A stretch of 64,000 nt of DNA, from positions 301,191 through 365,190 of the forward strand of contig NZ_BMLV01000002.1 in assembly GCF_014645495.1 (NCBI RefSeq), read 5' to 3'. The notes below the pieces were generated by a model. It ran no database searches. It had not been told where the DNA came from and worked only from the letters and a program-made list of their open reading frames with translations. Shown piece by piece: positions 1 through 64,000 of the stretch (the first letter of the stretch is position 1; each line of letters starts with the position of its first letter). Source of the DNA: Cloacibacterium rupense (lineage in GTDB: Bacteria > Bacteroidota > Bacteroidia > Flavobacteriales > Weeksellaceae). The translations under genes and the position numbers were made by a program.

Positions 1-14
1 TTATTCATAATAAA

Positions 15-1853
15 ATGAGCCCACTAAAAAGAGTTTTAAACCTAGCAAAACCTCATCAGAAATATCTTTTCGGAAGTATATTTTTCAATCTATTATATTC
101 TTTGCTTAATATCTTTTCCGTTCTTACCATGCTGCCTATCTTGCGCATTATGTTCGGATTAGATAAAAAAGTGGACACCAGTAAAATACCTACTTATAGT
201 GGTAAATTCGGAGATTACTTCTCTTATTTAAAAGACTTAGCCTATTACCAAATTCAGGTTTCTATAGATAATAATGGCGCTATAAGAGTTCTTGCCATTC
301 TTTGTATAATTACAGCAATTGCTTTCTTTTTTAGAAATATTTTCAGATATCTAGGTTCATTTTTATTGGTGAATTACAGAGTAGGAATTACCAAAGATTT
401 ACGTGCTTTGGTGTATCATAAATTTCTGAAATTACCCGTTTCTTTCTTTACAGAACAAAGAAAAGGAGATATGATGAGTAGAATTTCTAACGATGTAGGC
501 AATGTAGAGAGCTCTATTATGGGAAGTTTGGTAGACATCATCAATGCACCTTTTATGATTGTTTCTTCGCTTATTACCTTGTTTGCGCTTTCTCCTAAAT
601 TGACGCTGTTCTCACTATTGGTTTTCCCTATCATGGGTGGAGTGATTTCTTGGGTTGGAAAAAGCTTGAAAAAGCATTCTATGAAAGCTCAAGAAGAATT
701 AGGAAACTTGTTTTCTTTGGTAGATGAAACCTTGAAATCTTCTAAAATTATCAAAATTTTTAATGCGGATAAAATCCTAAATTCTAGATTTGATAAAACC
801 ACCAACAATTGGCAAAATTACGCCATTGCTATGAGCCGAAGAAGAGAATTGGCATCACCAAGTTCAGAATTCCTTGGTTCAGTTACAATTTTAATGATTA
901 CTTGGTTTGCGGGAAGTCAAATCATCAATGGCACCATGAAAGAGCCAGAAACTTTTTTGGTTTTTATCGGTTTATTTTTTCAGATTCTAGAGCCTGCTAA
1001 AAAATTGTCTTCCTCTATTTCTAACATCCAAGGTGGTATTCCTGCTTTGCAAAGGGTGCAAGAAGTTTTAGACTACGATTTAAAAGTTGAAGAAATAGAA
1101 AATCCTATTGCTATTTCTACCTTAAATGACAAAATAGAATTCCGAAATGTGAATTTTACGTATGATGGTGAACATCAAATCCTGAAAAAATTCAACCTCA
1201 GCATTCCGAAAGGTAAAACAGTAGCTTTGGTAGGACAATCTGGAAGCGGAAAATCTACCATCGCCAATCTTTTGACCAGATTCTATGATGTAACCGATGG
1301 CGAAATTCTAGTGGATGGCAACAATATAAAACACCTAAAACTAACCGATTATCGCCAACTTTTAGGAATGGTGACCCAAGAGTCTGTTTTGTTTAATGAT
1401 ACCGTGTATAACAATATTTTGATGGGTAAAAATGACGCTTCACAAGAAGAAGTCATCAACGCAGCGAAAATTGCCAATGCCCACCAATTTATAGAAAATC
1501 TGCCAGAACAATACCAAACCAATATTGGCGATGATGGAAGTAAACTTTCGGGTGGACAAAAACAACGACTTTCTATCGCGAGAGCGGTTCTTAAAAATCC
1601 ACCGATTATGATTCTAGACGAAGCTACTTCTGCCTTAGACACAGAATCTGAAAGATTTGTACAAGATGCGCTAGATAAAATGATGGAAAACCGAACTTCT
1701 CTGGTCATTGCACACCGTTTATCTACCATCCAAAAGGCTGACCATATCGTAGTAATGGAACGAGGAGAAATCGTAGAACAAGGTTCTCACGATGAATTGA
1801 TGGCGCACAACGGCACCTATAAAAAACTGGTAGAATTGCAGAACTTTGGGTAA
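15..1853 (+). CDS. MsbA-type ABC transporter, fused permease and ATPase
   Basis: Half-transporter of 612 residues, expected to work as a homodimer in the inner membrane and flip or export lipid or lipid-A-like substrates. Residues 1-340 are the type I exporter membrane domain with about six hydrophobic segments. The ATPase domain follows: Walker A GQSGSGKST at about 407-415, signature LSGGQ at 511-515, Walker B MILDEATS at about 532-539 and the H-loop in VIAHRLST. The start lies only 14 bases into the window, so upstream context is unseen, but the length matches the family. A DUF1801 gene follows 11 bases later. The family is certain; the substrate is inferred. Confidence 0.93.
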   Translation: MSPLKRVLNLAKPHQKYLFGSIFFNLLYSLLNIFSVLTMLPILRIMFGLDKKVDTSKIPTYSGKFGDYFSYLKDLAYYQIQVSIDNNGAIRVLAILCIITAIAFFFRNIFRYLGSFLLVNYRVGITKDLRALVYHKFLKLPVSFFTEQRKGDMMSRISNDVGNVESSIMGSLVDIINAPFMIVSSLITLFALSPKLTLFSLLVFPIMGGVISWVGKSLKKHSMKAQEELGNLFSLVDETLKSSKIIKIFNADKILNSRFDKTTNNWQNYAIAMSRRRELASPSSEFLGSVTILMITWFAGSQIINGTMKEPETFLVFIGLFFQILEPAKKLSSSISNIQGGIPALQRVQEVLDYDLKVEEIENPIAISTLNDKIEFRNVNFTYDGEHQILKKFNLSIPKGKTVALVGQSGSGKSTIANLLTRFYDVTDGEILVDGNNIKHLKLTDYRQLLGMVTQESVLFNDTVYNNILMGKNDASQEEVINAAKIANAHQFIENLPEQYQTNIGDDGSKLSGGQKQRLSIARAVLKNPPIMILDEATSALDTESERFVQDALDKMMENRTSLVIAHRLSTIQKADHIVVMERGEIVEQGSHDELMAHNGTYKKLVELQNFG

Positions 1854-1864
1854 GCTTTTCAAAA

Positions 1865-2209
1865 ATGAATCCTATTCAAGAATATTTTTTAAATCAACCA
1901 GAACCCGCAAGAAGTTTATTGCTTTTCCTAAGAGAGCAAATTTTATCCTCTGACCAAGATATCACCGAAACATTCAGCTTCGGTCTTCCTTTTTACAAAT
2001 ACAAAGGAAAAATGCTATGCTATTTTAGCTTTCACAAAAAATTTAAAAAATATTACATCAGTTTCAATCACGGTAACAAAATAGAATCTCCATTTCTAAT
2101 CCAAGAAGATAGAAAATTGTTCAAAATTTTACTAATCGATGAAAATGAGGATTTTCCCTTAGAATTACTTTTAGAAATATTAGATAAGGTAAAAAAGTGG
2201 ATTAAGTAA
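1865..2209 (+). CDS. DUF1801 (YdhG-like) small protein
   Basis: A 114-residue soluble protein with the DUF1801 pattern: an N-terminal helix (PEPARSLLLFLREQI), then ETFSFGLPFYKYKGKMLCYF, where the aromatic GLPFYKYKGK segment is the most recognisable part. Relatives include YdhG/Fra-like proteins, but no biochemical role can be assigned here. It begins 11 bases after the ABC transporter gene and is probably co-transcribed with it. Its stop codon abuts the stop codon of the converging psd gene with no gap. Confidence 0.75.
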   Translation: MNPIQEYFLNQPEPARSLLLFLREQILSSDQDITETFSFGLPFYKYKGKMLCYFSFHKKFKKYYISFNHGNKIESPFLIQEDRKLFKILLIDENEDFPLELLLEILDKVKKWIK

Positions 2210-2863
2210 TTATTCCTTCATTCTAGCAATTACATCTACTCCACCTTTGGTCTTATCACCAATTTTACAGATAATTTCTGAGTCTAAAGGCAAGAAAACA
2301 TCCATTCTAGAGCCGAATTTAATAAAGCCAAACTCATGACCTGCTTTTGCCTCGTCTCCTAATGTACAATAGAAAACAATTCTACGCGCTACATAACCAG
2401 CTATCTGGCGGAAAACCACTTTGTGATTGGTCATGCTTTCTACGGCTACGGTAGTCCTTTCGTTTTCAGTTGAAGATTTTTCGTGCCAAGCAACCAAATA
2501 TTTACCCGGATGATATTTTTTGTAAATTACATTCCCCGAAACAGGATATCTACAAATATGCACATTCAACGGAGACATAAAAATTGAAACCTGAATGGCT
2601 TTATCTTTTAAAAACTCATCTTCATAGACTTCTTTAATCATCACCACTTTTCCGTCTACTGGGGCAATTACATTTTCCTTGTGGTCTAGAATTTCTCTCT
2701 TTGGTACCCTGAAAAACCAGAAAACCAAACCGTATAAAATAAGCAGCGGAACAATCACTAAAAGGGAGAGCATGCCTAAATAATGCACCGATAAAAAGGT
2801 AAATAAAGCAACTACAATGCTTGCTACCAATAGAGTTCCCTTGCTTTCTTTATGTAATTTCAT
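2210..2863 (-). CDS. psd: Phosphatidylserine decarboxylase (short form)
   Basis: Converts phosphatidylserine to phosphatidylethanolamine at the inner membrane. The 217-residue proenzyme has two N-terminal hydrophobic segments (about 10-50), an APVDGKV motif near 67, and the self-cleavage site FGSR at about 183-186, where Gly-Ser cleavage makes the pyruvoyl group. Length and the GSR form of the motif fit the short archaetidylserine/phosphatidylserine decarboxylase class common in Bacteroidota. It lies 13 bases after cdsA, so two consecutive enzymes of phospholipid synthesis are co-transcribed. Last gene of the minus operon that begins at rsfS. Confidence 0.93.
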   Translation of the reverse strand: MKLHKESKGTLLVASIVVALFTFLSVHYLGMLSLLVIVPLLILYGLVFWFFRVPKREILDHKENVIAPVDGKVVMIKEVYEDEFLKDKAIQVSIFMSPLNVHICRYPVSGNVIYKKYHPGKYLVAWHEKSSTENERTTVAVESMTNHKVVFRQIAGYVARRIVFYCTLGDEAKAGHEFGFIKFGSRMDVFLPLDSEIICKIGDKTKGGVDVIARMKE

Positions 2864-2876
2864 AACTATATTGTTC

Positions 2877-3743
2877 CTAAAATAATTTTTCTAAAATAAA
2901 GTACAAATATACAACAGGCGCGGCAATTATAAAACTATCGAGTCTATCTAACACACCACCATGCCCAGGAAGGATATTTCCGCTATCTTTTACCCCAAAA
3001 GTTCTCTTCAATTGGCTCTCTACCAAATCGCCAATGGGCGCAAAAACAGACACCAAAAACCCTACAACCATCCAATTTCCTCTCAATTCTGGAAATTTTT
3101 GCTCTATGAAATAACCTAAAATCAAAGTGAAAAATACACCACCTGCAAAACCTTCCCAAGTTTTTTTAGGAGAAATCTTTGGCGCCATCTTATGTTTCCC
3201 AAACATTCTTCCTGTAAAATATGCGAATGAATCACTGCTCCAAATCAATACAAACAGCATGAAAACCTCCCAAGTAAAAGTGTCCTCATAAAATTTTGGT
3301 AAGCCCAATGCAAAACCAAAAGGAAGTGATACATAAATGACGGTAAATATCAATTTTCCTTCGTCATAATACAACTCTGAAGCAAATCTAAACAAAGTAA
3401 TACAAGCAATGACAATTAATGCTAATGCTAAAATTTCTGAAAGATTGTAATTGAAATAAAAGCCGTGTCCGAAAAACCGCGTGGTGAATTTATAGTAGAC
3501 CAATGCAATCAATGGCAGTACCAACCAGCGATACAATACGCTATCAAACTTCATGATTTTCACACTTTCATAGGCTCCTACAGCTACAAAAAATGTAATG
3601 AGTCCGTAGTACAACTGCTCTTGCTTCACCAAACCTGGTGATAGGCTGTTGATGAATTTCGCACCATAATCTGTAGTGCATAAAAAAATAAGCAATCCAT
3701 AAATTGCTCCCGAAAATAGTCTTTGAATTAAGTTTTTATCCAA
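2877..3743 (-). CDS. cdsA: Phosphatidate cytidylyltransferase
   Basis: Makes CDP-diacylglycerol from phosphatidate and CTP, the precursor used upstream of psd. The 288-residue protein has about seven to eight hydrophobic segments. Its C-terminal part carries the family signature: SQLKRTFGVKDSG followed by PGHGGVLDRLD, plus ISPKKTWEGFAGG earlier. These are the conserved catalytic and metal-binding segments of CDS enzymes. It sits between the LUD gene and psd in one minus-strand operon. Confidence 0.94.
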   Translation of the reverse strand: MDKNLIQRLFSGAIYGLLIFLCTTDYGAKFINSLSPGLVKQEQLYYGLITFFVAVGAYESVKIMKFDSVLYRWLVLPLIALVYYKFTTRFFGHGFYFNYNLSEILALALIVIACITLFRFASELYYDEGKLIFTVIYVSLPFGFALGLPKFYEDTFTWEVFMLFVLIWSSDSFAYFTGRMFGKHKMAPKISPKKTWEGFAGGVFFTLILGYFIEQKFPELRGNWMVVGFLVSVFAPIGDLVESQLKRTFGVKDSGNILPGHGGVLDRLDSFIIAAPVVYLYFILEKLF

Positions 3744-3777
3744 TTTGAAAATAATTTGATAGAGAAATTTGAAGAAA

Positions 3778-4359
3778 TTAATCTTCCAGCAAAAGTAAGA
3801 AAAGTTTGCTATTATCTTTATTAGGAGTATCTAATTTTGATTGACTGCCACTTATCGAGGTGAGATTTCTTACATTTCCTCTTCTTTTAATCTTCATCAT
3901 GGCCTCACTTAGATTGCTTACAATCTGCGAAACATTGGCCATAATTATGATTTTTTCTGGCAATCTAGAAGAGTGATAGTGCAAAATATTATTGGCAGAA
4001 AGCATAATCCTACCATCAAACGCTATTAAAAACTCACAGGTGATAAAAGCAGCATCATTATTAATGTCTAAAGAACCCGTGAAATTGGTTTTGGTAACGT
4101 TTAAAAAGTTTTGTAAATCCTCATCACAACAAAAAACATTCTTGATATCCTCTATTTTTACAATTTGATTGAGGGTCTGTAGCGCTTCTGCCTCGTCTGC
4201 ACAATAATTAAAAAAACCGCCTGATGTAGTAAAAAGCTGGGCAAACTTATAGTCTAGATCAGCATGTTTTAGCTGATCCGCCAATTTGGTTACGTTGGAT
4301 TCTTCCTCAGGCTCTTCCTGGTGGAGAATTTTGCTCACTAACTTTTTAAATATACTCAA
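3778..4359 (-). CDS. LUD-domain protein
   Basis: A 193-residue protein resembling the LUD domain (lactate utilisation LutB/LutC type). Visible conserved parts are the central ITCEFLIAFDGRIMLSAN segment and RLPEKIIIMANVSQIVSNLSEA, which match the family's nucleotide/CoA-transferase-like fold. No Fe-S binding cysteine motif is present, so it is not a full LutB. In Bacteroidota a stand-alone LUD gene is often next to ftsH and cdsA, as here, but its reaction is unknown. A -7-like element at 4391-4398 suggests it can be transcribed separately from ftsH, which ends in its own terminator. Confidence 0.75.
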   Translation of the reverse strand: MSIFKKLVSKILHQEEPEEESNVTKLADQLKHADLDYKFAQLFTTSGGFFNYCADEAEALQTLNQIVKIEDIKNVFCCDEDLQNFLNVTKTNFTGSLDINNDAAFITCEFLIAFDGRIMLSANNILHYHSSRLPEKIIIMANVSQIVSNLSEAMMKIKRRGNVRNLTSISGSQSKLDTPNKDNSKLFLLLLED

Positions 4360-4390
4360 TGGTTTAACGATTTTTAAACTTTGCTATCTA

Positions 4391-4398
4391 CAAAAATA
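4391..4398 (-). promoter_or_regulatory. Putative -7 element upstream of the LUD gene
   Basis: On the minus strand this reads TATTTTTG, matching the flavobacterial TAnnTTTG -7 consensus, 32 bases before the LUD start. No TTG was found at the expected -33 spacing, so support is partial. It lies just after the ftsH terminator, a sensible place for a new promoter. Confidence 0.4.
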
Positions 4399-4440
4399 TA
4401 AAATAATTTAGAAACTTACTATATATCAAAGATATAAATT

Positions 4441-4489
4441 ATAAAAAAGAAAAATTCCCAATAGAGGTTTTTAAAAATCTATTGGGAAT
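4441..4489 (-). terminator. Intrinsic terminator after ftsH
   Basis: A 12-bp perfect stem (4454-4465 with 4478-4489, ATTCCCAATAGA and its complement) with a 12-base loop. Read on the minus strand it is followed by a T-rich run. It lies 25 bases beyond the ftsH stop codon. Confidence 0.85.
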
Positions 4490-4513
4490 CCTATAATTTA
4501 ATATTTTAATACT

Positions 4514-6505
4514 CTAATTCTGAGCTTCTTGTGCATTCTCTTGAGGTGTCTGATCTTCTGGCTTTGATACCTCTGTCTCTACCGATTGCCCCACTGGCCT
4601 CTCTGTAAGTTCTGGGTCCCAAGCTCTTTTACCGAAAATTTCCTCTAAATCTTCACGGAAAATCACTTCTTTCTCTAATAATTTATTAGACAAAGCATCT
4701 AGCTTATCTCTATTCTCTGATAAAATCTGAACCGCTCTCTGGTACTGATTTTCAATGATGCTCTTAATCTCTACATCTATTTTCTGAGCCGTTTGTTCAG
4801 AATATGGCTTACCAAAACTGTATTCAGACTGACCAGAACTGTCATAATAAGAAATATTACCAATATTTTCACTTAGACCATAAATGGTTACCATAGCCTG
4901 CGCTTGCTTAGTCACTCTTTCTAAATCCGAAAGTGCTCCTGTAGAAATATTACCGAAAGCAACTTGCTCTGCTGCTCTACCTCCTAGCGTAGCACACATT
5001 TCGTCTAGCATCTGCTCGGTAGTGGTAAGTGAACGCTCTTCTGGCAGATACCAAGCCGCTCCTAGACTTCTCCCTCTAGGCACAATGGTCACCTTTAAAA
5101 GTGGCGCCGCATGTTCTACCAACCAAGAAATAGTAGCATGTCCCGCTTCGTGGAAGGCCACTCTTTTCTTTTCTGATGGTTTAATCGCTTTATTTTTCTT
5201 TTCTAAACCGCCAATAATTCTATCTACCGCGTCTAAGAAATCTTGCTTCGTAACATTGTCGTGGTTGTTTCTTGCAGCAATAAGAGCTGCTTCATTACAA
5301 ACATTGGCAATATCTGCTCCCGAAAAACCTGGGGTCTGTTTGGCTAAGAAATCCCTATCAATTCCTGGGTCTAGTTTAATTTTTGCCAAATGCACATCAA
5401 AAATCTCTCTTCTTTCGTGCAATTCTGGTAAATCTACATAGATAGAACGGTCAAAACGACCAGCTCTCATTAAAGCTTTATCTAGAATGTCAGCTCTGTT
5501 GGTAGCAGCCATTACGATAACATTGGTATCAGTACCAAAACCATCCATTTCAGTTAGAAGTTGGTTCAGTGTATTTTCTCTTTCATCATTACCGCCTTGC
5601 AGCCCCCCTCTTCCTCTAGCTCTACCTATCGCATCTATCTCGTCAATGAAGATAATTGCTGGAGATTTAGCTTTGGCTTGTGCAAACAAATCACGAACTC
5701 TAGAAGCACCTACCCCTACAAACATTTCAACAAAATCAGAACCTGAAAGAGAGAAAAATGGCACTTTAGCTTCACCAGCTACTGCTTTTGCCAATAAGGT
5801 TTTACCCGTTCCCGGAGGGCCTACCAATAAAACACCTTTTGGTATTTTACCCCCTAACTTGGTATACTTTTCAGAATTTTTTAAGAAGTCTACTACCTCT
5901 TGTACCTCTTCTTTCGCTCCTTCTAATCCTGCCACATCTTTAAAAGTCACTTGTACTTTTTCGTTTTCATCAAAAAGTTTGGCTCTAGACTTCCCAATGC
6001 TGAAAATTTGACCGCCAGGACCGCCTGCTCCTCCCATTTTTCTGAAAAGAAAGTAATAGATTAAGCCCATAATGCCTACCCAAATCAAAATATTAATTAA
6101 TAAATTTTGAGTTGGAGAACCTGCTTGGTCATATTTAATTCCAACATTTTTAGTTTCAGGATTGGCCTTTTGGAAAGCATCTAATTTCTGTTGAAAATAT
6201 TGCAAATTCCCATAATTAAAATCATAATCTGGACCTTGCTGCATATTAGGAAGCAGTGGATTGTCAGTCTTCTTATCCTTTTTAGCTACCAATTTATCCT
6301 TTGCCTCTTTGGTCAAGTAGATATCTGCATTAGGCGTATCGGTATAGACCACTATCCTTTGCACTTTTTTATCTTTCAACAAAGAGAATACTTCGTTTTC
6401 AGTAATCGTTTTACTCGACTCTATATTTAATAATGGATATACCGTAATTCCTATAATCAATAGAACTACTAAGTAAAACCAATTAAAACCGCTTTTTTCT
6501 TTCAT
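4514..6505 (-). CDS. ftsH: ATP-dependent zinc metalloprotease FtsH
   Basis: Membrane-anchored AAA+ protease of 663 residues that degrades misfolded membrane and selected cytosolic proteins. Two membrane segments flank a periplasmic region (about 10-27 and 135-155). The AAA module has Walker A GPPGTGKT (229-236), Walker B IIFIDEID (284-291), the pore motif MFVGVGASRVRD and the second region of homology ATNRADILDKALMRAGRFDR (334-353). The zinc protease motif HEAGH is at 452-456. The C-terminal tail is rich in Glu/Gln/Pro. It starts 66 bases after rsfS, in a conserved rsfS-ftsH arrangement. Confidence 0.97.
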   Translation of the reverse strand: MKEKSGFNWFYLVVLLIIGITVYPLLNIESSKTITENEVFSLLKDKKVQRIVVYTDTPNADIYLTKEAKDKLVAKKDKKTDNPLLPNMQQGPDYDFNYGNLQYFQQKLDAFQKANPETKNVGIKYDQAGSPTQNLLINILIWVGIMGLIYYFLFRKMGGAGGPGGQIFSIGKSRAKLFDENEKVQVTFKDVAGLEGAKEEVQEVVDFLKNSEKYTKLGGKIPKGVLLVGPPGTGKTLLAKAVAGEAKVPFFSLSGSDFVEMFVGVGASRVRDLFAQAKAKSPAIIFIDEIDAIGRARGRGGLQGGNDERENTLNQLLTEMDGFGTDTNVIVMAATNRADILDKALMRAGRFDRSIYVDLPELHERREIFDVHLAKIKLDPGIDRDFLAKQTPGFSGADIANVCNEAALIAARNNHDNVTKQDFLDAVDRIIGGLEKKNKAIKPSEKKRVAFHEAGHATISWLVEHAAPLLKVTIVPRGRSLGAAWYLPEERSLTTTEQMLDEMCATLGGRAAEQVAFGNISTGALSDLERVTKQAQAMVTIYGLSENIGNISYYDSSGQSEYSFGKPYSEQTAQKIDVEIKSIIENQYQRAVQILSENRDKLDALSNKLLEKEVIFREDLEEIFGKRAWDPELTERPVGQSVETEVSKPEDQTPQENAQEAQN

Positions 6506-6571
6506 CTGTTAATATTTCATTATGGATTGATAAAGAGCGTAACCCTTCATCAAAATTGTTTAATTGTCTGA

Positions 6572-6934
6572 TTAAGATTCTATACTGATAACTTTGGCGT
6601 CTCCCCAAAGTTCTTCAATCTCGTAATAGTCTCTGATTTGTTTTTGGAAAATGTGCACCACTACAGAAATGTAATCCACCAATACCCATAGTGCATTTTC
6701 ACTGCCTTCTACGTGCCATGGTCTATCTTTAAGGTCATTTCTTACCTTTTTTTCTACATTTCCTGCGATAGACGAAACTTGGGTATTAGAATTACCACTG
6801 CATATTACAAAGTATTCTGCCACAGAGTTTTCTATCTTGGTAAGGTCTAGAATTTTAATATCTTCACCCTTGGTGTCTTGTATTGCTTCTACAATTTTGG
6901 CTATTAATTGTTCTTTTTCTGTATTTTTACTCAT
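6572..6934 (-). CDS. rsfS: Ribosome silencing factor RsfS
   Basis: A 120-residue RsfS/DUF143 protein. The family binds ribosomal protein uL14 and blocks 50S-30S joining under nutrient limitation. Diagnostic parts are DIKILDLTKIENSVAEYFVICSG-type sequence near the N-terminus, the RPWHVEG motif and WVLVDYISVVVHIF. Length is typical. First gene of the minus operon, divergent from birA, with a -7-like element at 6956-6964. Confidence 0.95.
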   Translation of the reverse strand: MSKNTEKEQLIAKIVEAIQDTKGEDIKILDLTKIENSVAEYFVICSGNSNTQVSSIAGNVEKKVRNDLKDRPWHVEGSENALWVLVDYISVVVHIFQKQIRDYYEIEELWGDAKVISIES

Positions 6935-6955
6935 TCAAAAAAATTAAGTTTAACT

Positions 6956-6964
6956 GCAAATTTA
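6956..6964 (-). promoter_or_regulatory. Putative -7 element for rsfS
   Basis: Minus-strand TAAATTTGC fits TAnnTTTGC, 22 bases before the rsfS start. It lies in the divergent rsfS/birA gap. No clear -33 TTG partner was seen. Confidence 0.45.
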
Positions 6965-7014
6965 TTGTTTTTTCTTTAGTTTTCGGTGATTATAATGACA
7001 TAAAATTTTGTTAA

Positions 7015-7725
7015 ATGACTAGCCAAATTTACTTATCCAAGTGTTCTTCTACCCAAGATGAAGTTATAGATTTTATAAATTCTAATCATCTGCAAGAAGA
7101 TTATTTAGCCATCTATACTTTTAACCAAACTCGTGGGAGAGGACAATATGGAAACATTTGGGAAAACAACCCTCATGAAAACCTAGCCTATTCTTTTGCC
7201 ATCAAAACCCAAAACATCCTTTGTTCTAATATTCTCTTCAATTATTATACCGCAATTGTAGTGCGTGATTTTATTGCCAATTTGACCCAAGAACCTGTAA
7301 GCATCAAATGGCCCAATGATTTAATTCTTAAAAATAAGAAAATATCTGGAATGATTTTCGAAAAAAAAGGAGATTTTTTAATAGCTGGAATTGGCATCAA
7401 TGTTTTACAAAAAAACTTCGAAAATCTACCAAAAGCAGGCTCCATACTCACACAAACGCACCTGGCATTCGACCTAGAAAAATTCGCAAACAGCTTCCAC
7501 CAATATCTTTTTCAGCATTTGGTTCAAAATACTTTCCCGAAAAACATCGCAGAATTGTACAATCAAAATCTATACAAAAAAGATGAAATCGCAGTCTTTG
7601 AAAAAAACCATATCAGACAAAATGGCATAATTAAACATGCTGACGAAGAGGGCTATCTTTGGATAGAACTAGAAAACGAAGGTTTACAGAAATTCTTTCA
7701 TAAAGAAATAGAAATGCTCTACTGA
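7015..7725 (+). CDS. birA: Biotin--[acetyl-CoA-carboxylase] ligase
   Basis: Attaches biotin to the carrier protein of acetyl-CoA carboxylase. The 236-residue protein has the catalytic fold only: GRGQYGNIW (the biotinyl-AMP loop, GRGRxG-like, with TRGRG just before), SIKWPNDL and KISGMIFE, and a short C-terminal SH3-like domain. There is no N-terminal DNA-binding domain, so it is a group I ligase without repressor function. It is divergent from rsfS, and its last 7 bases overlap the end of the converging permease gene. Confidence 0.92.
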   Translation: MTSQIYLSKCSSTQDEVIDFINSNHLQEDYLAIYTFNQTRGRGQYGNIWENNPHENLAYSFAIKTQNILCSNILFNYYTAIVVRDFIANLTQEPVSIKWPNDLILKNKKISGMIFEKKGDFLIAGIGINVLQKNFENLPKAGSILTQTHLAFDLEKFANSFHQYLFQHLVQNTFPKNIAELYNQNLYKKDEIAVFEKNHIRQNGIIKHADEEGYLWIELENEGLQKFFHKEIEMLY

Positions 7726-8816
7726 TTGGCTCGCTTCCAATAGAGGTAAAATGCCAAAGACCCAAAAACAATATTAGGCAACCACATGGCAAAAAGCGGA
7801 GAAAAGAATCCGTCTTCAGAGGAAAGCATCTTAAGCACTTCGAAAGAAAAAACAAAAACAAAGGCAATGCTAATCCCTAAAGCTAAATTAAGCCCCAATC
7901 CACCTCTTTTTTTCTGAGATGATAGTGAAAGCGCTAAAAACGTAAGAATAACCACCGAAATAGGCATAGCAGTTCTTTGATGTAACTCATTAAGGTAAGT
8001 GTTGATATTGCTATTACCCTTATCTCTTTCTCTTTTTATAAATTTAATTAACTCTGGGGTTGTCTTATTTTGACCTAACAATTCATTAGGAAAGAGTTCT
8101 TCTGGTGAATGTTTGAAATTTTGTTCCTTAGTATCTCCATTTTTCAATTGCTCGGTATCATTCTTACCTGAAGTTTTTTCCAAATAATTGCTGATGATAA
8201 AAACTTTTTTCTTTTCATCCCAATAGATTTCTGTAGCATTTATCTGCTGAAGCAACTTCTTATTCTGATCAAACTTTTGGTACAAATAACCAGAACCTCT
8301 ATTGGTTTGTCTGTTGTAACTGTTGATAAAGATATATTCTTGAGGATTGAGCTGAGTAGAAATTTGTTTATTGGCCGTAAACTTTTCTCGGTTCACGGTA
8401 CTCATGGTGTAAATTTCTAATTCGTTTTTTTTGATATTTGACCAAGGCAAAACAAAATGATTAATCATTAAAATAATTGCTGCAATAACCAATGATGTAA
8501 CCAAATAAGGTTTTGCAAACCTATGAAAACTTGCCCCACTACTTATAAAAGCTACAATCTCGGTATTATTGGCTATTCTAGAAGTGAAATAAATTACGGT
8601 GATGAACACCAAAATAGAAAAGAATGTGATAATGTAATACAACATCAAATACGGATAAAAATGCACCAGAAAATAATTGACAGTATAGCCATTAGTTTCT
8701 ATCCTTGGGGCTTTACTCTGCACATCAATAACAACAATGATGATCGACAATAACGCCAGCATAAATACCAACGTCCCTATATATTTTTTGATGATGTAAC
8801 GGTCTAATATTTTCAT
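7719..8816 (-). CDS. LptF/LptG-family permease
   Basis: Membrane component of the lipopolysaccharide exporter that works with LptB. The 365-residue protein has the family topology: about three N-terminal membrane segments, a large periplasmic beta-jellyroll-like region (about 125-275) and three C-terminal segments, the first containing RTAMPISVVILTFLALSLS. MKILDRYIIKKYIGT is a typical LptF/G start. Bacteroidota carry two such paralogues, and sequence reading does not settle whether this is LptF or LptG. It follows tgt by 86 bases in a DUF4296-tgt-permease block that is conserved in flavobacteria. Confidence 0.9.
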   Translation of the reverse strand: MKILDRYIIKKYIGTLVFMLALLSIIIVVIDVQSKAPRIETNGYTVNYFLVHFYPYLMLYYIITFFSILVFITVIYFTSRIANNTEIVAFISSGASFHRFAKPYLVTSLVIAAIILMINHFVLPWSNIKKNELEIYTMSTVNREKFTANKQISTQLNPQEYIFINSYNRQTNRGSGYLYQKFDQNKKLLQQINATEIYWDEKKKVFIISNYLEKTSGKNDTEQLKNGDTKEQNFKHSPEELFPNELLGQNKTTPELIKFIKRERDKGNSNINTYLNELHQRTAMPISVVILTFLALSLSSQKKRGGLGLNLALGISIAFVFVFSFEVLKMLSSEDGFFSPLFAMWLPNIVFGSLAFYLYWKRANQ

Positions 8817-8902
8817 TAATCTATAAAATCGCTGATTGGCAATATTGCTAAATCGTTTTCAAAAATAGTAATTTTAAGTTAATTGCTATTCGCATAAACC
8901 AA

Positions 8903-10036
8903 TTAAAGTCTTTGTCTCAATTGCGGAATAATCTGCTCTTTCCACTCATAGAAATCACCAGCTATAATGTGTTCTCTGGCTACTTTTACCAAATCTAAGT
9001 AAAAAGCCAAATTATGAATAGATGCAATTTGCTTTGCTAAATATTCTTTGGCTACAAATAAATGACGTACATAGGCCTTGCTGTAATCTCTATCTACATA
9101 GCTGGTCCCAAATTCATCAAGAGGAGAAAAATCTTTTTCCCATTTTTTATTCTTCATATTCATCACCCCTTGCCACGTGAAAAGCATAGCATTTCTGGCA
9201 TTTCTAGTCGGCATCACACAATCCATCATATCTATCCCAAGACCTATGCTTTCTATAATATTCCAAGGTGTGCCTACTCCCATTAAATATCTAGGTTTTT
9301 CTTTAGGTAAAATATCGGTCACCTCATCGGTAATTCTATACATCTCTTCTTCGGGCTCCCCTACAGAAAGTCCGCCAATGGCATTACCATCCGCTCCTGC
9401 TTCGGCGATAACTTCTGCCGAAATTTTTCTTAAATCAGAATAGGTAGAACCTTGAACTATGGGGAAAAGATGCTGTTGGTGACCATAGATTTCTTTGTTT
9501 TCATTCGTCCAATCTATACAACGTTTTAGCCAACGGTGCGTAAGCTCCATAGACAATTTTGCCTGGTTGTACTCGCAAGGATAAGGTGTGCACTCATCAA
9601 AAGCCATAAAAATATCTGCCCCAATCTGTCTCTGGATTTCCATAGATTTTTCTGGTGAAATAAAATGATAACTCCCATCGATATGAGATTTAAACTTCAC
9701 ACCCTCTTCACTCATTTTCCTGCTAGAAGAAAGCGAAAAAACTTGATAGCCTCCAGAATCGGTAAGAATAGGCCTATCCCAATTCATAAATTGGTGCAAT
9801 CCACCTGCTTCTTGCATAATCTCCATTCCTGGTCTCAGATATAAGTGATAGGTATTTCCTAAGATAATCTGCGCTTTGATGTCTTCTTTCAGTTCGTGCT
9901 GATGTACCGTTTTTACAGAAGCTACAGTGCCTACAGGCATGAAAATAGGCGTTTCTATTACGCCATGATCGGTGGTTATTTTGCCAGCTCTGGCTTTCCC
10001 AGAACTTGTTTTTTCAATTTCAAAAAATGAATGCAT
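8903..10036 (-). CDS. tgt: tRNA-guanine(34) transglycosylase without the zinc cysteines
   Basis: Exchanges guanine-34 for a queuine precursor in tRNAs with GUN anticodons. The 377-residue protein keeps the catalytic core: LTDSGGYQVFS with general acid/base Asp93, DECTPYPCE, GGLSVGEP and nucleophile Asp272 in MDCVMPTRNARNA. In canonical bacterial enzymes a CxCxxC segment plus a His binds zinc. Here the aligned positions are Gly310, Ser312 and Asp315 (segment EFGTSYVDRDYS); only His341 in IHNLAFYL remains. The rest of the C-terminal region aligns well, so the gene looks intact. It lies 24 bases after the DUF4296 gene. Confidence 0.93.
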   Translation of the reverse strand: MHSFFEIEKTSSGKARAGKITTDHGVIETPIFMPVGTVASVKTVHQHELKEDIKAQIILGNTYHLYLRPGMEIMQEAGGLHQFMNWDRPILTDSGGYQVFSLSSSRKMSEEGVKFKSHIDGSYHFISPEKSMEIQRQIGADIFMAFDECTPYPCEYNQAKLSMELTHRWLKRCIDWTNENKEIYGHQQHLFPIVQGSTYSDLRKISAEVIAEAGADGNAIGGLSVGEPEEEMYRITDEVTDILPKEKPRYLMGVGTPWNIIESIGLGIDMMDCVMPTRNARNAMLFTWQGVMNMKNKKWEKDFSPLDEFGTSYVDRDYSKAYVRHLFVAKEYLAKQIASIHNLAFYLDLVKVAREHIIAGDFYEWKEQIIPQLRQRL

Positions 10037-10060
10037 GATAATAAATTTCTTTACAAGGAA

Positions 10061-10432
10061 TTATTTTACGAATGTGGGAAGATTAGGATTCTTCTTTTTC
10101 ATCTTCTCGATGTAGCCTTCTAGCTCCGGATCTTTTTCTAATATGATTTTCTTTGCTTTTTTTAGAATTTTATCCAATTGAGTGGGATGAGACATATAAT
10201 ATTTATAACTCTCTCTATAAACAGGTGCCGTAATTTTATGTTTCTTAAGCACAAACCTACTCGTCAACTCCATATTTGTATTAGGATTTACCACATAAGA
10301 TTGGTCATAAATAGCAAAATCTGCAATCACCTCTGCCATTTTTTCTTTGCTGAGGAGATTTTTCGGTTCATCTACGATATCAGAACAAGAAAAAAGAAAC
10401 AATAGTGAAAAAAGTGAAATGAGTTTTTTCAT
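10061..10432 (-). CDS. DUF4296 lipoprotein
   Basis: A 123-residue exported protein with lipoprotein signal MKKLISLFSLLFLFSCS (lipobox LFSC, modified Cys at 16). The body, with LLSKEKMAEVIADFAIYDQSY and the ending EGYIEKMKKKNPNLP, matches the DUF4296 family, which in flavobacteria sits directly upstream of tgt. Function unknown; the context suggests an envelope role alongside the LptF/G permease rather than a tRNA role. Confidence 0.8.
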   Translation of the reverse strand: MKKLISLFSLLFLFSCSDIVDEPKNLLSKEKMAEVIADFAIYDQSYVVNPNTNMELTSRFVLKKHKITAPVYRESYKYYMSHPTQLDKILKKAKKIILEKDPELEGYIEKMKKKNPNLPTFVK

Positions 10433-10509
10433 ATGCAGGTATTATTGTACAAAATATATATAGAGTTGCTTTTTGCTTATCGGTGTAAGTGTTTTCTAAT
10501 TATATCGAT

Positions 10510-11226
10510 TTATAACTTACCAAAAATAGATTTGAGTTTTAAATCAATCACTCCGAAAACGGCTTCTTTAATGATTCCTCCGTTCATCTTGCTCTCACCC
10601 TGAGTTCTATCGGTAAATATAATAGGAACTTCCGAAATTTGGAATTTCTTTCTAAAAGCTCGATACTTCATCTCCACTTGAAAACCATACCCCGTCATTT
10701 TGATTTCGTCTAATCCTATTTCTTCTAAAACTTTTCTAGAAAAACACACAAAACCTGCCGTTGTATCAAAAACTGGAATACTCAAAACAAATCTTACATA
10801 CTTAGAAGCAAAATAAGACAACAGTACTCTAGACATCGGCCAATTCACCACATTTACCCCATTGCAATATCTAGAACCTATGCTCATATCTGCATTTACA
10901 GCAGCATCATACAACTTAGGTAAGTCATTAGGATTATGAGAAAAATCGGCATCCATCTCAAAGATATAATCATATTGATACTGCAAAGCCCATTTAAACC
11001 CTGCAATATAGGCCTTACCAAGACCGTCTTTTACTTTTCTAACGAGCAAATGAAGATGCGTAGGAAACTCCTTCCTCATTTCTTCTACGATTTGTGCAGT
11101 GCCATCTGGCGAAGAATCGTCTACAATAAGCACATGGAAATCCTGCTCTAATGCAAAAACAGCATGAATAATGTTTCGGATGTTCTCCTTCTCATTGTAA
11201 GTGGGGATAATGACTAATTTTTTCAT
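10510..11226 (-). CDS. Polyprenol monophosphomannose synthase (GT2)
   Basis: GT-A glycosyltransferase of 238 residues, resembling dolichol/polyprenol-phosphate mannose synthase. It shows MKKLVIIPTYNEKENI at the start, the nucleotide-sugar segment VLIVDDSSPDGTAQIV, the metal-binding EMDADFSHNP, and GSRYCNGVNVVNWP. The short length lacks the C-terminal membrane domain of some relatives. It is expected to transfer mannose from GDP-mannose to a lipid carrier for later glycosylation outside the membrane. The sugar donor is inferred from family similarity. Confidence 0.87.
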   Translation of the reverse strand: MKKLVIIPTYNEKENIRNIIHAVFALEQDFHVLIVDDSSPDGTAQIVEEMRKEFPTHLHLLVRKVKDGLGKAYIAGFKWALQYQYDYIFEMDADFSHNPNDLPKLYDAAVNADMSIGSRYCNGVNVVNWPMSRVLLSYFASKYVRFVLSIPVFDTTAGFVCFSRKVLEEIGLDEIKMTGYGFQVEMKYRAFRKKFQISEVPIIFTDRTQGESKMNGGIIKEAVFGVIDLKLKSIFGKL

Positions 11227-11239
11227 AATATTTGAAGAG

Positions 11240-11248
11240 GCAAAGATA
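11240..11248 (-). promoter_or_regulatory. Putative -7 element for the mannosyltransferase gene
   Basis: Minus-strand TATCTTTGC, a full TAnnTTTGC match, 14 bases before the start codon at 11226. No -33 TTG at suitable spacing. Confidence 0.5.
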
Positions 11249-11305
11249 TGACTTTTATGGAGATTCTTTTAAAAACCAAAATCAAATATTGTTCCTAAAA
11301 ATTCT

Positions 11306-11314
11306 TACTTTTGC
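11306..11314 (+). promoter_or_regulatory. Putative -7 element for the DUF4271 gene
   Basis: TACTTTTGC matches TAnnTTTGC. It lies inside the longest possible reading frame (from TTG at 11232), which argues that translation starts downstream, at the TTG at 11328. Confidence 0.45.
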
Positions 11315-11327
11315 AAAAACTATAAAA

Positions 11328-11972
11328 TTGATAAGAGTTGCATCGCATCCAGATTGGGTAATTTACAGTGTCATTGGCATTGCTTTTTCTTATATCATGA
11401 TGTTTAAAACACTACACAGAGACATCTCTCTCTATGATTTCCTAATGCAACCCTTAGAAAATGTAAACAACACCCATCTCAGCTGGGCCATCACCACCAT
11501 TTTGCATTGCGCCAGCTTCTCTGTACTTTTCTCTCAATACATCCCAGTAGTTCCTAAGTTTATTACCGAAAATTTCTCGGCTTTTGGCATAGAATTCAAT
11601 AAATTTGGGTTTATGTTCACCACCTTATTGTTGTTCTACTTTGTCAAAAATATTGTCACCTATTTTTTCTTCGCCAGTGTAGACAACATCAAGAATTACA
11701 ACTACTTCGCTCACGCCGCTCAGAAATATTATTTAATCTATTCTTTAGTTATTTTAATCACCTGTGTCATTCACTATTATTTACCATTAAACACCCGTTT
11801 GTTTTTAAAGGTGTATTTAATTATCCTTTTTCTCGCTTTTATATTAAAAATAGGTTATTATCTGTTTAATAATCAGCAAATTTTACCTAAGCATTTTTAT
11901 TATAAATTTTTGTATATTTGCAGTCTCCAAATTTTACCAATTTTGGTCGTTTGGAAGTTTTGCTTTATTTAA
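11328..11972 (+). CDS. DUF4271 membrane protein
   Basis: An integral membrane protein of about 214 residues with roughly six to seven hydrophobic segments, matching DUF4271, a Bacteroidota family found next to hemD. The frame is open back to a TTG at 11232, but a -7 promoter element at 11306-11314 and the typical family start (IRVASHPDW) favour TTG 11328, so the start is not certain. The sequence is rich in Phe, Ile and Tyr with no soluble domain. Function unknown. hemD starts 23 bases after its stop, so the two are probably co-transcribed. Confidence 0.7.
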   Translation: MIRVASHPDWVIYSVIGIAFSYIMMFKTLHRDISLYDFLMQPLENVNNTHLSWAITTILHCASFSVLFSQYIPVVPKFITENFSAFGIEFNKFGFMFTTLLLFYFVKNIVTYFFFASVDNIKNYNYFAHAAQKYYLIYSLVILITCVIHYYLPLNTRLFLKVYLIILFLAFILKIGYYLFNNQQILPKHFYYKFLYICSLQILPILVVWKFCFI

Positions 11973-11995
11973 ATATTTATTAGGAATTTTTGAGG

Positions 11996-12739
11996 ATGAA
12001 AATTAAATCTATTCTGGTTTCACAGCCCACTCCAAGTGCAGAATCTTCACCGTATTTGGAAATCGCCAAAAAAGAAAAGATAAAAATTGACTTTAGACCG
12101 TTTATTCACGTTCAAGGTGTAGACGCTAAAGAACTGAGAACTCAGAAAATTGATCTTTCTCACTACACAGGCATTATTTTTACCAGTAAAAATGCCATAG
12201 ACCACTACTTCAGACTAGCTGAAGAAATGCGTTTCGCGGTGCCTGACTCTATGAGATACATCTGCCAGTCTGAAGCCATCGCCAATTATCTTCAAAAACA
12301 CATCGTCTACAGAAAAAGAAAAATCTCTTACGGAGAAAAATCTATGGCTGACCTTGCTCCTCTCTTCAAAAAACATCATGATGAGAAATACCTTCTCCCT
12401 TGCTCTGATGTTCTAACCGAAGAAACTGCAAAAGTTCTGAACAACTCTGGAATCGATTGGACCAAAGCCGTAATGTACAGAACCGTAGCTAGTGATTTAT
12501 CTGACATCAGTATCGAAGAATATGATATGCTGGCGTTCTTCTCTCATCAAGGAATAAAATCACTCTTCCAAAATTTCCCTAAATTTGAACAAGGTGACAA
12601 AAAAATAGCGGTATTCGGCGTTTCTACAAAACAAGCTGCCGAAGAAGCTGGACTGAGAGTAGATGTGATGGCTCCTACCAAAGAAACCCCTTCGATGACC
12701 ATGGCCATCGAAAAATATGTAAGAGCCAACCAAAAATAA
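11996..12739 (+). CDS. hemD: Uroporphyrinogen-III synthase
   Basis: Cyclises hydroxymethylbilane to uroporphyrinogen III in haem and sirohaem synthesis. The 247-residue protein shows the HemD pattern: KIKSILVSQPTPS start, YTGIIFTSKNAIDHYF, KYLLPCSDV, YDMLAFFSHQGIKSLF and KIAVFGVSTKQAAEEAGL near the end. HemD sequences are poorly conserved, but the order of these segments and the DUF4271 neighbour are characteristic. ATG 11996 is preferred over TTG 11990. A hairpin with a T-run follows at 12763-12789. Confidence 0.87.
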   Translation: MKIKSILVSQPTPSAESSPYLEIAKKEKIKIDFRPFIHVQGVDAKELRTQKIDLSHYTGIIFTSKNAIDHYFRLAEEMRFAVPDSMRYICQSEAIANYLQKHIVYRKRKISYGEKSMADLAPLFKKHHDEKYLLPCSDVLTEETAKVLNNSGIDWTKAVMYRTVASDLSDISIEEYDMLAFFSHQGIKSLFQNFPKFEQGDKKIAVFGVSTKQAAEEAGLRVDVMAPTKETPSMTMAIEKYVRANQK

Positions 12740-12762
12740 GTCAACTGTAAAACAAGGGTTTT

Positions 12763-12789
12763 AACGCTCTTAACCAACAGCGTTTTTTA
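12763..12789 (+). terminator. Intrinsic terminator after hemD
   Basis: AACGCT (12763-12768) pairs with AGCGTT (12779-12784), followed by TTTTAT. Short stem but well placed, 24 bases after the hemD stop. Confidence 0.55.
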
Positions 12790-12853
12790 TAACCTTCCAA
12801 AATATCAAAAAATCATCAAAGAGATTTGGTGATTTTTTCATTTATAGAAACCT

Positions 12854-12862
12854 TATCTTTGC
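12854..12862 (+). promoter_or_regulatory. Putative -7 element for the S9 peptidase gene
   Basis: TATCTTTGC, a full TAnnTTTGC match, 76 bases before the start at 12938. The nearest TTG upstream (12826-12828) is 25 bases away, slightly too far for the usual -33 spacing. The leader that follows has degenerate repeats of TTTGAACTAT/TTTCAAAC type. Confidence 0.5.
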
Positions 12863-12937
12863 AAACAAAAATTTTCTCCCACATATCAGTTTTGAACTAT
12901 TTTCAAACGATTTCAAACCTTTTGAACTATAAAACAA

Positions 12938-14977
12938 ATGAACGCCCCTAAAGCAAAAAAACGCGATAAAATTTTAGAAATTCATGGTCACCAAAGAATT
13001 GACCCTTACTTTTGGCTCAACGAAAGAGAAAACCCTGAAGTGCTACAATATTTAGAAGAAGAAAATGCCTACTGCGACTTCGTAATGAAAGATACCGAAG
13101 ATTTGCAAGAGCTGCTCTTCCAAGAAATGAAAGCCCGCTACAAAGAAGATGACGAAAGTTTACCCTATTTCTTCAATGAATATTGGTATGTAGTAAAATA
13201 CCAAAAAGGAAAAGAATATCCTCTTTTTTACAGACATTTCAAAAGCTTAGAAAACGAAGCAGAACTCATGCTCGATGTCAATGAAATGGCGACTGGTAAA
13301 GATTTCTATGATGTGGGTAGTTTCTCGGTTTCTGTCAATAACCAATTGGCGGCTTTTTCTGAAGATATGCTAGGAAGAAGAATTTATACCATCCTCCTCA
13401 AAAATTTAGAAACGGGCGAATTCCTTCCAGACAAAATAGAAAATACTACTGGTAAAACAGTTTGGGCTGCCGATAATCAACATTTTTTCTATATCAGAAA
13501 AGATGAAACTCTCCGCGCTTTCCAAATCTACAGACATCAATTAGGAACTTCTCAGGAAGAAGACGTTCTCGTGTTTCACGAAGAAGACGAAACTTTTGAT
13601 GTAGGCGTTTATAAATCTAAATCTTTAAAATATATCTTCATCGCAAGCTCTTCTACCATTTCAGACGAACATTGGTTTATTCCCGCAGATGATGTTTTTG
13701 CAGAATGGACAGTCATCCAAAAAAGAGAAGACGATTTAGAATACGCCGTAGAACATTACGAAAACGACTTCTACATCATCACCAATGAAGGAGGCGCTAC
13801 CAATTTTAAAATCATGAAGACTTCGGTAGACCAACCTTCTAAAGAATTCTGGAAAGAAGTAATCCCGCACAAAAAGGAAACTTTGCTAGAAGGTTTTGAA
13901 ATTTTTAAAGATTATTTCGTTGTCGAAGAAAGAACCGAAGGTTTGCTCCAACTGAAAATCATCGACAATATTTCAGGAAAATCTCATTATTTACCTTTTG
14001 ATGAGCCTACTTACACCGCTTACGTTGGTATTAATCTAGATTTTGATACAGAAGTCTTACGTTACGGTTATACTTCACTTACCAAGCCGAGCTCTACTTT
14101 TGAATACAATATGAAAACCCACGAAACTAAACTTCTAAAACAACAAGAAGTTTTGGGTGGAACTTTCGATTCTAAAAATTATATTTCTGAAAGAATTTGG
14201 GCAAATTCCAGAGACGGAAAAACCAAAATCCCGATTTCTTTGGTTTATCACAAAGACACCAAAAAATCTGCCGAAACGCCGCTTTTAATTTATGGTTATG
14301 GCAGTTACGGACATACTGTGGATGCCAGTTTTTCTAATGTTCGCCTTTCAATTTTAGACCGAGGTTTTATTTATGCCATTGCTCACATTCGTGGTGGTGA
14401 ATATCTAGGAAGAGATTGGTACGATAACGGAAAAATGCTTCACAAAAAGAACACTTTTTTCGATTTCATCGATGCTGCTCAATTTTTAGTTTCTGAAAAT
14501 TACACCTCTCCCAAACATCTTTATGCCATGGGCGGTTCTGCGGGTGGACTTTTAATGGGCGCTATTATGAATTACGAACCCCAATTGTTCAACGGAATTG
14601 TAGCGCAAGTTCCATTTGTAGATGTAATAACCACCATGCTAGACGAAAGCATTCCGCTTACAACTGGCGAGTTTGACGAATGGGGAAATCCGAAAAAGAA
14701 AAAATATTACGATTATATGCTTTCTTATTCTCCTTACGATAATATTGAAGCAAAAAATTACCCGAATACCTTAATTACCACCGGCTTTCACGACAGTCAA
14801 GTGCAATATTGGGAACCTGCAAAATGGACCGCAAAATTGCGTGATATGAAAACAGACAACAATATCCTCATCTTCAAAACCGATATGAAATCTGGTCACG
14901 GTGGCGCTTCTGGAAGATTTGAAAGCCTAAAAGAAGATGCCTTGGAATATGCATTTTTATTAAAATTAGAAAAATAA
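12938..14977 (+). CDS. S9 family prolyl oligopeptidase / oligopeptidase B
   Basis: Serine peptidase of 679 residues that cleaves short peptides after basic or Pro residues. Residues 1-400 form the predicted beta-propeller; the alpha/beta-hydrolase domain follows. Catalytic triad candidates are Ser534 in MGGSAGGLLMG, Asp619 in TGFHDSQVQYWEP and His654 in KSGHGGASG. The upstream GYGSYGHTVDASFSNVRLS-type segment is typical of oligopeptidase B (PtrB). There is no signal peptide, so it is probably cytosolic. P1 specificity is inferred. Confidence 0.92.
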   Translation: MNAPKAKKRDKILEIHGHQRIDPYFWLNERENPEVLQYLEEENAYCDFVMKDTEDLQELLFQEMKARYKEDDESLPYFFNEYWYVVKYQKGKEYPLFYRHFKSLENEAELMLDVNEMATGKDFYDVGSFSVSVNNQLAAFSEDMLGRRIYTILLKNLETGEFLPDKIENTTGKTVWAADNQHFFYIRKDETLRAFQIYRHQLGTSQEEDVLVFHEEDETFDVGVYKSKSLKYIFIASSSTISDEHWFIPADDVFAEWTVIQKREDDLEYAVEHYENDFYIITNEGGATNFKIMKTSVDQPSKEFWKEVIPHKKETLLEGFEIFKDYFVVEERTEGLLQLKIIDNISGKSHYLPFDEPTYTAYVGINLDFDTEVLRYGYTSLTKPSSTFEYNMKTHETKLLKQQEVLGGTFDSKNYISERIWANSRDGKTKIPISLVYHKDTKKSAETPLLIYGYGSYGHTVDASFSNVRLSILDRGFIYAIAHIRGGEYLGRDWYDNGKMLHKKNTFFDFIDAAQFLVSENYTSPKHLYAMGGSAGGLLMGAIMNYEPQLFNGIVAQVPFVDVITTMLDESIPLTTGEFDEWGNPKKKKYYDYMLSYSPYDNIEAKNYPNTLITTGFHDSQVQYWEPAKWTAKLRDMKTDNNILIFKTDMKSGHGGASGRFESLKEDALEYAFLLKLEK

Positions 14978-15043
14978 TTTAGTCCTAAATACACGAAAAA
15001 TAAAATTATTCGTGCATTCGTGGCAAATAATCATTCATCAATT

Positions 15044-15394
15044 ATGAACGAATCAGAACTTTGGATAAAAATAGAAGAATTTTTTGTAGAAAATTTCCAA
15101 ACGGAAAAAAATGCGCCTATTGAAACCTATTTATTTTTAATTGGGATTCAAGAGTTAGGAAGTGGTCAACAAAAATACTCTAAAGATGATAAAATAAACC
15201 TGATACACATTGCCGTTTGCAGACTGCTAGAACCTTTTGGGTTTTATCAATTTGAAGATTATGACAATGACGGCTGGCCCATCTACAAGCAATTAGAAGA
15301 ATTACCAGAACTGAAAGCCAATGAGCAACAACTGCTCATGAAAAAAGCCATCATTCAGTATTTTATAGATGAGAATTTGTTAGAAATTTCTTAA
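15044..15394 (+). CDS. Small hypothetical protein
   Basis: A 116-residue soluble, acidic, helix-rich protein with no recognised domain. Readable features are FFVENFQTEKNAPIETYLFLIGIQELG and FGFYQFEDYDNDGWPIYKQLEELP. The frame is open to an upstream codon at 15020, but ATG 15044 (MNESELWIKIEE) starts the folded-looking part. It follows the S9 peptidase with an intervening CACGAA/TTCGTG inverted repeat at 14992-15014. Codon use matches its neighbours. Function unknown. Confidence 0.6.
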   Translation: MNESELWIKIEEFFVENFQTEKNAPIETYLFLIGIQELGSGQQKYSKDDKINLIHIAVCRLLEPFGFYQFEDYDNDGWPIYKQLEELPELKANEQQLLMKKAIIQYFIDENLLEIS

Positions 15395-15532
15395 AATCTC
15401 GCTTTATCTTTTTGTTATTTTCACAATAATTTGTTAAAAAAGTCGTTTTTAAGAAATATCATGCAATTTATACACTATTATTTTGTTTAATTTGTGTTAA
15501 ATTCCTATTTTTAACAAAATTTTCTAAGGAAA

Positions 15533-17077
15533 ATGAACAATAAATTTATCCCAATCCTCTCTGTATTTATGACGATTTCTCTAGTAGTCTTCGTCTCCTT
15601 ACAGTTTTATTGGCTTAAAGAGTATTACGCCTCTCTAGAACAAGAATTTTCTAATAAAGTACATGTTGCTCTTGAAAACTCCGCCCAAAAAATAAGCGAA
15701 ATTGAAGTGAGCAAATACAACGAAAAATTTAAAAACTTCGACAAAACACTTGCTGCAAACGCCAAAAAACCTACCCTTTTTACCGTTCAACAAACCCAAG
15801 ACTCTCTAACCAAAACCACCCTCGCTTTCGGGAAAACCATCATAGAAAAACAAGACATTCAGATTTCTCCCAAAGGGGATAGCCTTACCAAGTTTAGACT
15901 TCTAAAAGACGAAGGAATTTATAGTTTTAAAAAAACACCTACTGCGCCGCAGATTATTACTTCTGCACAAAGCCAAGACATCAGCAGCGGTATATTTTCA
16001 TTAACTGAATTTGCAAAATTCAACGCCACCAACCTCCCAATCAACCAGAGAGTTAATAAAAAAGTTTTAGATTCTATCTTATCCCGAGAACTAAAAACTC
16101 AAGGCATTGACTCTAAATTCGGATACGGCATTTTAGACAAAAACAATAAATTGACCGCCATCAATAACAACACCTTCCTAGACCAAAAAGACAAAAAAAA
16201 TTATACCTATCCGCTATTCACGGATAATGATGACAAAACCCTTTTTTCACTCTCTTTGGTATTTCCTAGAAAAGATGCTTCCCTAGTCAAAAACAACCTT
16301 CCCATGCTTTTAGGGACCTTCATGTCTTTGCTTACCATCTTAGGGATTTACATCATCTCTATCAATTATATGATGAGACAAAAGAAAATCTCTGAAGTCA
16401 AAACAGACTTTATCAACAATATGTCTCATGAATTCAAAACTCCTTTAGCCACCATTTCTGTAGCTACAGATTCTTTGAATAATGATAAAATTGCCACCAA
16501 TCCAGAAAAAGTAAAATACTACTCTAAGCTCATTAAACAAGAAAATTTGAGAATGAAAAAACAAGTAGAAAACGTTCTCAATATGTCTAAACTAGAGCGA
16601 AACGAAATGAAACTTTTCTTGAAAGAAACCAACGTAAGAGAACTCATCAAAGAAATTTCTAAATCTTTCAGACTCATTGTTGAAGAAAGAAACGGAACCC
16701 TCTCCGAAGAATTCAGAGCAGAACACTACCTCGTAAAAGTAGATGAATTTCACCTCTCTAATGCGCTCATCAACCTATTAGACAATGCCAATAAATATTC
16801 TCCTGACACCCCAGAAATAAAAATCTCTACCAAAAATGAAGGCAACTGGTACGTTATCCAAATTTCTGATAAAGGAATGGGAATGGAACAACAAAACAAA
16901 GTGAAAATCTTTGAGAAATTCTTCAGAGAAGAAACAGGAAATATCCATAACGTGAAAGGTCAAGGACTAGGCCTTTCGTATGTGAAAAAGATTATTGAAA
17001 TGCACAAAGGTCAAGTGATTGTAGAATCCGAAAAAGGAAAAGGCAGTACTTTCACCCTTAAATTACCAATGATATAA
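15533..17077 (+). CDS. Membrane sensor histidine kinase
   Basis: A 514-residue sensor kinase. Membrane segments at about 7-25 and 258-279 enclose a periplasmic sensor of about 230 residues without a recognisable named domain. The HisKA domain has the phospho-acceptor His299 in NNMSHEFKTPLATIS. The ATPase domain has the N box (LINLLDNANKYS), G1 (SDKGMGM), and G2 (GQGLGLSYVKKIIE). No HAMP domain is evident. It is 33 bases upstream of the response regulator gene, forming a two-component pair. The stimulus is unknown. Confidence 0.94.
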   Translation: MNNKFIPILSVFMTISLVVFVSLQFYWLKEYYASLEQEFSNKVHVALENSAQKISEIEVSKYNEKFKNFDKTLAANAKKPTLFTVQQTQDSLTKTTLAFGKTIIEKQDIQISPKGDSLTKFRLLKDEGIYSFKKTPTAPQIITSAQSQDISSGIFSLTEFAKFNATNLPINQRVNKKVLDSILSRELKTQGIDSKFGYGILDKNNKLTAINNNTFLDQKDKKNYTYPLFTDNDDKTLFSLSLVFPRKDASLVKNNLPMLLGTFMSLLTILGIYIISINYMMRQKKISEVKTDFINNMSHEFKTPLATISVATDSLNNDKIATNPEKVKYYSKLIKQENLRMKKQVENVLNMSKLERNEMKLFLKETNVRELIKEISKSFRLIVEERNGTLSEEFRAEHYLVKVDEFHLSNALINLLDNANKYSPDTPEIKISTKNEGNWYVIQISDKGMGMEQQNKVKIFEKFFREETGNIHNVKGQGLGLSYVKKIIEMHKGQVIVESEKGKGSTFTLKLPMI

Positions 17078-17110
17078 ATTAAATAAAGTAAAATTATAAC
17101 ACCAAATACT

Positions 17111-17797
17111 ATGAGTAACAGAATCTTATTAGTAGAAGACGACCAAAGTTTCGGAGCAGTCCTTAAAGACTACCTAATGATTAACAACTTTGAAGTAACC
17201 CTAGCCATAGACGGAGAAATGGGACTGAAAGAATTCACTGAAAGAGAATTTGACATCTGCATCTTTGATGTAATGATGCCCAAAAAAGACGGGTTTTCTC
17301 TAGCTGAAGATGTGAGAAAAATTGATAAAAATACTCCCATCATCTTTTTAACCGCTAGAAATCAACGCGAAGACGTTCTTAAAGGGTATCAAATCGGTGC
17401 TGATGACTACATCACCAAACCTTTTGATACAGAATTATTGCTCTATAAAATCAAAGCCATCCTTCAAAGAAGTGCCGTGGTTGAAGACGAAGAACAAGAA
17501 CAATTTAAAATATCAAACATCTTCTTCGACTCTGTCCTTAGACAACTTAGAGTGGGCGACAATGAATACAAACTATCTCCTAAAGAAAACGAACTCCTCA
17601 AATTGCTCTGCCTTCACAGAAACGATTTTATGCCGAGAGACCTTGCCCTGAGAAAAATTTGGAAAAAAGAAAACTACTTCACCGCGAGAAGTATGGATGT
17701 CTACATTGCCAAACTCAGAAAACTACTTAAAGATGACGAAGGATTAGAAATCATCAATGTTCACGGCGAAGGATTCAGACTTTTAGTGAAAAATTAA
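17111..17797 (+). CDS. OmpR/PhoB-family response regulator
   Basis: A 228-residue transcription regulator. The receiver domain (about 4-118) carries the acidic pair in LLVEDDQ, phospho-acceptor Asp53 in FDVMMPKKDG, a conserved Thr in IIFLTARN and Lys in DDYITKPFD. The C-terminal winged-helix DNA-binding domain (about 130-228) includes KLSPKENELLKLL and RSMDVYIAKLRKLL. It is the partner of the kinase just upstream. A perfect palindromic terminator follows at 17812-17837. Confidence 0.95.
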   Translation: MSNRILLVEDDQSFGAVLKDYLMINNFEVTLAIDGEMGLKEFTEREFDICIFDVMMPKKDGFSLAEDVRKIDKNTPIIFLTARNQREDVLKGYQIGADDYITKPFDTELLLYKIKAILQRSAVVEDEEQEQFKISNIFFDSVLRQLRVGDNEYKLSPKENELLKLLCLHRNDFMPRDLALRKIWKKENYFTARSMDVYIAKLRKLLKDDEGLEIINVHGEGFRLLVKN

Positions 17798-17811
17798 GGA
17801 CTAAACATCAA

Positions 17812-17837
17812 AAAACCTCAGAAATTTCTGAGGTTTT
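17812..17837. terminator. Bidirectional terminator between the two-component and SPOR genes
   Basis: A 26-base perfect palindrome (AAAACCTCAGAAA with its complement) with A- and T-rich flanks, placed 15 bases after the regulator stop and 25 bases beyond the end of the converging SPOR gene. It can serve both strands. Confidence 0.85.
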
Positions 17838-17861
17838 ATTTGATATAAGGTTAAAATTATT

Positions 17862-18374
17862 TTATTTCCCTTCTTGACAAAAGATGTAATATTCTACCGC
17901 TCTAGCCTCTTTGAAATATTGTTTTATCCTTGCTAAATCCGCAGACGCAGACTGCTTGGTAAAGTAACTTCCCGCTAGAATTTTGTAATTTGGCCTTAAC
18001 GAAGCATCTGTTATTGCTTTTATATTAGGAAACTTTGACCTAAAATACGCCTTCACTTCATTAGATTCCTCATTCGACTTCACTACCGCTACTTGTATCC
18101 TAAAACCCATAATCCTTGGGTTATCTCTACATATTTCCTCCGTAGTTTTTGGCTTATTATTTACCACGACCTTAGTCGTTGGCTTACTCTCAAGCTCATT
18201 CATCCTGTCGCACTTCTCCTCCAAATCACTCAACAAACCCTCCACCTTAGAATCCATAGTCATAGTCAGAACCGTCCCCTTCAAGGTGTCTTTCTTAACA
18301 ACTTCCTGAGCATCAACAGTATAAAAACCCATCAATACGAAAAAACTTATTCCTTTTAATATCTTATTCATCAA
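17862..18374 (-). CDS. Exported SPOR-domain protein
   Basis: A 170-residue protein with signal peptide MMNKILKGISFFVLMGFYTVDAQ (cleavage after about 22) and a C-terminal SPOR domain (about 95-168): PRIMGFRIQVAVVKSNEESNEV, FPNIKAITDASLRPNYKILAGSY and ARIKQYFKEARAV. SPOR domains bind denuded peptidoglycan glycan strands at division sites. The middle is a linker with paired cysteines (Cys65 and Cys82 region). It is divergent from actA, a position often seen in flavobacteria. Confidence 0.85.
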   Translation of the reverse strand: MMNKILKGISFFVLMGFYTVDAQEVVKKDTLKGTVLTMTMDSKVEGLLSDLEEKCDRMNELESKPTTKVVVNNKPKTTEEICRDNPRIMGFRIQVAVVKSNEESNEVKAYFRSKFPNIKAITDASLRPNYKILAGSYFTKQSASADLARIKQYFKEARAVEYYIFCQEGK

Positions 18375-18386
18375 AAAATATTTTTA

Positions 18387-18417
18387 GCAAAAATAAGACA
18401 AATAAAAATGATACCAA
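18387..18417 (-). promoter_or_regulatory. Promoter for the SPOR gene
   Basis: Minus-strand -7 element TATTTTTGC (18387-18395) with TTG at 18415-18417, 19 bases apart. This is one of the best matches to the flavobacterial promoter in the window. The -7 box is 12 bases before the start codon, so the 5' leader is very short. Confidence 0.7.
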
Positions 18418-18499
18418 TCATTGTTATTTAGAATTATTATAAATTGAAAGAAAATGACAAAATACATAAAAAGCTACTATTAAATTTGTGTTAAAGTAT

Positions 18500-18508
18500 T
18501 ATTTTTGC
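18500..18508 (+). promoter_or_regulatory. Putative -7 element for the act operon
   Basis: TATTTTTGC, a full TAnnTTTGC match, 44 bases before the actA start. No -33 TTG at 17-23 bases upstream. Confidence 0.5.
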
Positions 18509-18552
18509 GGAATTGAATGTAAACTCAATAGTATTAACCCAAGATTATTTAA

Positions 18553-19893
18553 ATGATTAGTTGGAGAAAGCATTACAAGAAAGTGTTGTTAGCAATTAGT
18601 TTGCTCTTAACAACCAGTGCTTCTATTTACGCCCAAGATCTTAAAGGAGACGCCAAAAAAGGGGAAACTCTTTTTAAAACCAATTGTTCTGCGTGTCACG
18701 CACTAGACAAACAAGTGGTAGGCCCTGCTCTAGGTGGCGTAGTAGACAGATTAAAAAAGGAACAAAATTTAGGTGTAGATTGGTTCCAAAAATGGATTAA
18801 AGACAATAAAGCATTAAGAGCGTCTGGAGACAAATATGCAAATGAAGTCTTTGAAAAATTCAAAAAAGTAGAGATGACTCAATTCCCGAGTCTTTCAGAC
18901 CAGGATGTAGCAGACATTCTAGAATACACCACCAACCCTCCTAAAGTAGAACCAGCTGCTGAAGACGCAGCAAATTCACCTGAAGCACAAAAAGCCGCTC
19001 AAGAAGAAAAAAACCAATCTAGAATCATCTTGATTGCTCTTTTCTCTATCGCAGGACTTCTCCTTTGGGTACTCTTCAAACTTAGCCAACTTGTAAAACT
19101 TCAGAGAAAATCAGGAGAAATTTCTGAGCTTGATGCGACCAGAATCCACTCTCTAGGAGAATTCTATAACAAGTACCAAACTCTTGGCAAAACAGTAATG
19201 GCTGCATTAGCAATCATGGCGCTCTATGGCATTTGGAACTGGCTGATGTGGGTAGGCGTTTATAAAGGATATCAACCTGAACAACCTATCTATTTCTCTC
19301 ACAAAATTCACGCCGGAGAAAACAAAATTGACTGTCAATTGTGCCACTCTAGTGCTAAATACGGAAAAGTTTCTGAAATCCCTTCTGTTAACGTTTGTAT
19401 GAATTGCCACAAAGGTATCGCTGAATACAAAGGAAAATACATCGAAGAAGGTAAAACCAGAGATTTCTATACCGCAGAAATCAAGAAAATCTACGAAGCT
19501 GCTGGTTGGGACGAGGCTTCTCAGTCTTACACTGGTAAAACTAAACCTATTGAGTGGGTGAGAATTCACAATATGCCAGATTTCGTATACTTTAACCACG
19601 CTCAACACGTAGTAGCTGGTGAGCAAACCATCATCAAAGCTAAAAAAGTGGATGTAGTATGTAAAGCTTGTCACGGGGAAGTAAATGAAATGGACAAATT
19701 ACAAATGGCCAATAACTTTACCATGGGATGGTGTATAGAATGTCACAGAACTACAGAAGTAGATATGACCAACGAGTATAACAAAGAATACTACCAAAAA
19801 CTTCACGATAAATTGAAAAAACAATACGGTGGAGATACTAAAATGACCGTAGACGCTATCGGTGGTTTAGAGTGTGGTAAATGTCACTATTAA
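18553..19893 (+). CDS. actA: Alternative complex III multihaem subunit ActA
   Basis: The electron-outlet c-type cytochrome of the quinol:cytochrome c oxidoreductase (ACIII). Signal peptide 1-27 ends in ASIYAQ. A class-I-like monohaem domain follows (CSACH, Cys45-His49), then two membrane segments (about 156-178 and 212-236), then five more haem motifs: CQLCH, CMNCH, CKACH, CIECH and the C-terminal CGKCHY. That makes six CxxCH motifs in 446 residues, against five described for the classic pentahaem ActA. The extra N-terminal domain looks like a fusion. First gene of actABCDEF; 22 bases before actB. Confidence 0.92.
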   Translation: MISWRKHYKKVLLAISLLLTTSASIYAQDLKGDAKKGETLFKTNCSACHALDKQVVGPALGGVVDRLKKEQNLGVDWFQKWIKDNKALRASGDKYANEVFEKFKKVEMTQFPSLSDQDVADILEYTTNPPKVEPAAEDAANSPEAQKAAQEEKNQSRIILIALFSIAGLLLWVLFKLSQLVKLQRKSGEISELDATRIHSLGEFYNKYQTLGKTVMAALAIMALYGIWNWLMWVGVYKGYQPEQPIYFSHKIHAGENKIDCQLCHSSAKYGKVSEIPSVNVCMNCHKGIAEYKGKYIEEGKTRDFYTAEIKKIYEAAGWDEASQSYTGKTKPIEWVRIHNMPDFVYFNHAQHVVAGEQTIIKAKKVDVVCKACHGEVNEMDKLQMANNFTMGWCIECHRTTEVDMTNEYNKEYYQKLHDKLKKQYGGDTKMTVDAIGGLECGKCHY

Positions 19894-19915
19894 TAACAGA
19901 AAATTAGAAGTATAA

Positions 19916-22900
19916 ATGGCTTCAAATAAAATACAATTCAGAAGTATTCACGAACTTAAAGACCAATCGCTTAATGCGAATTTGGCAAAAAAAGAGTTTC
20001 AAAACGAAATTCCTGTGGATGAGTTCTTAGGTGATGCCGATAAAATGAACAATTCTGGAACTTCTAGAAGAGATTTTCTTAAACTTTTAGGATTCTCTAC
20101 TGCAGCTGTTACTTTAGCAGCTTGTGAAGCTCCAGTAATTAAAACCATTCCTTATGTGGTAAAACCTCACAGCATTATCCCTGGTATTCCTAATTATTAT
20201 GCATCAACCTATTTTGATGGATTCGACTTTGCTAGTGTTTTAGTTAAAACCAGAGAAGGTAGACCTATCAAAATAGAACCAAATCCTGCTGCGAAAGACC
20301 TTGGTAAAACCAATGCCAGAGCTCAGGCTAGTGTGCTTTCTCTTTATGATAATGATAAACTGAAACAACCAAAACTAGAAGGTAGTGATGCTACTTTTGA
20401 CCAAGTTGATGATGTAGTAATCAAAGCTTTAGCAGATGCACAAGCTGCTAACAAAAAGATTGTAGTTTTATCTCATTCTTACCCTTCTCCTACTTTCAAA
20501 AAATTGTTTGGTGATTTCAAAACCAAATATCCTAACGCTGAGTTAGTAACTTACGATGCCTATACTTACGCTGCTGCTCTAGATGCAGCACAAGAGGTTT
20601 TCGGAAGCAGAGCTCTACCTGTATATGACCTTTCAAACTCAGAATTGGTGGTTTCTTTCCAAGCAGATTTCTTAGGAGATTACAACGCTTCTAGCCTTGA
20701 AACTTCTTACGCTGCCGCTAGAAAACCTAGCGAAAAAATGCTAAGACACGTACAAGTGGAGTCTAATATGTCTCTTACTGGGGCCAACGCAGATACTAGA
20801 ATTATCCAAAAACCTTCAGCGGTTAATAAAACTTTAGTAGAAGTGTACAACGCCATCGTTGGGGGTGGCTCTTCTGATAAAGTAGCCAATGAAATCGCTA
20901 AAGAATTACAAGCCAAAGGCAGTAAAGCTGTTGTCTTTGCTGATGGCTCTAAAGCGGCTTATGTCTTAGCTCACTTAATCAATCAAAAATTAGGCTCTGT
21001 AGCTTTCACAGGTAAAGCGAATTTACTTAAAGAATATGACCACGCTAGATTTACAGAATTTTTAGCTTGGTTAAATGCAGGGCAAGTGGGGGTATTAGTT
21101 ACCAACAACGTAAACCCTATCTATTCTCACGCCAAAGGTGCAGACTTCGAAAAAGCTCTTGCTAAAGTATCTACTTTAGTTGCTGTTACTGATAAGAAAA
21201 ATGGTTTAGCTGACAAAGCTAAAGTGATAATCCCTTCTACTCATTGGTTAGAAAATTGGGCAGATATCGCTCCTCAAACGGGTGCATATTCATTAATTCA
21301 ACCAACCATCCAAAAGATTTATAAATCTAGACAATTAGAAGATTCTCTATTGGTTTGGATGAATGGTAAAGGAAATGCAGCCAACAACTATTACGAATAT
21401 TTGAAAGCTAATGCGCCTTCTATCTTAGGGGGTACTTCTTTCAATCAAGCTTTATATAATGGTTTCAATGCAGGAAACATTACCGCTAGCCTTTCTTACT
21501 CAGGTGGTGATGCTGCTAAAGCTACTTCAGATTTAAAAGCTTTCAAAGCGTCTGAACTAGAATTGGTTCTTTATACCAAAACAGCTATGGGAGACGGTAC
21601 TCAAGCCAACAACCCTTGGTTACAAGAATTACCAGACCCTATCTCTAGAATGTCTTGGGATAACTACTTGACCATCTCTCCTAAAGATGCTAAAAAATTC
21701 GGCATTGAAAATGAATTAAATGCCAGAATGCAACTAGATGGTACTGTAGTTAACCTTAAAGTAAATGGGGTAACTGTAGAAAACGTACCTGTTTTCATCC
21801 AACCTGGGCAAGCAGAAGGTTCTGTAGGTTTAGCTCTAGGATATGGCAAAAAAGATTCTGGTAAAGTAGCTGAAGTAGGGGTAAATGCATATCCTTTATT
21901 TGATGGGTATAACACCATCGTTTCTGGGGTAACCATAGAAAAAGCAGATGCTGATGACCACGAATTTGCGGGTATGCAGCTTCAAAATACTTTGATGGGG
22001 CGTTACGAAATCGCTAAAGAAGTTTCTCTAGATACCTACCTTAAAGGGGATGTGAATGAATGGAATGCTCCTTTAAAAATGGAAACTCTTCAAGGTACAT
22101 TGCCAATGGGCAAAGTAGACCTTTGGGATGCTTTTGATGATACAGACGGGCCGCACTTTAATCTTTCTGTAGATTTGAATTCTTGTACTGGCTGTGGAGC
22201 TTGTATTATTGCTTGTCAAGCAGAAAACAACGTTCCTGTTGTAGGTAAAGAAGAAATCAGAATGTCTAGAGATATGTATTGGTTAAGAATTGACCGTTAC
22301 TATTCTGCTAAAGAAAAAATTGAAGTAAAAGAAGGTCTAGACAGAGGTCTAGATGTACCTAACCTATATGACATCTTAATCGAACCAAGCGAAAGCCCAG
22401 ATGTAATCTTCCAACCAGTAATGTGTCAGCACTGTAATCACGCTCCTTGTGAAACAGTTTGTCCTGTGGCGGCTACCTCACACGGTAAGCAAGGTCAAAA
22501 CCAAATGGCTTACAACAGATGTATCGGTACCAGATATTGTGCAAACAACTGCCCTTACAAAGTAAGAAGATTCAATTGGTTTACTTACAACTTGAATGAT
22601 AAGTTTGATTTCCACATGAACAACGATTTAGGAAGAATGGTTCTAAATCCTGATGTAGTGGTAAGAACTAGAGGGGTAATGGAAAAATGTTCTATGTGTA
22701 TCCAAATGACTCAAGCAACTATTCTAGAAGCTAAAAAAGAAGGCAGAAGAATTGAAGACGGCGAACTACAAACCGCTTGTTCTAAAGCTTGTTCTACGGG
22801 TGCCCTAAAATTCGGTGATATGAATGACAAATCATCTGAAGTAAGAGCATTGTTCAATGACAAGAGAAAATATGTATTGTTAGAAGAAATAGGCACTAAG

Positions 22901-22954
22901 CCAAACGTATTCTATCATACCAAAGTAAGAAACAGAAAAGAAAACAACGTTTAA
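19916..22954 (+). CDS. actB: Alternative complex III iron-sulphur subunit ActB
   Basis: A 1012-residue periplasmic subunit. A twin-arginine-like motif RRDFLKLLGFS (51-61) is followed by the lipobox-like AAVTLAACEAP. Residues about 90-700 resemble a molybdopterin oxidoreductase but, as in other ActB proteins, cofactor binding is not expected. The C-terminal part is a ferredoxin region with cysteine groups CTGCGACIIAC, CQHCNHAPCETVC, CIGTRYCANNC and CSMC...CSKAC. The CIGT variant, lacking one cysteine, fits the 3Fe-4S cluster known in this family. It carries electrons from quinol to the haems of ActA. Confidence 0.94.
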   Translation: MASNKIQFRSIHELKDQSLNANLAKKEFQNEIPVDEFLGDADKMNNSGTSRRDFLKLLGFSTAAVTLAACEAPVIKTIPYVVKPHSIIPGIPNYYASTYFDGFDFASVLVKTREGRPIKIEPNPAAKDLGKTNARAQASVLSLYDNDKLKQPKLEGSDATFDQVDDVVIKALADAQAANKKIVVLSHSYPSPTFKKLFGDFKTKYPNAELVTYDAYTYAAALDAAQEVFGSRALPVYDLSNSELVVSFQADFLGDYNASSLETSYAAARKPSEKMLRHVQVESNMSLTGANADTRIIQKPSAVNKTLVEVYNAIVGGGSSDKVANEIAKELQAKGSKAVVFADGSKAAYVLAHLINQKLGSVAFTGKANLLKEYDHARFTEFLAWLNAGQVGVLVTNNVNPIYSHAKGADFEKALAKVSTLVAVTDKKNGLADKAKVIIPSTHWLENWADIAPQTGAYSLIQPTIQKIYKSRQLEDSLLVWMNGKGNAANNYYEYLKANAPSILGGTSFNQALYNGFNAGNITASLSYSGGDAAKATSDLKAFKASELELVLYTKTAMGDGTQANNPWLQELPDPISRMSWDNYLTISPKDAKKFGIENELNARMQLDGTVVNLKVNGVTVENVPVFIQPGQAEGSVGLALGYGKKDSGKVAEVGVNAYPLFDGYNTIVSGVTIEKADADDHEFAGMQLQNTLMGRYEIAKEVSLDTYLKGDVNEWNAPLKMETLQGTLPMGKVDLWDAFDDTDGPHFNLSVDLNSCTGCGACIIACQAENNVPVVGKEEIRMSRDMYWLRIDRYYSAKEKIEVKEGLDRGLDVPNLYDILIEPSESPDVIFQPVMCQHCNHAPCETVCPVAATSHGKQGQNQMAYNRCIGTRYCANNCPYKVRRFNWFTYNLNDKFDFHMNNDLGRMVLNPDVVVRTRGVMEKCSMCIQMTQATILEAKKEGRRIEDGELQTACSKACSTGALKFGDMNDKSSEVRALFNDKRKYVLLEEIGTKPNVFYHTKVRNRKENNV

Positions 22955-22974
22955 ATAATATAAATAGGTAAAAC

Positions 22975-24372
22975 ATGTCAGGACATTACGAAGCCCCTAT
23001 TAGGGAACCGCTAATTATTGGTCACAAGACTTATCACGATATCACCGAAGATATTGCAAGACCTATCGAAGAGAGAGCCGGAAAACTCTGGTGGGTATCT
23101 TTCTGGGCTGCTCTAGTTCTTTTTATCTACGGATTTGGTTGTATTGCTTACACCATCGGTACAGGTATTGGAGCTTGGGGTCTTAACAGAACTATCAACT
23201 GGGGTTGGGATATTACCAACTTCGTATGGTGGGTAGGTATCGGTCACGCAGGAACCTTAATCTCTGCAGTATTATTATTATTTAGACAAAGATGGAGAAT
23301 GTCTGTTAACCGTTCTGCGGAAGCGATGACCATCTTCGCTGTTGTACAGGCTGCTATCTTCCCTGTTATTCACATGGGTAGAGTTTGGGTAGGTTATTGG
23401 GTTTTCCCTTTACCCAACCAATTTGGTTCTCTTTGGACTAACTTTAACTCTCCTCTACTTTGGGACGTATTTGCAATCTCTACCTATTTCTCAGTTTCTA
23501 CCGTTTTCTGGTTCATGGGACTTATCCCTGACTTTGCAATGATTAGAGATAGAGCTAAAACGCCTTGGACTAAAAAAATATATACTTTCTTAGCATTCGG
23601 TTGGGGTGGTAAAGCAAAACACTGGCAAAGATTCGAAGAACTTTCTTTGGTTCTTGCTGGTTTAGCAACACCACTTGTATTCTCAGTACACACTACCGTA
23701 TCATTTGACTTTGCTACTTCAGTAATCAAAGGTTGGCACTCTACAATCTACCCTCCTTACTTCGTAGCTGGTGCAATCTTCTCAGGTTTTGCAATGGTAC
23801 AAACCCTTCTATTGGTTGCTAGAAAAGTTGCACACCTAGAAGAATACATCACCATCTACCACATTGAGATTATGAACATCGTAATCATTGTAACTGGTGG
23901 TATGGTAACCGTAGCATACGCTGTAGAATATTTTATCGGTTGGTATTCTGGTTCTAGATACGAGGATTTCACATACTTATCTCCTGGTGCCGCTACCGGT
24001 CCTTACTGGTGGGCATTTTGGGCGCTAATTATCTGTAACCTTGTTGTTCCAGCTTCTTTCTGGTTCAAAAAATTAAGAACCAATATCATTTGGACTTATA
24101 TCGTAGCATTAATCATCAATATCGGGATGTGGTTTGAGCGTTTTGATATCATCGTTATCAACCTCTCTAGAGACTACTTACCAGGTGCTTGGACCATGTT
24201 TAAGCCAACCATTATTGATGTTGGGGTATATTTAGGAACTATCGGGTTCTTCGGTGTATTATTCCTACTATACGCAAGAACATTCCCTGTAATTGCACAG
24301 GCTGAATTGAAATCTATTTTGAAAATCTCAGGTGAAACTTATAAAGCAAAAGAAGGAGATGAGCACCACTAA
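22975..24372 (+). CDS. actC: Alternative complex III quinol-binding subunit ActC (NrfD-like)
   Basis: An NrfD/PsrC-like integral membrane protein of 465 residues with about ten membrane segments, expected to hold the menaquinol oxidation site next to ActB. Typical features are the N-terminal cytosolic stretch with PLIIGHKTYHDIT, WWVGIGHAGTLISA and the SVHTTVSFDFA loop. It starts 20 bases after actB, and its last 14 bases overlap the actD start. Confidence 0.93.
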   Translation: MSGHYEAPIREPLIIGHKTYHDITEDIARPIEERAGKLWWVSFWAALVLFIYGFGCIAYTIGTGIGAWGLNRTINWGWDITNFVWWVGIGHAGTLISAVLLLFRQRWRMSVNRSAEAMTIFAVVQAAIFPVIHMGRVWVGYWVFPLPNQFGSLWTNFNSPLLWDVFAISTYFSVSTVFWFMGLIPDFAMIRDRAKTPWTKKIYTFLAFGWGGKAKHWQRFEELSLVLAGLATPLVFSVHTTVSFDFATSVIKGWHSTIYPPYFVAGAIFSGFAMVQTLLLVARKVAHLEEYITIYHIEIMNIVIIVTGGMVTVAYAVEYFIGWYSGSRYEDFTYLSPGAATGPYWWAFWALIICNLVVPASFWFKKLRTNIIWTYIVALIINIGMWFERFDIIVINLSRDYLPGAWTMFKPTIIDVGVYLGTIGFFGVLFLLYARTFPVIAQAELKSILKISGETYKAKEGDEHH

Positions 24373-24880
24373 AAGAATATACGGACTTTACGGCGATGAC
24401 GATGATTTGATGCACGGCGTAAAAGCATTTAGAGATAAAGGCATTGAAATTGCCGAAGTTTATACTCCATTTCCAGTTCACGGTCTTGACAAAGCTCTTG
24501 GACTAAAGAAAACTAGAATTTCTGACGCTGCATTTATCTATGCTTGCTACGGAGTTTCTATCGGAGCGTTAGCTACTTGGTATATGATGAACCATGATTG
24601 GCCACAAAACATCGGGGGTAAACCTGCTTTTTGGTGGGCTAAAAACATGCCCGCATTTGTGGTTCCTATGTTTGAATTGATGGTATTCTGTGCCGCTCAC
24701 ATGATGTCTCTTACTTTCGTTATTAGAAATAAGATGTATCCTGGTGCTCCTGCACAAAACCCAGACCCTAGAACTACTGATGATAAATTCTTAATTGAAT
24801 TTGTTTCTAATGATGTAGAAACCATCAAACAAATGTTAATTGATACTGGAGTTGAAGAAATAACAGTAAAAGATGCGTAA
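24359..24880 (+). CDS. actD: Alternative complex III subunit ActD (DUF3341)
   Basis: A 173-residue DUF3341 protein with two membrane segments (about 52-72 and 97-118) and a conserved N-terminal soluble part, IYGLYGDDDDLMHGVKAFRDKG and VYTPFPVHGLDKALGLK. It is a structural subunit of ACIII that packs against ActC. ATG 24359 is preceded directly by GAAGGAG and overlaps actC by 14 bases. The frame is also open upstream to 24332, but the family begins near MSTTKRIYGLYG. Confidence 0.9.
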   Translation: MSTTKRIYGLYGDDDDLMHGVKAFRDKGIEIAEVYTPFPVHGLDKALGLKKTRISDAAFIYACYGVSIGALATWYMMNHDWPQNIGGKPAFWWAKNMPAFVVPMFELMVFCAAHMMSLTFVIRNKMYPGAPAQNPDPRTTDDKFLIEFVSNDVETIKQMLIDTGVEEITVKDA

Positions 24881-24881
24881 C

Positions 24882-25559
24882 ATGAAGAATATTGTAAAAA
24901 TAACAACCATCTTAGGAGTGACTGCATTAGCACTCAACTCTTGTGGACCAAAAGATAATCCACCTTTGGTTTATTTTCCTGATATGTATTTTCCTGTAGC
25001 TTATGATCCACTTTTAAAAGTGCAATCTAAAGATGACGGACACTACACAGACCACGAAAACGAAATTCCTTTGTTCAAGGAAAACGCTGGCGCTACAGCA
25101 CTTTCTCCAGTTGAAGGTACAGTTCCTCAAAACAAAGAAGGTCTATTACCAGAAGATAAATTGCCTAAAACTACCGAAGAATATACTGCATTGTATGATG
25201 CTTCTAAAGCAATTACTTCTTCTCCTCTTGACCCTAAAAATGTCACTAAAGATATAGAAAGAGGTAAAAAAATGTACGAACATACTTGTGCCGCTTGCCA
25301 CGGTGTTAATGGAGATGGGCAAGGTCCTATCGTACAAAGTGGTGCTTACTCTGGTGTTCCTGCTTATAAAGACAGAGAAATCACAGTAGGATCTGTACAT
25401 TATGTAATTACCAATGGTAGAAACCTAATGGGCTCTTATGCAGGTCAATTAACCCCTGCTGACAGATGGAGAGTGGCAATGTATATTATGAGCGCCTTTA
25501 AAGCGCCAGCAGCAGCACCCGCTCCTGCAGCTTCTACTACACAAACCAATACTAAATAA
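24882..25559 (+). CDS. actE: Alternative complex III monohaem lipoprotein ActE
   Basis: A cytochrome c of about 225 residues anchored as a lipoprotein: signal MKNIVKITTILGVTALA ending in lipobox LNSC. One haem motif, CAACHGVNGDGQGP, sits at about residues 131-135, with a later Met in LMGSYAGQL as the likely distal ligand. The tail is Ala/Pro-rich. It accepts electrons from ActA and hands them to a soluble carrier or oxidase. An alternative ATG at 24873 overlaps the actD stop; 24882 gives the cleaner signal peptide. Confidence 0.9.
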   Translation: MKNIVKITTILGVTALALNSCGPKDNPPLVYFPDMYFPVAYDPLLKVQSKDDGHYTDHENEIPLFKENAGATALSPVEGTVPQNKEGLLPEDKLPKTTEEYTALYDASKAITSSPLDPKNVTKDIERGKKMYEHTCAACHGVNGDGQGPIVQSGAYSGVPAYKDREITVGSVHYVITNGRNLMGSYAGQLTPADRWRVAMYIMSAFKAPAAAPAPAASTTQTNTK

Positions 25560-25574
25560 TTAAAACAGAAAAAA

Positions 25575-26909
25575 ATGTATAGTTTTTCACCAAAATTAAG
25601 ATTATATTCTATCATACTAATCGTTACTGGATTGGTGTTGTTCGGTATTGGTTATGCTATGAACCACAGTCTAGACGATGTAAAAATTACGGAAATGATG
25701 GAAGCCGTTCATCATGGCTCAGACCACCATATTCCAACCAACTCTGCGGAAACCATTGGTCCTCAAGATCAAGCAGCTCATCTAGAACATGCTACTCACC
25801 AAGTACACAATACCCCGTATGCCGCTTTATTAACGGCTGCTATGCTATTCTTCGGAATTAGTGCTTGTGCTTTGTTCTTCTTGTCTATACAGCACGCTGC
25901 TCATGCAGGCTGGTCTGTTATTGTAACGAGAGTAATGGAGGCTGTAGCTTCTTACATCCCTGTGGGTGGTGCCATCCTATTAATCCTTACTTTCTTAAAC
26001 GTAGGAGGTATAGCGCACCTTTACCACTGGATGGACCCAGAATTAACCAACCCAGATTCTCCTCACTTTGATGTTATTCTTTACGAAAAATCTAAATTCT
26101 TAAATATTCCTTTCTACATTGTTAGAATCCTTATCTATGTAATTGGAGCATCTTTCTTCGTTTGGAAAATCAAAAAATTATCTAAGAAATTAGACGAAAC
26201 AAAAGCTAGAAGCGACTACAAAGCTCTTTATAACTGGAGCATTGGCTACATCGCTTTCTTCGGATTTGCATCTGCTGCTTGGGCTTGGGATTTCTTAATG
26301 TCTATTGACCCTCACTGGTACTCTACCCTTTACATTTGGTATTCTATGGTAAGTACTTTATCTAGCGCAGTAGCTGTAATTATTTTAGTAGCTGTTTACT
26401 TAAAGAAAAAAGGTGTTTTACGTAAATTCAATGATAACCACTTGCACGACCTTGCAAAATTCTTATTTGCAACCAGCCTATTGTGGACTTATCTTTGGTT
26501 CGACCAATTCATGTTATATTGGTACGCAAACATACCTGAAGAAGTAAGATATTTCTTCGACAGATTCGCATATTATAAATATACCTTCTTACCAATGCTT
26601 ATCATCAACTTCTTATTGCCTCTATTGGTATTAGTAAGTTCTAGCATCAAAAGAAATTACAAAGTAGTAACTACTATGGCTGTTTTGGTTATTTTAGGAC
26701 ACTGGCTAGATTTCTTTAATATGGTAATGCCAGGTACAGTAGGACCTTTCTGGGACAATGCTTACACTGCACTATTAGTAATAGGAGCTTTCCTTTTCAT
26801 GGTCGGTTTATTTGTTTTTGTAGTCATGACGGCTTTAACAAAACTAAAACTTATCCCTACCGGAAATCCTCTTGTTCACGAATCAGAAATATTCGAATAC
26901 CCTTTTTAA
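25575..26909 (+). CDS. actF: Alternative complex III membrane subunit ActF
   Basis: A second NrfD-like membrane subunit, 444 residues with about ten membrane segments, the structural counterpart of ActC. The first segment starts at MYSFSPKLRLYS. It is followed by a His-rich periplasmic loop (MMEAVHHGSDHH to HLEHATHQVH, about 40-80) that is longer in histidine content than needed for a simple linker. Other conserved parts are HWYSTLYIWYSMVSTL and PGTVGPFW. It is the last act gene, followed by a terminator at 26932-26960 and then by unrelated Rhs sequence. Confidence 0.92.
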   Translation: MYSFSPKLRLYSIILIVTGLVLFGIGYAMNHSLDDVKITEMMEAVHHGSDHHIPTNSAETIGPQDQAAHLEHATHQVHNTPYAALLTAAMLFFGISACALFFLSIQHAAHAGWSVIVTRVMEAVASYIPVGGAILLILTFLNVGGIAHLYHWMDPELTNPDSPHFDVILYEKSKFLNIPFYIVRILIYVIGASFFVWKIKKLSKKLDETKARSDYKALYNWSIGYIAFFGFASAAWAWDFLMSIDPHWYSTLYIWYSMVSTLSSAVAVIILVAVYLKKKGVLRKFNDNHLHDLAKFLFATSLLWTYLWFDQFMLYWYANIPEEVRYFFDRFAYYKYTFLPMLIINFLLPLLVLVSSSIKRNYKVVTTMAVLVILGHWLDFFNMVMPGTVGPFWDNAYTALLVIGAFLFMVGLFVFVVMTALTKLKLIPTGNPLVHESEIFEYPF

Positions 26910-26931
26910 TTATTTGTAAATAATTGATATA

Positions 26932-26960
26932 AAATCCCGGCTTTTAGTCGGGATTTTTTT
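26932..26960 (+). terminator. Intrinsic terminator of the act operon
   Basis: AAATCCCG (26932-26939) pairs with CGGGATTT (26949-26956) and runs into a T tract to 26960, 22 bases after the actF stop. Confidence 0.85.
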
Positions 26961-26994
26961 GTTTAGTTATCACTAAAAATTTTTACCTTTGAAT

Positions 26995-27171
26995 AAGCGA
27001 GCAAAAGCAGGCGTTCACAGTGTATAGCCTCGCACGAAAAAACCTTGAGTAGGCAAATCCGAAAAAGTTGAGCGGGATTGTACAGCTACAAGTACAACGA
27101 CAAACGAGGAAAAAGCTTAATAAACTTTTGACGAAGGATGCGGGCGAAGCCCAGAACTTCAGGAAACCGGA
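26995..27171 (+). pseudogene. Scrambled remnant of an Rhs/YD-repeat core
   Basis: This stretch lacks a continuous frame but holds pieces of an Rhs core in different frames. YSYKYN reads from about 27090 and ends at a stop. After an out-of-place insert of about 50 bases, ELQETG reads into the intact frame at 27172. Intact proteins of this type have YKYNGKELQETG without interruption. Two adjacent in-frame stops (TAATAA) precede the ELQ segment. A TACCTTTG -7-like element at 26984-26991, with TTG at 26959-26961, lies just upstream. Confidence 0.6.
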
Positions 27172-28026
27172 ATGTCTGACTACGGCGCTAGATTTTATAT
27201 GCCTGATATCGGAAGGTGGGGAGTTGTAGATCCGCTGGCAGAACAATACAGAAGGTGGTCACCTTATAATTATGCAGTAAATAATCCTATAAAGTTTATT
27301 GATAAGGATGGTTTAGAACCAGAAGAAGGTGGAGATCCTATTAATGGCGTAAAAATTAATTTTACTAACTCTAGCAGCCCTGTTTCTACATATCATGCTC
27401 AATTTAATTTTTATGATTATGATAGCTTAACTCCGATTGACGATTTGTATTCTTCAGAACTTATGATTGAGACTCGAAATGTTAACCTTGTTAGTAATAA
27501 AAATGATACATGGAAAGTTCTTACAATGATTACCACAGCAAATGAAGCATATGAAAATGGTGCAATCTCTACAAATTATGAGTTTCAAATATCTAAAGAT
27601 AGTAAAGGTAATGTAAGTGTAGAGGGCATTGTTACAATAATTATTGCATCTGGAACTGGTTCTGTAAGTAAAGGAATTGCTATAAACGCAAATGGAGAGG
27701 GTAAAATAAAAGGAATTGGCATTGGGGCAAGCCTTTCCTTTAATTATAGTGAGAATGTAAATATAAATGGTGCTAATAAGACATTGATATACAAAATCAA
27801 AGCAATGTATAAAAATAAAAAAATTGTTGGCTATGTACTTGTTCCATATAATTCAACTTCAAAAAAATCACGTTTTAATAAACATAAAGGAGGTTATTAT
27901 TTAGTTGAATTTAATAATATGGAGACCGATTCAGGAAATTCTTGGGGAGACGAAGATGATTCTGAAGTTTACTATAATATTAATCATTTTATTGAGAGTA
28001 AAGTAAAACCTAAAGATGAAAGATGA
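27172..28026 (+). CDS. Orphan Rhs-tip protein (candidate polymorphic toxin module)
   Basis: An open frame of 284 residues that begins inside the conserved end of an Rhs/YD-repeat core: [34 protein letters not shown] and [11 protein letters not shown] (about 1-47). The remaining 235 residues are a variable tip with no domain I recognise. It ends with a Lys/Asn-rich region and an acidic segment ([13 protein letters not shown]). The normal core (usually over 1000 residues) and signal peptide are missing, so the ATG at 27172 may not be a natural start and expression is doubtful. A small membrane-protein gene overlaps its stop codon, as immunity genes do. Confidence 0.6.
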
Positions 28027-28205
28027 AAAAATATAATTTAAAATTTTTAATAGGCTTAATTGTATCATTCATAGGAAGTGTAATTGCTATTACATTATCC
28101 ATGGAAAAAGATACTACCTTTGCGTTATCAAGAGCTATTTTTTCTTGTTTTTTTATGTCAATATTATTCTACCTTGTTTTTATTTATAAGGATAAATATA
28201 AATAA
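28023..28205 (+). CDS. Small membrane protein, candidate immunity gene
   Basis: A 60-residue protein with two hydrophobic segments (about 8-26 and 37-54) and charged ends. Its ATG overlaps the stop of the Rhs-tip gene in an ATGA arrangement, which suggests translational coupling. Position, size and composition fit an immunity protein for a membrane- or envelope-acting toxin, but no family is recognised, so the role is inferred from context only. Confidence 0.55.
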
Positions 28206-28321
28206 ATTACTGGCACTACCCCAGATTATTATGACATAAGCAAATAAAATTTGCAAAACTTTATGGGGTTTTCTTAGGCATATAAACCCCCACGATATCG
28301 CATATTTGCAATCCGTGCCTT

Positions 28322-28330
28322 TACATTTGC
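28322..28330 (+). promoter_or_regulatory. Putative -7 element before the broken secreted-protein gene
   Basis: TACATTTGC matches TAnnTTTGC, 20 bases before the ATG at 28350. No -33 TTG at the usual spacing. Confidence 0.35.
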
Positions 28331-28349
28331 TAATAATTACTTTAAAAAA

Positions 28350-28452
28350 ATGAAAAACAACAAAATCGTTGTTGCTTTTTTATACCTTTAATAAAAATTT
28401 ATTAGGTCAACAAAATCCTGAGACATATGGTGTAATCATAGATTCTAATAAG
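28350..28452 (+). pseudogene. Frameshifted 5' remnant of a secreted-protein gene
   Basis: ATG at 28350 opens MKNNKIVVAFLYL, the start of a signal peptide, and stops at 28389-28391. Shifted by one base, the next frame reads LLGQQNPETYGVIIDSN from 28399, which looks like the signal cleavage site (LGQQ) and the start of a mature protein. It then runs into the right arm of the inverted repeat. The rest of the gene is gone. Confidence 0.55.
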
Positions 28453-28502
28453 TGTTTGTCACGGATTGCAAATCCGCGACTTCGGGTTAATACCAAAAAC
28501 AA

Positions 28503-28832
28503 ATGATAAAGGTAAAAATTAATGATATAGTAGTAGGTTCAATTTTGCTGTTTTTTTTAGGGGGAATTTATTATTTGGCTAATGATTCTACGAAAAGTAC
28601 GAATGCGATTATTAATTCTAGAGTTAAGGGGTTGTATAGAGATCGCAGCAATCACGGACAAGGCACTATTTTGATGAGTGATGGAAAAAAAATCCCTATT
28701 AGAGATGATTTTTACTACAAAATAAAAATTGGAGATAGTTTAGTCAAAGAAAAAGGAAAACTTACATTAAAAGTAATTAGAAAAGATTCAATATTTAATT
28801 TTAATCTAGATAACGACAACGCCACTCAATGA
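28503..28832 (+). CDS. Hypothetical membrane-anchored protein, possible immunity gene
   Basis: A 109-residue protein with one N-terminal hydrophobic segment (about 9-27) and a small, probably beta-rich soluble part (GQGTILMSDGKKIPIRDDFYYKIKIGDSLVK). No family recognised. It sits in the Rhs accessory stretch next to repeats and a gene remnant, so it may be an orphan immunity protein. Its last codons lie inside a strong terminator hairpin (28816-28842), so the 3' end of the gene and the terminator overlap. Confidence 0.55.
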   Translation: MIKVKINDIVVGSILLFFLGGIYYLANDSTKSTNAIINSRVKGLYRDRSNHGQGTILMSDGKKIPIRDDFYYKIKIGDSLVKEKGKLTLKVIRKDSIFNFNLDNDNATQ

Positions 28833-28845
28833 GTGGCGTTGTTTA
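28816..28845 (+). terminator. Strong terminator overlapping a gene end
   Basis: A 13-bp stem (ACAACGCCACTCA, 28816-28828, with 28830-28842) followed by TTTA. The stop codon of the preceding gene (28830-28832) lies in the right arm. Confidence 0.75.
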
Positions 28846-28899
28846 TTCTATATTTATTAGTCACGATTTAATCTGATAGTTAATATTTTTGACCCAGCT

Positions 28900-28922
28900 C
28901 TCCGAAGTTTATAACTTCGGAG
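28900..28922. repeat. Perfect 10-bp hairpin, REP-like
   Basis: CTCCGAAGTT (28900-28909), loop TAT, AACTTCGGAG (28913-28922). It is followed by A-rich, not T-rich, sequence, so on the plus strand it is not a standard terminator. Confidence 0.65.
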
Positions 28923-29064
28923 AAAATAAAAAAACGGCTAATAAAGTTGGCAACTTAGAGCAACAAAAAAAAATGAATTTTGGAATTATCGTAATTATGA
29001 TGAGTAAGTTTGACTCAAAGTCATAGAATGCGACATCGGGTATCATTTTATCTCTCAATGCCTA

Positions 29065-29150
29065 ACTAAATCACTCTGCCACTCTCCCACTCTCCAATTC
29101 TCCCACTAACCCACTCTCCCATTATACCACTCAACCACTCGCATCACCCA
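29065..29150. repeat. Degenerate C-rich short tandem repeats
   Basis: Repeated variants of CCACTCTCC / CCCACTCTC in a row, with no spacers, followed by CATCAATC repeats. Almost free of G on this strand. Confidence 0.55.
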
Positions 29151-29218
29151 TCAATCATCAATCATCACTAATAGACCAGCCATATCAAAGGCTATCCCCA
29201 GTCAAATCAAAGGAAGGG

Positions 29219-29251
29219 TTGTAGTATAGTTGTAGTATAGTTCTAGTATAG
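29219..29251. repeat. Three 11-bp direct repeats
   Basis: TTGTAGTATAG at 29219-29229 and 29230-29240, then TTCTAGTATAG at 29241-29251, end to end. The 11-bp period is about one helical turn, so any bound protein would see the copies on one face. Confidence 0.75.
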
Positions 29252-29469
29252 AAAAGTCTAGTCAAAGGAATGTCTTAGTCTAATCTCCTCCTAGCCCAAG
29301 GAAAGGATAAGCAAACACCAAACCCCAGAAAATCATATCACCCCAAAAAACACCTGTATATCTTCCCAATGCAAAACCCAAACGATAAGAAAGAATAAAC
29401 AAAGCCTGCTATTAATCCCCTTGTGGAAAACCCTCTTAAATAATTATTACCTATGTCTTCAGATTTTTA

Positions 29470-29477
29470 TATTTTTG
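29470..29477 (+). promoter_or_regulatory. Putative -7 element for the lipoprotein/apt operon
   Basis: TATTTTTG fits TAnnTTTG, 19 bases before the lipoprotein start at 29496. No -33 TTG at 17-23 bases. Confidence 0.45.
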
Positions 29478-29495
29478 TATTAAAATTATCAATAA

Positions 29496-30653
29496 ATGAA
29501 ACGTTTCTTTATACTTACAATTTTATCGGCTCTATTTCTTATAAGTTGTAAAAAAGACGCTGTAGATGGTGAAAGCACCAAAGCTTTCCAAGAAAGCATC
29601 AATGACATGACATCATCTCTCCCTACTCTTCAGCAGATTAAATTCAATGAAGCTCTATATATCCTAAAAACTTTCGGTGTAGAAGCCGATGGTGACTTAG
29701 CAGAACTGAAAGCCCTTGCCCAATTACTAGATGGCAAAAAAGTTCCAGAAATCTTCGCTATGGCAGACCAAGTAGCCCAAAAAAATGGCATTGCTTGGGC
29801 CAGTAACGCTCCTCCTTCTCTAGGTGAAATGAACATCTTCCAAAACATTACCCCTTCAGAAAGAGACCCTAATGATATTGTTGCCACATCTATTCAAATT
29901 AATATACAAGCTGCCTCTATAGACAGTATTGTAGGTGCTAAAGCCATGATGGTAATCCCTAGATTATTAGACGCCAGCGGAAACAGAGTAGAATTTGATA
30001 AAGCAGCTCTAGAAACCATCATGACCATATCTAGTCAAGGAGAAAAACTACTGACTTCTAAAAACTTAATGCAAAGCAATTCATTCAAAGGTTTTTATGT
30101 AAAGTTTGAGTCTCTGCCTAAAGATAAAATCATAGATGATAAAATAGACATCAAAATCACGGTAAAAACTTCTAAAAAAGTGCTAGAAATGACCAAAATG
30201 GGTGTACCCATCAACGGAAAAGCATTGCTAAACCCAGTAGTTACTGAAGAATCTACAGAAATTACCGACCCTAATGCCATCAATCCTGATGACTCAGAAA
30301 ATCCAGATGCACCAAAAGTCTTAGGAGACCCTAAGAATACCGTAGTGAACTTCTTGAGCAGCCTTAATTCACAAAACTTAAAAGGCGCATACAGTCAAGC
30401 TGAAAACCCAAATTGGGGAAGTTATGACAGTTTCTCTAATCCTAACTCTGGTTTTGGTGCGGTAAAAAAAGTAGAAGTAAAAAGCGTAGATACCAAAGCC
30501 AATGCTAACAATACAGCAAGTGTAAATGCGACCTACACCGTAACTGACAAAAATGGAAACACTACAGATTTAGACGTTTCCTACGGCCTAAAAGCTACTG
30601 ACAACGGCTGGAAGATTACCAGCTACAAAATCAATTCTTCTCAGAAAAAATAA
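29496..30653 (+). CDS. Lipoprotein with a DUF4878-like C-terminal domain
   Basis: A 385-residue lipoprotein: signal MKRFFILTILSALFLISC with the modified Cys at 18, followed by KKD. Residues about 20-250 are helical and then mixed, with no known domain. The C-terminal part (about 280-385) begins DPKNTVVNFLSSLNSQNLKGAYSQ, includes an NTF2-like strand pattern (KVEVKSVDTKANANNTASV), and ends NGWKITSYKIN, like DUF4878/NTF2-like proteins. Likely envelope-located, function unknown. apt follows after 16 bases, so the genes are probably co-transcribed. Confidence 0.7.
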   Translation: MKRFFILTILSALFLISCKKDAVDGESTKAFQESINDMTSSLPTLQQIKFNEALYILKTFGVEADGDLAELKALAQLLDGKKVPEIFAMADQVAQKNGIAWASNAPPSLGEMNIFQNITPSERDPNDIVATSIQINIQAASIDSIVGAKAMMVIPRLLDASGNRVEFDKAALETIMTISSQGEKLLTSKNLMQSNSFKGFYVKFESLPKDKIIDDKIDIKITVKTSKKVLEMTKMGVPINGKALLNPVVTEESTEITDPNAINPDDSENPDAPKVLGDPKNTVVNFLSSLNSQNLKGAYSQAENPNWGSYDSFSNPNSGFGAVKKVEVKSVDTKANANNTASVNATYTVTDKNGNTTDLDVSYGLKATDNGWKITSYKINSSQKK

Positions 30654-30669
30654 ATCAAAAAAAGTAATT

Positions 30670-31206
30670 ATGGCTTCTCATACATTAATTGAAAAATTAG
30701 AAAAAACTATAGAAAATATCCCAGATTTCCCCATCGAAGGAATTCAGTTTAAGGACATTACTCCTATTTTTCTAGACCCGAAATTGTATGAAGAAGTCAT
30801 AGAAGACTTAGCCAATTTTAGCCGCGGAAAAGTAGATGTAGTCTGTGGCATAGAAAGTCGTGGCTATCTTTTCGGGATTGCTATTGCCGTGGCGCTAGAA
30901 GTTCCATTTGTCTTGATTAGAAAAAAGGGGAAACTACCCCCACCTTTTGTTTCAGAAAAATACGCTCTAGAATACGGTACTGCCGAAATAGAAATGAAAA
31001 CAGGCCAACTAAAACCTGGCCAAAGAGTCCTCATTCACGATGATTTGTTAGCCACTGGCGGCACTACAGAGGCAGCAGCCAAATTGGTAGAAAAACAAGG
31101 CGCTATTGCCTCTCAGTTTAGTTTCTTAATCGGTTTAAAGGATTTACACGGAGAAAAAAAACTAGAACAGTTTAATGCCGAAGTGTATAGTATTCTTAAT
31201 TATTAG
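30670..31206 (+). CDS. apt: Adenine phosphoribosyltransferase
   Basis: Salvages adenine to AMP using PRPP. The 178-residue protein has FPIEGIQFKDITPIF at the N-terminus, VCGIESRGYLFG, the base-binding RKKGKLPPP and the PRPP-binding VLIHDDLLATGGTTEAA (about 121-137). Length and motif order are those of bacterial Apt. Its end overlaps the end of the converging DUF389 gene by 11 bases. Confidence 0.96.
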   Translation: MASHTLIEKLEKTIENIPDFPIEGIQFKDITPIFLDPKLYEEVIEDLANFSRGKVDVVCGIESRGYLFGIAIAVALEVPFVLIRKKGKLPPPFVSEKYALEYGTAEIEMKTGQLKPGQRVLIHDDLLATGGTTEAAAKLVEKQGAIASQFSFLIGLKDLHGEKKLEQFNAEVYSILNY

Positions 31207-32236
31207 TTTTCTTAAGTTCTGCTCTTAATTCATTGATTTGTTCCTGAAGTTTAATCAGTTCTGATTTACCAGAATCTGGCGCATAGTGCCATCTTATCTC
31301 TATATTTTGATTGAGAGAGTCTGCCTCTTTTAGGATTTTGTTATCTACAAAACTTTGGTCATTCAAGATGGTAATGTCTAGATAGTTTTTACCATTCTCC
31401 TCTTTAGATTTGTATTTTACGATTTCTATTTCAGGATGTTTTTTCTGAATAAGAGCTACATATTGGTCTGCGCTTTCTTTAAGTTTTTCATTATTAAATT
31501 TTTTTATGGTAATTAAAACACTCGGAAACAAAACCAAAATAGACGCTACAGTCACTATCCATATATATTTTTTGTTTCGTCTTTCCACTTTTTCTAAATA
31601 ATATTTTTGGAACCCTAGAACAATACTCAGAATCCAAGTGCCAATTCCTATAAAAACACAATTAATCAAATAGAAATACATACCCCCGAAGAAAAAATCA
31701 AAATTAAGATGTGCTATCCCAAAACCTGCTGTGCAAAGCGGAGGAATACATGCTGTAGAAACCGCCACACCAGCAATTACTTTGATGGCTTCTTTTCTGA
31801 TAATCCCGAGAAACCAAGCAAAACCACCAAAAAGTGCTAGCATACAATCGAAAATAGTGGCTTCTTTGAAGGCTTCTAACTGAGAGGTTTCCGAATCAAA
31901 AGGAGAAACCACAAAATAAATGGTAGAAGCTATTAAACTGGTTACAATCATAATTCCCCAGTTTTGCAAACTCTTTTTTACCAAGTCTTTGTTATGAATA
32001 GACAACCCGAATGACAAACCCACCACAGGCCCCATCAGCGGTGAAATGAGCATTGCCCCTATTACTGCTGCCTGAGAATTAATATTAAGACCAATACAGG
32101 CAATCACCATAGAAATCACCAAAAGCCAAAGATTATGTCCCCGAAAGTGTGTACCTTCTTCTATTTCCGCATAGGTAAACTCTTCGCTTTCTTCTTTAGG
32201 AAGGATAATAGTTCTTAGCAATCGGGTTTTTAGCAT
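31196..32236 (-). CDS. DUF389 (TIGR00341-type) membrane protein
   Basis: A protein of about 346 residues with some six membrane segments. The signature is NINSQAAVIGAMLISPLMG (about 50-70), characteristic of DUF389. The last third is a soluble, charged region ending in a coiled-coil-like LIKLQEQINELRAELKKTNN. The frame opens at 32254, but a -7 element (32252-32259) overlaps that codon, so Met at 32236 (MLKTRLLRTI) is the better start. Role unknown; transport or envelope stress roles have been proposed for the family. Confidence 0.82.
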   Translation of the reverse strand: MLKTRLLRTIILPKEESEEFTYAEIEEGTHFRGHNLWLLVISMVIACIGLNINSQAAVIGAMLISPLMGPVVGLSFGLSIHNKDLVKKSLQNWGIMIVTSLIASTIYFVVSPFDSETSQLEAFKEATIFDCMLALFGGFAWFLGIIRKEAIKVIAGVAVSTACIPPLCTAGFGIAHLNFDFFFGGMYFYLINCVFIGIGTWILSIVLGFQKYYLEKVERRNKKYIWIVTVASILVLFPSVLITIKKFNNEKLKESADQYVALIQKKHPEIEIVKYKSKEENGKNYLDITILNDQSFVDNKILKEADSLNQNIEIRWHYAPDSGKSELIKLQEQINELRAELKKTNN

Positions 32237-32251
32237 TTTTCTAAATTTTCT

Positions 32252-32259
32252 CAAAAATA
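32252..32259 (-). promoter_or_regulatory. Putative -7 element for the DUF389 gene
   Basis: Minus-strand TATTTTTG, 16 bases before the preferred start at 32236. It overlaps the more upstream candidate start, which helps decide between them. Confidence 0.45.
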
Positions 32260-32307
32260 ATAAAATATGATGACTAATTTTTGTAATTTTATAAAGGATT
32301 TGTTTTT

Positions 32308-33330
32308 ATGAGAAGATTATCAGCACTTTACAAAAGAATTGCCGTACTTACCTTGGCGATTGTTATTTTCATCATTTTCGGTACTGTAGGCTTTATGCAT
32401 TCCGAAGGATTAAACCTACTAGATGCTATTTGGTATAGTGTGATGACTCTTACTACGGTAGGATTTCAAGTGCCTAATAATTTTTCTGACGAAGGTAAAA
32501 TCATTACCATTTTCTTAATGCTCTTTGGGGTAGGCGCTGTTTTATATGGTCTTACTGCTTTGGCATTAGAAATATTTAGTGGAAACATTGGCAAAGAATA
32601 TAAAATTAACATCATAAAAAAAAGGATGAAAAATCTAGAAAATCATATCATTATCTGTGGCTTTGGCAGAAATGGAAGACAAGCCGCTAGGAAATTAATT
32701 CTTCATAAAAAACCATTTGTCATCATTGATAAAAAGCCTTTAGAAAATAGAGATGATGAATTTGCAGATACTATTTTCATTCACGGAAATGCCATAGAAG
32801 ATGAAGTATTAAAAAAAGCGGGCATAGAAAAAGCGGTGGGCATTATTGCTTCTCTTCCATCAGATGCAGATAATTTATTCATAGTAATTTCTTCTAAAGA
32901 ACTAAACCCTAATATTAAAGTCATTAGCCGCGCTTCTAATAGCAATACCATTAAAAAACTAAAAACCGCTGGTGCAGAAAACGTAATTATGCCAGATAAA
33001 ATTGGGGGCGAGCATATGGCTTCTCTTCTCATAACGCCCGATATTGTAGAATTTGTAGACCACATTACACTAGAAGGAACCAAACAGATAAACGTGCTAG
33101 AGATTTATACCAATCGACTTCCGGGACATTTTATAAACAAGAAAATAGAAGATTTACAAATTTTCCCTAAAACGGGTTGCAAAATTGTAGGCTACAAAGA
33201 TGCTCATGGTAAATACATCATCAATCCTGACGAAAGTAAAAGCATAGAAGCCAACTGCTGTATTTTTGCATTGGGACAACCTCAGCAGATTGAAAAATTA
33301 CAAAAAATCTATCCCCAAGATTTACCTTAA
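32308..33330 (+). CDS. Two-TM potassium channel with RCK (TrkA-N/C) domain
   Basis: A 340-residue protein: two membrane segments (about 11-30 and 69-90) around a pore loop, then a TrkA-N nucleotide-binding domain starting HIIICGFGRNGRQAARKL (about 112-130) and a TrkA-C-like domain after about 250. This is the MthK/Kch channel layout. The pore sequence is TTVGFQVP (residues 49-56), where most K+ channels have TVGYG. Tyr to Phe is common, but Gln in place of the last Gly is not. Selectivity is therefore uncertain. Confidence 0.88.
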   Translation: MRRLSALYKRIAVLTLAIVIFIIFGTVGFMHSEGLNLLDAIWYSVMTLTTVGFQVPNNFSDEGKIITIFLMLFGVGAVLYGLTALALEIFSGNIGKEYKINIIKKRMKNLENHIIICGFGRNGRQAARKLILHKKPFVIIDKKPLENRDDEFADTIFIHGNAIEDEVLKKAGIEKAVGIIASLPSDADNLFIVISSKELNPNIKVISRASNSNTIKKLKTAGAENVIMPDKIGGEHMASLLITPDIVEFVDHITLEGTKQINVLEIYTNRLPGHFINKKIEDLQIFPKTGCKIVGYKDAHGKYIINPDESKSIEANCCIFALGQPQQIEKLQKIYPQDLP

Positions 33331-33373
33331 ATACAACAAAAAAAATTAATCTAAAAACCACTGAAAATAAATA

Positions 33374-33405
33374 TTGTATATCACAGCAGAAACTATTATT
33401 TTTGC
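33374..33405 (+). promoter_or_regulatory. Promoter of the TPR-protein/ribH operon
   Basis: TTG at 33374-33376 and TATTTTTGC at 33397-33405, separated by 20 bases. A full match to the flavobacterial promoter, 18 bases before the start codon at 33424. Confidence 0.75.
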
Positions 33406-33423
33406 AGTTCAATTTCAAAAATT

Positions 33424-34134
33424 ATGACAGATAAGCATAAAAGCAAAAAAGAGCTAGAAAACGAAGGAAAAGAAACAGTAGAGATTTTTCAGGATCTAGA
33501 CCAAGGGGCTCTTAAAACAGAAATGTTCATTGAAAAATACGCAAAACAAATCGGTATTGTTTTCGGTCTTTTAGTAGCTGGTGTATTGGGATATTTTGCC
33601 TACCAACAATTTATCACCAATCCTAAAAACGAAGAAGCAACCCTTAGCTACCTAGCTGCACAAAAAAATCTTTCTGAAGGAAAAGACGAAGCTGCTTTAG
33701 GAGGTAAATCTGCTGCAAACCCAGGTTTCAAAGGAACTTTTGAAGAATTTGGAAGCACTCCAGCTGGTAAATTATCTGCTTATAATGCAGGTTTACTAAA
33801 ATTCAAAGAAGGTAAATATCAAGAAGCCTATGATTTATTAGACAAATTCAGCTCAGATAATAAGATTTTAATGGCTCTTAAATACGGCGCAATGGGAGAC
33901 GCTTTGGCTAATCTTAATAAACCAGAAGATGCTCTTTCTATGATGGATAAAGCTGCTAATGCATCTGATGACGCGTACACTGCCTATTATTTTAATAAAA
34001 AAGCAGGATTGTTAGCTCTTGCTCTTAAAAAAAATGCTGAGGCTAAAAAATATTTTTCAACCATAGAAGAAAAATACCAAGATTATGACGGAGGAGCTTC
34101 TGAAGCATACATAGAAATGGTAAAAAACTTTTAA
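33424..34134 (+). CDS. Membrane-anchored TPR-like protein (YfgM-type)
   Basis: A 236-residue protein with a charged cytosolic N-terminus, one membrane segment (about 42-60, IGIVFGLLVAGVLGYFAY) and a TPR-like periplasmic region containing helical pairs such as GKLSAYNAGLLKFKEGKYQEAYDLL and AKKYFSTIEEKYQDYDGG. The layout resembles YfgM/AncS-type proteins that assist envelope protein folding, but the similarity is general. ribH begins 9 bases after its stop. Confidence 0.78.
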   Translation: MTDKHKSKKELENEGKETVEIFQDLDQGALKTEMFIEKYAKQIGIVFGLLVAGVLGYFAYQQFITNPKNEEATLSYLAAQKNLSEGKDEAALGGKSAANPGFKGTFEEFGSTPAGKLSAYNAGLLKFKEGKYQEAYDLLDKFSSDNKILMALKYGAMGDALANLNKPEDALSMMDKAANASDDAYTAYYFNKKAGLLALALKKNAEAKKYFSTIEEKYQDYDGGASEAYIEMVKNF

Positions 34135-34143
34135 AAATAAACA

Positions 34144-34629
34144 ATGGCAACTGTAAATCTTTCGGATTACAAACCATTACAAATTACAAATGCTGATTCT
34201 TTTAGAATCGGCATTGTTGTTTCTGATTGGAATGATTTTGTAACCTACAACCTAAGAGACGCTGCTCTAGAAATACTAGAAAAAGAAGGCGTAAAAAAAG
34301 AAAATATAGACGTTTTCTCTGTTCCTGGTGCATTCGAACTCAGTTTTGCTTGTATGCAACTTTGTGTAGCAGAAAATCACGATGCTGTAATCGCTATAGG
34401 AAACGTGATAAGAGGAGAAACTCCTCATTTTGATTACGTTTGCAGTGCTGTAGCGCAAGGCATTAAAGATTGCAATGTGATGACGGATGTGCCTGCTATT
34501 TTCTGTGTACTTACAGATGACACCAAAGAACAATCCATCGCCAGAAGTGGTGGCAATCTAGGCAATAAAGGTGTAGAAGCTGCCGTTACAGCACTTAGAA
34601 TGATTGAATTTAAGAGAAATTTGAAATAA
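34144..34629 (+). CDS. ribH: 6,7-dimethyl-8-ribityllumazine synthase
   Basis: Condenses the ribityl-diamine with dihydroxybutanone phosphate in riboflavin synthesis. The 161-residue protein has FRIGIVVSDWNDFVT, SVPGAFELSF, AIGNVIRGETPHFDYV with the catalytic His, and GVLTDDT-like CVLTDDTKEQSIAR. Typical length for an icosahedral lumazine synthase. It is transcribed with the anchored TPR protein, a pairing common in this group; no FMN riboswitch was seen. Confidence 0.96.
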   Translation: MATVNLSDYKPLQITNADSFRIGIVVSDWNDFVTYNLRDAALEILEKEGVKKENIDVFSVPGAFELSFACMQLCVAENHDAVIAIGNVIRGETPHFDYVCSAVAQGIKDCNVMTDVPAIFCVLTDDTKEQSIARSGGNLGNKGVEAAVTALRMIEFKRNLK

Positions 34630-34684
34630 TTTTTATTTATTTTAAAAGTCTTAAATTTAGAATCTTAAACTCAAACATATTGAA

Positions 34685-36772
34685 ATGTACCTACAAAAAA
34701 TAAAACCTTTCCTTGGCCTAGGAATTCTTTACCTCATCGTTTCATTTCTTTTGAGGTTAGTTTTTGTGCTACACCCAATCACTACAGACCATTTTAGCAT
34801 AGGAGATATTTTAAAAGTGGCTTCTATTGGCTTGGTCAGTGATATCTTCGTTTTTACGATTGCTAGTGGTTTTTTGGCACTCTATTTTCTATTTTTATCC
34901 AATGGAAAATACGAAAATCCATACGGGAAAATCATTTTAGGAGGTTTCATTGCTGCATTTTTGTATGTTTTACTTACTCCAAATAATATTTTCAAACAAT
35001 ACGGAGGAAGTGTAAGCGAAATTGTACTCATTTTTTTAGGGCTAAAAACTTTCCTTTTCGCTTTGATGTATTTTTTGCCAAAACAAAAGCTTAAAATCAG
35101 AAACTCTTTGTATTTTATCACCTTATTTTTGTATGTTCTACTTATTATCTTCAATGCAGTAAGTGAATATTTTTTCTACAATGAATTTGGGGTACGTTAC
35201 AATTTTATTGCTGTAGATTACCTCATCTACACCAATGAAGTAATAGGAAATATTATGGAAAGCTACCCAATAGTTCCTTTATTTTCCATCATCTTTTTAA
35301 TTACGGCCACCATCACTTGGCTTATTTATAGAAAAACAAAAAAAAGTTTATTAGAGCTTCCTAATTTCAAACAGAAGCTTGTTTTACTAGGAAGTTTTAT
35401 TGTTTTAGTATTGATAAGTATTTTCTTTATCCCAAAACTTTCTTATGACAAAGGAAATACTTTCAAAAAAGAAATTGCATCCAATGGTCTGTTTAAATTT
35501 TATGAAGCTTTCACCAATAACACTTTAGATTTCTTTAAATTTTATCCGAATATTGATGGGAAATTAGCAGAAAACAAAGTGCTTTCAGCTTTGGGAACAA
35601 CTAGTTTAGATAGAAAAATTGTCGCTGAATTACAACCAGAGCAGCATAAAAACGTTGTACTCATTTCTATCGAAAGCCTTTCGGCAGATTTTATGAAATT
35701 CTACGGAAATCGTGATAAAATAACCCCTTTCTTAGATTCTTTGGCACAGCAAAGCTTATTTTTTACCAATCTTTATGCCACTGGCAATCGTACTGTTCGT
35801 GGCTTAGAAGCACTTACACTTTGCATTCCGCCAACTGCGGGAGAAAGTATTATTAAAAGAGAATCAGAAAATAAAAATAAATTCACTACTGGAAACATCT
35901 TTAAATCAAAAGGTTACACCACCAAATTTTTATACGGAGGTTATAGCTATTTTGACAATATGAAAGATTTTTTCGGTGGCAATGGTTATCAAATTGTAGA
36001 TAGAGATAATTTTAAACCAGAAGAAATTACTTTTGCCAACGTTTGGGGAGTCTGTGATGAAGATATGGCCAAAAAAGCAATCTCTGAAATGAACAAAGAT
36101 GCCAAATCTGGAAAACCATTTTTTCATCATTGGATGACGGTTTCTAACCATAGACCATACACTTATCCGGAAGGTAAAATTGACATTCCGCCAACTTCTA
36201 AATCTAGAAATGGTGGTGTAAAATACACCGATTATGCTCTTAAAAAATTCTTTGAAATGGCAGCTAAACAAGATTGGTACAAAAACACCGTTTTTGTAAT
36301 TGTAGCAGACCATTGCGCCTCTAGTGCTGGCAAAACAGAGCTTCCAATGGACAAGTATAGAATTCCTGGGATGATTTTTTCTCCAGGTTTTGTAGAGCCT
36401 CAAAAATTTAGAACGATCGCATCACAAATTGATATAATGCCTACTCTTTTTGGGTTGCTCCATTTTAATTATCAATCAAAATTCTTAGGACAAGATGTTT
36501 TTTCTAAAAATTATGTCCCTAGAGCTTATATTGCTACTTATCAAGACTTAGGGTTTGTAAAAGACAATTTTTTAACCGTAATTTCTCCTACCAAAAAAGT
36601 AAAACAATACCAGCTCATTCAAAAAGAAAGTTCGTCTTTAATACATGAGTACAATATTTATTTCACCGAAAATCTACTGCCTAAAAACCCTAGAAAAGAT
36701 CTAGAAACAGAAACTATAGCTGCATACCAAGCCACAAGTTTTTGGTTAAAAGAAAATAAACTTGATAAATAA
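34685..36772 (+). CDS. LTA-synthase-family sulfatase/phosphoglycerol transferase
   Basis: A 695-residue membrane protein. About five N-terminal membrane segments (to about residue 250) are followed by an extracytoplasmic alkaline-phosphatase-like domain: NVVLISIESLSADFMKFYG with the first metal ligand, nucleophile Thr370 in GNRTVRG, HHWMTVSNHRPYTYP and IVADHCASSAG. This is the LtaS/OpgB fold. In Gram-negative Bacteroidota it may transfer phosphoglycerol or phosphoethanolamine to envelope glycans or lipids. The acceptor cannot be read from the sequence. Confidence 0.88.
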   Translation: MYLQKIKPFLGLGILYLIVSFLLRLVFVLHPITTDHFSIGDILKVASIGLVSDIFVFTIASGFLALYFLFLSNGKYENPYGKIILGGFIAAFLYVLLTPNNIFKQYGGSVSEIVLIFLGLKTFLFALMYFLPKQKLKIRNSLYFITLFLYVLLIIFNAVSEYFFYNEFGVRYNFIAVDYLIYTNEVIGNIMESYPIVPLFSIIFLITATITWLIYRKTKKSLLELPNFKQKLVLLGSFIVLVLISIFFIPKLSYDKGNTFKKEIASNGLFKFYEAFTNNTLDFFKFYPNIDGKLAENKVLSALGTTSLDRKIVAELQPEQHKNVVLISIESLSADFMKFYGNRDKITPFLDSLAQQSLFFTNLYATGNRTVRGLEALTLCIPPTAGESIIKRESENKNKFTTGNIFKSKGYTTKFLYGGYSYFDNMKDFFGGNGYQIVDRDNFKPEEITFANVWGVCDEDMAKKAISEMNKDAKSGKPFFHHWMTVSNHRPYTYPEGKIDIPPTSKSRNGGVKYTDYALKKFFEMAAKQDWYKNTVFVIVADHCASSAGKTELPMDKYRIPGMIFSPGFVEPQKFRTIASQIDIMPTLFGLLHFNYQSKFLGQDVFSKNYVPRAYIATYQDLGFVKDNFLTVISPTKKVKQYQLIQKESSSLIHEYNIYFTENLLPKNPRKDLETETIAAYQATSFWLKENKLDK

Positions 36773-36811
36773 ATTTTTATTAATTTTATAAAATTCAAAA
36801 ACACAAAAATT

Positions 36812-37672
36812 ATGAAATGGACAAACGATAGAGCAGATAATGTAGATGACAGACGCGGTACCGGCGGTGGCGGTGGCGGTATGCTGGTTGGCGGTGGGCT
36901 TGGCACCTTAATTATTGCTGCAATAGTCTTTTTTTTAGGAGGTGACCCTTCTTCAATTTTAAGTGGAGGTGTAGAAAATTCTGCCCCTACTGAACAAAGA
37001 CAACTTTCAGAAAATGAACTTCAGATAAGAGAATTTGTAAGAATGCTTTCTGAAGAAAATAACCAAACTTGGGAAAAAGTCTTCGCAGAAAATGGAATGC
37101 AGTATAAAGAACCTCAGATAGTGCTCTTCGAAAATGTAACACAATCTGGATGTGGCACTGCACAAGCTGCAATGGGACCATTCTATTGCCCCGCAGACCA
37201 AAAAGTGTATATGGACATGAGTTTTTTTAGTGAATTGCAGCAAAAATTTGGCGCAAAGGTTACAGAATTTACCATCGCCTATGTAATGGCACACGAAATT
37301 GGTCATCACATCCAAACTTTATTAGGGACTACACAACAAGTTGATAAATTGCGCAGAAGCGGACAATACTCTGAAGCGGAAATGAATAGAGTTTCTGTAG
37401 CTACAGAATTGCAAGCAGATTTCTACGCTGGGCTTTGGGCTAAACAAACCAATAATAGAGAAAACTTCTTAGAACCTGGCGATATCGAAAGTGCCATGGA
37501 AGCTGCAGCTGCTGTAGGTGATGACAATATCCAAAAAAGAAGCGCAGGCTACGTGAACCAAGAAGCCTTCACGCACGGTAGTTCACAACAACGTGTAGAA
37601 TGGTTTATGAAAGGGTATAACTCTGGTGATATAAGACAAGGCAATACTTTTGATCAGCTTTTGAGAAGATAA
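36812..37672 (+). CDS. Neutral zinc metallopeptidase (YpfJ family)
   Basis: A 286-residue protein with the YpfJ/KPN_02809 layout: a short basic N-terminus with DRRGTGGGGGGMLVGGG, one membrane segment (about 29-49), a linker, and a metallopeptidase domain with HEIGHHIQT at 161-169 and a downstream ELQADFYAGLWA that supplies the third zinc ligand. Conserved QSGCGTAQAAMGPFYCP is present. The Gly run encodes a low-complexity hinge. Substrate unknown. Confidence 0.92.
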   Translation: MKWTNDRADNVDDRRGTGGGGGGMLVGGGLGTLIIAAIVFFLGGDPSSILSGGVENSAPTEQRQLSENELQIREFVRMLSEENNQTWEKVFAENGMQYKEPQIVLFENVTQSGCGTAQAAMGPFYCPADQKVYMDMSFFSELQQKFGAKVTEFTIAYVMAHEIGHHIQTLLGTTQQVDKLRRSGQYSEAEMNRVSVATELQADFYAGLWAKQTNNRENFLEPGDIESAMEAAAAVGDDNIQKRSAGYVNQEAFTHGSSQQRVEWFMKGYNSGDIRQGNTFDQLLRR

Positions 37673-37676
37673 CCCA

Positions 37677-37988
37677 TTGAAAACACACCCTTTGTTGATT
37701 CCCAAAAATGTAATATTATCAATTTCAATTATTGGTTTAGTTTTCACGTTGGTAGGTTCTTTATTAAAATTATCACATTGGCACATTGGAGTTATTACAC
37801 CTAATATTCTTTTGTCAATTTCAATTGTTTTTAAACTCTTATCAATATTTGTAGTTTTATTAGATATTGTAAAAAATCCGATAAAAAATAAATTAATGTG
37901 GATTATTCCCTTATTTTTTGTGGGAAATTTAGTCGCGATAATTTATCTCATTAATAGAGGAACTCATCTAAGAAAAGCCATAAGATAA
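37677..37988 (+). CDS. Small multi-pass membrane protein
   Basis: A 103-residue protein with about three hydrophobic segments. The first, LSISIIGLVFTLVGSLLKLSHW, resembles the start of GldL-like proteins; the last, LMWIIPLFFVGNLVAIIYLINR, resembles a PLDc_N-type segment. It starts at TTG 37677, 4 bases after the metallopeptidase stop; no ATG start is near, so the start is uncertain. A perfect terminator follows. Function unknown. Confidence 0.6.
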   Translation: MKTHPLLIPKNVILSISIIGLVFTLVGSLLKLSHWHIGVITPNILLSISIVFKLLSIFVVLLDIVKNPIKNKLMWIIPLFFVGNLVAIIYLINRGTHLRKAIR

Positions 37989-37993
37989 AAACA

Positions 37994-38020
37994 AAATCCC
38001 GAAAATTTCGGGATTTTTTA
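37994..38020 (+). terminator. Intrinsic terminator
   Basis: AATCCCGAAA (37995-38004) pairs with TTTCGGGATT (38006-38015) and runs into T's. It separates the plus-strand block from the converging gene at 38038. Confidence 0.85.
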
Positions 38021-38037
38021 TGTTTACATGGTAATTG

Positions 38038-38541
38038 CTATTTCTTTTTCTTGTTTAGATACTCATAATATAGAATACCCTTTACAATTTCGGGATAATC
38101 TGTATCTTTATTGGTATAGAATTGTTCTAATAATGCTAAGCTATTTTCAGCAACATCAGTATCCAAAATCTCAAGTTTTTTCCTTACTTGTGAGCTATCA
38201 TATGTGGTTCCAGAAATAATACTTCCTTCTTCTGAGATTCTAAAAATAAAAGTATCTGGATTATAACTACCTTTACCCTTTAAAAAAATTGGAGATCCTT
38301 TTCCTTCAATTTTTAAAATAATATCATCTAAATGCTGAACATCATAATCAGCCTGAAACTCTACCATTATGTCATCAAATTTAACTCTTACGGTAGTTTT
38401 TTTATCTTTTTTGACGATAATTGAAGCCGTGTAAGCCTTATTAGATGTCCATTTTACAAAACCATAGCTATCAATACCACAATTCTGAGAAAAAACAAAT
38501 AAAGAAAAAAATAGAAATAAAAGAATAGATTTTTTTTTCAT
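38038..38541 (-). CDS. Hypothetical secreted protein
   Basis: A 167-residue protein with signal peptide MKKKSILLFLFFSLFVFSQ (about 19) and a mature part starting NCGIDSYGFVKWTS. The body alternates hydrophobic and charged residues as a beta-rich domain would (ASIIVKKDKKTTVRVKFDD), ending in a Lys-rich tail. Two cysteines at most. No family recognised. Transcribed from the AT-rich gap at 38542-38682. Confidence 0.6.
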   Translation of the reverse strand: MKKKSILLFLFFSLFVFSQNCGIDSYGFVKWTSNKAYTASIIVKKDKKTTVRVKFDDIMVEFQADYDVQHLDDIILKIEGKGSPIFLKGKGSYNPDTFIFRISEEGSIISGTTYDSSQVRKKLEILDTDVAENSLALLEQFYTNKDTDYPEIVKGILYYEYLNKKKK

Positions 38542-38682
38542 GACTTAACAATTTAATTATTTAAATATACAATTTTTTATTAAATCACATTATTTATAAA
38601 AATAATAATAAATTTACTAACAATTATTACAACATTTCTATTAAATTTCTCTATGTGCTAATTAAATTCACAATAAATTATA

Positions 38683-39573
38683 TCATTTACAAACAGCTTT
38701 CATGGCATCTTCTATATTTCCAGGTGCACTTACAATTTTCATAAAAGTTCCCATGGTTAAATTTGGCCAATGCAAAGCAATTCTATATCTGCCATTCAAC
38801 ATGGTAGCTTTATTATCTTGTAGGATAATTTCATAAGGCATCGCTGCGATATTGCTTTCACCAATTGTAGGTAAAAATTTGGCTTCACCTAAGTTTGGGC
38901 TAATTAATGCTATGCCATAAACAGCCACTTTGTTTCCTTTAAAAACCTGTTTATATACCAATTTTGTTCCACCACTTCCTACTTTTAAATTTTTTTCTAT
39001 TGTTTGAACGCCTTCATCAAAAGAAGAAAAAGTATTTAATGTAATCGGGTCGGTGAAGTAAGGCATCATAGCTTTGTAATGATATTTTTGTAATTCAGCA
39101 GCGCTTAAAGAACCACCGAATCCTCTATTTTCATTACCTAATGCAGATAAAGCAGACGTAAAATCATTATCTACTTTATTAAGAACTCCAGAATATTTGG
39201 CATATTCTCCTCTTAAATAAGCATTAAAAATGTATTCAGGATTTAAGTAAGTAATTGTAGTTCCTTCTGTATTGCTAATTAAACCCACTTTTAGAACAGA
39301 AGCAAGAGCTCCTCTATCTTTTATTTTAAGTGTGGTTTGCTGTAAATCATTTCTTGTAAAAACAAGAACTTTTAGTGTAGCTTTTCCTTCAGGACTGTAG
39401 CTTCCTATCAAATCAAAATCCTTAGCTTTTAAAGTAGACTGTACTACCGAAGCTGTTTTGGAAATATTGTCTTTATAGACTCCTACCTTAATGTAAGGTG
39501 ATAAACCTTGAGCCGAAATTTGTGAAAAAATAAAACTCAAGAGAACAGAAAAAATGGATAAGAATTTTTTCAT
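38683..39573 (-). CDS. Hypothetical secreted protein, possibly DUF302-like
   Basis: A 296-residue protein with signal peptide MKKFLSIFSVLLSFIFSQISA. The first mature region (about 30-110, VVQSTLKAKDFDLIGSYSP and TLKVLVFTRNDLQQTTL) has the look of a DUF302-type alpha/beta domain; this is a weak resemblance. Later parts include PYIKVGVYKDN and ALHWPNLTMGTFMKIV, which recall proteins that bind small ligands. Signal and length suggest a periplasmic protein. Function unknown. Confidence 0.55.
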   Translation of the reverse strand: MKKFLSIFSVLLSFIFSQISAQGLSPYIKVGVYKDNISKTASVVQSTLKAKDFDLIGSYSPEGKATLKVLVFTRNDLQQTTLKIKDRGALASVLKVGLISNTEGTTITYLNPEYIFNAYLRGEYAKYSGVLNKVDNDFTSALSALGNENRGFGGSLSAAELQKYHYKAMMPYFTDPITLNTFSSFDEGVQTIEKNLKVGSGGTKLVYKQVFKGNKVAVYGIALISPNLGEAKFLPTIGESNIAAMPYEIILQDNKATMLNGRYRIALHWPNLTMGTFMKIVSAPGNIEDAMKAVCK

Positions 39574-39713
39574 TTGGATAAAATATTTAAAGGTTACTTT
39601 TCATCTAGTGAAGTAACTTTTCATATTTTTAACAAATGTATTAACAAAAAGGATTAGCTAAGAGATGATTTTAATCATAAGTATTGTATTGATAAATATG
39701 ATTTTATGAAAAT

Positions 39714-40250
39714 TTATTTTAAATATTTAAAAAACTCCCACATCACAATTCCGCCACAAACCGAAACATTAAGAGAATGCTTAGTTCCCAACTGTGGAAT
39801 TTCGAGACACTCATCTAAATCCGTCAAAATTTCGTCGGAAATTCCATCCACTTCATTTCCTAACACCAAAGCATATTTTTTAGTTTTATCAATTTCAAAA
39901 TCTGTAATCATCACAGAATTGGTAGTTTGTTCTATTCCTAAAACTTCGTATCCCAAAGTTTTCAAATCTATTACGGCTTCTTTCACATTTTCATAATATT
40001 GCCAATCTACACTTTCTGTAGCGCCTAGCGCAGCTTTATGAATTTCTCTATGAGGTGGCCTCGGAGTAATACCACATAAAATAATTTTTTCTACCAAAAA
40101 AGCATCGGCTGTTCTGAAAGCTGCACCTACATTATGCATACTTCTCACATTATCTAAAACCACCACCAACGGAACTTTCTCCGTTTTCTTGAAAGTTTCT
40201 ACATCTATTCTTCCTAATTCTTCTAATTTCAGTTTTTTGGTAGGCTGCAT
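39714..40250 (-). CDS. TrmH-family (SpoU) RNA 2'-O-methyltransferase
   Basis: A SPOUT methyltransferase of 178 residues. Motif 1 is VVLDNVRSMHNVGAAFRTAD, motif 2 ALVLGNEVDGIS and motif 3 CLEIPQLGTKHSLNVSV, forming the knotted SAM-binding site. It modifies rRNA or tRNA ribose; the target is not clear. The frame opens at 40295, but the -7 element at 40264-40272 lies inside that extension, so Met at 40250 (MQPTKKLKLEELG) is the likely start. Confidence 0.88.
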   Translation of the reverse strand: MQPTKKLKLEELGRIDVETFKKTEKVPLVVVLDNVRSMHNVGAAFRTADAFLVEKIILCGITPRPPHREIHKAALGATESVDWQYYENVKEAVIDLKTLGYEVLGIEQTTNSVMITDFEIDKTKKYALVLGNEVDGISDEILTDLDECLEIPQLGTKHSLNVSVCGGIVMWEFFKYLK

Positions 40251-40263
40251 TTTCGTATTTTTG

Positions 40264-40295
40264 GCAAAATTAATTTTTAAACACAAAGCACACAA
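40264..40295 (-). promoter_or_regulatory. Promoter for the TrmH-family gene
   Basis: Minus-strand -7 TAATTTTGC (40264-40272) and TTG (40293-40295) separated by 20 bases. A full promoter match, 14 bases before the preferred start codon, and it rules out the upstream start. Confidence 0.7.
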
Positions 40296-40388
40296 AGATT
40301 TTGTACAAAGAAGACTAAATTTTTAAAATTTTCTGTAGATATCTCTAAAACATAAGTTCGAAATGTTCAAATCTATGTAAAAAATATT

Positions 40389-42968
40389 ATGGCAAAGAAA
40401 GAAACTCCGTTAATGACTCAGTACAACACCATCAAGGCGAAATATCCAGATGCGCTATTGTTGTTTCGGGTAGGAGATTTCTACGAAACTTTCGGACAAG
40501 ACGCCATTGCCACTTCCCAAATTCTAGGAATTGTTCTCACCAAACGTGCCAATGGAGAAGGTCACATAGAATTAGCTGGTTTCCCGCACCATTCTGTAGA
40601 TTCTTATTTGCCAAAATTGGTAAGAGCTGGAAAACGCGTTGCCATTTGCGACCAATTAGAAGATCCCAAAATGGTGAAAGGAATCGTAAAACGCGGTGTT
40701 ACAGAATTGGTAACTCCAGGTGTTACGTTTAATGAACAAGTTCTTAATTCCAAGAAAAATAACTTTTTGCTTTCTCTTCACAAAGAAAAAGAGAAATACG
40801 GAATAGCTTTGGTAGATGTTTCTACCGGCGAATTCTTAGTGGCGGAAGGAAATCTAGAGAAATTATTGCATATTGTTCACACTTTTGACCCTTCGGAAAT
40901 TATTTATCAAAGAACTGCCGAAATTCCTTCACAACTCAAAAATAAAAACTGTTTCAAACTAGAAGATTGGGCTTATCAATATAATTTTGCTTACGAAAAA
41001 CTCAATACACACTTCAAAACCAAATCGCTAAAAGGTTTCGGGATTGAAGAACAAAAATTGGGAATTACTGCTGCAGGAGCTATTTTCGCTTATTTAGTAG
41101 AAGATACACATCACGCTCTTCTACAGCACATCACCAAAATACAGAGCATTCCGCAAGATGATTATTTAATGATGGATAATTTCACGCTAAGAAATTTAGA
41201 AATTGTACATTCTAGTAATTTTCAAGGAAAATCTTTGCTCGATATTATTGATAAAACTTCCACCGCAATGGGAGGAAGATTGCTTCGTAGAAGATTGATT
41301 TTGCCACTGAAATCCGTTAATGAAATCAACCGCAGACTTTCTTTGATTGAGTTTTTTAATAAAGAAGATTCTTTAAAATTTGAAATCCTCGATTTATTAA
41401 AAGGAATTTCAGATTTAGATAGATTAATTGGAAAGCTCGCAGCCGAAAAAATTTCTCCGAAAGAACTCGGATATCTTCGTCAGAGTTTAATTAATATTCA
41501 GAAAATCAGAGAATTACTGAGTTCTCATCACGATGTTTTGGCTTGGCTAGAACCCCTCAATAATTTAGAAGAACTCATTTCATATCTTCAAAATCATTTG
41601 AACGAAGAATTGCCTGTAAACCTCAACAAAGGAAATGTCATCAAAGCCGAAGTTTCGGAAGAGCTCGATAGATTGAGAAATTTACAGAGTAAAGGCAAGG
41701 GTTTCCTAGATGAAATGTGCCAAAGAGAAATCGAAAGAACTGGAATTTCATCTCTGAAAATTGATTTTAACAACGTTTTTGGCTATTACATTGAAGTTAG
41801 AAATACGCATAAAGACAAAGTTCCTGAAGATTGGATCAGAAAACAAACTTTGGTTAATGCCGAGCGTTACATCACAGAAGAATTAAAGGAATACGAAACC
41901 CAAATTCTAGGTGCTGAAGAAAAAATTTCACAAATTGAGCATCAATTGTACCGAAAAGTTTGCGAAAATGTATTGATGTATATTGACCAAATTCAAGAGA
42001 ATTCTAATTTAATTGCACAGTTAGATTGTGCGGTTTCTCTTTCAGAATTGGCAATTTCTGAAAATTACACCAAGCCTATTCTCAACGAGACTTTTGCAAT
42101 TGACATCAAAGAAGGAAGACATCCCATTATAGAAAAATCGCTTCCTTTAGGCGAAAAATACATTCCGAATGATGTTTTTCTGGATAAAGATGCTCAACAA
42201 ATTATTATGGTTACCGGACCAAACATGGCGGGTAAATCTGCGATTTTGAGACAAACCGCTATTATCTGTTTGTTGGCGCAAATCGGAAGTTTTGTTCCTG
42301 CTAAATACGCCGAAATCGGGATTTTAGATAAAATTTTCACACGGGTTGGCGCTACAGATAATATTTCTGCGGGCGAATCTACTTTTATGGTAGAAATGAA
42401 CGAAGCGGCGAATATTTTGAATAATATTTCGGAAAGAAGTTTGATTTTGCTCGATGAAATCGGGCGCGGAACTTCTACTTATGACGGTGTTTCCATCGCT
42501 TGGGCAATAGCAGAATATCTTCACCAACATTCTACTCAACCAAAAACACTTTTCGCCACACATTACCACGAACTCAACGAAATGAGTGTGAATTTTGAAA
42601 GAATTAAAAATTTCCACGTGACGATTCAAGAGAACAAAGGCAATATTATTTTCCTGAGAAAATTGGTTTCTGGTGGAAGTGAACACAGTTTTGGGATTCA
42701 CGTGGCGAAATTGGCAGGAATGCCTTCTAAAGTGGTAAACCGTGCTTCTGAAATACTGAAAACTTTGGAAGATTCTCGTTCTAACAGTGGTTCTACCGAA
42801 AAAATAAAAAGAGTAACCGAAGAAAATTTACAATTATCTTTCTTCCAACTCGATGACCCTGTTTTAGAAAACATCAGAGAAGAACTCACAAAAATTGACA
42901 TTAATACTTTAACGCCGATTGAAGCTTTGATGAAATTGAATGCGATTAAGAAGATGATTGGGAAATAA
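40389..42968 (+). CDS. mutS: DNA mismatch repair ATPase MutS
   Basis: Recognises base mismatches and small loops and starts repair with MutL. The 859-residue protein shows the mismatch-binding domain (TPLMTQYNTIKAKYPDALL, and the Phe-x-Glu in VGDFYETFG), connector and lever domains, and the ATPase with Walker A GPNMAGKS at about 610-617, LLDEIGRGTSTYDG and FATHYHEL. All key residues are present. The C-terminal tail is short, ending in a small helical region. It converges on a TonB-C-like gene with a shared terminator. Confidence 0.97.
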   Translation: MAKKETPLMTQYNTIKAKYPDALLLFRVGDFYETFGQDAIATSQILGIVLTKRANGEGHIELAGFPHHSVDSYLPKLVRAGKRVAICDQLEDPKMVKGIVKRGVTELVTPGVTFNEQVLNSKKNNFLLSLHKEKEKYGIALVDVSTGEFLVAEGNLEKLLHIVHTFDPSEIIYQRTAEIPSQLKNKNCFKLEDWAYQYNFAYEKLNTHFKTKSLKGFGIEEQKLGITAAGAIFAYLVEDTHHALLQHITKIQSIPQDDYLMMDNFTLRNLEIVHSSNFQGKSLLDIIDKTSTAMGGRLLRRRLILPLKSVNEINRRLSLIEFFNKEDSLKFEILDLLKGISDLDRLIGKLAAEKISPKELGYLRQSLINIQKIRELLSSHHDVLAWLEPLNNLEELISYLQNHLNEELPVNLNKGNVIKAEVSEELDRLRNLQSKGKGFLDEMCQREIERTGISSLKIDFNNVFGYYIEVRNTHKDKVPEDWIRKQTLVNAERYITEELKEYETQILGAEEKISQIEHQLYRKVCENVLMYIDQIQENSNLIAQLDCAVSLSELAISENYTKPILNETFAIDIKEGRHPIIEKSLPLGEKYIPNDVFLDKDAQQIIMVTGPNMAGKSAILRQTAIICLLAQIGSFVPAKYAEIGILDKIFTRVGATDNISAGESTFMVEMNEAANILNNISERSLILLDEIGRGTSTYDGVSIAWAIAEYLHQHSTQPKTLFATHYHELNEMSVNFERIKNFHVTIQENKGNIIFLRKLVSGGSEHSFGIHVAKLAGMPSKVVNRASEILKTLEDSRSNSGSTEKIKRVTEENLQLSFFQLDDPVLENIREELTKIDINTLTPIEALMKLNAIKKMIGK

Positions 42969-42992
42969 TTTTTTTCAAAAGATATTATCACA

Positions 42993-43026
42993 AAAAAGGC
43001 ACACAGAAAAGTGTACCTTTTATTTT
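42993..43026. terminator. Bidirectional terminator between mutS and the TonB-C-like gene
   Basis: An AAAAAGGCACAC arm pairs with GTGTACCTTTT (one mismatch) around a short AGAAAA loop, with A's before and T's after, so it could act on both converging genes. Confidence 0.6.
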
Positions 43027-43038
43027 TAATTTAGAAAA

Positions 43039-43467
43039 TTACTTAAAATTCATACTTAACGGAAACCTCATCAAATAGCGAACAGCCAAATTATTTACCT
43101 TTGCTGGTTCGTATTTAGTATTCATAGATTTTATGGTTCTTTCCGCCTCTTTATTGAAATCTTCATTGTCTCCTACCGCTTTTATTCTATTGACATTGCC
43201 ATCTGGTTCTACTACAAAATAAATGGTTGTTTTAAGAGTGGTATTAGAAACCTTAAGGGGAGTAGTGTCAAAATTTTCTGAAAATTTCTTTCTGAATTCA
43301 TTCATCCCACCCGGAAATTCGGGTTGTTTCATCACTACAAAAGTAAGAGAACTGCAATCTACAATTTTCTTTACTTCTTCAGGTACATCTTCTGGAGTTA
43401 ACGGCTTTACCTGACCAAAGCCTAAAAAGCCAAAAAATAAGGCTAGAAATAAAATAAATCTCATCAT
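43039..43467 (-). CDS. Secreted TonB-C-terminal-like protein
   Basis: A 142-residue protein with signal MMRFILFLALFFGFLGFGQ. The mature part matches the TonB C-terminal pattern: EFPGGMNEFRKKF, then TTIYFVVEPDGNVNRIKAVG and FNKEAERTIKSM...YEPAKVN. Unlike a true TonB it has no Pro-rich linker after an uncleaved anchor. It is a paralogue of the protein at 49878-50441, with which it shares the PGGxxxFRK and FPxxMNF ending. Role unknown; interaction with receptors is possible. Confidence 0.7.
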   Translation of the reverse strand: MMRFILFLALFFGFLGFGQVKPLTPEDVPEEVKKIVDCSSLTFVVMKQPEFPGGMNEFRKKFSENFDTTPLKVSNTTLKTTIYFVVEPDGNVNRIKAVGDNEDFNKEAERTIKSMNTKYEPAKVNNLAVRYLMRFPLSMNFK

Positions 43468-43483
43468 CTTGTGTTTGAATTAT

Positions 43484-43515
43484 CAAAGTTAACAAATTAT
43501 GAGATTCAATTTCAA
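43484..43515 (-). promoter_or_regulatory. Promoter for the TonB-C-like gene
   Basis: Minus-strand -7 TAACTTTG (43484-43491) with TTG at 43513-43515, 21 bases apart. The -33 part lies inside the first codons of the divergent DUF2809 gene. Confidence 0.55.
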
Positions 43516-43888
43516 ATTTTTTATTGCTACTCTATTTTTGCTTATGGCAGAAGTTTCTATTGCTACTATTCTCAAAGATATTGCTTGGTTGCGTTCTTAT
43601 TTCGGAGATGTTTTGGTGGTGATACTTATCTACACTTTTGTTCTTTCTTTTTTTGAAATTAATAACAAAAATTTTCTCAATCTTGGGATTTTTATTTTTG
43701 CTTGTGCAATAGAATTTGCTCAATATTTTCATTTTGCAGAATTATTGGGCTTTCAAGACAATAAAATAGCCATGATTGTTCTTGGAAATTCTTTTTCTTG
43801 GATTGATATTTTGTGTTATGCTTTTGGGTGTTTATTCGTTTTATCTTCCACCAATAGGTTCATTTTTGACATAAGCAGGAATCGTTAA
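43499..43888 (+). CDS. DUF2809 small membrane protein
   Basis: A 129-residue protein with four hydrophobic segments. The family signature is YFGDVLVVILIYTFV (about 33-48), the polar-plus-aromatic AIEFAQYFHF and SFSWIDILCYAFGC near the end. DUF2809 proteins resemble VanZ-like membrane proteins; role unknown. Its last 48 bases overlap the converging lipoprotein gene. Confidence 0.82.
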   Translation: MRFNFKFFIATLFLLMAEVSIATILKDIAWLRSYFGDVLVVILIYTFVLSFFEINNKNFLNLGIFIFACAIEFAQYFHFAELLGFQDNKIAMIVLGNSFSWIDILCYAFGCLFVLSSTNRFIFDISRNR

Positions 43889-44191
43889 TGCTGCTGCAAT
43901 AGCTAAGACTACAAGACCAACTGTTGCCAAAGTATTAGATTTATTAATTTTTGAAATTTCAGATTTTTGTATTGTAATATCTTTTCCAATAATATCTTTT
44001 CCATAAATTGTAGTTTCGTCTATACGCTCAACATTCAAGGTTATTTTAGTTCCATTATTTGAAAAAAAAGTATAAGTCTTTCCATAAGAGAGCTTAGTAT
44101 CAGAATAAGGTTTATTAGCGGAAACTACTCTTGTCGTACAAGAGTTAAGAAAAATTACAGAAAGTGAGAGGCAGATTAAAAGGTTTTTCAT
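43841..44191 (-). CDS. Hypothetical lipoprotein
   Basis: A 116-residue protein with lipoprotein signal MKNLLICLSLSVIFLNSC (Cys at 18). A small soluble part (YGKTYTFFSNNGTKITLNVERIDETTIYGKDIIGKDI) looks like a compact beta domain, and a hydrophobic segment near the end (about 89-105) may re-enter or span a membrane. No family recognised. Its 3' end overlaps the DUF2809 gene, and its start faces the DUF4403 gene across overlapping divergent promoters. Confidence 0.6.
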   Translation of the reverse strand: MKNLLICLSLSVIFLNSCTTRVVSANKPYSDTKLSYGKTYTFFSNNGTKITLNVERIDETTIYGKDIIGKDITIQKSEISKINKSNTLATVGLVVLAIAAALTIPAYVKNEPIGGR

Positions 44192-44222
44192 TGTTGTTAA
44201 TTATAATTGATTTTGATTAATA

Positions 44223-44230
44223 CAAAAATA
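44223..44230 (-). promoter_or_regulatory. Putative -7 element for the hypothetical lipoprotein
   Basis: Minus-strand TATTTTTG, 32 bases before the start at 44191. It lies 1 base from the plus-strand -7 element at 44232-44240. Confidence 0.45.
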
Positions 44231-44231
44231 A

Positions 44232-44240
44232 TACATTTGC
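44232..44240 (+). promoter_or_regulatory. Putative promoter for the DUF4403 gene
   Basis: TACATTTGC matches TAnnTTTGC; TTG at 44207-44209 lies 22 bases upstream. It is 15 bases before the ATG at 44255 and lies inside the longer frame that opens at 44207, arguing for the downstream start. Confidence 0.55.
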
Positions 44241-44254
44241 TAAAATATTATACT

Positions 44255-45610
44255 ATGAAATTTTTCATCATAATTATTTCTTTTTTTTCATATGGCTTCG
44301 CATTTTCACAAACCGAAACTTACCAGTTTCCAAAAATCCCGAGTTCGGTTTCTATACCCGTCAATTTACCGATTTCTGAAATTCAAAGATTAGTCAATCA
44401 ACAAATTACAGGCGTTCTGTACGATGACCAAGATTTTGAAAATAACAAAAACGACCAACTGAAAACCAAAGTAGAAAAAGACGGAAATATCGCTATTAAA
44501 GCATTAACCAACAACAGATTAATGTTTTCTGTTCCGCTGAAAATTTGGGCAGAAAAAGGTTTAGGAACTTTAGGCGTTTATACCTACCAAGAAACCAATT
44601 TTAAAGTGGTGATGAATTTTATTTCTACCCTAGATTTTCAACAAAATTGGAGTTTGAAAACCAATACCACAACCGCAGGTTTTGTGTGGAAAGAAAAACC
44701 TGTTTTAGATTTTGGGAAAGTAAAAATTCCTTTGACTTCTATTATTGAAGGAATTCTAACGAAACAACAAAAAGAATTTACGAATGTAATAGACACGCAA
44801 ATTCAACAAAAAATGAATATGCAACCGTATTTGGTAATGGCTTGGAATCAATTTGCTGCACCAATTCAAGTTTCTGAAGAATACAATACTTGGCTGAAAA
44901 TTACACCACAAACAGTGAAAATGTCTCCGCTTGAAGTGTATGCTGACAAGATAAAATCTACGATTTCTGTGGATTTGTTTTCTGAAACTTTTACAGGAAT
45001 GCAACCTACGGCTAATCCTTTGGTAAAAAACATTCCGAATTATATTTCCGCACAAAATTTGGGCACTCAATTCGTAATGAAAACCACTGCCAATATTCCT
45101 TTTACAGAAGCCAATGCTATTGCAAAAAAACAATTTCAAGGAAAGGAATTTGATGTAGATAAAAGCAAAATAAAAGTGGAAAACATTAAAATTTATCCTG
45201 AAAACGAATTAGTTGTCATGGAAATTTTGACTTCAGGAAAAGTAAACGGAACTTCTTTTATCAAAGGAAATCTAATTTATGACGCCACAAAACATAAAAT
45301 TGGTTTCACAAAAACTGATTTTAGATTGAAAACAAAGAACATTTTCCAAAAGTTAGCGACTTCACTTTTTGAAGGTAAAATCGTGAAAATGATAGAACAA
45401 GACTATGGAATACCGCTTCTTGACATCGAAAATTCTTCTAAAAAAAGCATCGAAGAAAGTTTCAACAAAGAATATCACGCTGGATTAAAATTACAAGGAA
45501 AAGTTTTGGATTTAAAACCTACTCAATTTTTAGTAAATCCAGAATATATCACTACTGTTATTGACATTAATGCCAATTTAAATTTAAAAATTGAAGGGTT
45601 GAGTTTTTAA
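44255..45610 (+). CDS. DUF4403 secreted protein
   Basis: A 451-residue protein. ATG 44255 gives a good signal peptide (MKFFIIIISFFSYGFAFSQ). The frame is also open back to 44207, but that would add 16 residues before the signal. The mature protein matches DUF4403: SSVSIPVNLPISEIQRLVNQQ, FSVPLKIWAEKGLGTLG, and repeated lipid-binding-protein-like strands, for example IEGILTKQQKEFTNVIDTQI. Such proteins may bind lipids in the periplasm. No cysteine anchor. Confidence 0.8.
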   Translation: MKFFIIIISFFSYGFAFSQTETYQFPKIPSSVSIPVNLPISEIQRLVNQQITGVLYDDQDFENNKNDQLKTKVEKDGNIAIKALTNNRLMFSVPLKIWAEKGLGTLGVYTYQETNFKVVMNFISTLDFQQNWSLKTNTTTAGFVWKEKPVLDFGKVKIPLTSIIEGILTKQQKEFTNVIDTQIQQKMNMQPYLVMAWNQFAAPIQVSEEYNTWLKITPQTVKMSPLEVYADKIKSTISVDLFSETFTGMQPTANPLVKNIPNYISAQNLGTQFVMKTTANIPFTEANAIAKKQFQGKEFDVDKSKIKVENIKIYPENELVVMEILTSGKVNGTSFIKGNLIYDATKHKIGFTKTDFRLKTKNIFQKLATSLFEGKIVKMIEQDYGIPLLDIENSSKKSIEESFNKEYHAGLKLQGKVLDLKPTQFLVNPEYITTVIDINANLNLKIEGLSF

Positions 45611-45612
45611 AT

Positions 45613-46821
45613 TTAAGTGTTCAAATCCTGCGCAATGAGCCAGGCTTCGCTCCAACACGCTTGAAAATTAAAACCGCCAGTTACCGCATCAATATTGAGA
45701 ACTTCACCAGCAATGTAGAAATTTTCTAGAATTTTAGAACGCATTGTTTTAAAGTCAATTTCTTTTAAATCTACACCTCCCGCTGTTACAAATTCGTCTT
45801 TGAAGGTAGATTTTCCTTTTACTTGCATTATATTTTCGCAGAGATTTTCTAGAATTTTTTGGAGTTCTTGTTTGTTAATATGTGAAATATTTTTCTCTAA
45901 ATCTACTTTAGACAACCACAAAATTCGGTGCCAAAAACGTGAAGTGATGTCGAAAATTTTAGAATTTCCTATCGTTTTTTTAGGATTTTCTTCTCGGTAA
46001 TTTTTGAAAATTTCTTCGGCTTGTTCTTTATCAACGCCAATAAAATTGACTTTCACTTCAAAATGATATTTCAAATCTGCCAATTCTCTGGCTTTCCACG
46101 CAGAAAGTTTTAGAATGGCAGGTCCAGAAAGTCCCCAATGGGTAATGAGAAGCGGCCCAGATTCTTCCATTTTTAATTTTGGAATGGAAACTTCTGCATA
46201 AGGAAAACTCGTTCCCATTAAATCATTCAGCACATCATTTTTAATGTTAAAAGTAAACAATGACGGAACTGGCGAAACGATTTTATGCCCCAAATTCTCT
46301 ATCATTTTCAGGGATTTTGGTGAGCTTCCTGTGGTATAAATCACGTAATCAGAGAAGATTTCTTCTTCTTTGGTGATGATTTTATATCCTTTTTCTAGTT
46401 TTTGAATTTCTAAAACCACAGATTGTGTTTTGATTTCAAAATTTTTATTCTGAACTTCTTTTAAAAAACAGTCAATAATAGTTTGTGAAGAATTACTTTC
46501 TGGGAAGATTCTGTTGTCACCTTCTATCTTCAACGAAATGTTTCGTTGAGCAAACCAATCCATTGTATCACCTGGTTGAAATTTACTAAAAACGCTTAAC
46601 AGTTCTTTATTTCCTCTTGGATAGAATTTCACCAATTCTCTGGGATCAAAACAAGCGTGAGAAACATTACATCTTCCGCCGCCAGAAATTTTTACTTTTT
46701 GTAGCGTTTCGTTGTTTTGTTCTAAAATCGTGACGTTAAATTTTTCTGCATCTAAGTTTGCAGCACAGAAAAATCCAGCTGCTCCTCCTCCAATAATGGT
46801 GATTTTCTTTTTTTTATTCAT
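45613..46821 (-). CDS. HI0933-family FAD-dependent oxidoreductase
   Basis: A 402-residue flavoprotein (BaiN/RdsA-like). The FAD-binding start is KITIIGGGAAGFFCAANL with the GxGxxG variant, then KVKISGGGRCNVSHA, typical of the family, then DYVIYTTGSSPKSL and, near the C-terminus, YIAGEVLNIDAVTGGFNFQACWSEAW. This class reduces small substrates with NAD(P)H; the physiological substrate is unknown. Its stop is two bases from the end of the converging DUF4403 gene. Confidence 0.92.
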   Translation of the reverse strand: MNKKKKITIIGGGAAGFFCAANLDAEKFNVTILEQNNETLQKVKISGGGRCNVSHACFDPRELVKFYPRGNKELLSVFSKFQPGDTMDWFAQRNISLKIEGDNRIFPESNSSQTIIDCFLKEVQNKNFEIKTQSVVLEIQKLEKGYKIITKEEEIFSDYVIYTTGSSPKSLKMIENLGHKIVSPVPSLFTFNIKNDVLNDLMGTSFPYAEVSIPKLKMEESGPLLITHWGLSGPAILKLSAWKARELADLKYHFEVKVNFIGVDKEQAEEIFKNYREENPKKTIGNSKIFDITSRFWHRILWLSKVDLEKNISHINKQELQKILENLCENIMQVKGKSTFKDEFVTAGGVDLKEIDFKTMRSKILENFYIAGEVLNIDAVTGGFNFQACWSEAWLIAQDLNT

Positions 46822-46891
46822 CTTTAGGTTTTGATTAAAGCCAAATGAAATTCTTAATTTGATAAGCGGAATAAAGTGCGCTTCTATTGAT

Positions 46892-46900
46892 GCAAAAATA
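46892..46900 (-). promoter_or_regulatory. Putative -7 element for the HI0933-family gene
   Basis: Minus-strand TATTTTTGC, a full TAnnTTTGC match, 71 bases before the start. No -33 TTG at the usual distance. Confidence 0.45.
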
Positions 46901-46965
46901 CGATTTTTCTAAACCACGATTATTACGTAATTTTGAATCTTGAAAATTAAGTGATTTTATAACGG

Positions 46966-47074
46966 AATTGCGCCCCGAGTTGAGTGGAGCTCTCCCGAGA
47001 AAATATTTTTTAAAGAATGTAAAAAATATTTTTTTTGGGAAGCGGGAACGGAACGAGGAAATTGGCGCCCAAAA
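46966..47074. repeat. Long imperfect inverted-repeat element
   Basis: The core is a perfect 13-bp AT stem (AAAATATTTTTTA, 47000-47012, with 47020-47032). It is flanked by less perfect GC-rich arms: left starts GCGCCCCGAGTTGAGTGGAG, right ends GGAACGGAACGAGGAAATTG and GGCGCCC. This contrast with the AT-rich surroundings marks it as a distinct intergenic element. Confidence 0.6.
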
Positions 47075-47086
47075 TTTAGAAATTTT

Positions 47087-47587
47087 ATGATTTATTACCA
47101 TAAACACGAGGTTCGCTGGAGCGATATTGATGCGAACAGACATTTGGCAAATTCTTCTTACGTGCAATACTGCGCACAAACAAGAATGGCTTTTATGACG
47201 AAGCATAAAATGGGAGTGGCGCAACTCAACAGATGGGGAATTGGCCCCGTAATTTTGCATGAAAGATATTCTTTTTTTAAGGAAATTTATGCCGATCAAG
47301 AAGTGATTGTTTCGCTAGAAATTTCTGGAAGTTCTGAAGATGCAAGTATTTATAAGTTTACCCACAAATTTTATTTACCAGACGGTACACATTGCGCAAC
47401 GGCTGAAGCAACGGGAGTTTGGATTGATATGATGCTGCGAAAAACCACTACTCCACCAGATGATATTTTGGTAGTGATGAATCAGTTTAAGACTGAAAAT
47501 ACGAAATTATTATCAAGAGAAGACATTAAAGCATTGCCTTTCCGTCCGGAAAACTTAGATGCAAATTTGTTTGACTTAAATCGTTAA
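47087..47587 (+). CDS. Acyl-CoA/acyl-ACP thioesterase (hot-dog fold)
   Basis: A 166-residue protein of the 4-hydroxybenzoyl-CoA thioesterase/YbgC group. It has HEVRWSDIDANRHLANSSYVQYC, with the catalytic Asp in DIDANRH, then FKEIYADQEVIVSLE and GVWIDMMLRK. One domain, so it probably forms a dimer or tetramer. Substrate chain length unknown. It starts just after the inverted-repeat element; thiL follows 98 bases later across an AT-rich inverted repeat. Confidence 0.85.
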   Translation: MIYYHKHEVRWSDIDANRHLANSSYVQYCAQTRMAFMTKHKMGVAQLNRWGIGPVILHERYSFFKEIYADQEVIVSLEISGSSEDASIYKFTHKFYLPDGTHCATAEATGVWIDMMLRKTTTPPDDILVVMNQFKTENTKLLSREDIKALPFRPENLDANLFDLNR

Positions 47588-47599
47588 AATTTTTAAATA

Positions 47600-47684
47600 A
47601 TTGATGAATGATAATTGATTAATTAAGAAGTAAATTTTCTAAATCCTTTTATCAATTATCAATCATCTAATATCAATCATAAAT
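47600..47684. repeat. Imperfect AT-rich inverted repeat before thiL
   Basis: The left arm about 47600-47622 (contains GATGAATGATAATTGATTAA) pairs with the right arm about 47649-47671 (contains TTATCAATTATCAATCATC), with a few mismatches. ATCAATCAT recurs to 47680. It lies in the gap between the thioesterase gene and thiL. Confidence 0.45.
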
Positions 47685-47685
47685 T

Positions 47686-48738
47686 ATGCTCGAAGATAAA
47701 AAACCTCAATTAACGCCCATTTCAGAATTAGGAGAATTTGGTTTGATAAAACATCTTACCGAAAATTTTCCAATAAAAAATTCTTCCACAGAACGTTCTA
47801 TTGGTGATGACGCTGCCATCATTAATCCTGAAGATAAAAAAGTAGTGATTACTACCGATGTTTTGGCAGAAGGTGTTCATTTTAATTTGGGATATGTTCC
47901 ATTGAAACATTTAGGTTATAAAGCTGTGGTCGTGAATTTGAGTGATATTGCGGCAATGAACGCTGTTCCTACACAAATTTTGGTTTCTATGGCGGTTTCT
48001 AACAGATTTCCTGTGGAAGCTTTAGATGAAATTTATGACGGAATTTACAGAGCTTGTGAAAAGTATAATGTAGATTTAGTTGGCGGAGATACTACCAGTT
48101 CTACTTCTGGTTTGGTGATTACCATTACTGCAATTGGTTTAGAAACTTCTGAAAATTTGGTGAAAAGAGACGGAGCAAAACCAAATGATTTACTGGTAGT
48201 TACAGGAGATTTAGGCGGAGCTTATCTCGGTTTGCAAATTTTAGAAAGAGAGCATTCTGTGTATCTTGCCAATCCTAATATGCAGCCAGAAATGGAAGGT
48301 TATGATTATATTTTGGAGCGACAATTAAAACCTGAAGCAAGAACGGATATTAAAAAAATTCTTGAAAATTTAGAGATAAAACCAACTTCTATGATTGATG
48401 TTTCTGATGGTTTAGCTTCAGAAATTCTACATCTTTCTGATCAAAGTAAAGTGGGTTTCAGATTGTACGAAGAAAAAATTCCGTTAGACACGCTTACGAT
48501 TACTACGGCAGATGAATTTAACCTCAACCCTGCAATGTGTGCTTTGAGTGGTGGCGAAGATTATGAATTGCTTTTCACCATTTCGCCAAATGATTTTGAA
48601 AAATTAAGAAATCACCCAGATTTTACGGTGATTGGTCACGCTGTAGATTTGGAACAGGGAAATTTTATGGTTTTACGAGGAAGCAATGAATTGGCACAAA
48701 TTACAGCTCAAGGTTGGGATGCTTTTTTGAAGAAATAA
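47686..48738 (+). CDS. thiL: Thiamine-monophosphate kinase
   Basis: Makes thiamine pyrophosphate from thiamine phosphate. The 350-residue protein shows RSIGDDAAIINPEDKK (ATP/Mg binding), TTDVLAEGVHFN, SDIAAMNAVPTQILVSM, VGGDTTSSTSGLVI and GDLGGAYLGLQIL, all in the order of the AIR synthase fold. Near the C-terminus DVSDGLASEILHLSDQS is conserved. No thiamine riboswitch was seen upstream. Confidence 0.95.
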   Translation: MLEDKKPQLTPISELGEFGLIKHLTENFPIKNSSTERSIGDDAAIINPEDKKVVITTDVLAEGVHFNLGYVPLKHLGYKAVVVNLSDIAAMNAVPTQILVSMAVSNRFPVEALDEIYDGIYRACEKYNVDLVGGDTTSSTSGLVITITAIGLETSENLVKRDGAKPNDLLVVTGDLGGAYLGLQILEREHSVYLANPNMQPEMEGYDYILERQLKPEARTDIKKILENLEIKPTSMIDVSDGLASEILHLSDQSKVGFRLYEEKIPLDTLTITTADEFNLNPAMCALSGGEDYELLFTISPNDFEKLRNHPDFTVIGHAVDLEQGNFMVLRGSNELAQITAQGWDAFLKK

Positions 48739-48804
48739 AAATTTTGCCACAAATTCACGAATATTTATTTACAATTTTAAATTAGTTGCAATAAATTATT
48801 AAAA

Positions 48805-48972
48805 ATGGCACATTTTACACTTCTCCCAACTTTAATTATCATCACTTTTATAGGAGTAGTTTTGTACAAACATTACATAAAAAAAGAAAAGCAAGATTTG
48901 AAATCTTCTTTTCTTTTTGTTTTATTTTTCGTGGCTATTTGGGGATTGTTGTATTATTTTGTGTTTAGTTGA
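48805..48972 (+). CDS. 55-residue two-pass membrane protein
   Basis: ATG 48805 opens a 55-codon frame: a hydrophobic segment (about 5-20, LLPTLIIITFIGVVLY), a basic loop KHYIKKEKQD and a second segment (about 36-54) ending YYFVFS. The strong two-segment pattern supports a real gene. Its last 8 bases overlap the end of the converging phosphoesterase gene. Function unknown. Confidence 0.5.
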   Translation: MAHFTLLPTLIIITFIGVVLYKHYIKKEKQDLKSSFLFVLFFVAIWGLLYYFVFS

Positions 48973-49819
48973 ATTTATCTGCGACAAAACTTGCAAAAAC
49001 TTTTGGATGAATCAGTTCTTCCATATTGACTGAAATATCGTTTTCTTCAATCACAGGCTTTTCAAAGTCTTTTTCGTTAAAGAATTTTAAACTCCAAGTT
49101 CCTTTGTCAAATTCAAGCCAAGAAAGATTCTCAATCCAATCACCAGAATTTAAGTAATGAACGCTGCCTTTTTCGGTAGTCCAAATTTTATCTGCAGGTT
49201 GATGAATATGCCCACAAATTACATAATCATAATGATTGTTGATGGCAATTTCAGTGGCTTTTTTCTCAAAATCACCGATGAATTTCACCGCTTTTTTTAC
49301 AGAATTTTTCACTTTTTTGGAAAGAGAAACTTTTCCTTTCCCGAATTTTTCTAAAACCCAATTGATGGCTCTATTCACTAAAATCAACCAATCATAACCA
49401 ATTCCACCCAATTTGGCGATGAATTTTGCAGAACCTGAAGTAGTATGGTCAAAAACATCTCCGTGAAAAATCCAATGTTTTTTTCCTTCAATTTCTAATA
49501 AATATTTATCAGTGAGAAAAAGATTTCCCATTGATAAATCTGTGTATTTCCTTAAAAATTCGTCGTGATTTCCTGTAATGTAAATTACCTGAGTTCCTTT
49601 TTTCATCATTTTGAAAAATTCACTCAAAACCGACATATGAGAATTTGGAAAATACCTTTTAGAAAAAGCCCAACCATCAATTACATCACCATTGAGAATC
49701 AACAGTTTTGGAGAAACGCTTTTCAAGAATGCCACCAATTCTTTGGCGTGACAACCGTACGTTCCCAAATGAATGTCCGATAAAATCACTACTTCTACTT
49801 CGCGTTTTTGTTTTGCCAT
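48965..49819 (-). CDS. LpxH-like UDP-2,3-diacylglucosamine diphosphatase
   Basis: A calcineurin-like metallophosphoesterase of 284 residues. Metal-binding motifs are present in order: ILSDIHLG, LNGDVIDGW, ITGNHDEF, HGDVFDH and CGHIHQP. This pattern matches the LpxH-like family of Bacteroidota, which hydrolyses UDP-diacylglucosamine in lipid A synthesis. It is longer than E. coli LpxH by some 40 residues, with a C-terminal acidic tail. Exact activity is inferred. Confidence 0.87.
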   Translation of the reverse strand: MAKQKREVEVVILSDIHLGTYGCHAKELVAFLKSVSPKLLILNGDVIDGWAFSKRYFPNSHMSVLSEFFKMMKKGTQVIYITGNHDEFLRKYTDLSMGNLFLTDKYLLEIEGKKHWIFHGDVFDHTTSGSAKFIAKLGGIGYDWLILVNRAINWVLEKFGKGKVSLSKKVKNSVKKAVKFIGDFEKKATEIAINNHYDYVICGHIHQPADKIWTTEKGSVHYLNSGDWIENLSWLEFDKGTWSLKFFNEKDFEKPVIEENDISVNMEELIHPKVFASFVADKFN

Positions 49820-49877
49820 AAAAGTTTTTGTAAAAATAGTTCTGGTTTGTTAATTGGTGGTTAACAGAGTTTTAAAT

Positions 49878-50441
49878 TTATTCAAAATTCATAGTTATTG
49901 GAAAACGAAAAGCTGACTTTACTGGTTTTCCATCAATTTCCGCAGGTGTCCATTTTCCCTTATCTTTTATTCTGAACATTGTCAAGACAGCAATTTGATT
50001 AAAGAATTTATCACTCCCATTTGCTGAAATATTTAATACATTACCTTTCTCATCAACAATGAATTTTACTTCAGATTTTACAGTTCCTGAATTACCAGAT
50101 AATATTGAAATATCAAAATTTTCAGCAAAAAGTTTTCTAAATGCCCCTATTCCACCTTCAAAATTTATTGGCTTGCTCCAATTATCAGTAGAAAGTGTTT
50201 TAACGTCTATCTTTTCTTCATTCTTTTGGAATTCTGCAATTGCATTCTCGTATTCAATTGCCTGCTCTTCATAAAGCTTTGCTTCTTCTTTTTCTCTTTC
50301 GGCATTGTGAACTTTTTTATATTTTTTTCTAATCTCTGAATATTTCTGCTCAAATTTTTTATCAATTTTTTTAATTTCCGCAAATTGCGAAAACACAAAA
50401 ACAGAAATTAATGTAATAAAAAAAGAAAATAGTTTTTTCAT
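49878..50441 (-). CDS. Secreted protein with coiled coil and TonB-C-like domain
   Basis: A 187-residue protein: signal MKKLFSFFITLISVFVFSQ, then a Lys/Glu-rich helix (about 22-78, EKKYSEIRKKYKKVHNAEREK-like) that should form a coiled coil, then a TonB-C-like domain: FEGGIGAFRKLFAENFD, VKSEVKFIVDEKGNVLNISANG and PVKSAFRFPITMNFE. Paralogue of 43039-43467, but with an added coiled coil. pepT lies directly upstream on the same strand, with 11 bases between them. Confidence 0.68.
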   Translation of the reverse strand: MKKLFSFFITLISVFVFSQFAEIKKIDKKFEQKYSEIRKKYKKVHNAEREKEEAKLYEEQAIEYENAIAEFQKNEEKIDVKTLSTDNWSKPINFEGGIGAFRKLFAENFDISILSGNSGTVKSEVKFIVDEKGNVLNISANGSDKFFNQIAVLTMFRIKDKGKWTPAEIDGKPVKSAFRFPITMNFE

Positions 50442-50452
50442 GATTTTTTGTT

Positions 50453-51703
50453 TTATTTCTTCGCTTTCGCAATATTCACAATTACTTTCACTGCTTTTTC
50501 CATAGATTCTAGTGCTACAAATTCATACGGTCCGTGGAAATTTTCTCCACCTGCAAAAATATTAGGACAAGGCAATCCCATATAAGACAATTGTGCACCA
50601 TCAGTTCCACCGCGTATTGCTTTAATTTTTGGTTCTATGTTGGCGTCTTTCATCGCTTGTTCTGCAATTTCTACAATGTGCATTTTGCCTTCAAATTGCT
50701 GTTTCATATTTCTGTACTGCTCTTTAATTTCTATTTCGGCAGTATTTTCACCATGTTTTGCATTAAATTCTGCTACTTTTTCGTTGATGAATTTTTTACG
50801 ATTTTCAAATTTATCAGCATCGTGGTCACGGATAATGTATTGCAATTTAGCTTCAGAAACATCACCTTTAATTTCCATTAAATGATAAAAACCTTCAAAA
50901 CCTTTGGTGGTAGCTGGTGTTTCATTAGCTGGTAACATCTGTGCAAATTCCACTGCGAGAAGTCCTGCATTTTTCATTTGACCAAAAGCATAACCTGGAT
51001 GTACAGAAAGTCCATTGATTTTCACCACTGCTCCTGCTGCATTGAAGTTTTCGTATTCTAATTCGCCCACTTCACTTCCGTCCATCGTATAAGCATATTC
51101 TGCGCCGAATTTTTTTACATCAAATTTATGTGCACCTCTTCCAATTTCTTCGTCTGGTGTAAAACCGATGGCAATTCTTCCGTGTTTTATTTCTGGATGA
51201 GCTAGAAGATATTCTGCGGCGGTTACAATTTCTGCAACTCCTGCTTTATCATCAGCTCCGAGAAGAGTAGTTCCGTCAGTAGTAATCAAAGTTTTTCCTA
51301 CATATTTTTTCAAACTTGGGAATTTTTCAGACGAAAGCGTGAAACCAGTTGCAGCGTTCAGAACCAAATCTCCACCATTGTAATCGTCCCAAATTTGTGG
51401 ATTTACGTGTTCTCCTTTAAAATCTGGCGAAGTATCATAATGCGCGATAAAGCCCACTGTTGGCTCGTTTTCAGGAATATTAGAAGGAACATACGCCATA
51501 ATGTAGCCATTCTCGTCCATAGAAACATCAGCCAATCCTAAATCCTGCAATTCTTGGAAAATGTATTTTGCGATATCCCATTGTCTTTCCGTAGAAGGAG
51601 TAGTTTCACTTTCAGGATCGCTGGTAGAATATATTTTAACATAAGCTAGAAAACGGTTCAGAAGTCGCATTTTCCATTCGTGGTTGAATTCTATTGTCTG
51701 CAT
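50453..51703 (-). CDS. pepT: Peptidase T (tripeptidase)
   Basis: Zinc aminopeptidase of 416 residues that removes the N-terminal residue from tripeptides. Zinc ligands and catalytic residues appear in HYDTSPDFKG, LLGADDKAGVAEIV and FTPDEEIGRGAHKF; the dimerisation domain follows, with the last ligand near NIFAGGENFHGPYEF. Length and motif order match the M20B family. Confidence 0.94.
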   Translation of the reverse strand: MQTIEFNHEWKMRLLNRFLAYVKIYSTSDPESETTPSTERQWDIAKYIFQELQDLGLADVSMDENGYIMAYVPSNIPENEPTVGFIAHYDTSPDFKGEHVNPQIWDDYNGGDLVLNAATGFTLSSEKFPSLKKYVGKTLITTDGTTLLGADDKAGVAEIVTAAEYLLAHPEIKHGRIAIGFTPDEEIGRGAHKFDVKKFGAEYAYTMDGSEVGELEYENFNAAGAVVKINGLSVHPGYAFGQMKNAGLLAVEFAQMLPANETPATTKGFEGFYHLMEIKGDVSEAKLQYIIRDHDADKFENRKKFINEKVAEFNAKHGENTAEIEIKEQYRNMKQQFEGKMHIVEIAEQAMKDANIEPKIKAIRGGTDGAQLSYMGLPCPNIFAGGENFHGPYEFVALESMEKAVKVIVNIAKAKK

Positions 51704-51719
51704 TGAAAAGTATTTTTTA

Positions 51720-51727
51720 CAAATTTA
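51720..51727 (-). promoter_or_regulatory. Putative -7 element for pepT
   Basis: Minus-strand TAAATTTG fits TAnnTTTG, 17 bases before the pepT start. The region where a -33 element would lie is occupied by the GTTGGAA tandem repeat. Confidence 0.45.
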
Positions 51728-51736
51728 ATTTATTTG

Positions 51737-51765
51737 GTTGGAAGTTGGAAGTTGGGAGTTGGAAG
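51737..51765. repeat. 7-bp tandem repeat, four copies
   Basis: GTTGGAA at 51737-51743 and 51744-51750, GTTGGGA at 51751-51757, GTTGGAA at 51758-51764, plus one base. It lies in the divergent pepT/HMG-CoA lyase gap, next to the pepT -7 element. Confidence 0.75.
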
Positions 51766-51835
51766 AATTTTTAAGAATTTTCAAAATCCCCAAAAAATCG
51801 TATTTTTAGCAAAGAAATAAAATCTAAAAATAGAA

Positions 51836-52681
51836 ATGTTTTTAACCGAATGCCCAAGAGATGCGATGCAAGGTTGGGGAGAATTTATCCCTACTTCACA
51901 AAAGATAGATTACATCAATGCTTTGATGGAAGTAGGTTTTGATGTGCTAGATTGCGGAAGTTTTGTGTCTCCAAAAGCCATTCCACAAATGGCGGATACA
52001 AAAGAGGTAATTCCCGAAATTCAGAAAAAAAACAACACCAAAATTTCAGTAATTGTAGCCAATCTTTCTGGAGCAGAACGAGCCTTAAAGCATTCTAATA
52101 TAGATATTTTGGGATTTCCGTTTTCTATTTCGGAGACGTTTCAGTATAGAAATACCAATAAAAATCAGGAAGAAGCTTTCGAGGAAGTGGTGCAGATTTT
52201 AGAAATTTCTAAAGTCGAAAATCGGGAGCTGAATCTCTATTTTTCAATGGCTTTCGGAAATCCTTATGGTGAAATTTGGAAATGGGAAGATGTAGATTTT
52301 TGGGCGAAAAGATTTTCGGAAATAGGTGTTAAAAACATCTTGCTTTCTGACACTACTGGCGTTGCAGATGTAGAAAAAATATCCCTTTTGTTTGAAAAAA
52401 TCCCCGCAAAATATCCTGAAATAAATTTCGGAGCGCATTTCCATAATCGATACGAAGATTCTTACATCAAACTTAAAGCGGCTTATGATCAAGGTTGCCG
52501 AAGATTTGATTCTGCGATTAAAGGTTTGGGCGGGTGCCCTATGGCAAAAGATGATTTGGTAGGAAATATGCCTACGGAAAAAGTGATAAATTTTTTACAA
52601 TCCGAAAAGCTGGACCACCAATTAAATCTTCTTAACTTTGAAGCTGCTTGGAATAAAGCGAAAGATATTTTTAAATTTTAA
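51836..52681 (+). CDS. Hydroxymethylglutaryl-CoA lyase
   Basis: A TIM-barrel DRE-type lyase of 281 residues that splits HMG-CoA to acetoacetate and acetyl-CoA in leucine breakdown. It has ECPRDAMQGWGEFIPT (the metal and catalytic segment; RDAMQ stands for the usual RDGLQ), FGAHFHNRYED (metal ligands) and GLGGCPMAKDDLVGN with the catalytic Cys. Family assignment is firm; a related Claisen-type lyase is less likely. Confidence 0.88.
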   Translation: MFLTECPRDAMQGWGEFIPTSQKIDYINALMEVGFDVLDCGSFVSPKAIPQMADTKEVIPEIQKKNNTKISVIVANLSGAERALKHSNIDILGFPFSISETFQYRNTNKNQEEAFEEVVQILEISKVENRELNLYFSMAFGNPYGEIWKWEDVDFWAKRFSEIGVKNILLSDTTGVADVEKISLLFEKIPAKYPEINFGAHFHNRYEDSYIKLKAAYDQGCRRFDSAIKGLGGCPMAKDDLVGNMPTEKVINFLQSEKLDHQLNLLNFEAAWNKAKDIFKF

Positions 52682-52768
52682 ACTCTCGCTGATTATGCTG
52701 ATTTAGCAGATTTTTTTTAAATCACCACAATTTGCGAAATCTGCGTGAAAAAAATTATAACCCATTTT

Positions 52769-53626
52769 ATGAAACCCATCATCACCTCAACCGAACTTTT
52801 AGAAATTTTCAATCAAGAAAATTTAGTGATTCTTGATTCAAGAACAGGAAATAAAGCCAAAGAAAACTATCTTGACAACCACCTTAAAGGCGCTAGATTT
52901 ATAGATTTAGATAAAGATTTGGCAGAAATCGGCGAAAATGCTGCTTTCGGAGGAAGGCATCCTTTGCCAAAAATTTCAAATTTTGCAGAAACTTTACAAA
53001 ATTTGGGGATTTCGGAAGATTCTCATATTGTAGTTTATGATTTAGCGAATGGTGGAAACGCCGCTGCAAGATGTTGGTGGATGTTGCGAGCATTTGGTAT
53101 AGAAAAAGTTCAGGTTCTGAGTGGTGGTTTTCAGGCAGCAGAAAAGGCAGGAATTCCTACCAATTCTCGTGAAGAAATTTTTGAAAAAGCTTCTTTTGTT
53201 TTGAGAGAAAATTGGAGTTTGCCAACCTCAACTTTAGAAAATGTAGAAAAAGAAATTGCAAAAAATTCTGCCACAGTAATTGACGTGAGAGATGCTTATA
53301 GATACCGTGGTGAAAGTGAACCAATCGATTTGGTTGCTGGTCATATTCCTGGTGCAATCAATATTCCTTTTTCTGAAAATTTAGATGAAAATGGCGAATT
53401 TCTTTCGCCTAAAATTTTGAAAGAAAAATATCAGAATTTACTATCAGATGCTTCGACTTCGCTCAGCATGACAAAAAAACTCATTATTCATTGTGGTTCT
53501 GGAGTTACAGCTTGTCATACTATTTTGGCTTTGGATTATGCAGGTTTCCCAATTCCGAATTTATACGTAGGTTCTTGGAGTGAATGGAGCAGAAGAGAAG
53601 GTAAGGAAATTGCGAGAGAAGTTTAG
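52769..53626 (+). CDS. Two-domain sulfurtransferase (rhodanese / 3-mercaptopyruvate type)
   Basis: A 285-residue protein with two rhodanese domains. The first (about 1-125) has LVILDSRTGNKAKENYLDNHL and lacks a catalytic cysteine, as expected. The second (about 155-285) has VIDVRDAYRYRG, HIPGAINIPF and the active-site loop IIHCGSGVTACHT. The loop CGSGVTA is closer to 3-mercaptopyruvate sulfurtransferases than to thiosulfate enzymes. The frame opens at 52745, but ATG 52769 fits the domain start better. Confidence 0.88.
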   Translation: MKPIITSTELLEIFNQENLVILDSRTGNKAKENYLDNHLKGARFIDLDKDLAEIGENAAFGGRHPLPKISNFAETLQNLGISEDSHIVVYDLANGGNAAARCWWMLRAFGIEKVQVLSGGFQAAEKAGIPTNSREEIFEKASFVLRENWSLPTSTLENVEKEIAKNSATVIDVRDAYRYRGESEPIDLVAGHIPGAINIPFSENLDENGEFLSPKILKEKYQNLLSDASTSLSMTKKLIIHCGSGVTACHTILALDYAGFPIPNLYVGSWSEWSRREGKEIAREV

Positions 53627-53725
53627 TTTTTAACGCAATGGCGCAAAGAAAATTTTTAAAGCTTTATGTTTTTAAGGCGCAAAAGAAATCCATAGATTTC
53701 AAAATTTTCCAAATTTTATAAATAA

Positions 53726-53752
53726 AAAACGCTGAAAAATTTCAGCGTTTTC
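53726..53752. terminator. Bidirectional terminator after the sulfurtransferase gene
   Basis: AAAACGCTGAAA (53726-53737) pairs with TTTCAGCGTTTT (53740-53751), with A and T runs on the outside, between two converging genes. Confidence 0.8.
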
Positions 53753-53803
53753 TATATTTTTTCAACGGATTGCTTCGTTGTTTTTATTCCTCATAACAAA
53801 GGT

Positions 53804-54133
53804 TTAGAATAAAATTCCCAATTCAAATTTAGCTTCTTCACTCATCATTTCTTTGTTCCAACTGGGCTCGAAAGTGAGTTCTAAATCTACAGATTTTACG
53901 TTTTCTACTCCTGCTACTTTTTCTTTCACTTCTTGTGGTAGAGATTCTGCAACAGGACAGTTTGGGGTGGTCAAAGTCATTACAACTTTTACATCTCCTT
54001 CTTCAGAAATTTGAACGTCATAAACCAATCCCAATTCGTAAATATCTACAGGAATTTCTGGGTCAAAAACCGTTTTCAGGGCTTTGATAATGTTTTCTCC
54101 TATTGTTGCAATTTGTTCTTCTGTAAATTTCAT
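53804..54133 (-). CDS. SufT-like Fe-S assembly factor (DUF59/MIP18)
   Basis: A 109-residue DUF59 protein. It has VFDPEIPVDIYELGLVYDV and the conserved Cys in MTLTTPNCPVAESLP, which in SufT/MIP18 proteins takes part in Fe-S cluster handling. It lies in the minus-strand block downstream of sufD, with two other genes between, and probably acts in the same pathway. Confidence 0.88.
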   Translation of the reverse strand: MKFTEEQIATIGENIIKALKTVFDPEIPVDIYELGLVYDVQISEEGDVKVVMTLTTPNCPVAESLPQEVKEKVAGVENVKSVDLELTFEPSWNKEMMSEEAKFELGILF

Positions 54134-54176
54134 ATTTTCTACAATCTGCCTTCAGCAAACAGCTAACGGCATTATT

Positions 54177-54875
54177 TTAATCGTTACGTCTTTCTAATAA
54201 ATCTTCTTGTCTTAACTTTCGAAAAACATTGGCCAAAGTTAGCACATCTTTTTCGCAATATTTTACAATTCTAGGCAAGTCTTTTTCTATATAATAAATA
54301 GAAGAAACCATAGAACCATCTATATCATCTTTAGGCGTAGGAACACCGAAAAGATGTGCCATTAATTCTAAAGAAATAAAACTTTTCCAATCGCCAAATT
54401 TCCACAATTCCATGGTGTCCAAATGTGGAATTTCCCAAGGTTTTTTTCCAAACATTTGGAAAGGTGCTGGAGGTTGCATCCCATTAATCAGAAATCTTCT
54501 CGCAATCCACGGGAAATCAAACTCCTTTCCGTTATGCCCACACAAAATCACGTTTTGCAATTTCGGACGATTGAAAATTTCTCCAAATTCTTTTAATAAT
54601 TCCTCTTCATTATCTCCAGCAAAACTTCTGATGAGAAGTTTGTCATTTTTATCATAAATCCCAATAGAAATGCAAATAATCTTTCCAAACTCTGCCATTA
54701 CACCTGCTTTTTCTTGGTAGAAATCTTCAGCAGAAATGTCTTCATTTCGTTGTCTTTGCGTTTTTTTATCCCAAAGTTTTTGTTCTGTTTCAGAGAGTTC
54801 TGCGAAATTACTCACCTGCGGAACGGTTTCTATATCCAGAAAAAGAACTTTTTCTATCGGAATGTTTTTAATCAT
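54177..54875 (-). CDS. DnaQ-like 3'-5' exonuclease (predicted PolB-type)
   Basis: A protein of about 232 residues with an RNase H-like exonuclease fold: motif I VLFLDIETVPQ (acidic pair), motif II ILCGHNGKEFDFPWIARR and motif III YCEKDVLTLANVF. These supply the metal-binding acidic residues of DEDD exonucleases. The frame opens at 54920 and overlaps the previous gene, but Met at 54875 (MIKNIPIEKVLF) matches the fold start. Likely a DNA or RNA proofreading or trimming enzyme; substrate unknown. Confidence 0.82.
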   Translation of the reverse strand: MIKNIPIEKVLFLDIETVPQVSNFAELSETEQKLWDKKTQRQRNEDISAEDFYQEKAGVMAEFGKIICISIGIYDKNDKLLIRSFAGDNEEELLKEFGEIFNRPKLQNVILCGHNGKEFDFPWIARRFLINGMQPPAPFQMFGKKPWEIPHLDTMELWKFGDWKSFISLELMAHLFGVPTPKDDIDGSMVSSIYYIEKDLPRIVKYCEKDVLTLANVFRKLRQEDLLERRND

Positions 54876-54903
54876 TTGGGTTGGTTTTAGTTTTTTTAAA
54901 TTT

Positions 54904-55413
54904 TCAAGATTGAGAAGCAATTAAATCTTCCACTTCTTTTTTCTGTTCAGTGTATTTGGTTTGCAATTCAGAACCTTCGCCCATTCTTTTGTAATATTCT
55001 AAAGCTTTAGCACCAAACTGTTTGATATAAAAAGCAGAAAGTACTGGAACTTGAGGGAAAGTTTTATGAAAAAGCATTTCGTAATATGCCTGAAATTCTC
55101 TTTCATTTTTGTCTTCTACTAAAGAATTTGGGTCTTTTTGACGAACATGTAGCATTTCGTGAGCTACCATATTCAGCACCAAATCTAGATTAAAATCAAA
55201 CAAATTTCTAGGAATTTTCACTGTTTGTGGTTCTCCTAATTCTCCTTCTGCAGTTAATAGAAGTCCATTTGTTTCTAATTCTTCTCTGAAATCAAAGCCT
55301 GCAAAATTCTCGTGTTCTAGGTCAAAATTTCTGATGAGAAAACGCGCAGCATCTAAAATCTGGTCATTTTCTTTATAAGCGTCTAGATGAAAATTTATTT
55401 GCTCTAAATTCAT
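54904..55413 (-). CDS. Hypothetical protein with an HExxH zinc motif
   Basis: A 169-residue soluble protein. It contains VLNMVAHEMLHVRQKDP, with the HEMLH zinc-binding pattern at about 80-84, as in small zincin-like peptidases. The context helix and a nearby acidic region (VEDKNEREFQAYYEMLFHK) may supply the third ligand (Glu). No signal peptide. No named family is recognised. It starts 21 bases after sufD. Confidence 0.6.
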   Translation of the reverse strand: MNLEQINFHLDAYKENDQILDAARFLIRNFDLEHENFAGFDFREELETNGLLLTAEGELGEPQTVKIPRNLFDFNLDLVLNMVAHEMLHVRQKDPNSLVEDKNEREFQAYYEMLFHKTFPQVPVLSAFYIKQFGAKALEYYKRMGEGSELQTKYTEQKKEVEDLIASQS

Positions 55414-55434
55414 ATTAAGACGAAATTATGAAAT

Positions 55435-56727
55435 TTAATCCAAATCATCAAACTCTATATTCACTTCTAATTTTTCTGCCAACAGTTTTGAAACTTTTAA
55501 CTTTAATGGCTCGATATCAATGTTTTGCATCGCATCATTGGCGAAAGCATACAATAACAAAGCTTGTGCTTCTTTTTTTGATATTCCTCTTGCTCTTAGG
55601 TAAAACAATGCATCATCATTCAATTGCCCAACTGTACAACCGTGAGAACATTTTACATCATCTGCAAAAATTTCTAATTGAGGTTTGGTGTCAATGGTTG
55701 CGCCTTCATTTAACAAAATATTGTTGTTTTGTTGATACGCATTGGTTTTTTGGGCGATTTTATCTACAAAGACTTTCCCGTTGAAAACTCCATGTGCTTT
55801 ATCTTTGAAAACCCCTTTGTAATTTTGGTAAGATTCACAATTCGGTTGATTGTGATGAACCGCCGTGTGATGATCTACCAATTGTTCTCCACCAATAATC
55901 GTTATTCCGTTCATAAACGAATTGATATTCTCGCCGTTATGAATAAAATCTAAATTATTTCTCACCAATTTTCCACCGAAACTGAAGGTGTTTACCGTTG
56001 CTAAAGAATCTCTTTCTTGTTTCGCAAAAGTGTGGTCTACCAAATACGAAGTATCAGAGTCATTTTGTAATTTATGCCAATCTGCTTTTGCATTTTTGCC
56101 TACAAAAATTTCGGTTACCGAGTTGGTAAAGACAAAAGTTTCATCAAAATTATGATGAGATTCTATCACTTCTACTTTGGCACTCTCTTCTACAACTAAC
56201 AAATTTCTGGTGTTGTAAAACGTGTTTTCATCCTGATTTTGAGACAGATAAAAAACATGAATTGGTTTTTCTATCACCACGTTTTTTGGAACGTGAAGAA
56301 AAAAACCATTTTCATGAAGCGCTTCATTCAAATTACAAAAAGCTAAATCTTGATTTGAAATGGTATTAAAATGATTTTTAATAATTTCTGAATATGATTC
56401 ATGAGAAATTGCAAAATTTAATGTTAAAAACTCAACATTTTCTACAGAAATATTAGATAATTCTTTGTGCAACTTTCCATTAACGAAAACAATAAAATCG
56501 AAATGTTCTTCGCCAAGGTGAAGCTCATCTAATTGTTTTTTGCTGATAGAATGATGTTCTGAAGGAGAAAAATTATACGTTTTTTCTATAATTTCCTTCA
56601 GGTTAGTATATTTATATTCTTCGTCTTTTTTGGTAGGGAAACCTTTGCTTAAGAATTGTTCTAAAGCAATCGATTTTTCACCTGAAAGTGAAGATTTTTT
56701 TTCTAAAATTTGTTCAAATAATGACAT
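55435..56727 (-). CDS. sufD: Fe-S scaffold subunit SufD
   Basis: A 430-residue beta-helix protein that partners SufB and SufC in the Fe-S assembly scaffold. Conserved parts include GFPTKKDEEYKYTNLKEI near the N-terminus, YQNYKGVFKDKAHGVFNGKVFVD and DDVKCSHGCTVGQLNDDALFYL, ending in the helical region LLLYAFANDAMQNIDI. Part of the suf operon, separated from sufC by a 93-base gap containing tandem repeats. Confidence 0.95.
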   Translation of the reverse strand: MSLFEQILEKKSSLSGEKSIALEQFLSKGFPTKKDEEYKYTNLKEIIEKTYNFSPSEHHSISKKQLDELHLGEEHFDFIVFVNGKLHKELSNISVENVEFLTLNFAISHESYSEIIKNHFNTISNQDLAFCNLNEALHENGFFLHVPKNVVIEKPIHVFYLSQNQDENTFYNTRNLLVVEESAKVEVIESHHNFDETFVFTNSVTEIFVGKNAKADWHKLQNDSDTSYLVDHTFAKQERDSLATVNTFSFGGKLVRNNLDFIHNGENINSFMNGITIIGGEQLVDHHTAVHHNQPNCESYQNYKGVFKDKAHGVFNGKVFVDKIAQKTNAYQQNNNILLNEGATIDTKPQLEIFADDVKCSHGCTVGQLNDDALFYLRARGISKKEAQALLLYAFANDAMQNIDIEPLKLKVSKLLAEKLEVNIEFDDLD

Positions 56728-56740
56728 AAACTTTATGTTT

Positions 56741-56779
56741 GATTTGGTTTGATTTGGTTTGAAGGGTTTGATTTGGTCT
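56741..56779. repeat. GATTTGGTTT tandem repeat in the sufC/sufD gap
   Basis: GATTTGGTTT at 56741-56750 and 56751-56760, a diverged copy, then GATTTGGTCT at 56770-56779. Degenerate copies continue to about 56820 as TTTCAAAT and ATATCAAAC. Confidence 0.55.
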
Positions 56780-56820
56780 GAACTATTTCAAATTATATCA
56801 AATTCTCGAACTATATCAAA

Positions 56821-57564
56821 CTATTTAACAAGCCAATCGTACCCTTTTTCTTCTAATTCTAAAGCTAGAGATTTGTCACCAGTTTTGATGATTTTTCCGT
56901 CTGCCAAAACGTGCACAAAATCTGGCTGTATATAATTTAAAAGTCTTTGATAATGCGTAATTAGAAGCACTGCATTTCCTTCATTTTTAAATGCATTTAC
57001 CCCATCTGCTACTATTCTTAGAGCATCGATGTCTAGACCAGAATCTGTTTCGTCTAGGATGGCCAATTTAGGATTAAGCATCATCATTTGGAAAATTTCA
57101 TTTCTTTTTTTCTCACCTCCAGAAAAACCTTCGTTCAGAGAACGAGAAAGGAAATCTTTTTTAATCCCCAAAAGTTCAGATTTTTCACGTACTAAAGCCA
57201 ACATTTCTTTTGCAGGCATATCTTCTAGTCCGTTGGCTTTTCTGGTTTCGTTCAGCGCAGCTTTGATGAAGTTGGTCACTGTAACTCCAGGAATTTCAAC
57301 AGGATACTGAAAAGAAAGAAAAATACCTTTGTGCGCTCTTTCTTCTGGAGCATCTTCTATGATATCTTCTCCTTCGAAAAGAATTTCGCCATCGGTTACT
57401 TCGTAATCTTCTTTCCCTGCAATTACTGAAGAAAGCGTAGATTTACCAGCACCGTTTGGTCCCATAATCGCGTGAACTTCTCCTGGTTTTATTTCTAAAT
57501 TGATTCCTTTCAGAATTTCTACGCCGTCTTCTATTCTGGCGTGTAAGTTGTTAATTTTAAGCAT
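56821..57564 (-). CDS. sufC: Fe-S assembly ATPase SufC
   Basis: ABC-type ATPase of 247 residues that powers the SufBCD scaffold. It has Walker A MGPNGAGKSTLSS, the SufC-type Q-loop region, signature FSGGEKKRNEI and Walker B LAILDETDSGLD, typical SufC replacements of the canonical motifs. It begins 6 bases after the flavodoxin-like gene. Confidence 0.96.
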   Translation of the reverse strand: MLKINNLHARIEDGVEILKGINLEIKPGEVHAIMGPNGAGKSTLSSVIAGKEDYEVTDGEILFEGEDIIEDAPEERAHKGIFLSFQYPVEIPGVTVTNFIKAALNETRKANGLEDMPAKEMLALVREKSELLGIKKDFLSRSLNEGFSGGEKKRNEIFQMMMLNPKLAILDETDSGLDIDALRIVADGVNAFKNEGNAVLLITHYQRLLNYIQPDFVHVLADGKIIKTGDKSLALELEEKGYDWLVK

Positions 57565-57570
57565 TTTATC

Positions 57571-58053
57571 TTAAATATTTATTTCTTTTATTCTTAGATT
57601 TTCTTTGTCACAATTATAATGATGATTACCTAAATATTGCATTCCCAAATATTCTGCAGAAAGTCTGAAAGGTAAATAAAAATCATATTCTAACTCATCA
57701 TCATGAGTATTAGAAACCACAAACATCTTTTTTCCTCTTAGTCTTCTTCCCCAATCTTTTTCAATTCTGATTAAATCTGAAAATCTATCAAAAAAAACTT
57801 TCATCACGCCACTCATGGTGTACCAATAAACTGGCGTTGAGAAAATTAAGGTGTCATATTTTTCAATTATATTTTTTACTAAAGGTAAAAAATCATCATC
57901 CTTATTTTTACTATCGTAGTCGTAATATGATATTTGATAATCGTTAAGATTTACTATATCAAAATTCATTTTTTCTGAAATCATCTTAGAAATTCTCGCT
58001 GTATTTCCTAGATTTCTAGAAGAACCAACTATGATTACGGCATTATTATCCAT
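57571..58053 (-). CDS. Flavodoxin-like NAD(P)H oxidoreductase within the suf operon
   Basis: A 160-residue protein with a flavodoxin-like FMN fold: VIIVGSSRNLGNTARI (FMN phosphate loop), DTLIFSTPVYWYTMSGVMK (isoalloxazine loop) and FFDRFSDL. This is the NADPH-dependent FMN reductase class. Its start codon overlaps the sufB stop by one base (TAATG) and it ends 6 bases before sufC, so it is tightly coupled to the suf genes. An electron supply role for cluster assembly is possible but inferred. Confidence 0.82.
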   Translation of the reverse strand: MDNNAVIIVGSSRNLGNTARISKMISEKMNFDIVNLNDYQISYYDYDSKNKDDDFLPLVKNIIEKYDTLIFSTPVYWYTMSGVMKVFFDRFSDLIRIEKDWGRRLRGKKMFVVSNTHDDELEYDFYLPFRLSAEYLGMQYLGNHHYNCDKENLRIKEINI

Positions 58054-59501
58054 TATCCTACACTTCCTTCTAACGAAATTTCTAATAACTTTTGCGCTTC
58101 AATGGCAAATTCCATTGGTAGTTTATTCAAAACTTCTTTACTGAACCCGTTTACAATGAGAGCAATTGCCTTTTCTGTATCAATTCCTCTTTGGTTGCAA
58201 TAGAAAATTTGGTCTTCACCAATTTTAGAAGTGGTAGCTTCGTGTTCTAACTGTGCTGTAGGGTCTTTAATTTCGATATAAGGAAAAGTATGCGCTCCAC
58301 ATTCGTTCCCCATTAATAAACTGTCGCATTGTGAGAAGTTTCTAGCTCCTTTGGCTGAAGGCATTACCTTTACCAAACCTCTATATGAATTATTAGATTT
58401 TCCTGCAGAAATGCCTTTAGAAATAATGGTAGATTTGGTGTTTTTACCAATGTGAATCATCTTCGTGCCAGTATCTGCATATTGATGATTGTTGGTCACC
58501 GCGATAGAATAAAATTCACCAACAGAATTATCTCCTTTCAAAATACAAGAAGGGTATTTCCAAGTAACGGCAGAGCCTGTCTCTACCTGAGTCCAAGAAA
58601 TTTTAGCATTTTTTTCGCATAAACCTCTTTTTGTTACGAAGTTATAAACCCCACCTTTTCCATTCTCATCTCCTGGAAACCAGTTTTGTACGGTAGAATA
58701 TTTTATTTCGGCATCATCCATTGCAATCAATTCTACCACTGCGGCGTGCAATTGGTTTTCGTCTCTTGCAGGTGCGGTGCAACCTTCTAGATAACTTACA
58801 TAACTGCCCTCATCAGCAATCACCAAAGTTCTCTCGAACTGGCCGGTTCCCGCTTGGTTGATACGAAAATATGTAGAAAGTTCCATCGGACATTTCACCC
58901 CTTTTGGAATGTAACAAAAACTTCCGTCTGAGAAAACAGCAGAATTGAGTGCTGCATAAAAATTATCACCTCTCGGAACTACTTTTCCGATGTATTTTTG
59001 AACTAAATCTGGATGATTTTTAATGGCTTCAGAAATAGAGCAAAAAATGATGCCTTTCTCTTTCAATGTTTCTTGAAATGTGGTTTTCACAGAAACAGAA
59101 TCCATTACGATATCTACTGCTACTCCAGCCAAACGTTTTTGCTCTTCGATATTGATTCCTAATTTTGCAAAAGTCTTCAATAATTCTGGATCTACTTCAT
59201 CTAAACTTGCCAATTCTGGTTTTACTTTCGGAGCAGCATAATATTTTATTGCTTGAAAATCAGGTTTTTCGTATTGAATATTTGCCCAATCTGGCTCTTC
59301 CATTTTTTGCCAAATTCGGAAAGATTCTAGACGCCAATTGGTCATCCATTCTGGTTCTTCTTTTTTAGCAGAAATCATACGCACAATTTCCTCATTCAGT
59401 CCTGTTGGGAAATCTTCGTATTCAATATCAGTATAAAAACCAGCTTCGTATTCTTTGGTTTTGAGGTCTTCCCTCAGGTCATCTTCGGTATATTTCGCCA
59501 T
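58053..59501 (-). CDS. sufB: Fe-S scaffold subunit SufB
   Basis: Core scaffold protein of 482 residues. Conserved parts include [30 protein letters not shown], shown here only by its key residues: Gly-Cys-Thr-Ala-Pro; [15 protein letters not shown]; and [15 protein letters not shown]. Expected Cys and His cluster ligands near the C-terminal beta-helix are present ([19 protein letters not shown]). It starts 3 bases after the SufA-like gene. Confidence 0.96.
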
Positions 59502-59504
59502 AAT

Positions 59505-59834
59505 TTATAAACTAAAAGATTCTCCGCAACCGCAAGTTCTTGCAGCATTAGGATTGTTAAAAACGAAACCTTTTCCATTCAAACCACCTGAAAATTCTAG
59601 CGTGGTTCCTACAAGGTACAAGAAAGACTTTTTATCTACTACAATCTTTACCCCGTTGTCTTCAAAAACTTGGTCAGCTTCTGTTTTTTCTTTATCAAAT
59701 TTTAAAACATACTCTAGTCCAGAACAACCGCCACTTTTCACTCCTACTCTGATATAATCAGTTTCAGGATTGAAGCCGTCTTCTTTCATTAATTGAGATG
59801 CTTTTTCTCTTGCTAAGTCTGTTACTTTAATCAT
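59505..59834 (-). CDS. A-type Fe-S carrier (SufA/IscA-like)
   Basis: A 109-residue A-type carrier with the three cluster cysteines: one in VKSGGCSGLEY and two in CGCGESFSL at the C-terminus. It passes Fe-S clusters to target proteins. First gene of the suf operon; a -7-like element lies at 59862-59870. Confidence 0.94.
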   Translation of the reverse strand: MIKVTDLAREKASQLMKEDGFNPETDYIRVGVKSGGCSGLEYVLKFDKEKTEADQVFEDNGVKIVVDKKSFLYLVGTTLEFSGGLNGKGFVFNNPNAARTCGCGESFSL

Positions 59835-59861
59835 TATTTTTATTTAGAATGATTTTGAATT

Positions 59862-59870
59862 GCAAATTTA
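59862..59870 (-). promoter_or_regulatory. Putative -7 element for the suf operon
   Basis: Minus-strand TAAATTTGC matches TAnnTTTGC, 28 bases before the first suf gene. No -33 TTG at 17-23 bases. Confidence 0.5.
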
Positions 59871-60007
59871 CAAACTTATTGATGTAAAAAAAAATTGAAG
59901 CTATCTATTGTTTTCATTTTTGAATAAGAATATCTTAATATATACCATCTATTTATTAAAAACACATAAAAAATAATAAAATTGATGAATTATAAAAAAT
60001 TCCAATT

Positions 60008-60015
60008 TAACTTTG
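60008..60015 (+). promoter_or_regulatory. Putative promoter for the GLPGLI gene
   Basis: TAACTTTG fits TAnnTTTG with TTG at 59982-59984, 23 bases upstream. It lies inside the longest frame (from 59982) and so supports the start at 60048. Confidence 0.45.
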
Positions 60016-60047
60016 TTGCGAATATTAAATCAAAGAAAAAATTTAAA

Positions 60048-60911
60048 ATGAAAAAAAAATTAGCAATCACCTTATTTTTAATTGCAATATCTCAATTTTA
60101 CTTTGCACAAACCACCCGTTTCATCTATCAAGTAAGCATGAAATCTGACTCTACTGACAAAACCAATGTAACTACAGAAAATGCCAGACTAGACATTTCA
60201 CCAGAAAAATCATTGTTTTATGGCGAAGGAAGGATAAAAAGAGATTCTATCATCCAAAGAATGCGAGAAACTAGAAATTTTGATAGAAATACTATGCAAA
60301 ATCTCAGAACAAGCATAGATTATATTGTGGAAAAGGATTTGGTAAAAAACATCACTTATTTTAAAACTAGATTAGGAAGAGACCAATACACCTATGAAGA
60401 AGACCGCAAAATGGATTGGAAAATTCTTCCAGAAACGGTGAAAATCGGTGAATATGAAACCCAAAAAGCAGAAACTTTTTTTGCAGGAAGAAAATGGTAT
60501 GCATGGTTTACTCAAGACATTCCTTTTCAAGATGGACCCTATAAATTCAAAGGTTTGCCTGGTCTTATTATAAAGTTAGAAGACGAAAAAGGTGATTATT
60601 CTTTTGATTTACAGCAGTCTAAGAAGATTACAGAATTTCCAAACTTTGATAATAGGTTTGGCAATCCTATCAAAGTAAAAAGAACAGATTTTGAAAAACA
60701 AGAAAAAATTTATAGAAAAGATCCCGTAACTTTTGTTACTAATTCTTTTACACAAGGAGGCGGACCAACTCCACCACAAAGTATGGGCGGAGGTAATAGA
60801 CCTGGTGGCGGTGGTTTTCGTATGGACCCAGATTTTAGAAAACAAATGGAAGACCGTCTAAAAGAAGAAGTTGCTAAAAACAATAACCCGATAGAAATTT
60901 TATCTAAATAA
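60048..60911 (+). CDS. GLPGLI family exported protein
   Basis: A 287-residue secreted protein. ATG 60048 gives signal peptide MKKKLAITLFLIAISQFYFA; the longer frame from 59982 would precede the signal and contains the promoter. The family motif appears as FKGLPGLIIKLED. A Gly/Pro-rich, low-complexity stretch follows (TQGGGPTPPQSMGGG to PGGGGF). GLPGLI proteins are common next to TonB-dependent systems in Bacteroidota, and one lies downstream here. Function unknown. Confidence 0.85.
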   Translation: MKKKLAITLFLIAISQFYFAQTTRFIYQVSMKSDSTDKTNVTTENARLDISPEKSLFYGEGRIKRDSIIQRMRETRNFDRNTMQNLRTSIDYIVEKDLVKNITYFKTRLGRDQYTYEEDRKMDWKILPETVKIGEYETQKAETFFAGRKWYAWFTQDIPFQDGPYKFKGLPGLIIKLEDEKGDYSFDLQQSKKITEFPNFDNRFGNPIKVKRTDFEKQEKIYRKDPVTFVTNSFTQGGGPTPPQSMGGGNRPGGGGFRMDPDFRKQMEDRLKEEVAKNNNPIEILSK

Positions 60912-60918
60912 ATTTTTA

Positions 60919-60927
60919 TAATTTTGC
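60919..60927 (+). promoter_or_regulatory. Putative -7 element for the cysteine-rich gene
   Basis: TAATTTTGC matches TAnnTTTGC and ends only 7 bases before the ATG at 60935, so a transcript from it would have almost no leader. Confidence 0.5.
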
Positions 60928-60934
60928 ACAATCA

Positions 60935-61294
60935 ATGGCAAAAAAACTCCAAATATTGGTTATGATTTTTTGTTTAGGAATTTTCATTTTTCCTAAACAA
61001 AATTTCTTTTCTGCCAATGAAAAATCAGATTGTTGTAAAACTGAAAAAAGCTGTTGTGACAAATCTGAAAAAAAACCTTGCCACAGTAATGAAAATGAAA
61101 AAAAATCTTGCGAAGGAAATTGTGCAAGTTGTTATTCTTGTGGTTCTACAGTAGTTTTTAACCTAGAAAACAAAAATATTTCTGAGGACGCAATTCATAT
61201 AGAATTTTATTCACCTAAAGTAGAAAATCTCTACTTACAACCTCACCTTTCTTCTCTTTTCAATTCTATTTGGCAACCGCCAAAAATAGGTTAA
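60935..61294 (+). CDS. Small cysteine-rich exported protein
   Basis: A 119-residue protein with a signal peptide (about 1-27, LQILVMIFCLGIFIFP). The mature N-terminal half holds many cysteines: DCCKTEKSCCDKSEKKPC, SCEGNC and CYSCG, mixed with Lys, suggesting metal binding or thiol chemistry. The C-terminus, SLFNSIWQPPKIG, resembles small Bacteroidota proteins found before TonB receptors. Located directly upstream of a receptor with a heavy-metal domain. Role in metal handling is inferred. Confidence 0.65.
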   Translation: MAKKLQILVMIFCLGIFIFPKQNFFSANEKSDCCKTEKSCCDKSEKKPCHSNENEKKSCEGNCASCYSCGSTVVFNLENKNISEDAIHIEFYSPKVENLYLQPHLSSLFNSIWQPPKIG

Positions 61295-61310
61295 TTATTT
61301 TTTGATAGCC

Positions 61311-61340
61311 ATAAGTGTGTTCTAAAACCACTTATTTTTT
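61311..61340 (+). terminator. Terminator or attenuator before the TonB receptor gene
   Basis: ATAAGTG (61311-61317) pairs with CACTTAT (61329-61335) and runs into T's to 61340. It sits between the cysteine-rich gene and the receptor, 29 bases before the receptor start, so it could reduce read-through. Confidence 0.6.
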
Positions 61341-61368
61341 CATGAAATTATAACTTAACTTATTAAAA

Positions 61369-63741
61369 ATGAAATCATTATATAAAACTTTGCTGTTTAT
61401 AGCAATAGTGTTTTCCTCTATCATTTACGCACAACAAACCCAATTAGAAGCCAAAGTAAACGGTGCCTGTGGAATGTGCAAAGACAGAATTGAAAAAATC
61501 TCAAAAAAATATGGTGCTTCTATTGCAGAATGGGACGCAGAAACACTCATTCTAAAACTAGAATTTGACCAAAGTAAAACTTCTTTAGACCAAATTTTGA
61601 AAAAAATTGCAGAAGTTGGTCACGACAACGAAAAATATAAGACTACACAAGAAGTTTACGACAAACTTCCTGCTTGTTGCCATTATGACAGAACCGTAAC
61701 TTTCGATAAAAAAGAAGAAAAAAGAACTTCTGAAGAAATGAAAATGGATACGAATTCTACAAAAAAAGAAGAACATAACCATTCTGAAGTTATAGACAAA
61801 GCGATACAAGAAGTAAAATTAACCAAAGTACAAGACGCAACCGCAATTAACGGAAAATCAGCAGATTTAACGTATAACATTGGCAAGAAAGAACTTTTAA
61901 AAGCTGCTTGCTGTAATTTATCTGAAAGTTTTGAAACCAATGCAACGGTTGATGTAAGTTTTTCTAACGCAGTTACAGGCACTAAACAATTAAAAATGTT
62001 GGGTTTAGACCAAAAGTACACTGCTTTAACAAAAGAACTTTTGCCAGAAATTAGAGGTTTAGCTTCTGCTTACGGACTCAATTTTATTCCCGGACGTTGG
62101 ATTTCTGGAATTCAATTGACCAAAGGTGGTAGCACTGTGGTGAATGGTTATGAAAGCATCACTGGACAAATCAATACAGAATTTGTAAAATTCAATAAAA
62201 ATCCTGAAAACACAATCAATCTTTTTGCAGATTTCAATGGAAGATATGAGACAAATTTCACCTCTACTTCGAAACTATCTGAGCATTGGAGCAATAGCAT
62301 TTTGCTTCACGGAAATGTAACGGCTGGTGAAATGGATAGCAATAATGATGGTTTTCTAGACAGGCCAAAAGGCAACCAAATCAATGCGGCTTATTTATTG
62401 GATTTCAATGATTTAGAAAACTCAGGCTTCGGCTCGCATTTCGGGATTCAATATTTGCTGGACAAAAGAATTGCTGGGCAAATTGGCTTTGATGACAAAC
62501 TTCCACAATCTTCACAAAACAAATATGGCGTAAATATAGACATTAATCGTTTTCAAGTTTGGAATAAGACCGGTTACATTTTCAAAGGAAAACCTTATCA
62601 AAGCATTGGCTTGATGAATCAATTGACCTATCACAAACAAAACAGTTTTTTTGGTTACAGAAATTATTTTGGAGAACAGAAAACCTTCTATTCTAATTTA
62701 ATTTTCGAAAGCATTATAGGAAATACCAATAATAAATATAAAATTGGAGGAAGTTTATTGTACGATGATTACAACGAAGATTATTTAACTCTAAACTACA
62801 AAAGAACAGAAAAAGTTCCTGGTGTTTTTGCAGAATATACTTTAACAGGAACAAAATTTACTTTGGTAGCTGGCTCAAGGCTCGATTTTCATAATTTGGC
62901 AGGAACTCAATTTTTACCTAGAATTAATTTCAAATACGATTTTTCTCCGAAAACCATCGTAAGAATTTCTGCTGGTAAAGGCTTCAGAACCGCCAATATT
63001 TTTGCCGAAAGTCAACAGTTTTTTGCTTCGAACAGAACTTTAGAAGTTACTGATAATCAAGGGAAAATCTACGGATTAAAACCAGAAATCGCTTGGAATT
63101 ACGGCATAAGTCTTCAACAAGAATTTAAACTTTTCGGGAAAAAAGCCAGTTGGGTTACAGATTTTTTCAGAACAGATTTCCAAAACCAAGTTTTGGCAGA
63201 TTTAGAAAATCCTCAGAAAATCGTTTTTTATAACTTCAACGGAAAATCTTATGCCAATTCACTACAAACGCAATTAGATTTCAGCCCTGCTAAAAATCTG
63301 GATTTGAGATTGGCTTATAAATATTATGATGTGAAAGCTGATTTTCAAGGTGGAAGAAAACAAGTTCCTTTTATGGCAAAAAACAGAGCATTTTTTAATG
63401 CAGCTTATTCTACAAAAAAAGAAGGAAAGGACAATTTTTGGAGCTTTGATACCACTTTGCAATTTGTAGGAAAACAGAGAATTCCTGACACAAAATCTAA
63501 TCCACAGAATTTACAATTACCAGAATTTTCTGAATCTTATCTGACTCTAAATGCACAAGTTGCATATCAATTCAATAAACATATTCGAGCTTACATTGGT
63601 GGCGAAAATCTGACTGGATTTCAACAAACTAACCCAATTATTGAAGCGCAAAATCCTTTCGGAAATTATTTTGATGGAGGAATGGTATATGCGCCAATAA
63701 TGCCCGCGAATTTATACGTTGGTTTAGATGTGAATTTTTAA
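61369..63741 (+). CDS. TonB-dependent receptor with a fused heavy-metal-associated domain
   Basis: A 790-residue outer-membrane receptor. After the signal peptide (about 1-22) comes an HMA-like domain with the metal-binding pair in NGACGMCKDRIEKIS (Cys34 and Cys37). A linker with further Cys pairs (LPACCHYD, AACCNLSES) and a His/Glu-rich stretch follows. The plug region (about 205-280, FIPGRWISGIQLTKGGSTV and GYESITGQINTEF) and a beta-barrel with an aromatic C-terminus (LYVGLDVNF) complete it. It probably takes up a metal or metal complex, copper being the main candidate for a CxxC HMA domain. Start ATG 61369. Confidence 0.88.
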   Translation: MKSLYKTLLFIAIVFSSIIYAQQTQLEAKVNGACGMCKDRIEKISKKYGASIAEWDAETLILKLEFDQSKTSLDQILKKIAEVGHDNEKYKTTQEVYDKLPACCHYDRTVTFDKKEEKRTSEEMKMDTNSTKKEEHNHSEVIDKAIQEVKLTKVQDATAINGKSADLTYNIGKKELLKAACCNLSESFETNATVDVSFSNAVTGTKQLKMLGLDQKYTALTKELLPEIRGLASAYGLNFIPGRWISGIQLTKGGSTVVNGYESITGQINTEFVKFNKNPENTINLFADFNGRYETNFTSTSKLSEHWSNSILLHGNVTAGEMDSNNDGFLDRPKGNQINAAYLLDFNDLENSGFGSHFGIQYLLDKRIAGQIGFDDKLPQSSQNKYGVNIDINRFQVWNKTGYIFKGKPYQSIGLMNQLTYHKQNSFFGYRNYFGEQKTFYSNLIFESIIGNTNNKYKIGGSLLYDDYNEDYLTLNYKRTEKVPGVFAEYTLTGTKFTLVAGSRLDFHNLAGTQFLPRINFKYDFSPKTIVRISAGKGFRTANIFAESQQFFASNRTLEVTDNQGKIYGLKPEIAWNYGISLQQEFKLFGKKASWVTDFFRTDFQNQVLADLENPQKIVFYNFNGKSYANSLQTQLDFSPAKNLDLRLAYKYYDVKADFQGGRKQVPFMAKNRAFFNAAYSTKKEGKDNFWSFDTTLQFVGKQRIPDTKSNPQNLQLPEFSESYLTLNAQVAYQFNKHIRAYIGGENLTGFQQTNPIIEAQNPFGNYFDGGMVYAPIMPANLYVGLDVNF

Positions 63742-63792
63742 ACGCCTTTTTCTGTAAAAGAAAAATGAGTATCTTAGTAGAAACTAATTTTT

Positions 63793-64000
63793 ATGAAAAA
63801 GTTGCTTATTACCATTCTAGCAATTGGCTGTATTTACTTAATTTACAAGCAATTTAATGTTCAAAGTCTGAACAAAGAGAATTCAGAAAATATGCCTAGC
63901 AAAAGCCCTAATGAAAAGATTAAAAACAACACAAAAATGCCAACAAAAGAAGATTTTGACAAAATTTTAGAAGAAAAAGGGCTGTCTGCTTGTTATTCTT
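63793..64000 (+). CDS. Partial hypothetical protein, cut by the window end
   Basis: ATG 63793 opens a frame that runs off the window. Residues 1-20 are a hydrophobic signal or anchor (MKKLLITILAIGCIYLIYK), followed by a Ser/Asn/Lys-rich linker and EDFDKILEEKGLSACYS. It may belong with the metal-linked genes upstream, but too little is visible to name it. Confidence 0.5.
   Translation, partial: MKKLLITILAIGCIYLIYKQFNVQSLNKENSENMPSKSPNEKIKNNTKMPTKEDFDKILEEKGLSACYS

Follow-up and report, generated by a model that had tools for sequence, protein, structure and literature searches.

tRNA-guanine(34) transglycosylase (Tgt) exchanges guanine 34 of tRNAs with GUN anticodons for preQ1. In the canonical enzyme, the third cysteine of a CxCxxC motif and a histidine bind the same zinc ion, and hence occupy adjoining positions. 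The zinc-binding Tgts that have been described structurally include those of Z. mobilis and human QTRT1. The zinc residues of Tgt have been described as highly conserved (PMC4425180), the zinc domain has been called one of two hallmarks of TGTs (PMC6165067), and TGT has been stated to require zinc for activity (PMC9508795, citing Chong et al. 1995).

Here, we describe a Tgt that lacks this site, encoded in a 64,000-nucleotide stretch of Cloacibacterium rupense DNA; we refer to the whole of that stretch as the window. No zinc-free Tgt was among the literature matches listed, searches combining Tgt and zinc included, and the literature examined contained no metal analysis or activity assay of any Tgt from the Bacteroidia. 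Zinc-site-free Tgts are present in sequence databases, and a database remark on missing ligands is conceivable.

Results

A single-copy Tgt without the zinc-site cysteines

The gene and the codons discussed below are as follows, with positions numbered from the start of the window.

8903..10036, reverse strand: tgt, encoding tRNA-guanine(34) transglycosylase without zinc-site cysteines (377 aa plus stop, ATG start)
9758..9760, reverse strand: codon for catalytic Asp93, equivalent to E. coli Asp89 (alignment; Asp in 193 of 194 rows, one gap)
9221..9223, reverse strand: codon for catalytic Asp272, equivalent to E. coli Asp264 (alignment; Asp in 194 of 194 rows)
9077..9130, reverse strand: codons 303-320, corresponding to the CxCxxC loop of canonical Tgt (alignments to E. 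coli Tgt and PDB 6ygl)
9107..9109, reverse strand: codon for Gly310, which aligns with Cys302 of E. coli Tgt
9101..9103, reverse strand: codon for Ser312, which aligns with Cys304 of E. coli Tgt
9092..9094, reverse strand: codon for Asp315, at the position of E. coli Cys307 and the proposed partner of His341 (alignment; 80 of 80 rows)
9014..9016, reverse strand: codon for His341, the fourth zinc-ligand position, kept and equivalent to E. coli His333 (alignment)

The product belongs to the Tgt family, scoring 487.8 bits against the equivalog model TIGR00430 (cut-off 306.75) and 528.5 bits against PF01702 (cut-off 26.3). The window's genome, which is rated 100% complete, has one PF01702 gene; hence, this tgt is the only copy, and the PF01702 profile search found no second, zinc-type Tgt in that genome. 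No stop or frameshift was found inside the open reading frame, which is full-length at 377 aa, in keeping with a first-pass annotation of this DNA that had called the Tgt sequence around the zinc site intact. The six residues on which that annotation rested (Asp93, Asp272, Gly310, Ser312, Asp315 and His341) are exactly as it gave them.

The HMMER alignment places the CHCAVC motif of PDB 6ygl, which we take to be the Tgt of Z. mobilis, opposite the 303-320 loop. Where a zinc-binding Tgt has CxCxxC and a histidine, the window's protein has Gly310, Ser312, Asp315 and His341, and we therefore file it as a zinc-site-free variant rather than as a zinc-binding Tgt. It shares the whole fold, the catalytic aspartates and the preQ1 pocket with the E. 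coli and Z. mobilis enzymes, in both of which CxCxxC is present; of the four zinc ligands, however, it keeps the histidine alone. Tyr318, Tyr322 and His325 correspond in the 6ygl alignment to Z. mobilis positions 326, 330 and 333, presumably dimer-interface residues. The same four site residues are found in five other members of the family (L032, L033, L034, L217 and L218), so their presence in the window is no sequencing accident.

Four cysteines remain in the protein, at positions 149, 154, 173 and 273. Cys149 is present in 193 and Cys273 in all 194 of the aligned Tgt rows, whether or not these have a zinc site, while Cys154 and Cys173 vary across the 194 rows. Cysteines elsewhere in the protein replacing the site, the one finding named in the first-pass annotation as overturning its reading, are ruled out by this pattern. 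The residues at the site and the distribution of the remaining cysteines argue strongly that the window's Tgt binds no zinc.

Predicted structure and a candidate replacement for zinc

The AlphaFold2 model of the window's Tgt (mean pLDDT 90.0) has the Tgt barrel and the C-terminal subdomain. Prediction of the latter had been proposed in the first-pass annotation as a check; ten-residue blocks over residues 291-370, the former zinc subdomain, have pLDDT values of 94-98, so a normal fold is expected there; AlphaFold2 places no metal, and the model therefore says nothing about zinc or about what holds the fold together. Parts of the active-site region have lower values (65 and 66 for blocks 91-100 and 101-110, and 70 for block 221-230). 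VIA-align 2 superimposed model residues 3-374 on T. maritima 2ash (Z 49.0, 1.6 Å over 360 residues) and residues 1-374 on 1pud (Z 48.4, 1.9 Å over 366 residues). Both are zinc-type Tgt structures, and the predicted model matches them over nearly its whole length.

Among 182 Tgt rows from the phylum, Asp315 occurs in 80, each time with His341 and never with another partner. All 80 are from the Bacteroidia, and therefore represent far fewer than 80 independent events. Where position 341 is Gln (29 rows), residue 315 is Ser in 22, Cys, Ala or Val in two each, and His in one; L204 adds Thr to this set. This pairing, at positions that adjoin in canonical Tgt, suggests that ordinary contacts, here between Asp315 and His341, probably stand in for the structural zinc.

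Catalytic residues, selection and the queuosine pathway

Asp93, Asp147, Cys149, Gln195, Val225 and Asp272 of the window's Tgt align with E. coli Asp89, Asp143, Cys145, Gln187, Val217 and Asp264, and positions 93, 147, 149, 195 and 272 are each conserved in at least 193 of the 194 rows. The catalytic pair of aspartates (E. coli Asp89 and Asp264) is thus present, as Asp93 and Asp272. A preQ1-type pocket has been described as having Val at Z. mobilis position 233, which is associated with preQ1 specificity, and Cys at position 158 (PMC3660597). The window's Tgt has such a pocket, with Val225 (E. coli Val217) in the sequence GGLSVGE, and Cys149 (E. coli Cys145). Compared with five family members, synonymous differences are 0.78-0.85, which is saturated, against 0.08-0.11 for nonsynonymous differences; tgt is under strong purifying selection. 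The conservation of catalytic and pocket residues indicates that the enzyme is very probably functional.

The window's genome encodes QueA and QueG, which act after Tgt in the pathway. Neither QueF nor the QPTR transporter (PF02592) was found in this genome, and QueC gave partial matches alone. Two of these exceed the cut-off of 22 bits (25.3 and 23.8 bits), each spanning roughly one third of the profile and lying in a frame of at least 400 residues, and we take them to be other proteins. Hence, preQ1 is probably salvaged by some route, and the organism seems to do so by means of a transporter. Of two papers examined for the pathway, PMC5053529 mentions only homologues of queC, queD, queE and queF, and the examined text of PMC10197588 does not mention queuosine.

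Of the phylum's 296 genomes, 291 keep a Tgt; the five that lack one all fall outside the window's class. QueA without a Tgt match was seen in G147, G195 and G199 (family f35, genus g97) and in G040 and G284 (f17). Many genomes of families f4, f8, f17, f23, f24, f28 and others have two QueA-family matches each, and so a second QueA-like protein beyond the single match seen in the window's genome and in numerous others.

The cysteine triad is absent from the Bacteroidia sampled

The first-pass annotation had proposed a natural zinc-free form, and the distribution of the site supports this reading: the cysteine triad is found in none of 113 Bacteroidia rows (104 aligned and nine further). Across the 104, at most one of the three positions is a cysteine. 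A cysteine next to position 312, in a loop that is one residue shorter, is seen in seven Prevotella-type rows, and L172, from a metagenome assembly, lacks several loop residues.

The 104 rows are made up of 80 named loci, three plasmid-collection records and 21 rows from the window's class, one of which is the window itself. By NCBI rank, the named loci are 29 Flavobacteriales, 24 Bacteroidales, six Chitinophagales, five Cytophagales, three Sphingobacteriales, two Marinilabiliales, one Saprospirales, two Bacteroidia without an order and eight without an order or class. Rows of the window's class are counted as Bacteroidia because a single 101-row clade (support 99) holds them together with all 80 named loci. 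L099 (a split gene), L101 (a fragment) and L001 (the same as the window) were dropped from the alignment. L209, a 100-base stretch without tgt, was not counted among the further rows.

The site is also missing elsewhere

In other classes of the phylum, the full set of ligands (CCCH) is present in 35 of 78 rows and in three of 10 more, figures that do not represent a prevalence: 30 of the 35 were taken as the highest-scoring PF01702 hits, a choice that favours the zinc form, and all 30 are CCCH. The other 48 rows were chosen mainly to spread over families, and five of them are CCCH. Zinc-free patterns in these classes include L.T.S with Gln, L.N.S with Gln, F.N.C with His and F.S.C with His. 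One family, f30, holds both states, with CCCH in L006, L199 and L200 and FSNH in L066. Separately, the Tgt match in G179 (contig C1:2356013-2357085) is in two pieces in different frames, which reflects a frameshift or an assembly error.

From other phyla, we sampled 17 of the 71 plasmid-collection records that had a match, together with E. coli. CCCH is present in 15 of these 18 rows, and the three without it belong to the Hyphomicrobiales: S. meliloti (SCTN), Sinorhizobium sp. K101 (SCTS) and Methylobacterium (SCAN). Paracoccus and Sphingomonas, also Alphaproteobacteria, keep the zinc site. The Hyphomicrobiales enzymes resemble the window's Tgt in being without the site, through a separate loss, but differ from it in keeping one cysteine and in having Asn or Ser at the histidine position. 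The suggestion in the first-pass annotation that the zinc-free form is perhaps shared by the lineage therefore holds for the Bacteroidia sampled and is too narrow, since other groups of the phylum and the Hyphomicrobiales are also without the site.

Two published observations bear on Tgt function in the Hyphomicrobiales. The phenotype of an S. meliloti tgt mutant, scored as a phenotype and not as Q, indicates a function in vivo (PMC3568095); we take our S. meliloti row, from strain Ak57, to be the same gene as SMc01206. The bTGT of Bartonella henselae, another member of this order, gives partial complementation of an E. coli strain mutated in queDF and tgt (PMC11570991); zinc is not mentioned in that paper. 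Among the plasmid records, those from Klebsiella and Enterobacter (H45-H53) encode divergent Tgt homologues, with 37-39% identity to E. coli Tgt, that adjoin or overlap genes annotated as the 16S rRNA methyltransferases rmtD or rmtG.

On a 103-row tree built with the zinc-loop columns removed and rooted on other phyla, the site changes state seven times, three of these changes being forced by well-supported branches; the loss in Hyphomicrobiales is one of the seven. L100, 14 near copies and 76 of the 80 named loci were left out of this tree. An earlier, fast tree of 180 rows gave six changes, one of them forced by well-supported branches. Grouping the zinc-free members of the phylum's 68 rows into one clade was not rejected by an AU test (p-AU 0.32), so repeated loss inside the phylum is likely rather than certain.

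Several residues differ in frequency between the two forms within the phylum. Trp299 is found in 126 of 147 zinc-free rows as against one of 35 zinc-type rows, and a residue other than Leu at 337 in 115 of 147 as against none of 35. None of seven candidate compensating positions gave a significant test, with three well-supported independent pairs available.

Zinc-free L36 and L31

C- forms of bL31 and bL36 have been described as paralogues of zinc forms that are made at low zinc (PMC9976891). Like the window's Tgt, they have lost a structural zinc site and are still used. They differ in that the described C- forms are paralogues, whereas the L31, L36 and Tgt of the window's genome are single copies, each without its zinc site. 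With one PF01702 gene in that genome, Tgt there is not part of a C-/C+ zinc-switch pair.

We compared L36 and L31 in 31 chosen genomes, Tgt being of the zinc type in 15 and zinc-site-free in 16 (15 plus the window's own). L36 is zinc-free in 11 of the 16 as against none of the 15 (Fisher p 6.8e-5). L31 and L36 are both zinc-free in those 11 genomes and both zinc-type in the other five of the 16. Genomes with a zinc-type Tgt have the L36 zinc motif in 15 of 15 cases and the L31 zinc motif in 14 of 15. On a tree of 29 of these genomes, G001 and G200 being left out, there is one independent pair on well-supported branches and there are five on all branches. With one to few independent events, the link between Tgt and L36/L31 is a lead rather than proof; it may be a sign that structural zinc was lost more widely in the lineage. 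L31 can lose its zinc site alone, as seen in G294 (family f34), where L31 (C1:1706139-1706372) is zinc-free and the genome's L36 and Tgt keep their zinc motifs.

Discussion

We consider it likely that the window encodes a working Tgt that has lost its structural zinc site, binds no zinc, is braced instead by an Asp-His pair, and took part in a wider loss of zinc. The site would have been lost in an ancestor of the class Bacteroidia or earlier. By homology to the zinc ligands, Asp315 and His341 would form a hydrogen bond or salt bridge that pins the loop to the C-terminal helix in most Bacteroidia; in many other sequences Ser may play this part through contacts with His or Gln, position 310 often being hydrophobic. 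Activity would survive such a loss if, as we suppose, zinc merely braces the subdomain. The change in Tgt would then form part of a broader loss of structural zinc that includes L36 and L31.

What might the site be doing if this account is wrong? A metal could still be bound there through other ligands, such as Asp315 and His341 with water or a nearby side chain. His341 is present in 99 and Asp315 in 80 of the 104 Bacteroidia rows, and both residues are possible zinc ligands. We regard this as improbable: just two usual ligands are left at the site, Ser315 is paired with His (18 rows) or Gln (five rows) in further Bacteroidia, the loop of L172 is shortened, and in other lineages all four positions are without a usual ligand (LTSQ and LRSQ). 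A required metal would not be tolerant of such substitutions. That the protein has no activity, or now serves some other function, is more improbable still. A site described as required for activity is absent, and the window's genome has no QueF, no QPTR and only partial QueC; against this stand the conservation of catalytic and pocket residues under strong purifying selection, the retention of QueA and QueG, and the presence of Tgt in nearly all genomes of the phylum. Misalignment, a pseudogene or a sequencing error can be dismissed with near certainty, being refuted by the identical residues in five family genomes and by the uninterrupted frame.

A different question is why the site went, and here neutral drift of a dispensable site is a realistic possibility, if somewhat less than an even one; it does not address what Tgt does. 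Under drift, the parallel with L36 and L31 would reflect shared ancestry and not zinc economy. Consistent with this, five of the 16 genomes with a zinc-site-free Tgt keep zinc-type L36 and L31, the correlation amounts to one to few independent events, and in G294 L31 alone is zinc-free. Pointing the other way, the three proteins are jointly zinc-free in 11 of the 16, and L36 is of the zinc type in every one of the 15 genomes with a zinc-type Tgt. We tentatively put forward, with rather more doubt than confidence, a broader reading in which the Bacteroidia and near relatives underwent a coordinated purge of structural zinc from proteins of translation and tRNA modification that took in Tgt, with its Asp-His clamp, as a tRNA-modifying enzyme, and in which the Hyphomicrobiales lost the site independently, zinc being a removable brace that the chemistry does not need. 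Were the shared absence of zinc sites from Tgt, L36 and L31 to be borne out, it would point to altered zinc use at the level of the lineage.

Judging by the rows sampled, both a large bacterial class and, through its own loss, the order Hyphomicrobiales manage without a site that has been called a hallmark of the enzyme and required for its activity. The role of zinc in Tgt thereby becomes directly testable through comparison of natural enzymes. These observations are also relevant to ideas that tie queuosine to metal supply. For annotation, a Tgt cannot safely be assumed to be a zinc protein.

A gene of the LptF/LptG permease family (window positions 7719-8816) follows tgt on the same strand, and an LptF/LptG-family gene also follows tgt in Bacteroides finegoldii (L193), so this neighbourhood is common to different orders.
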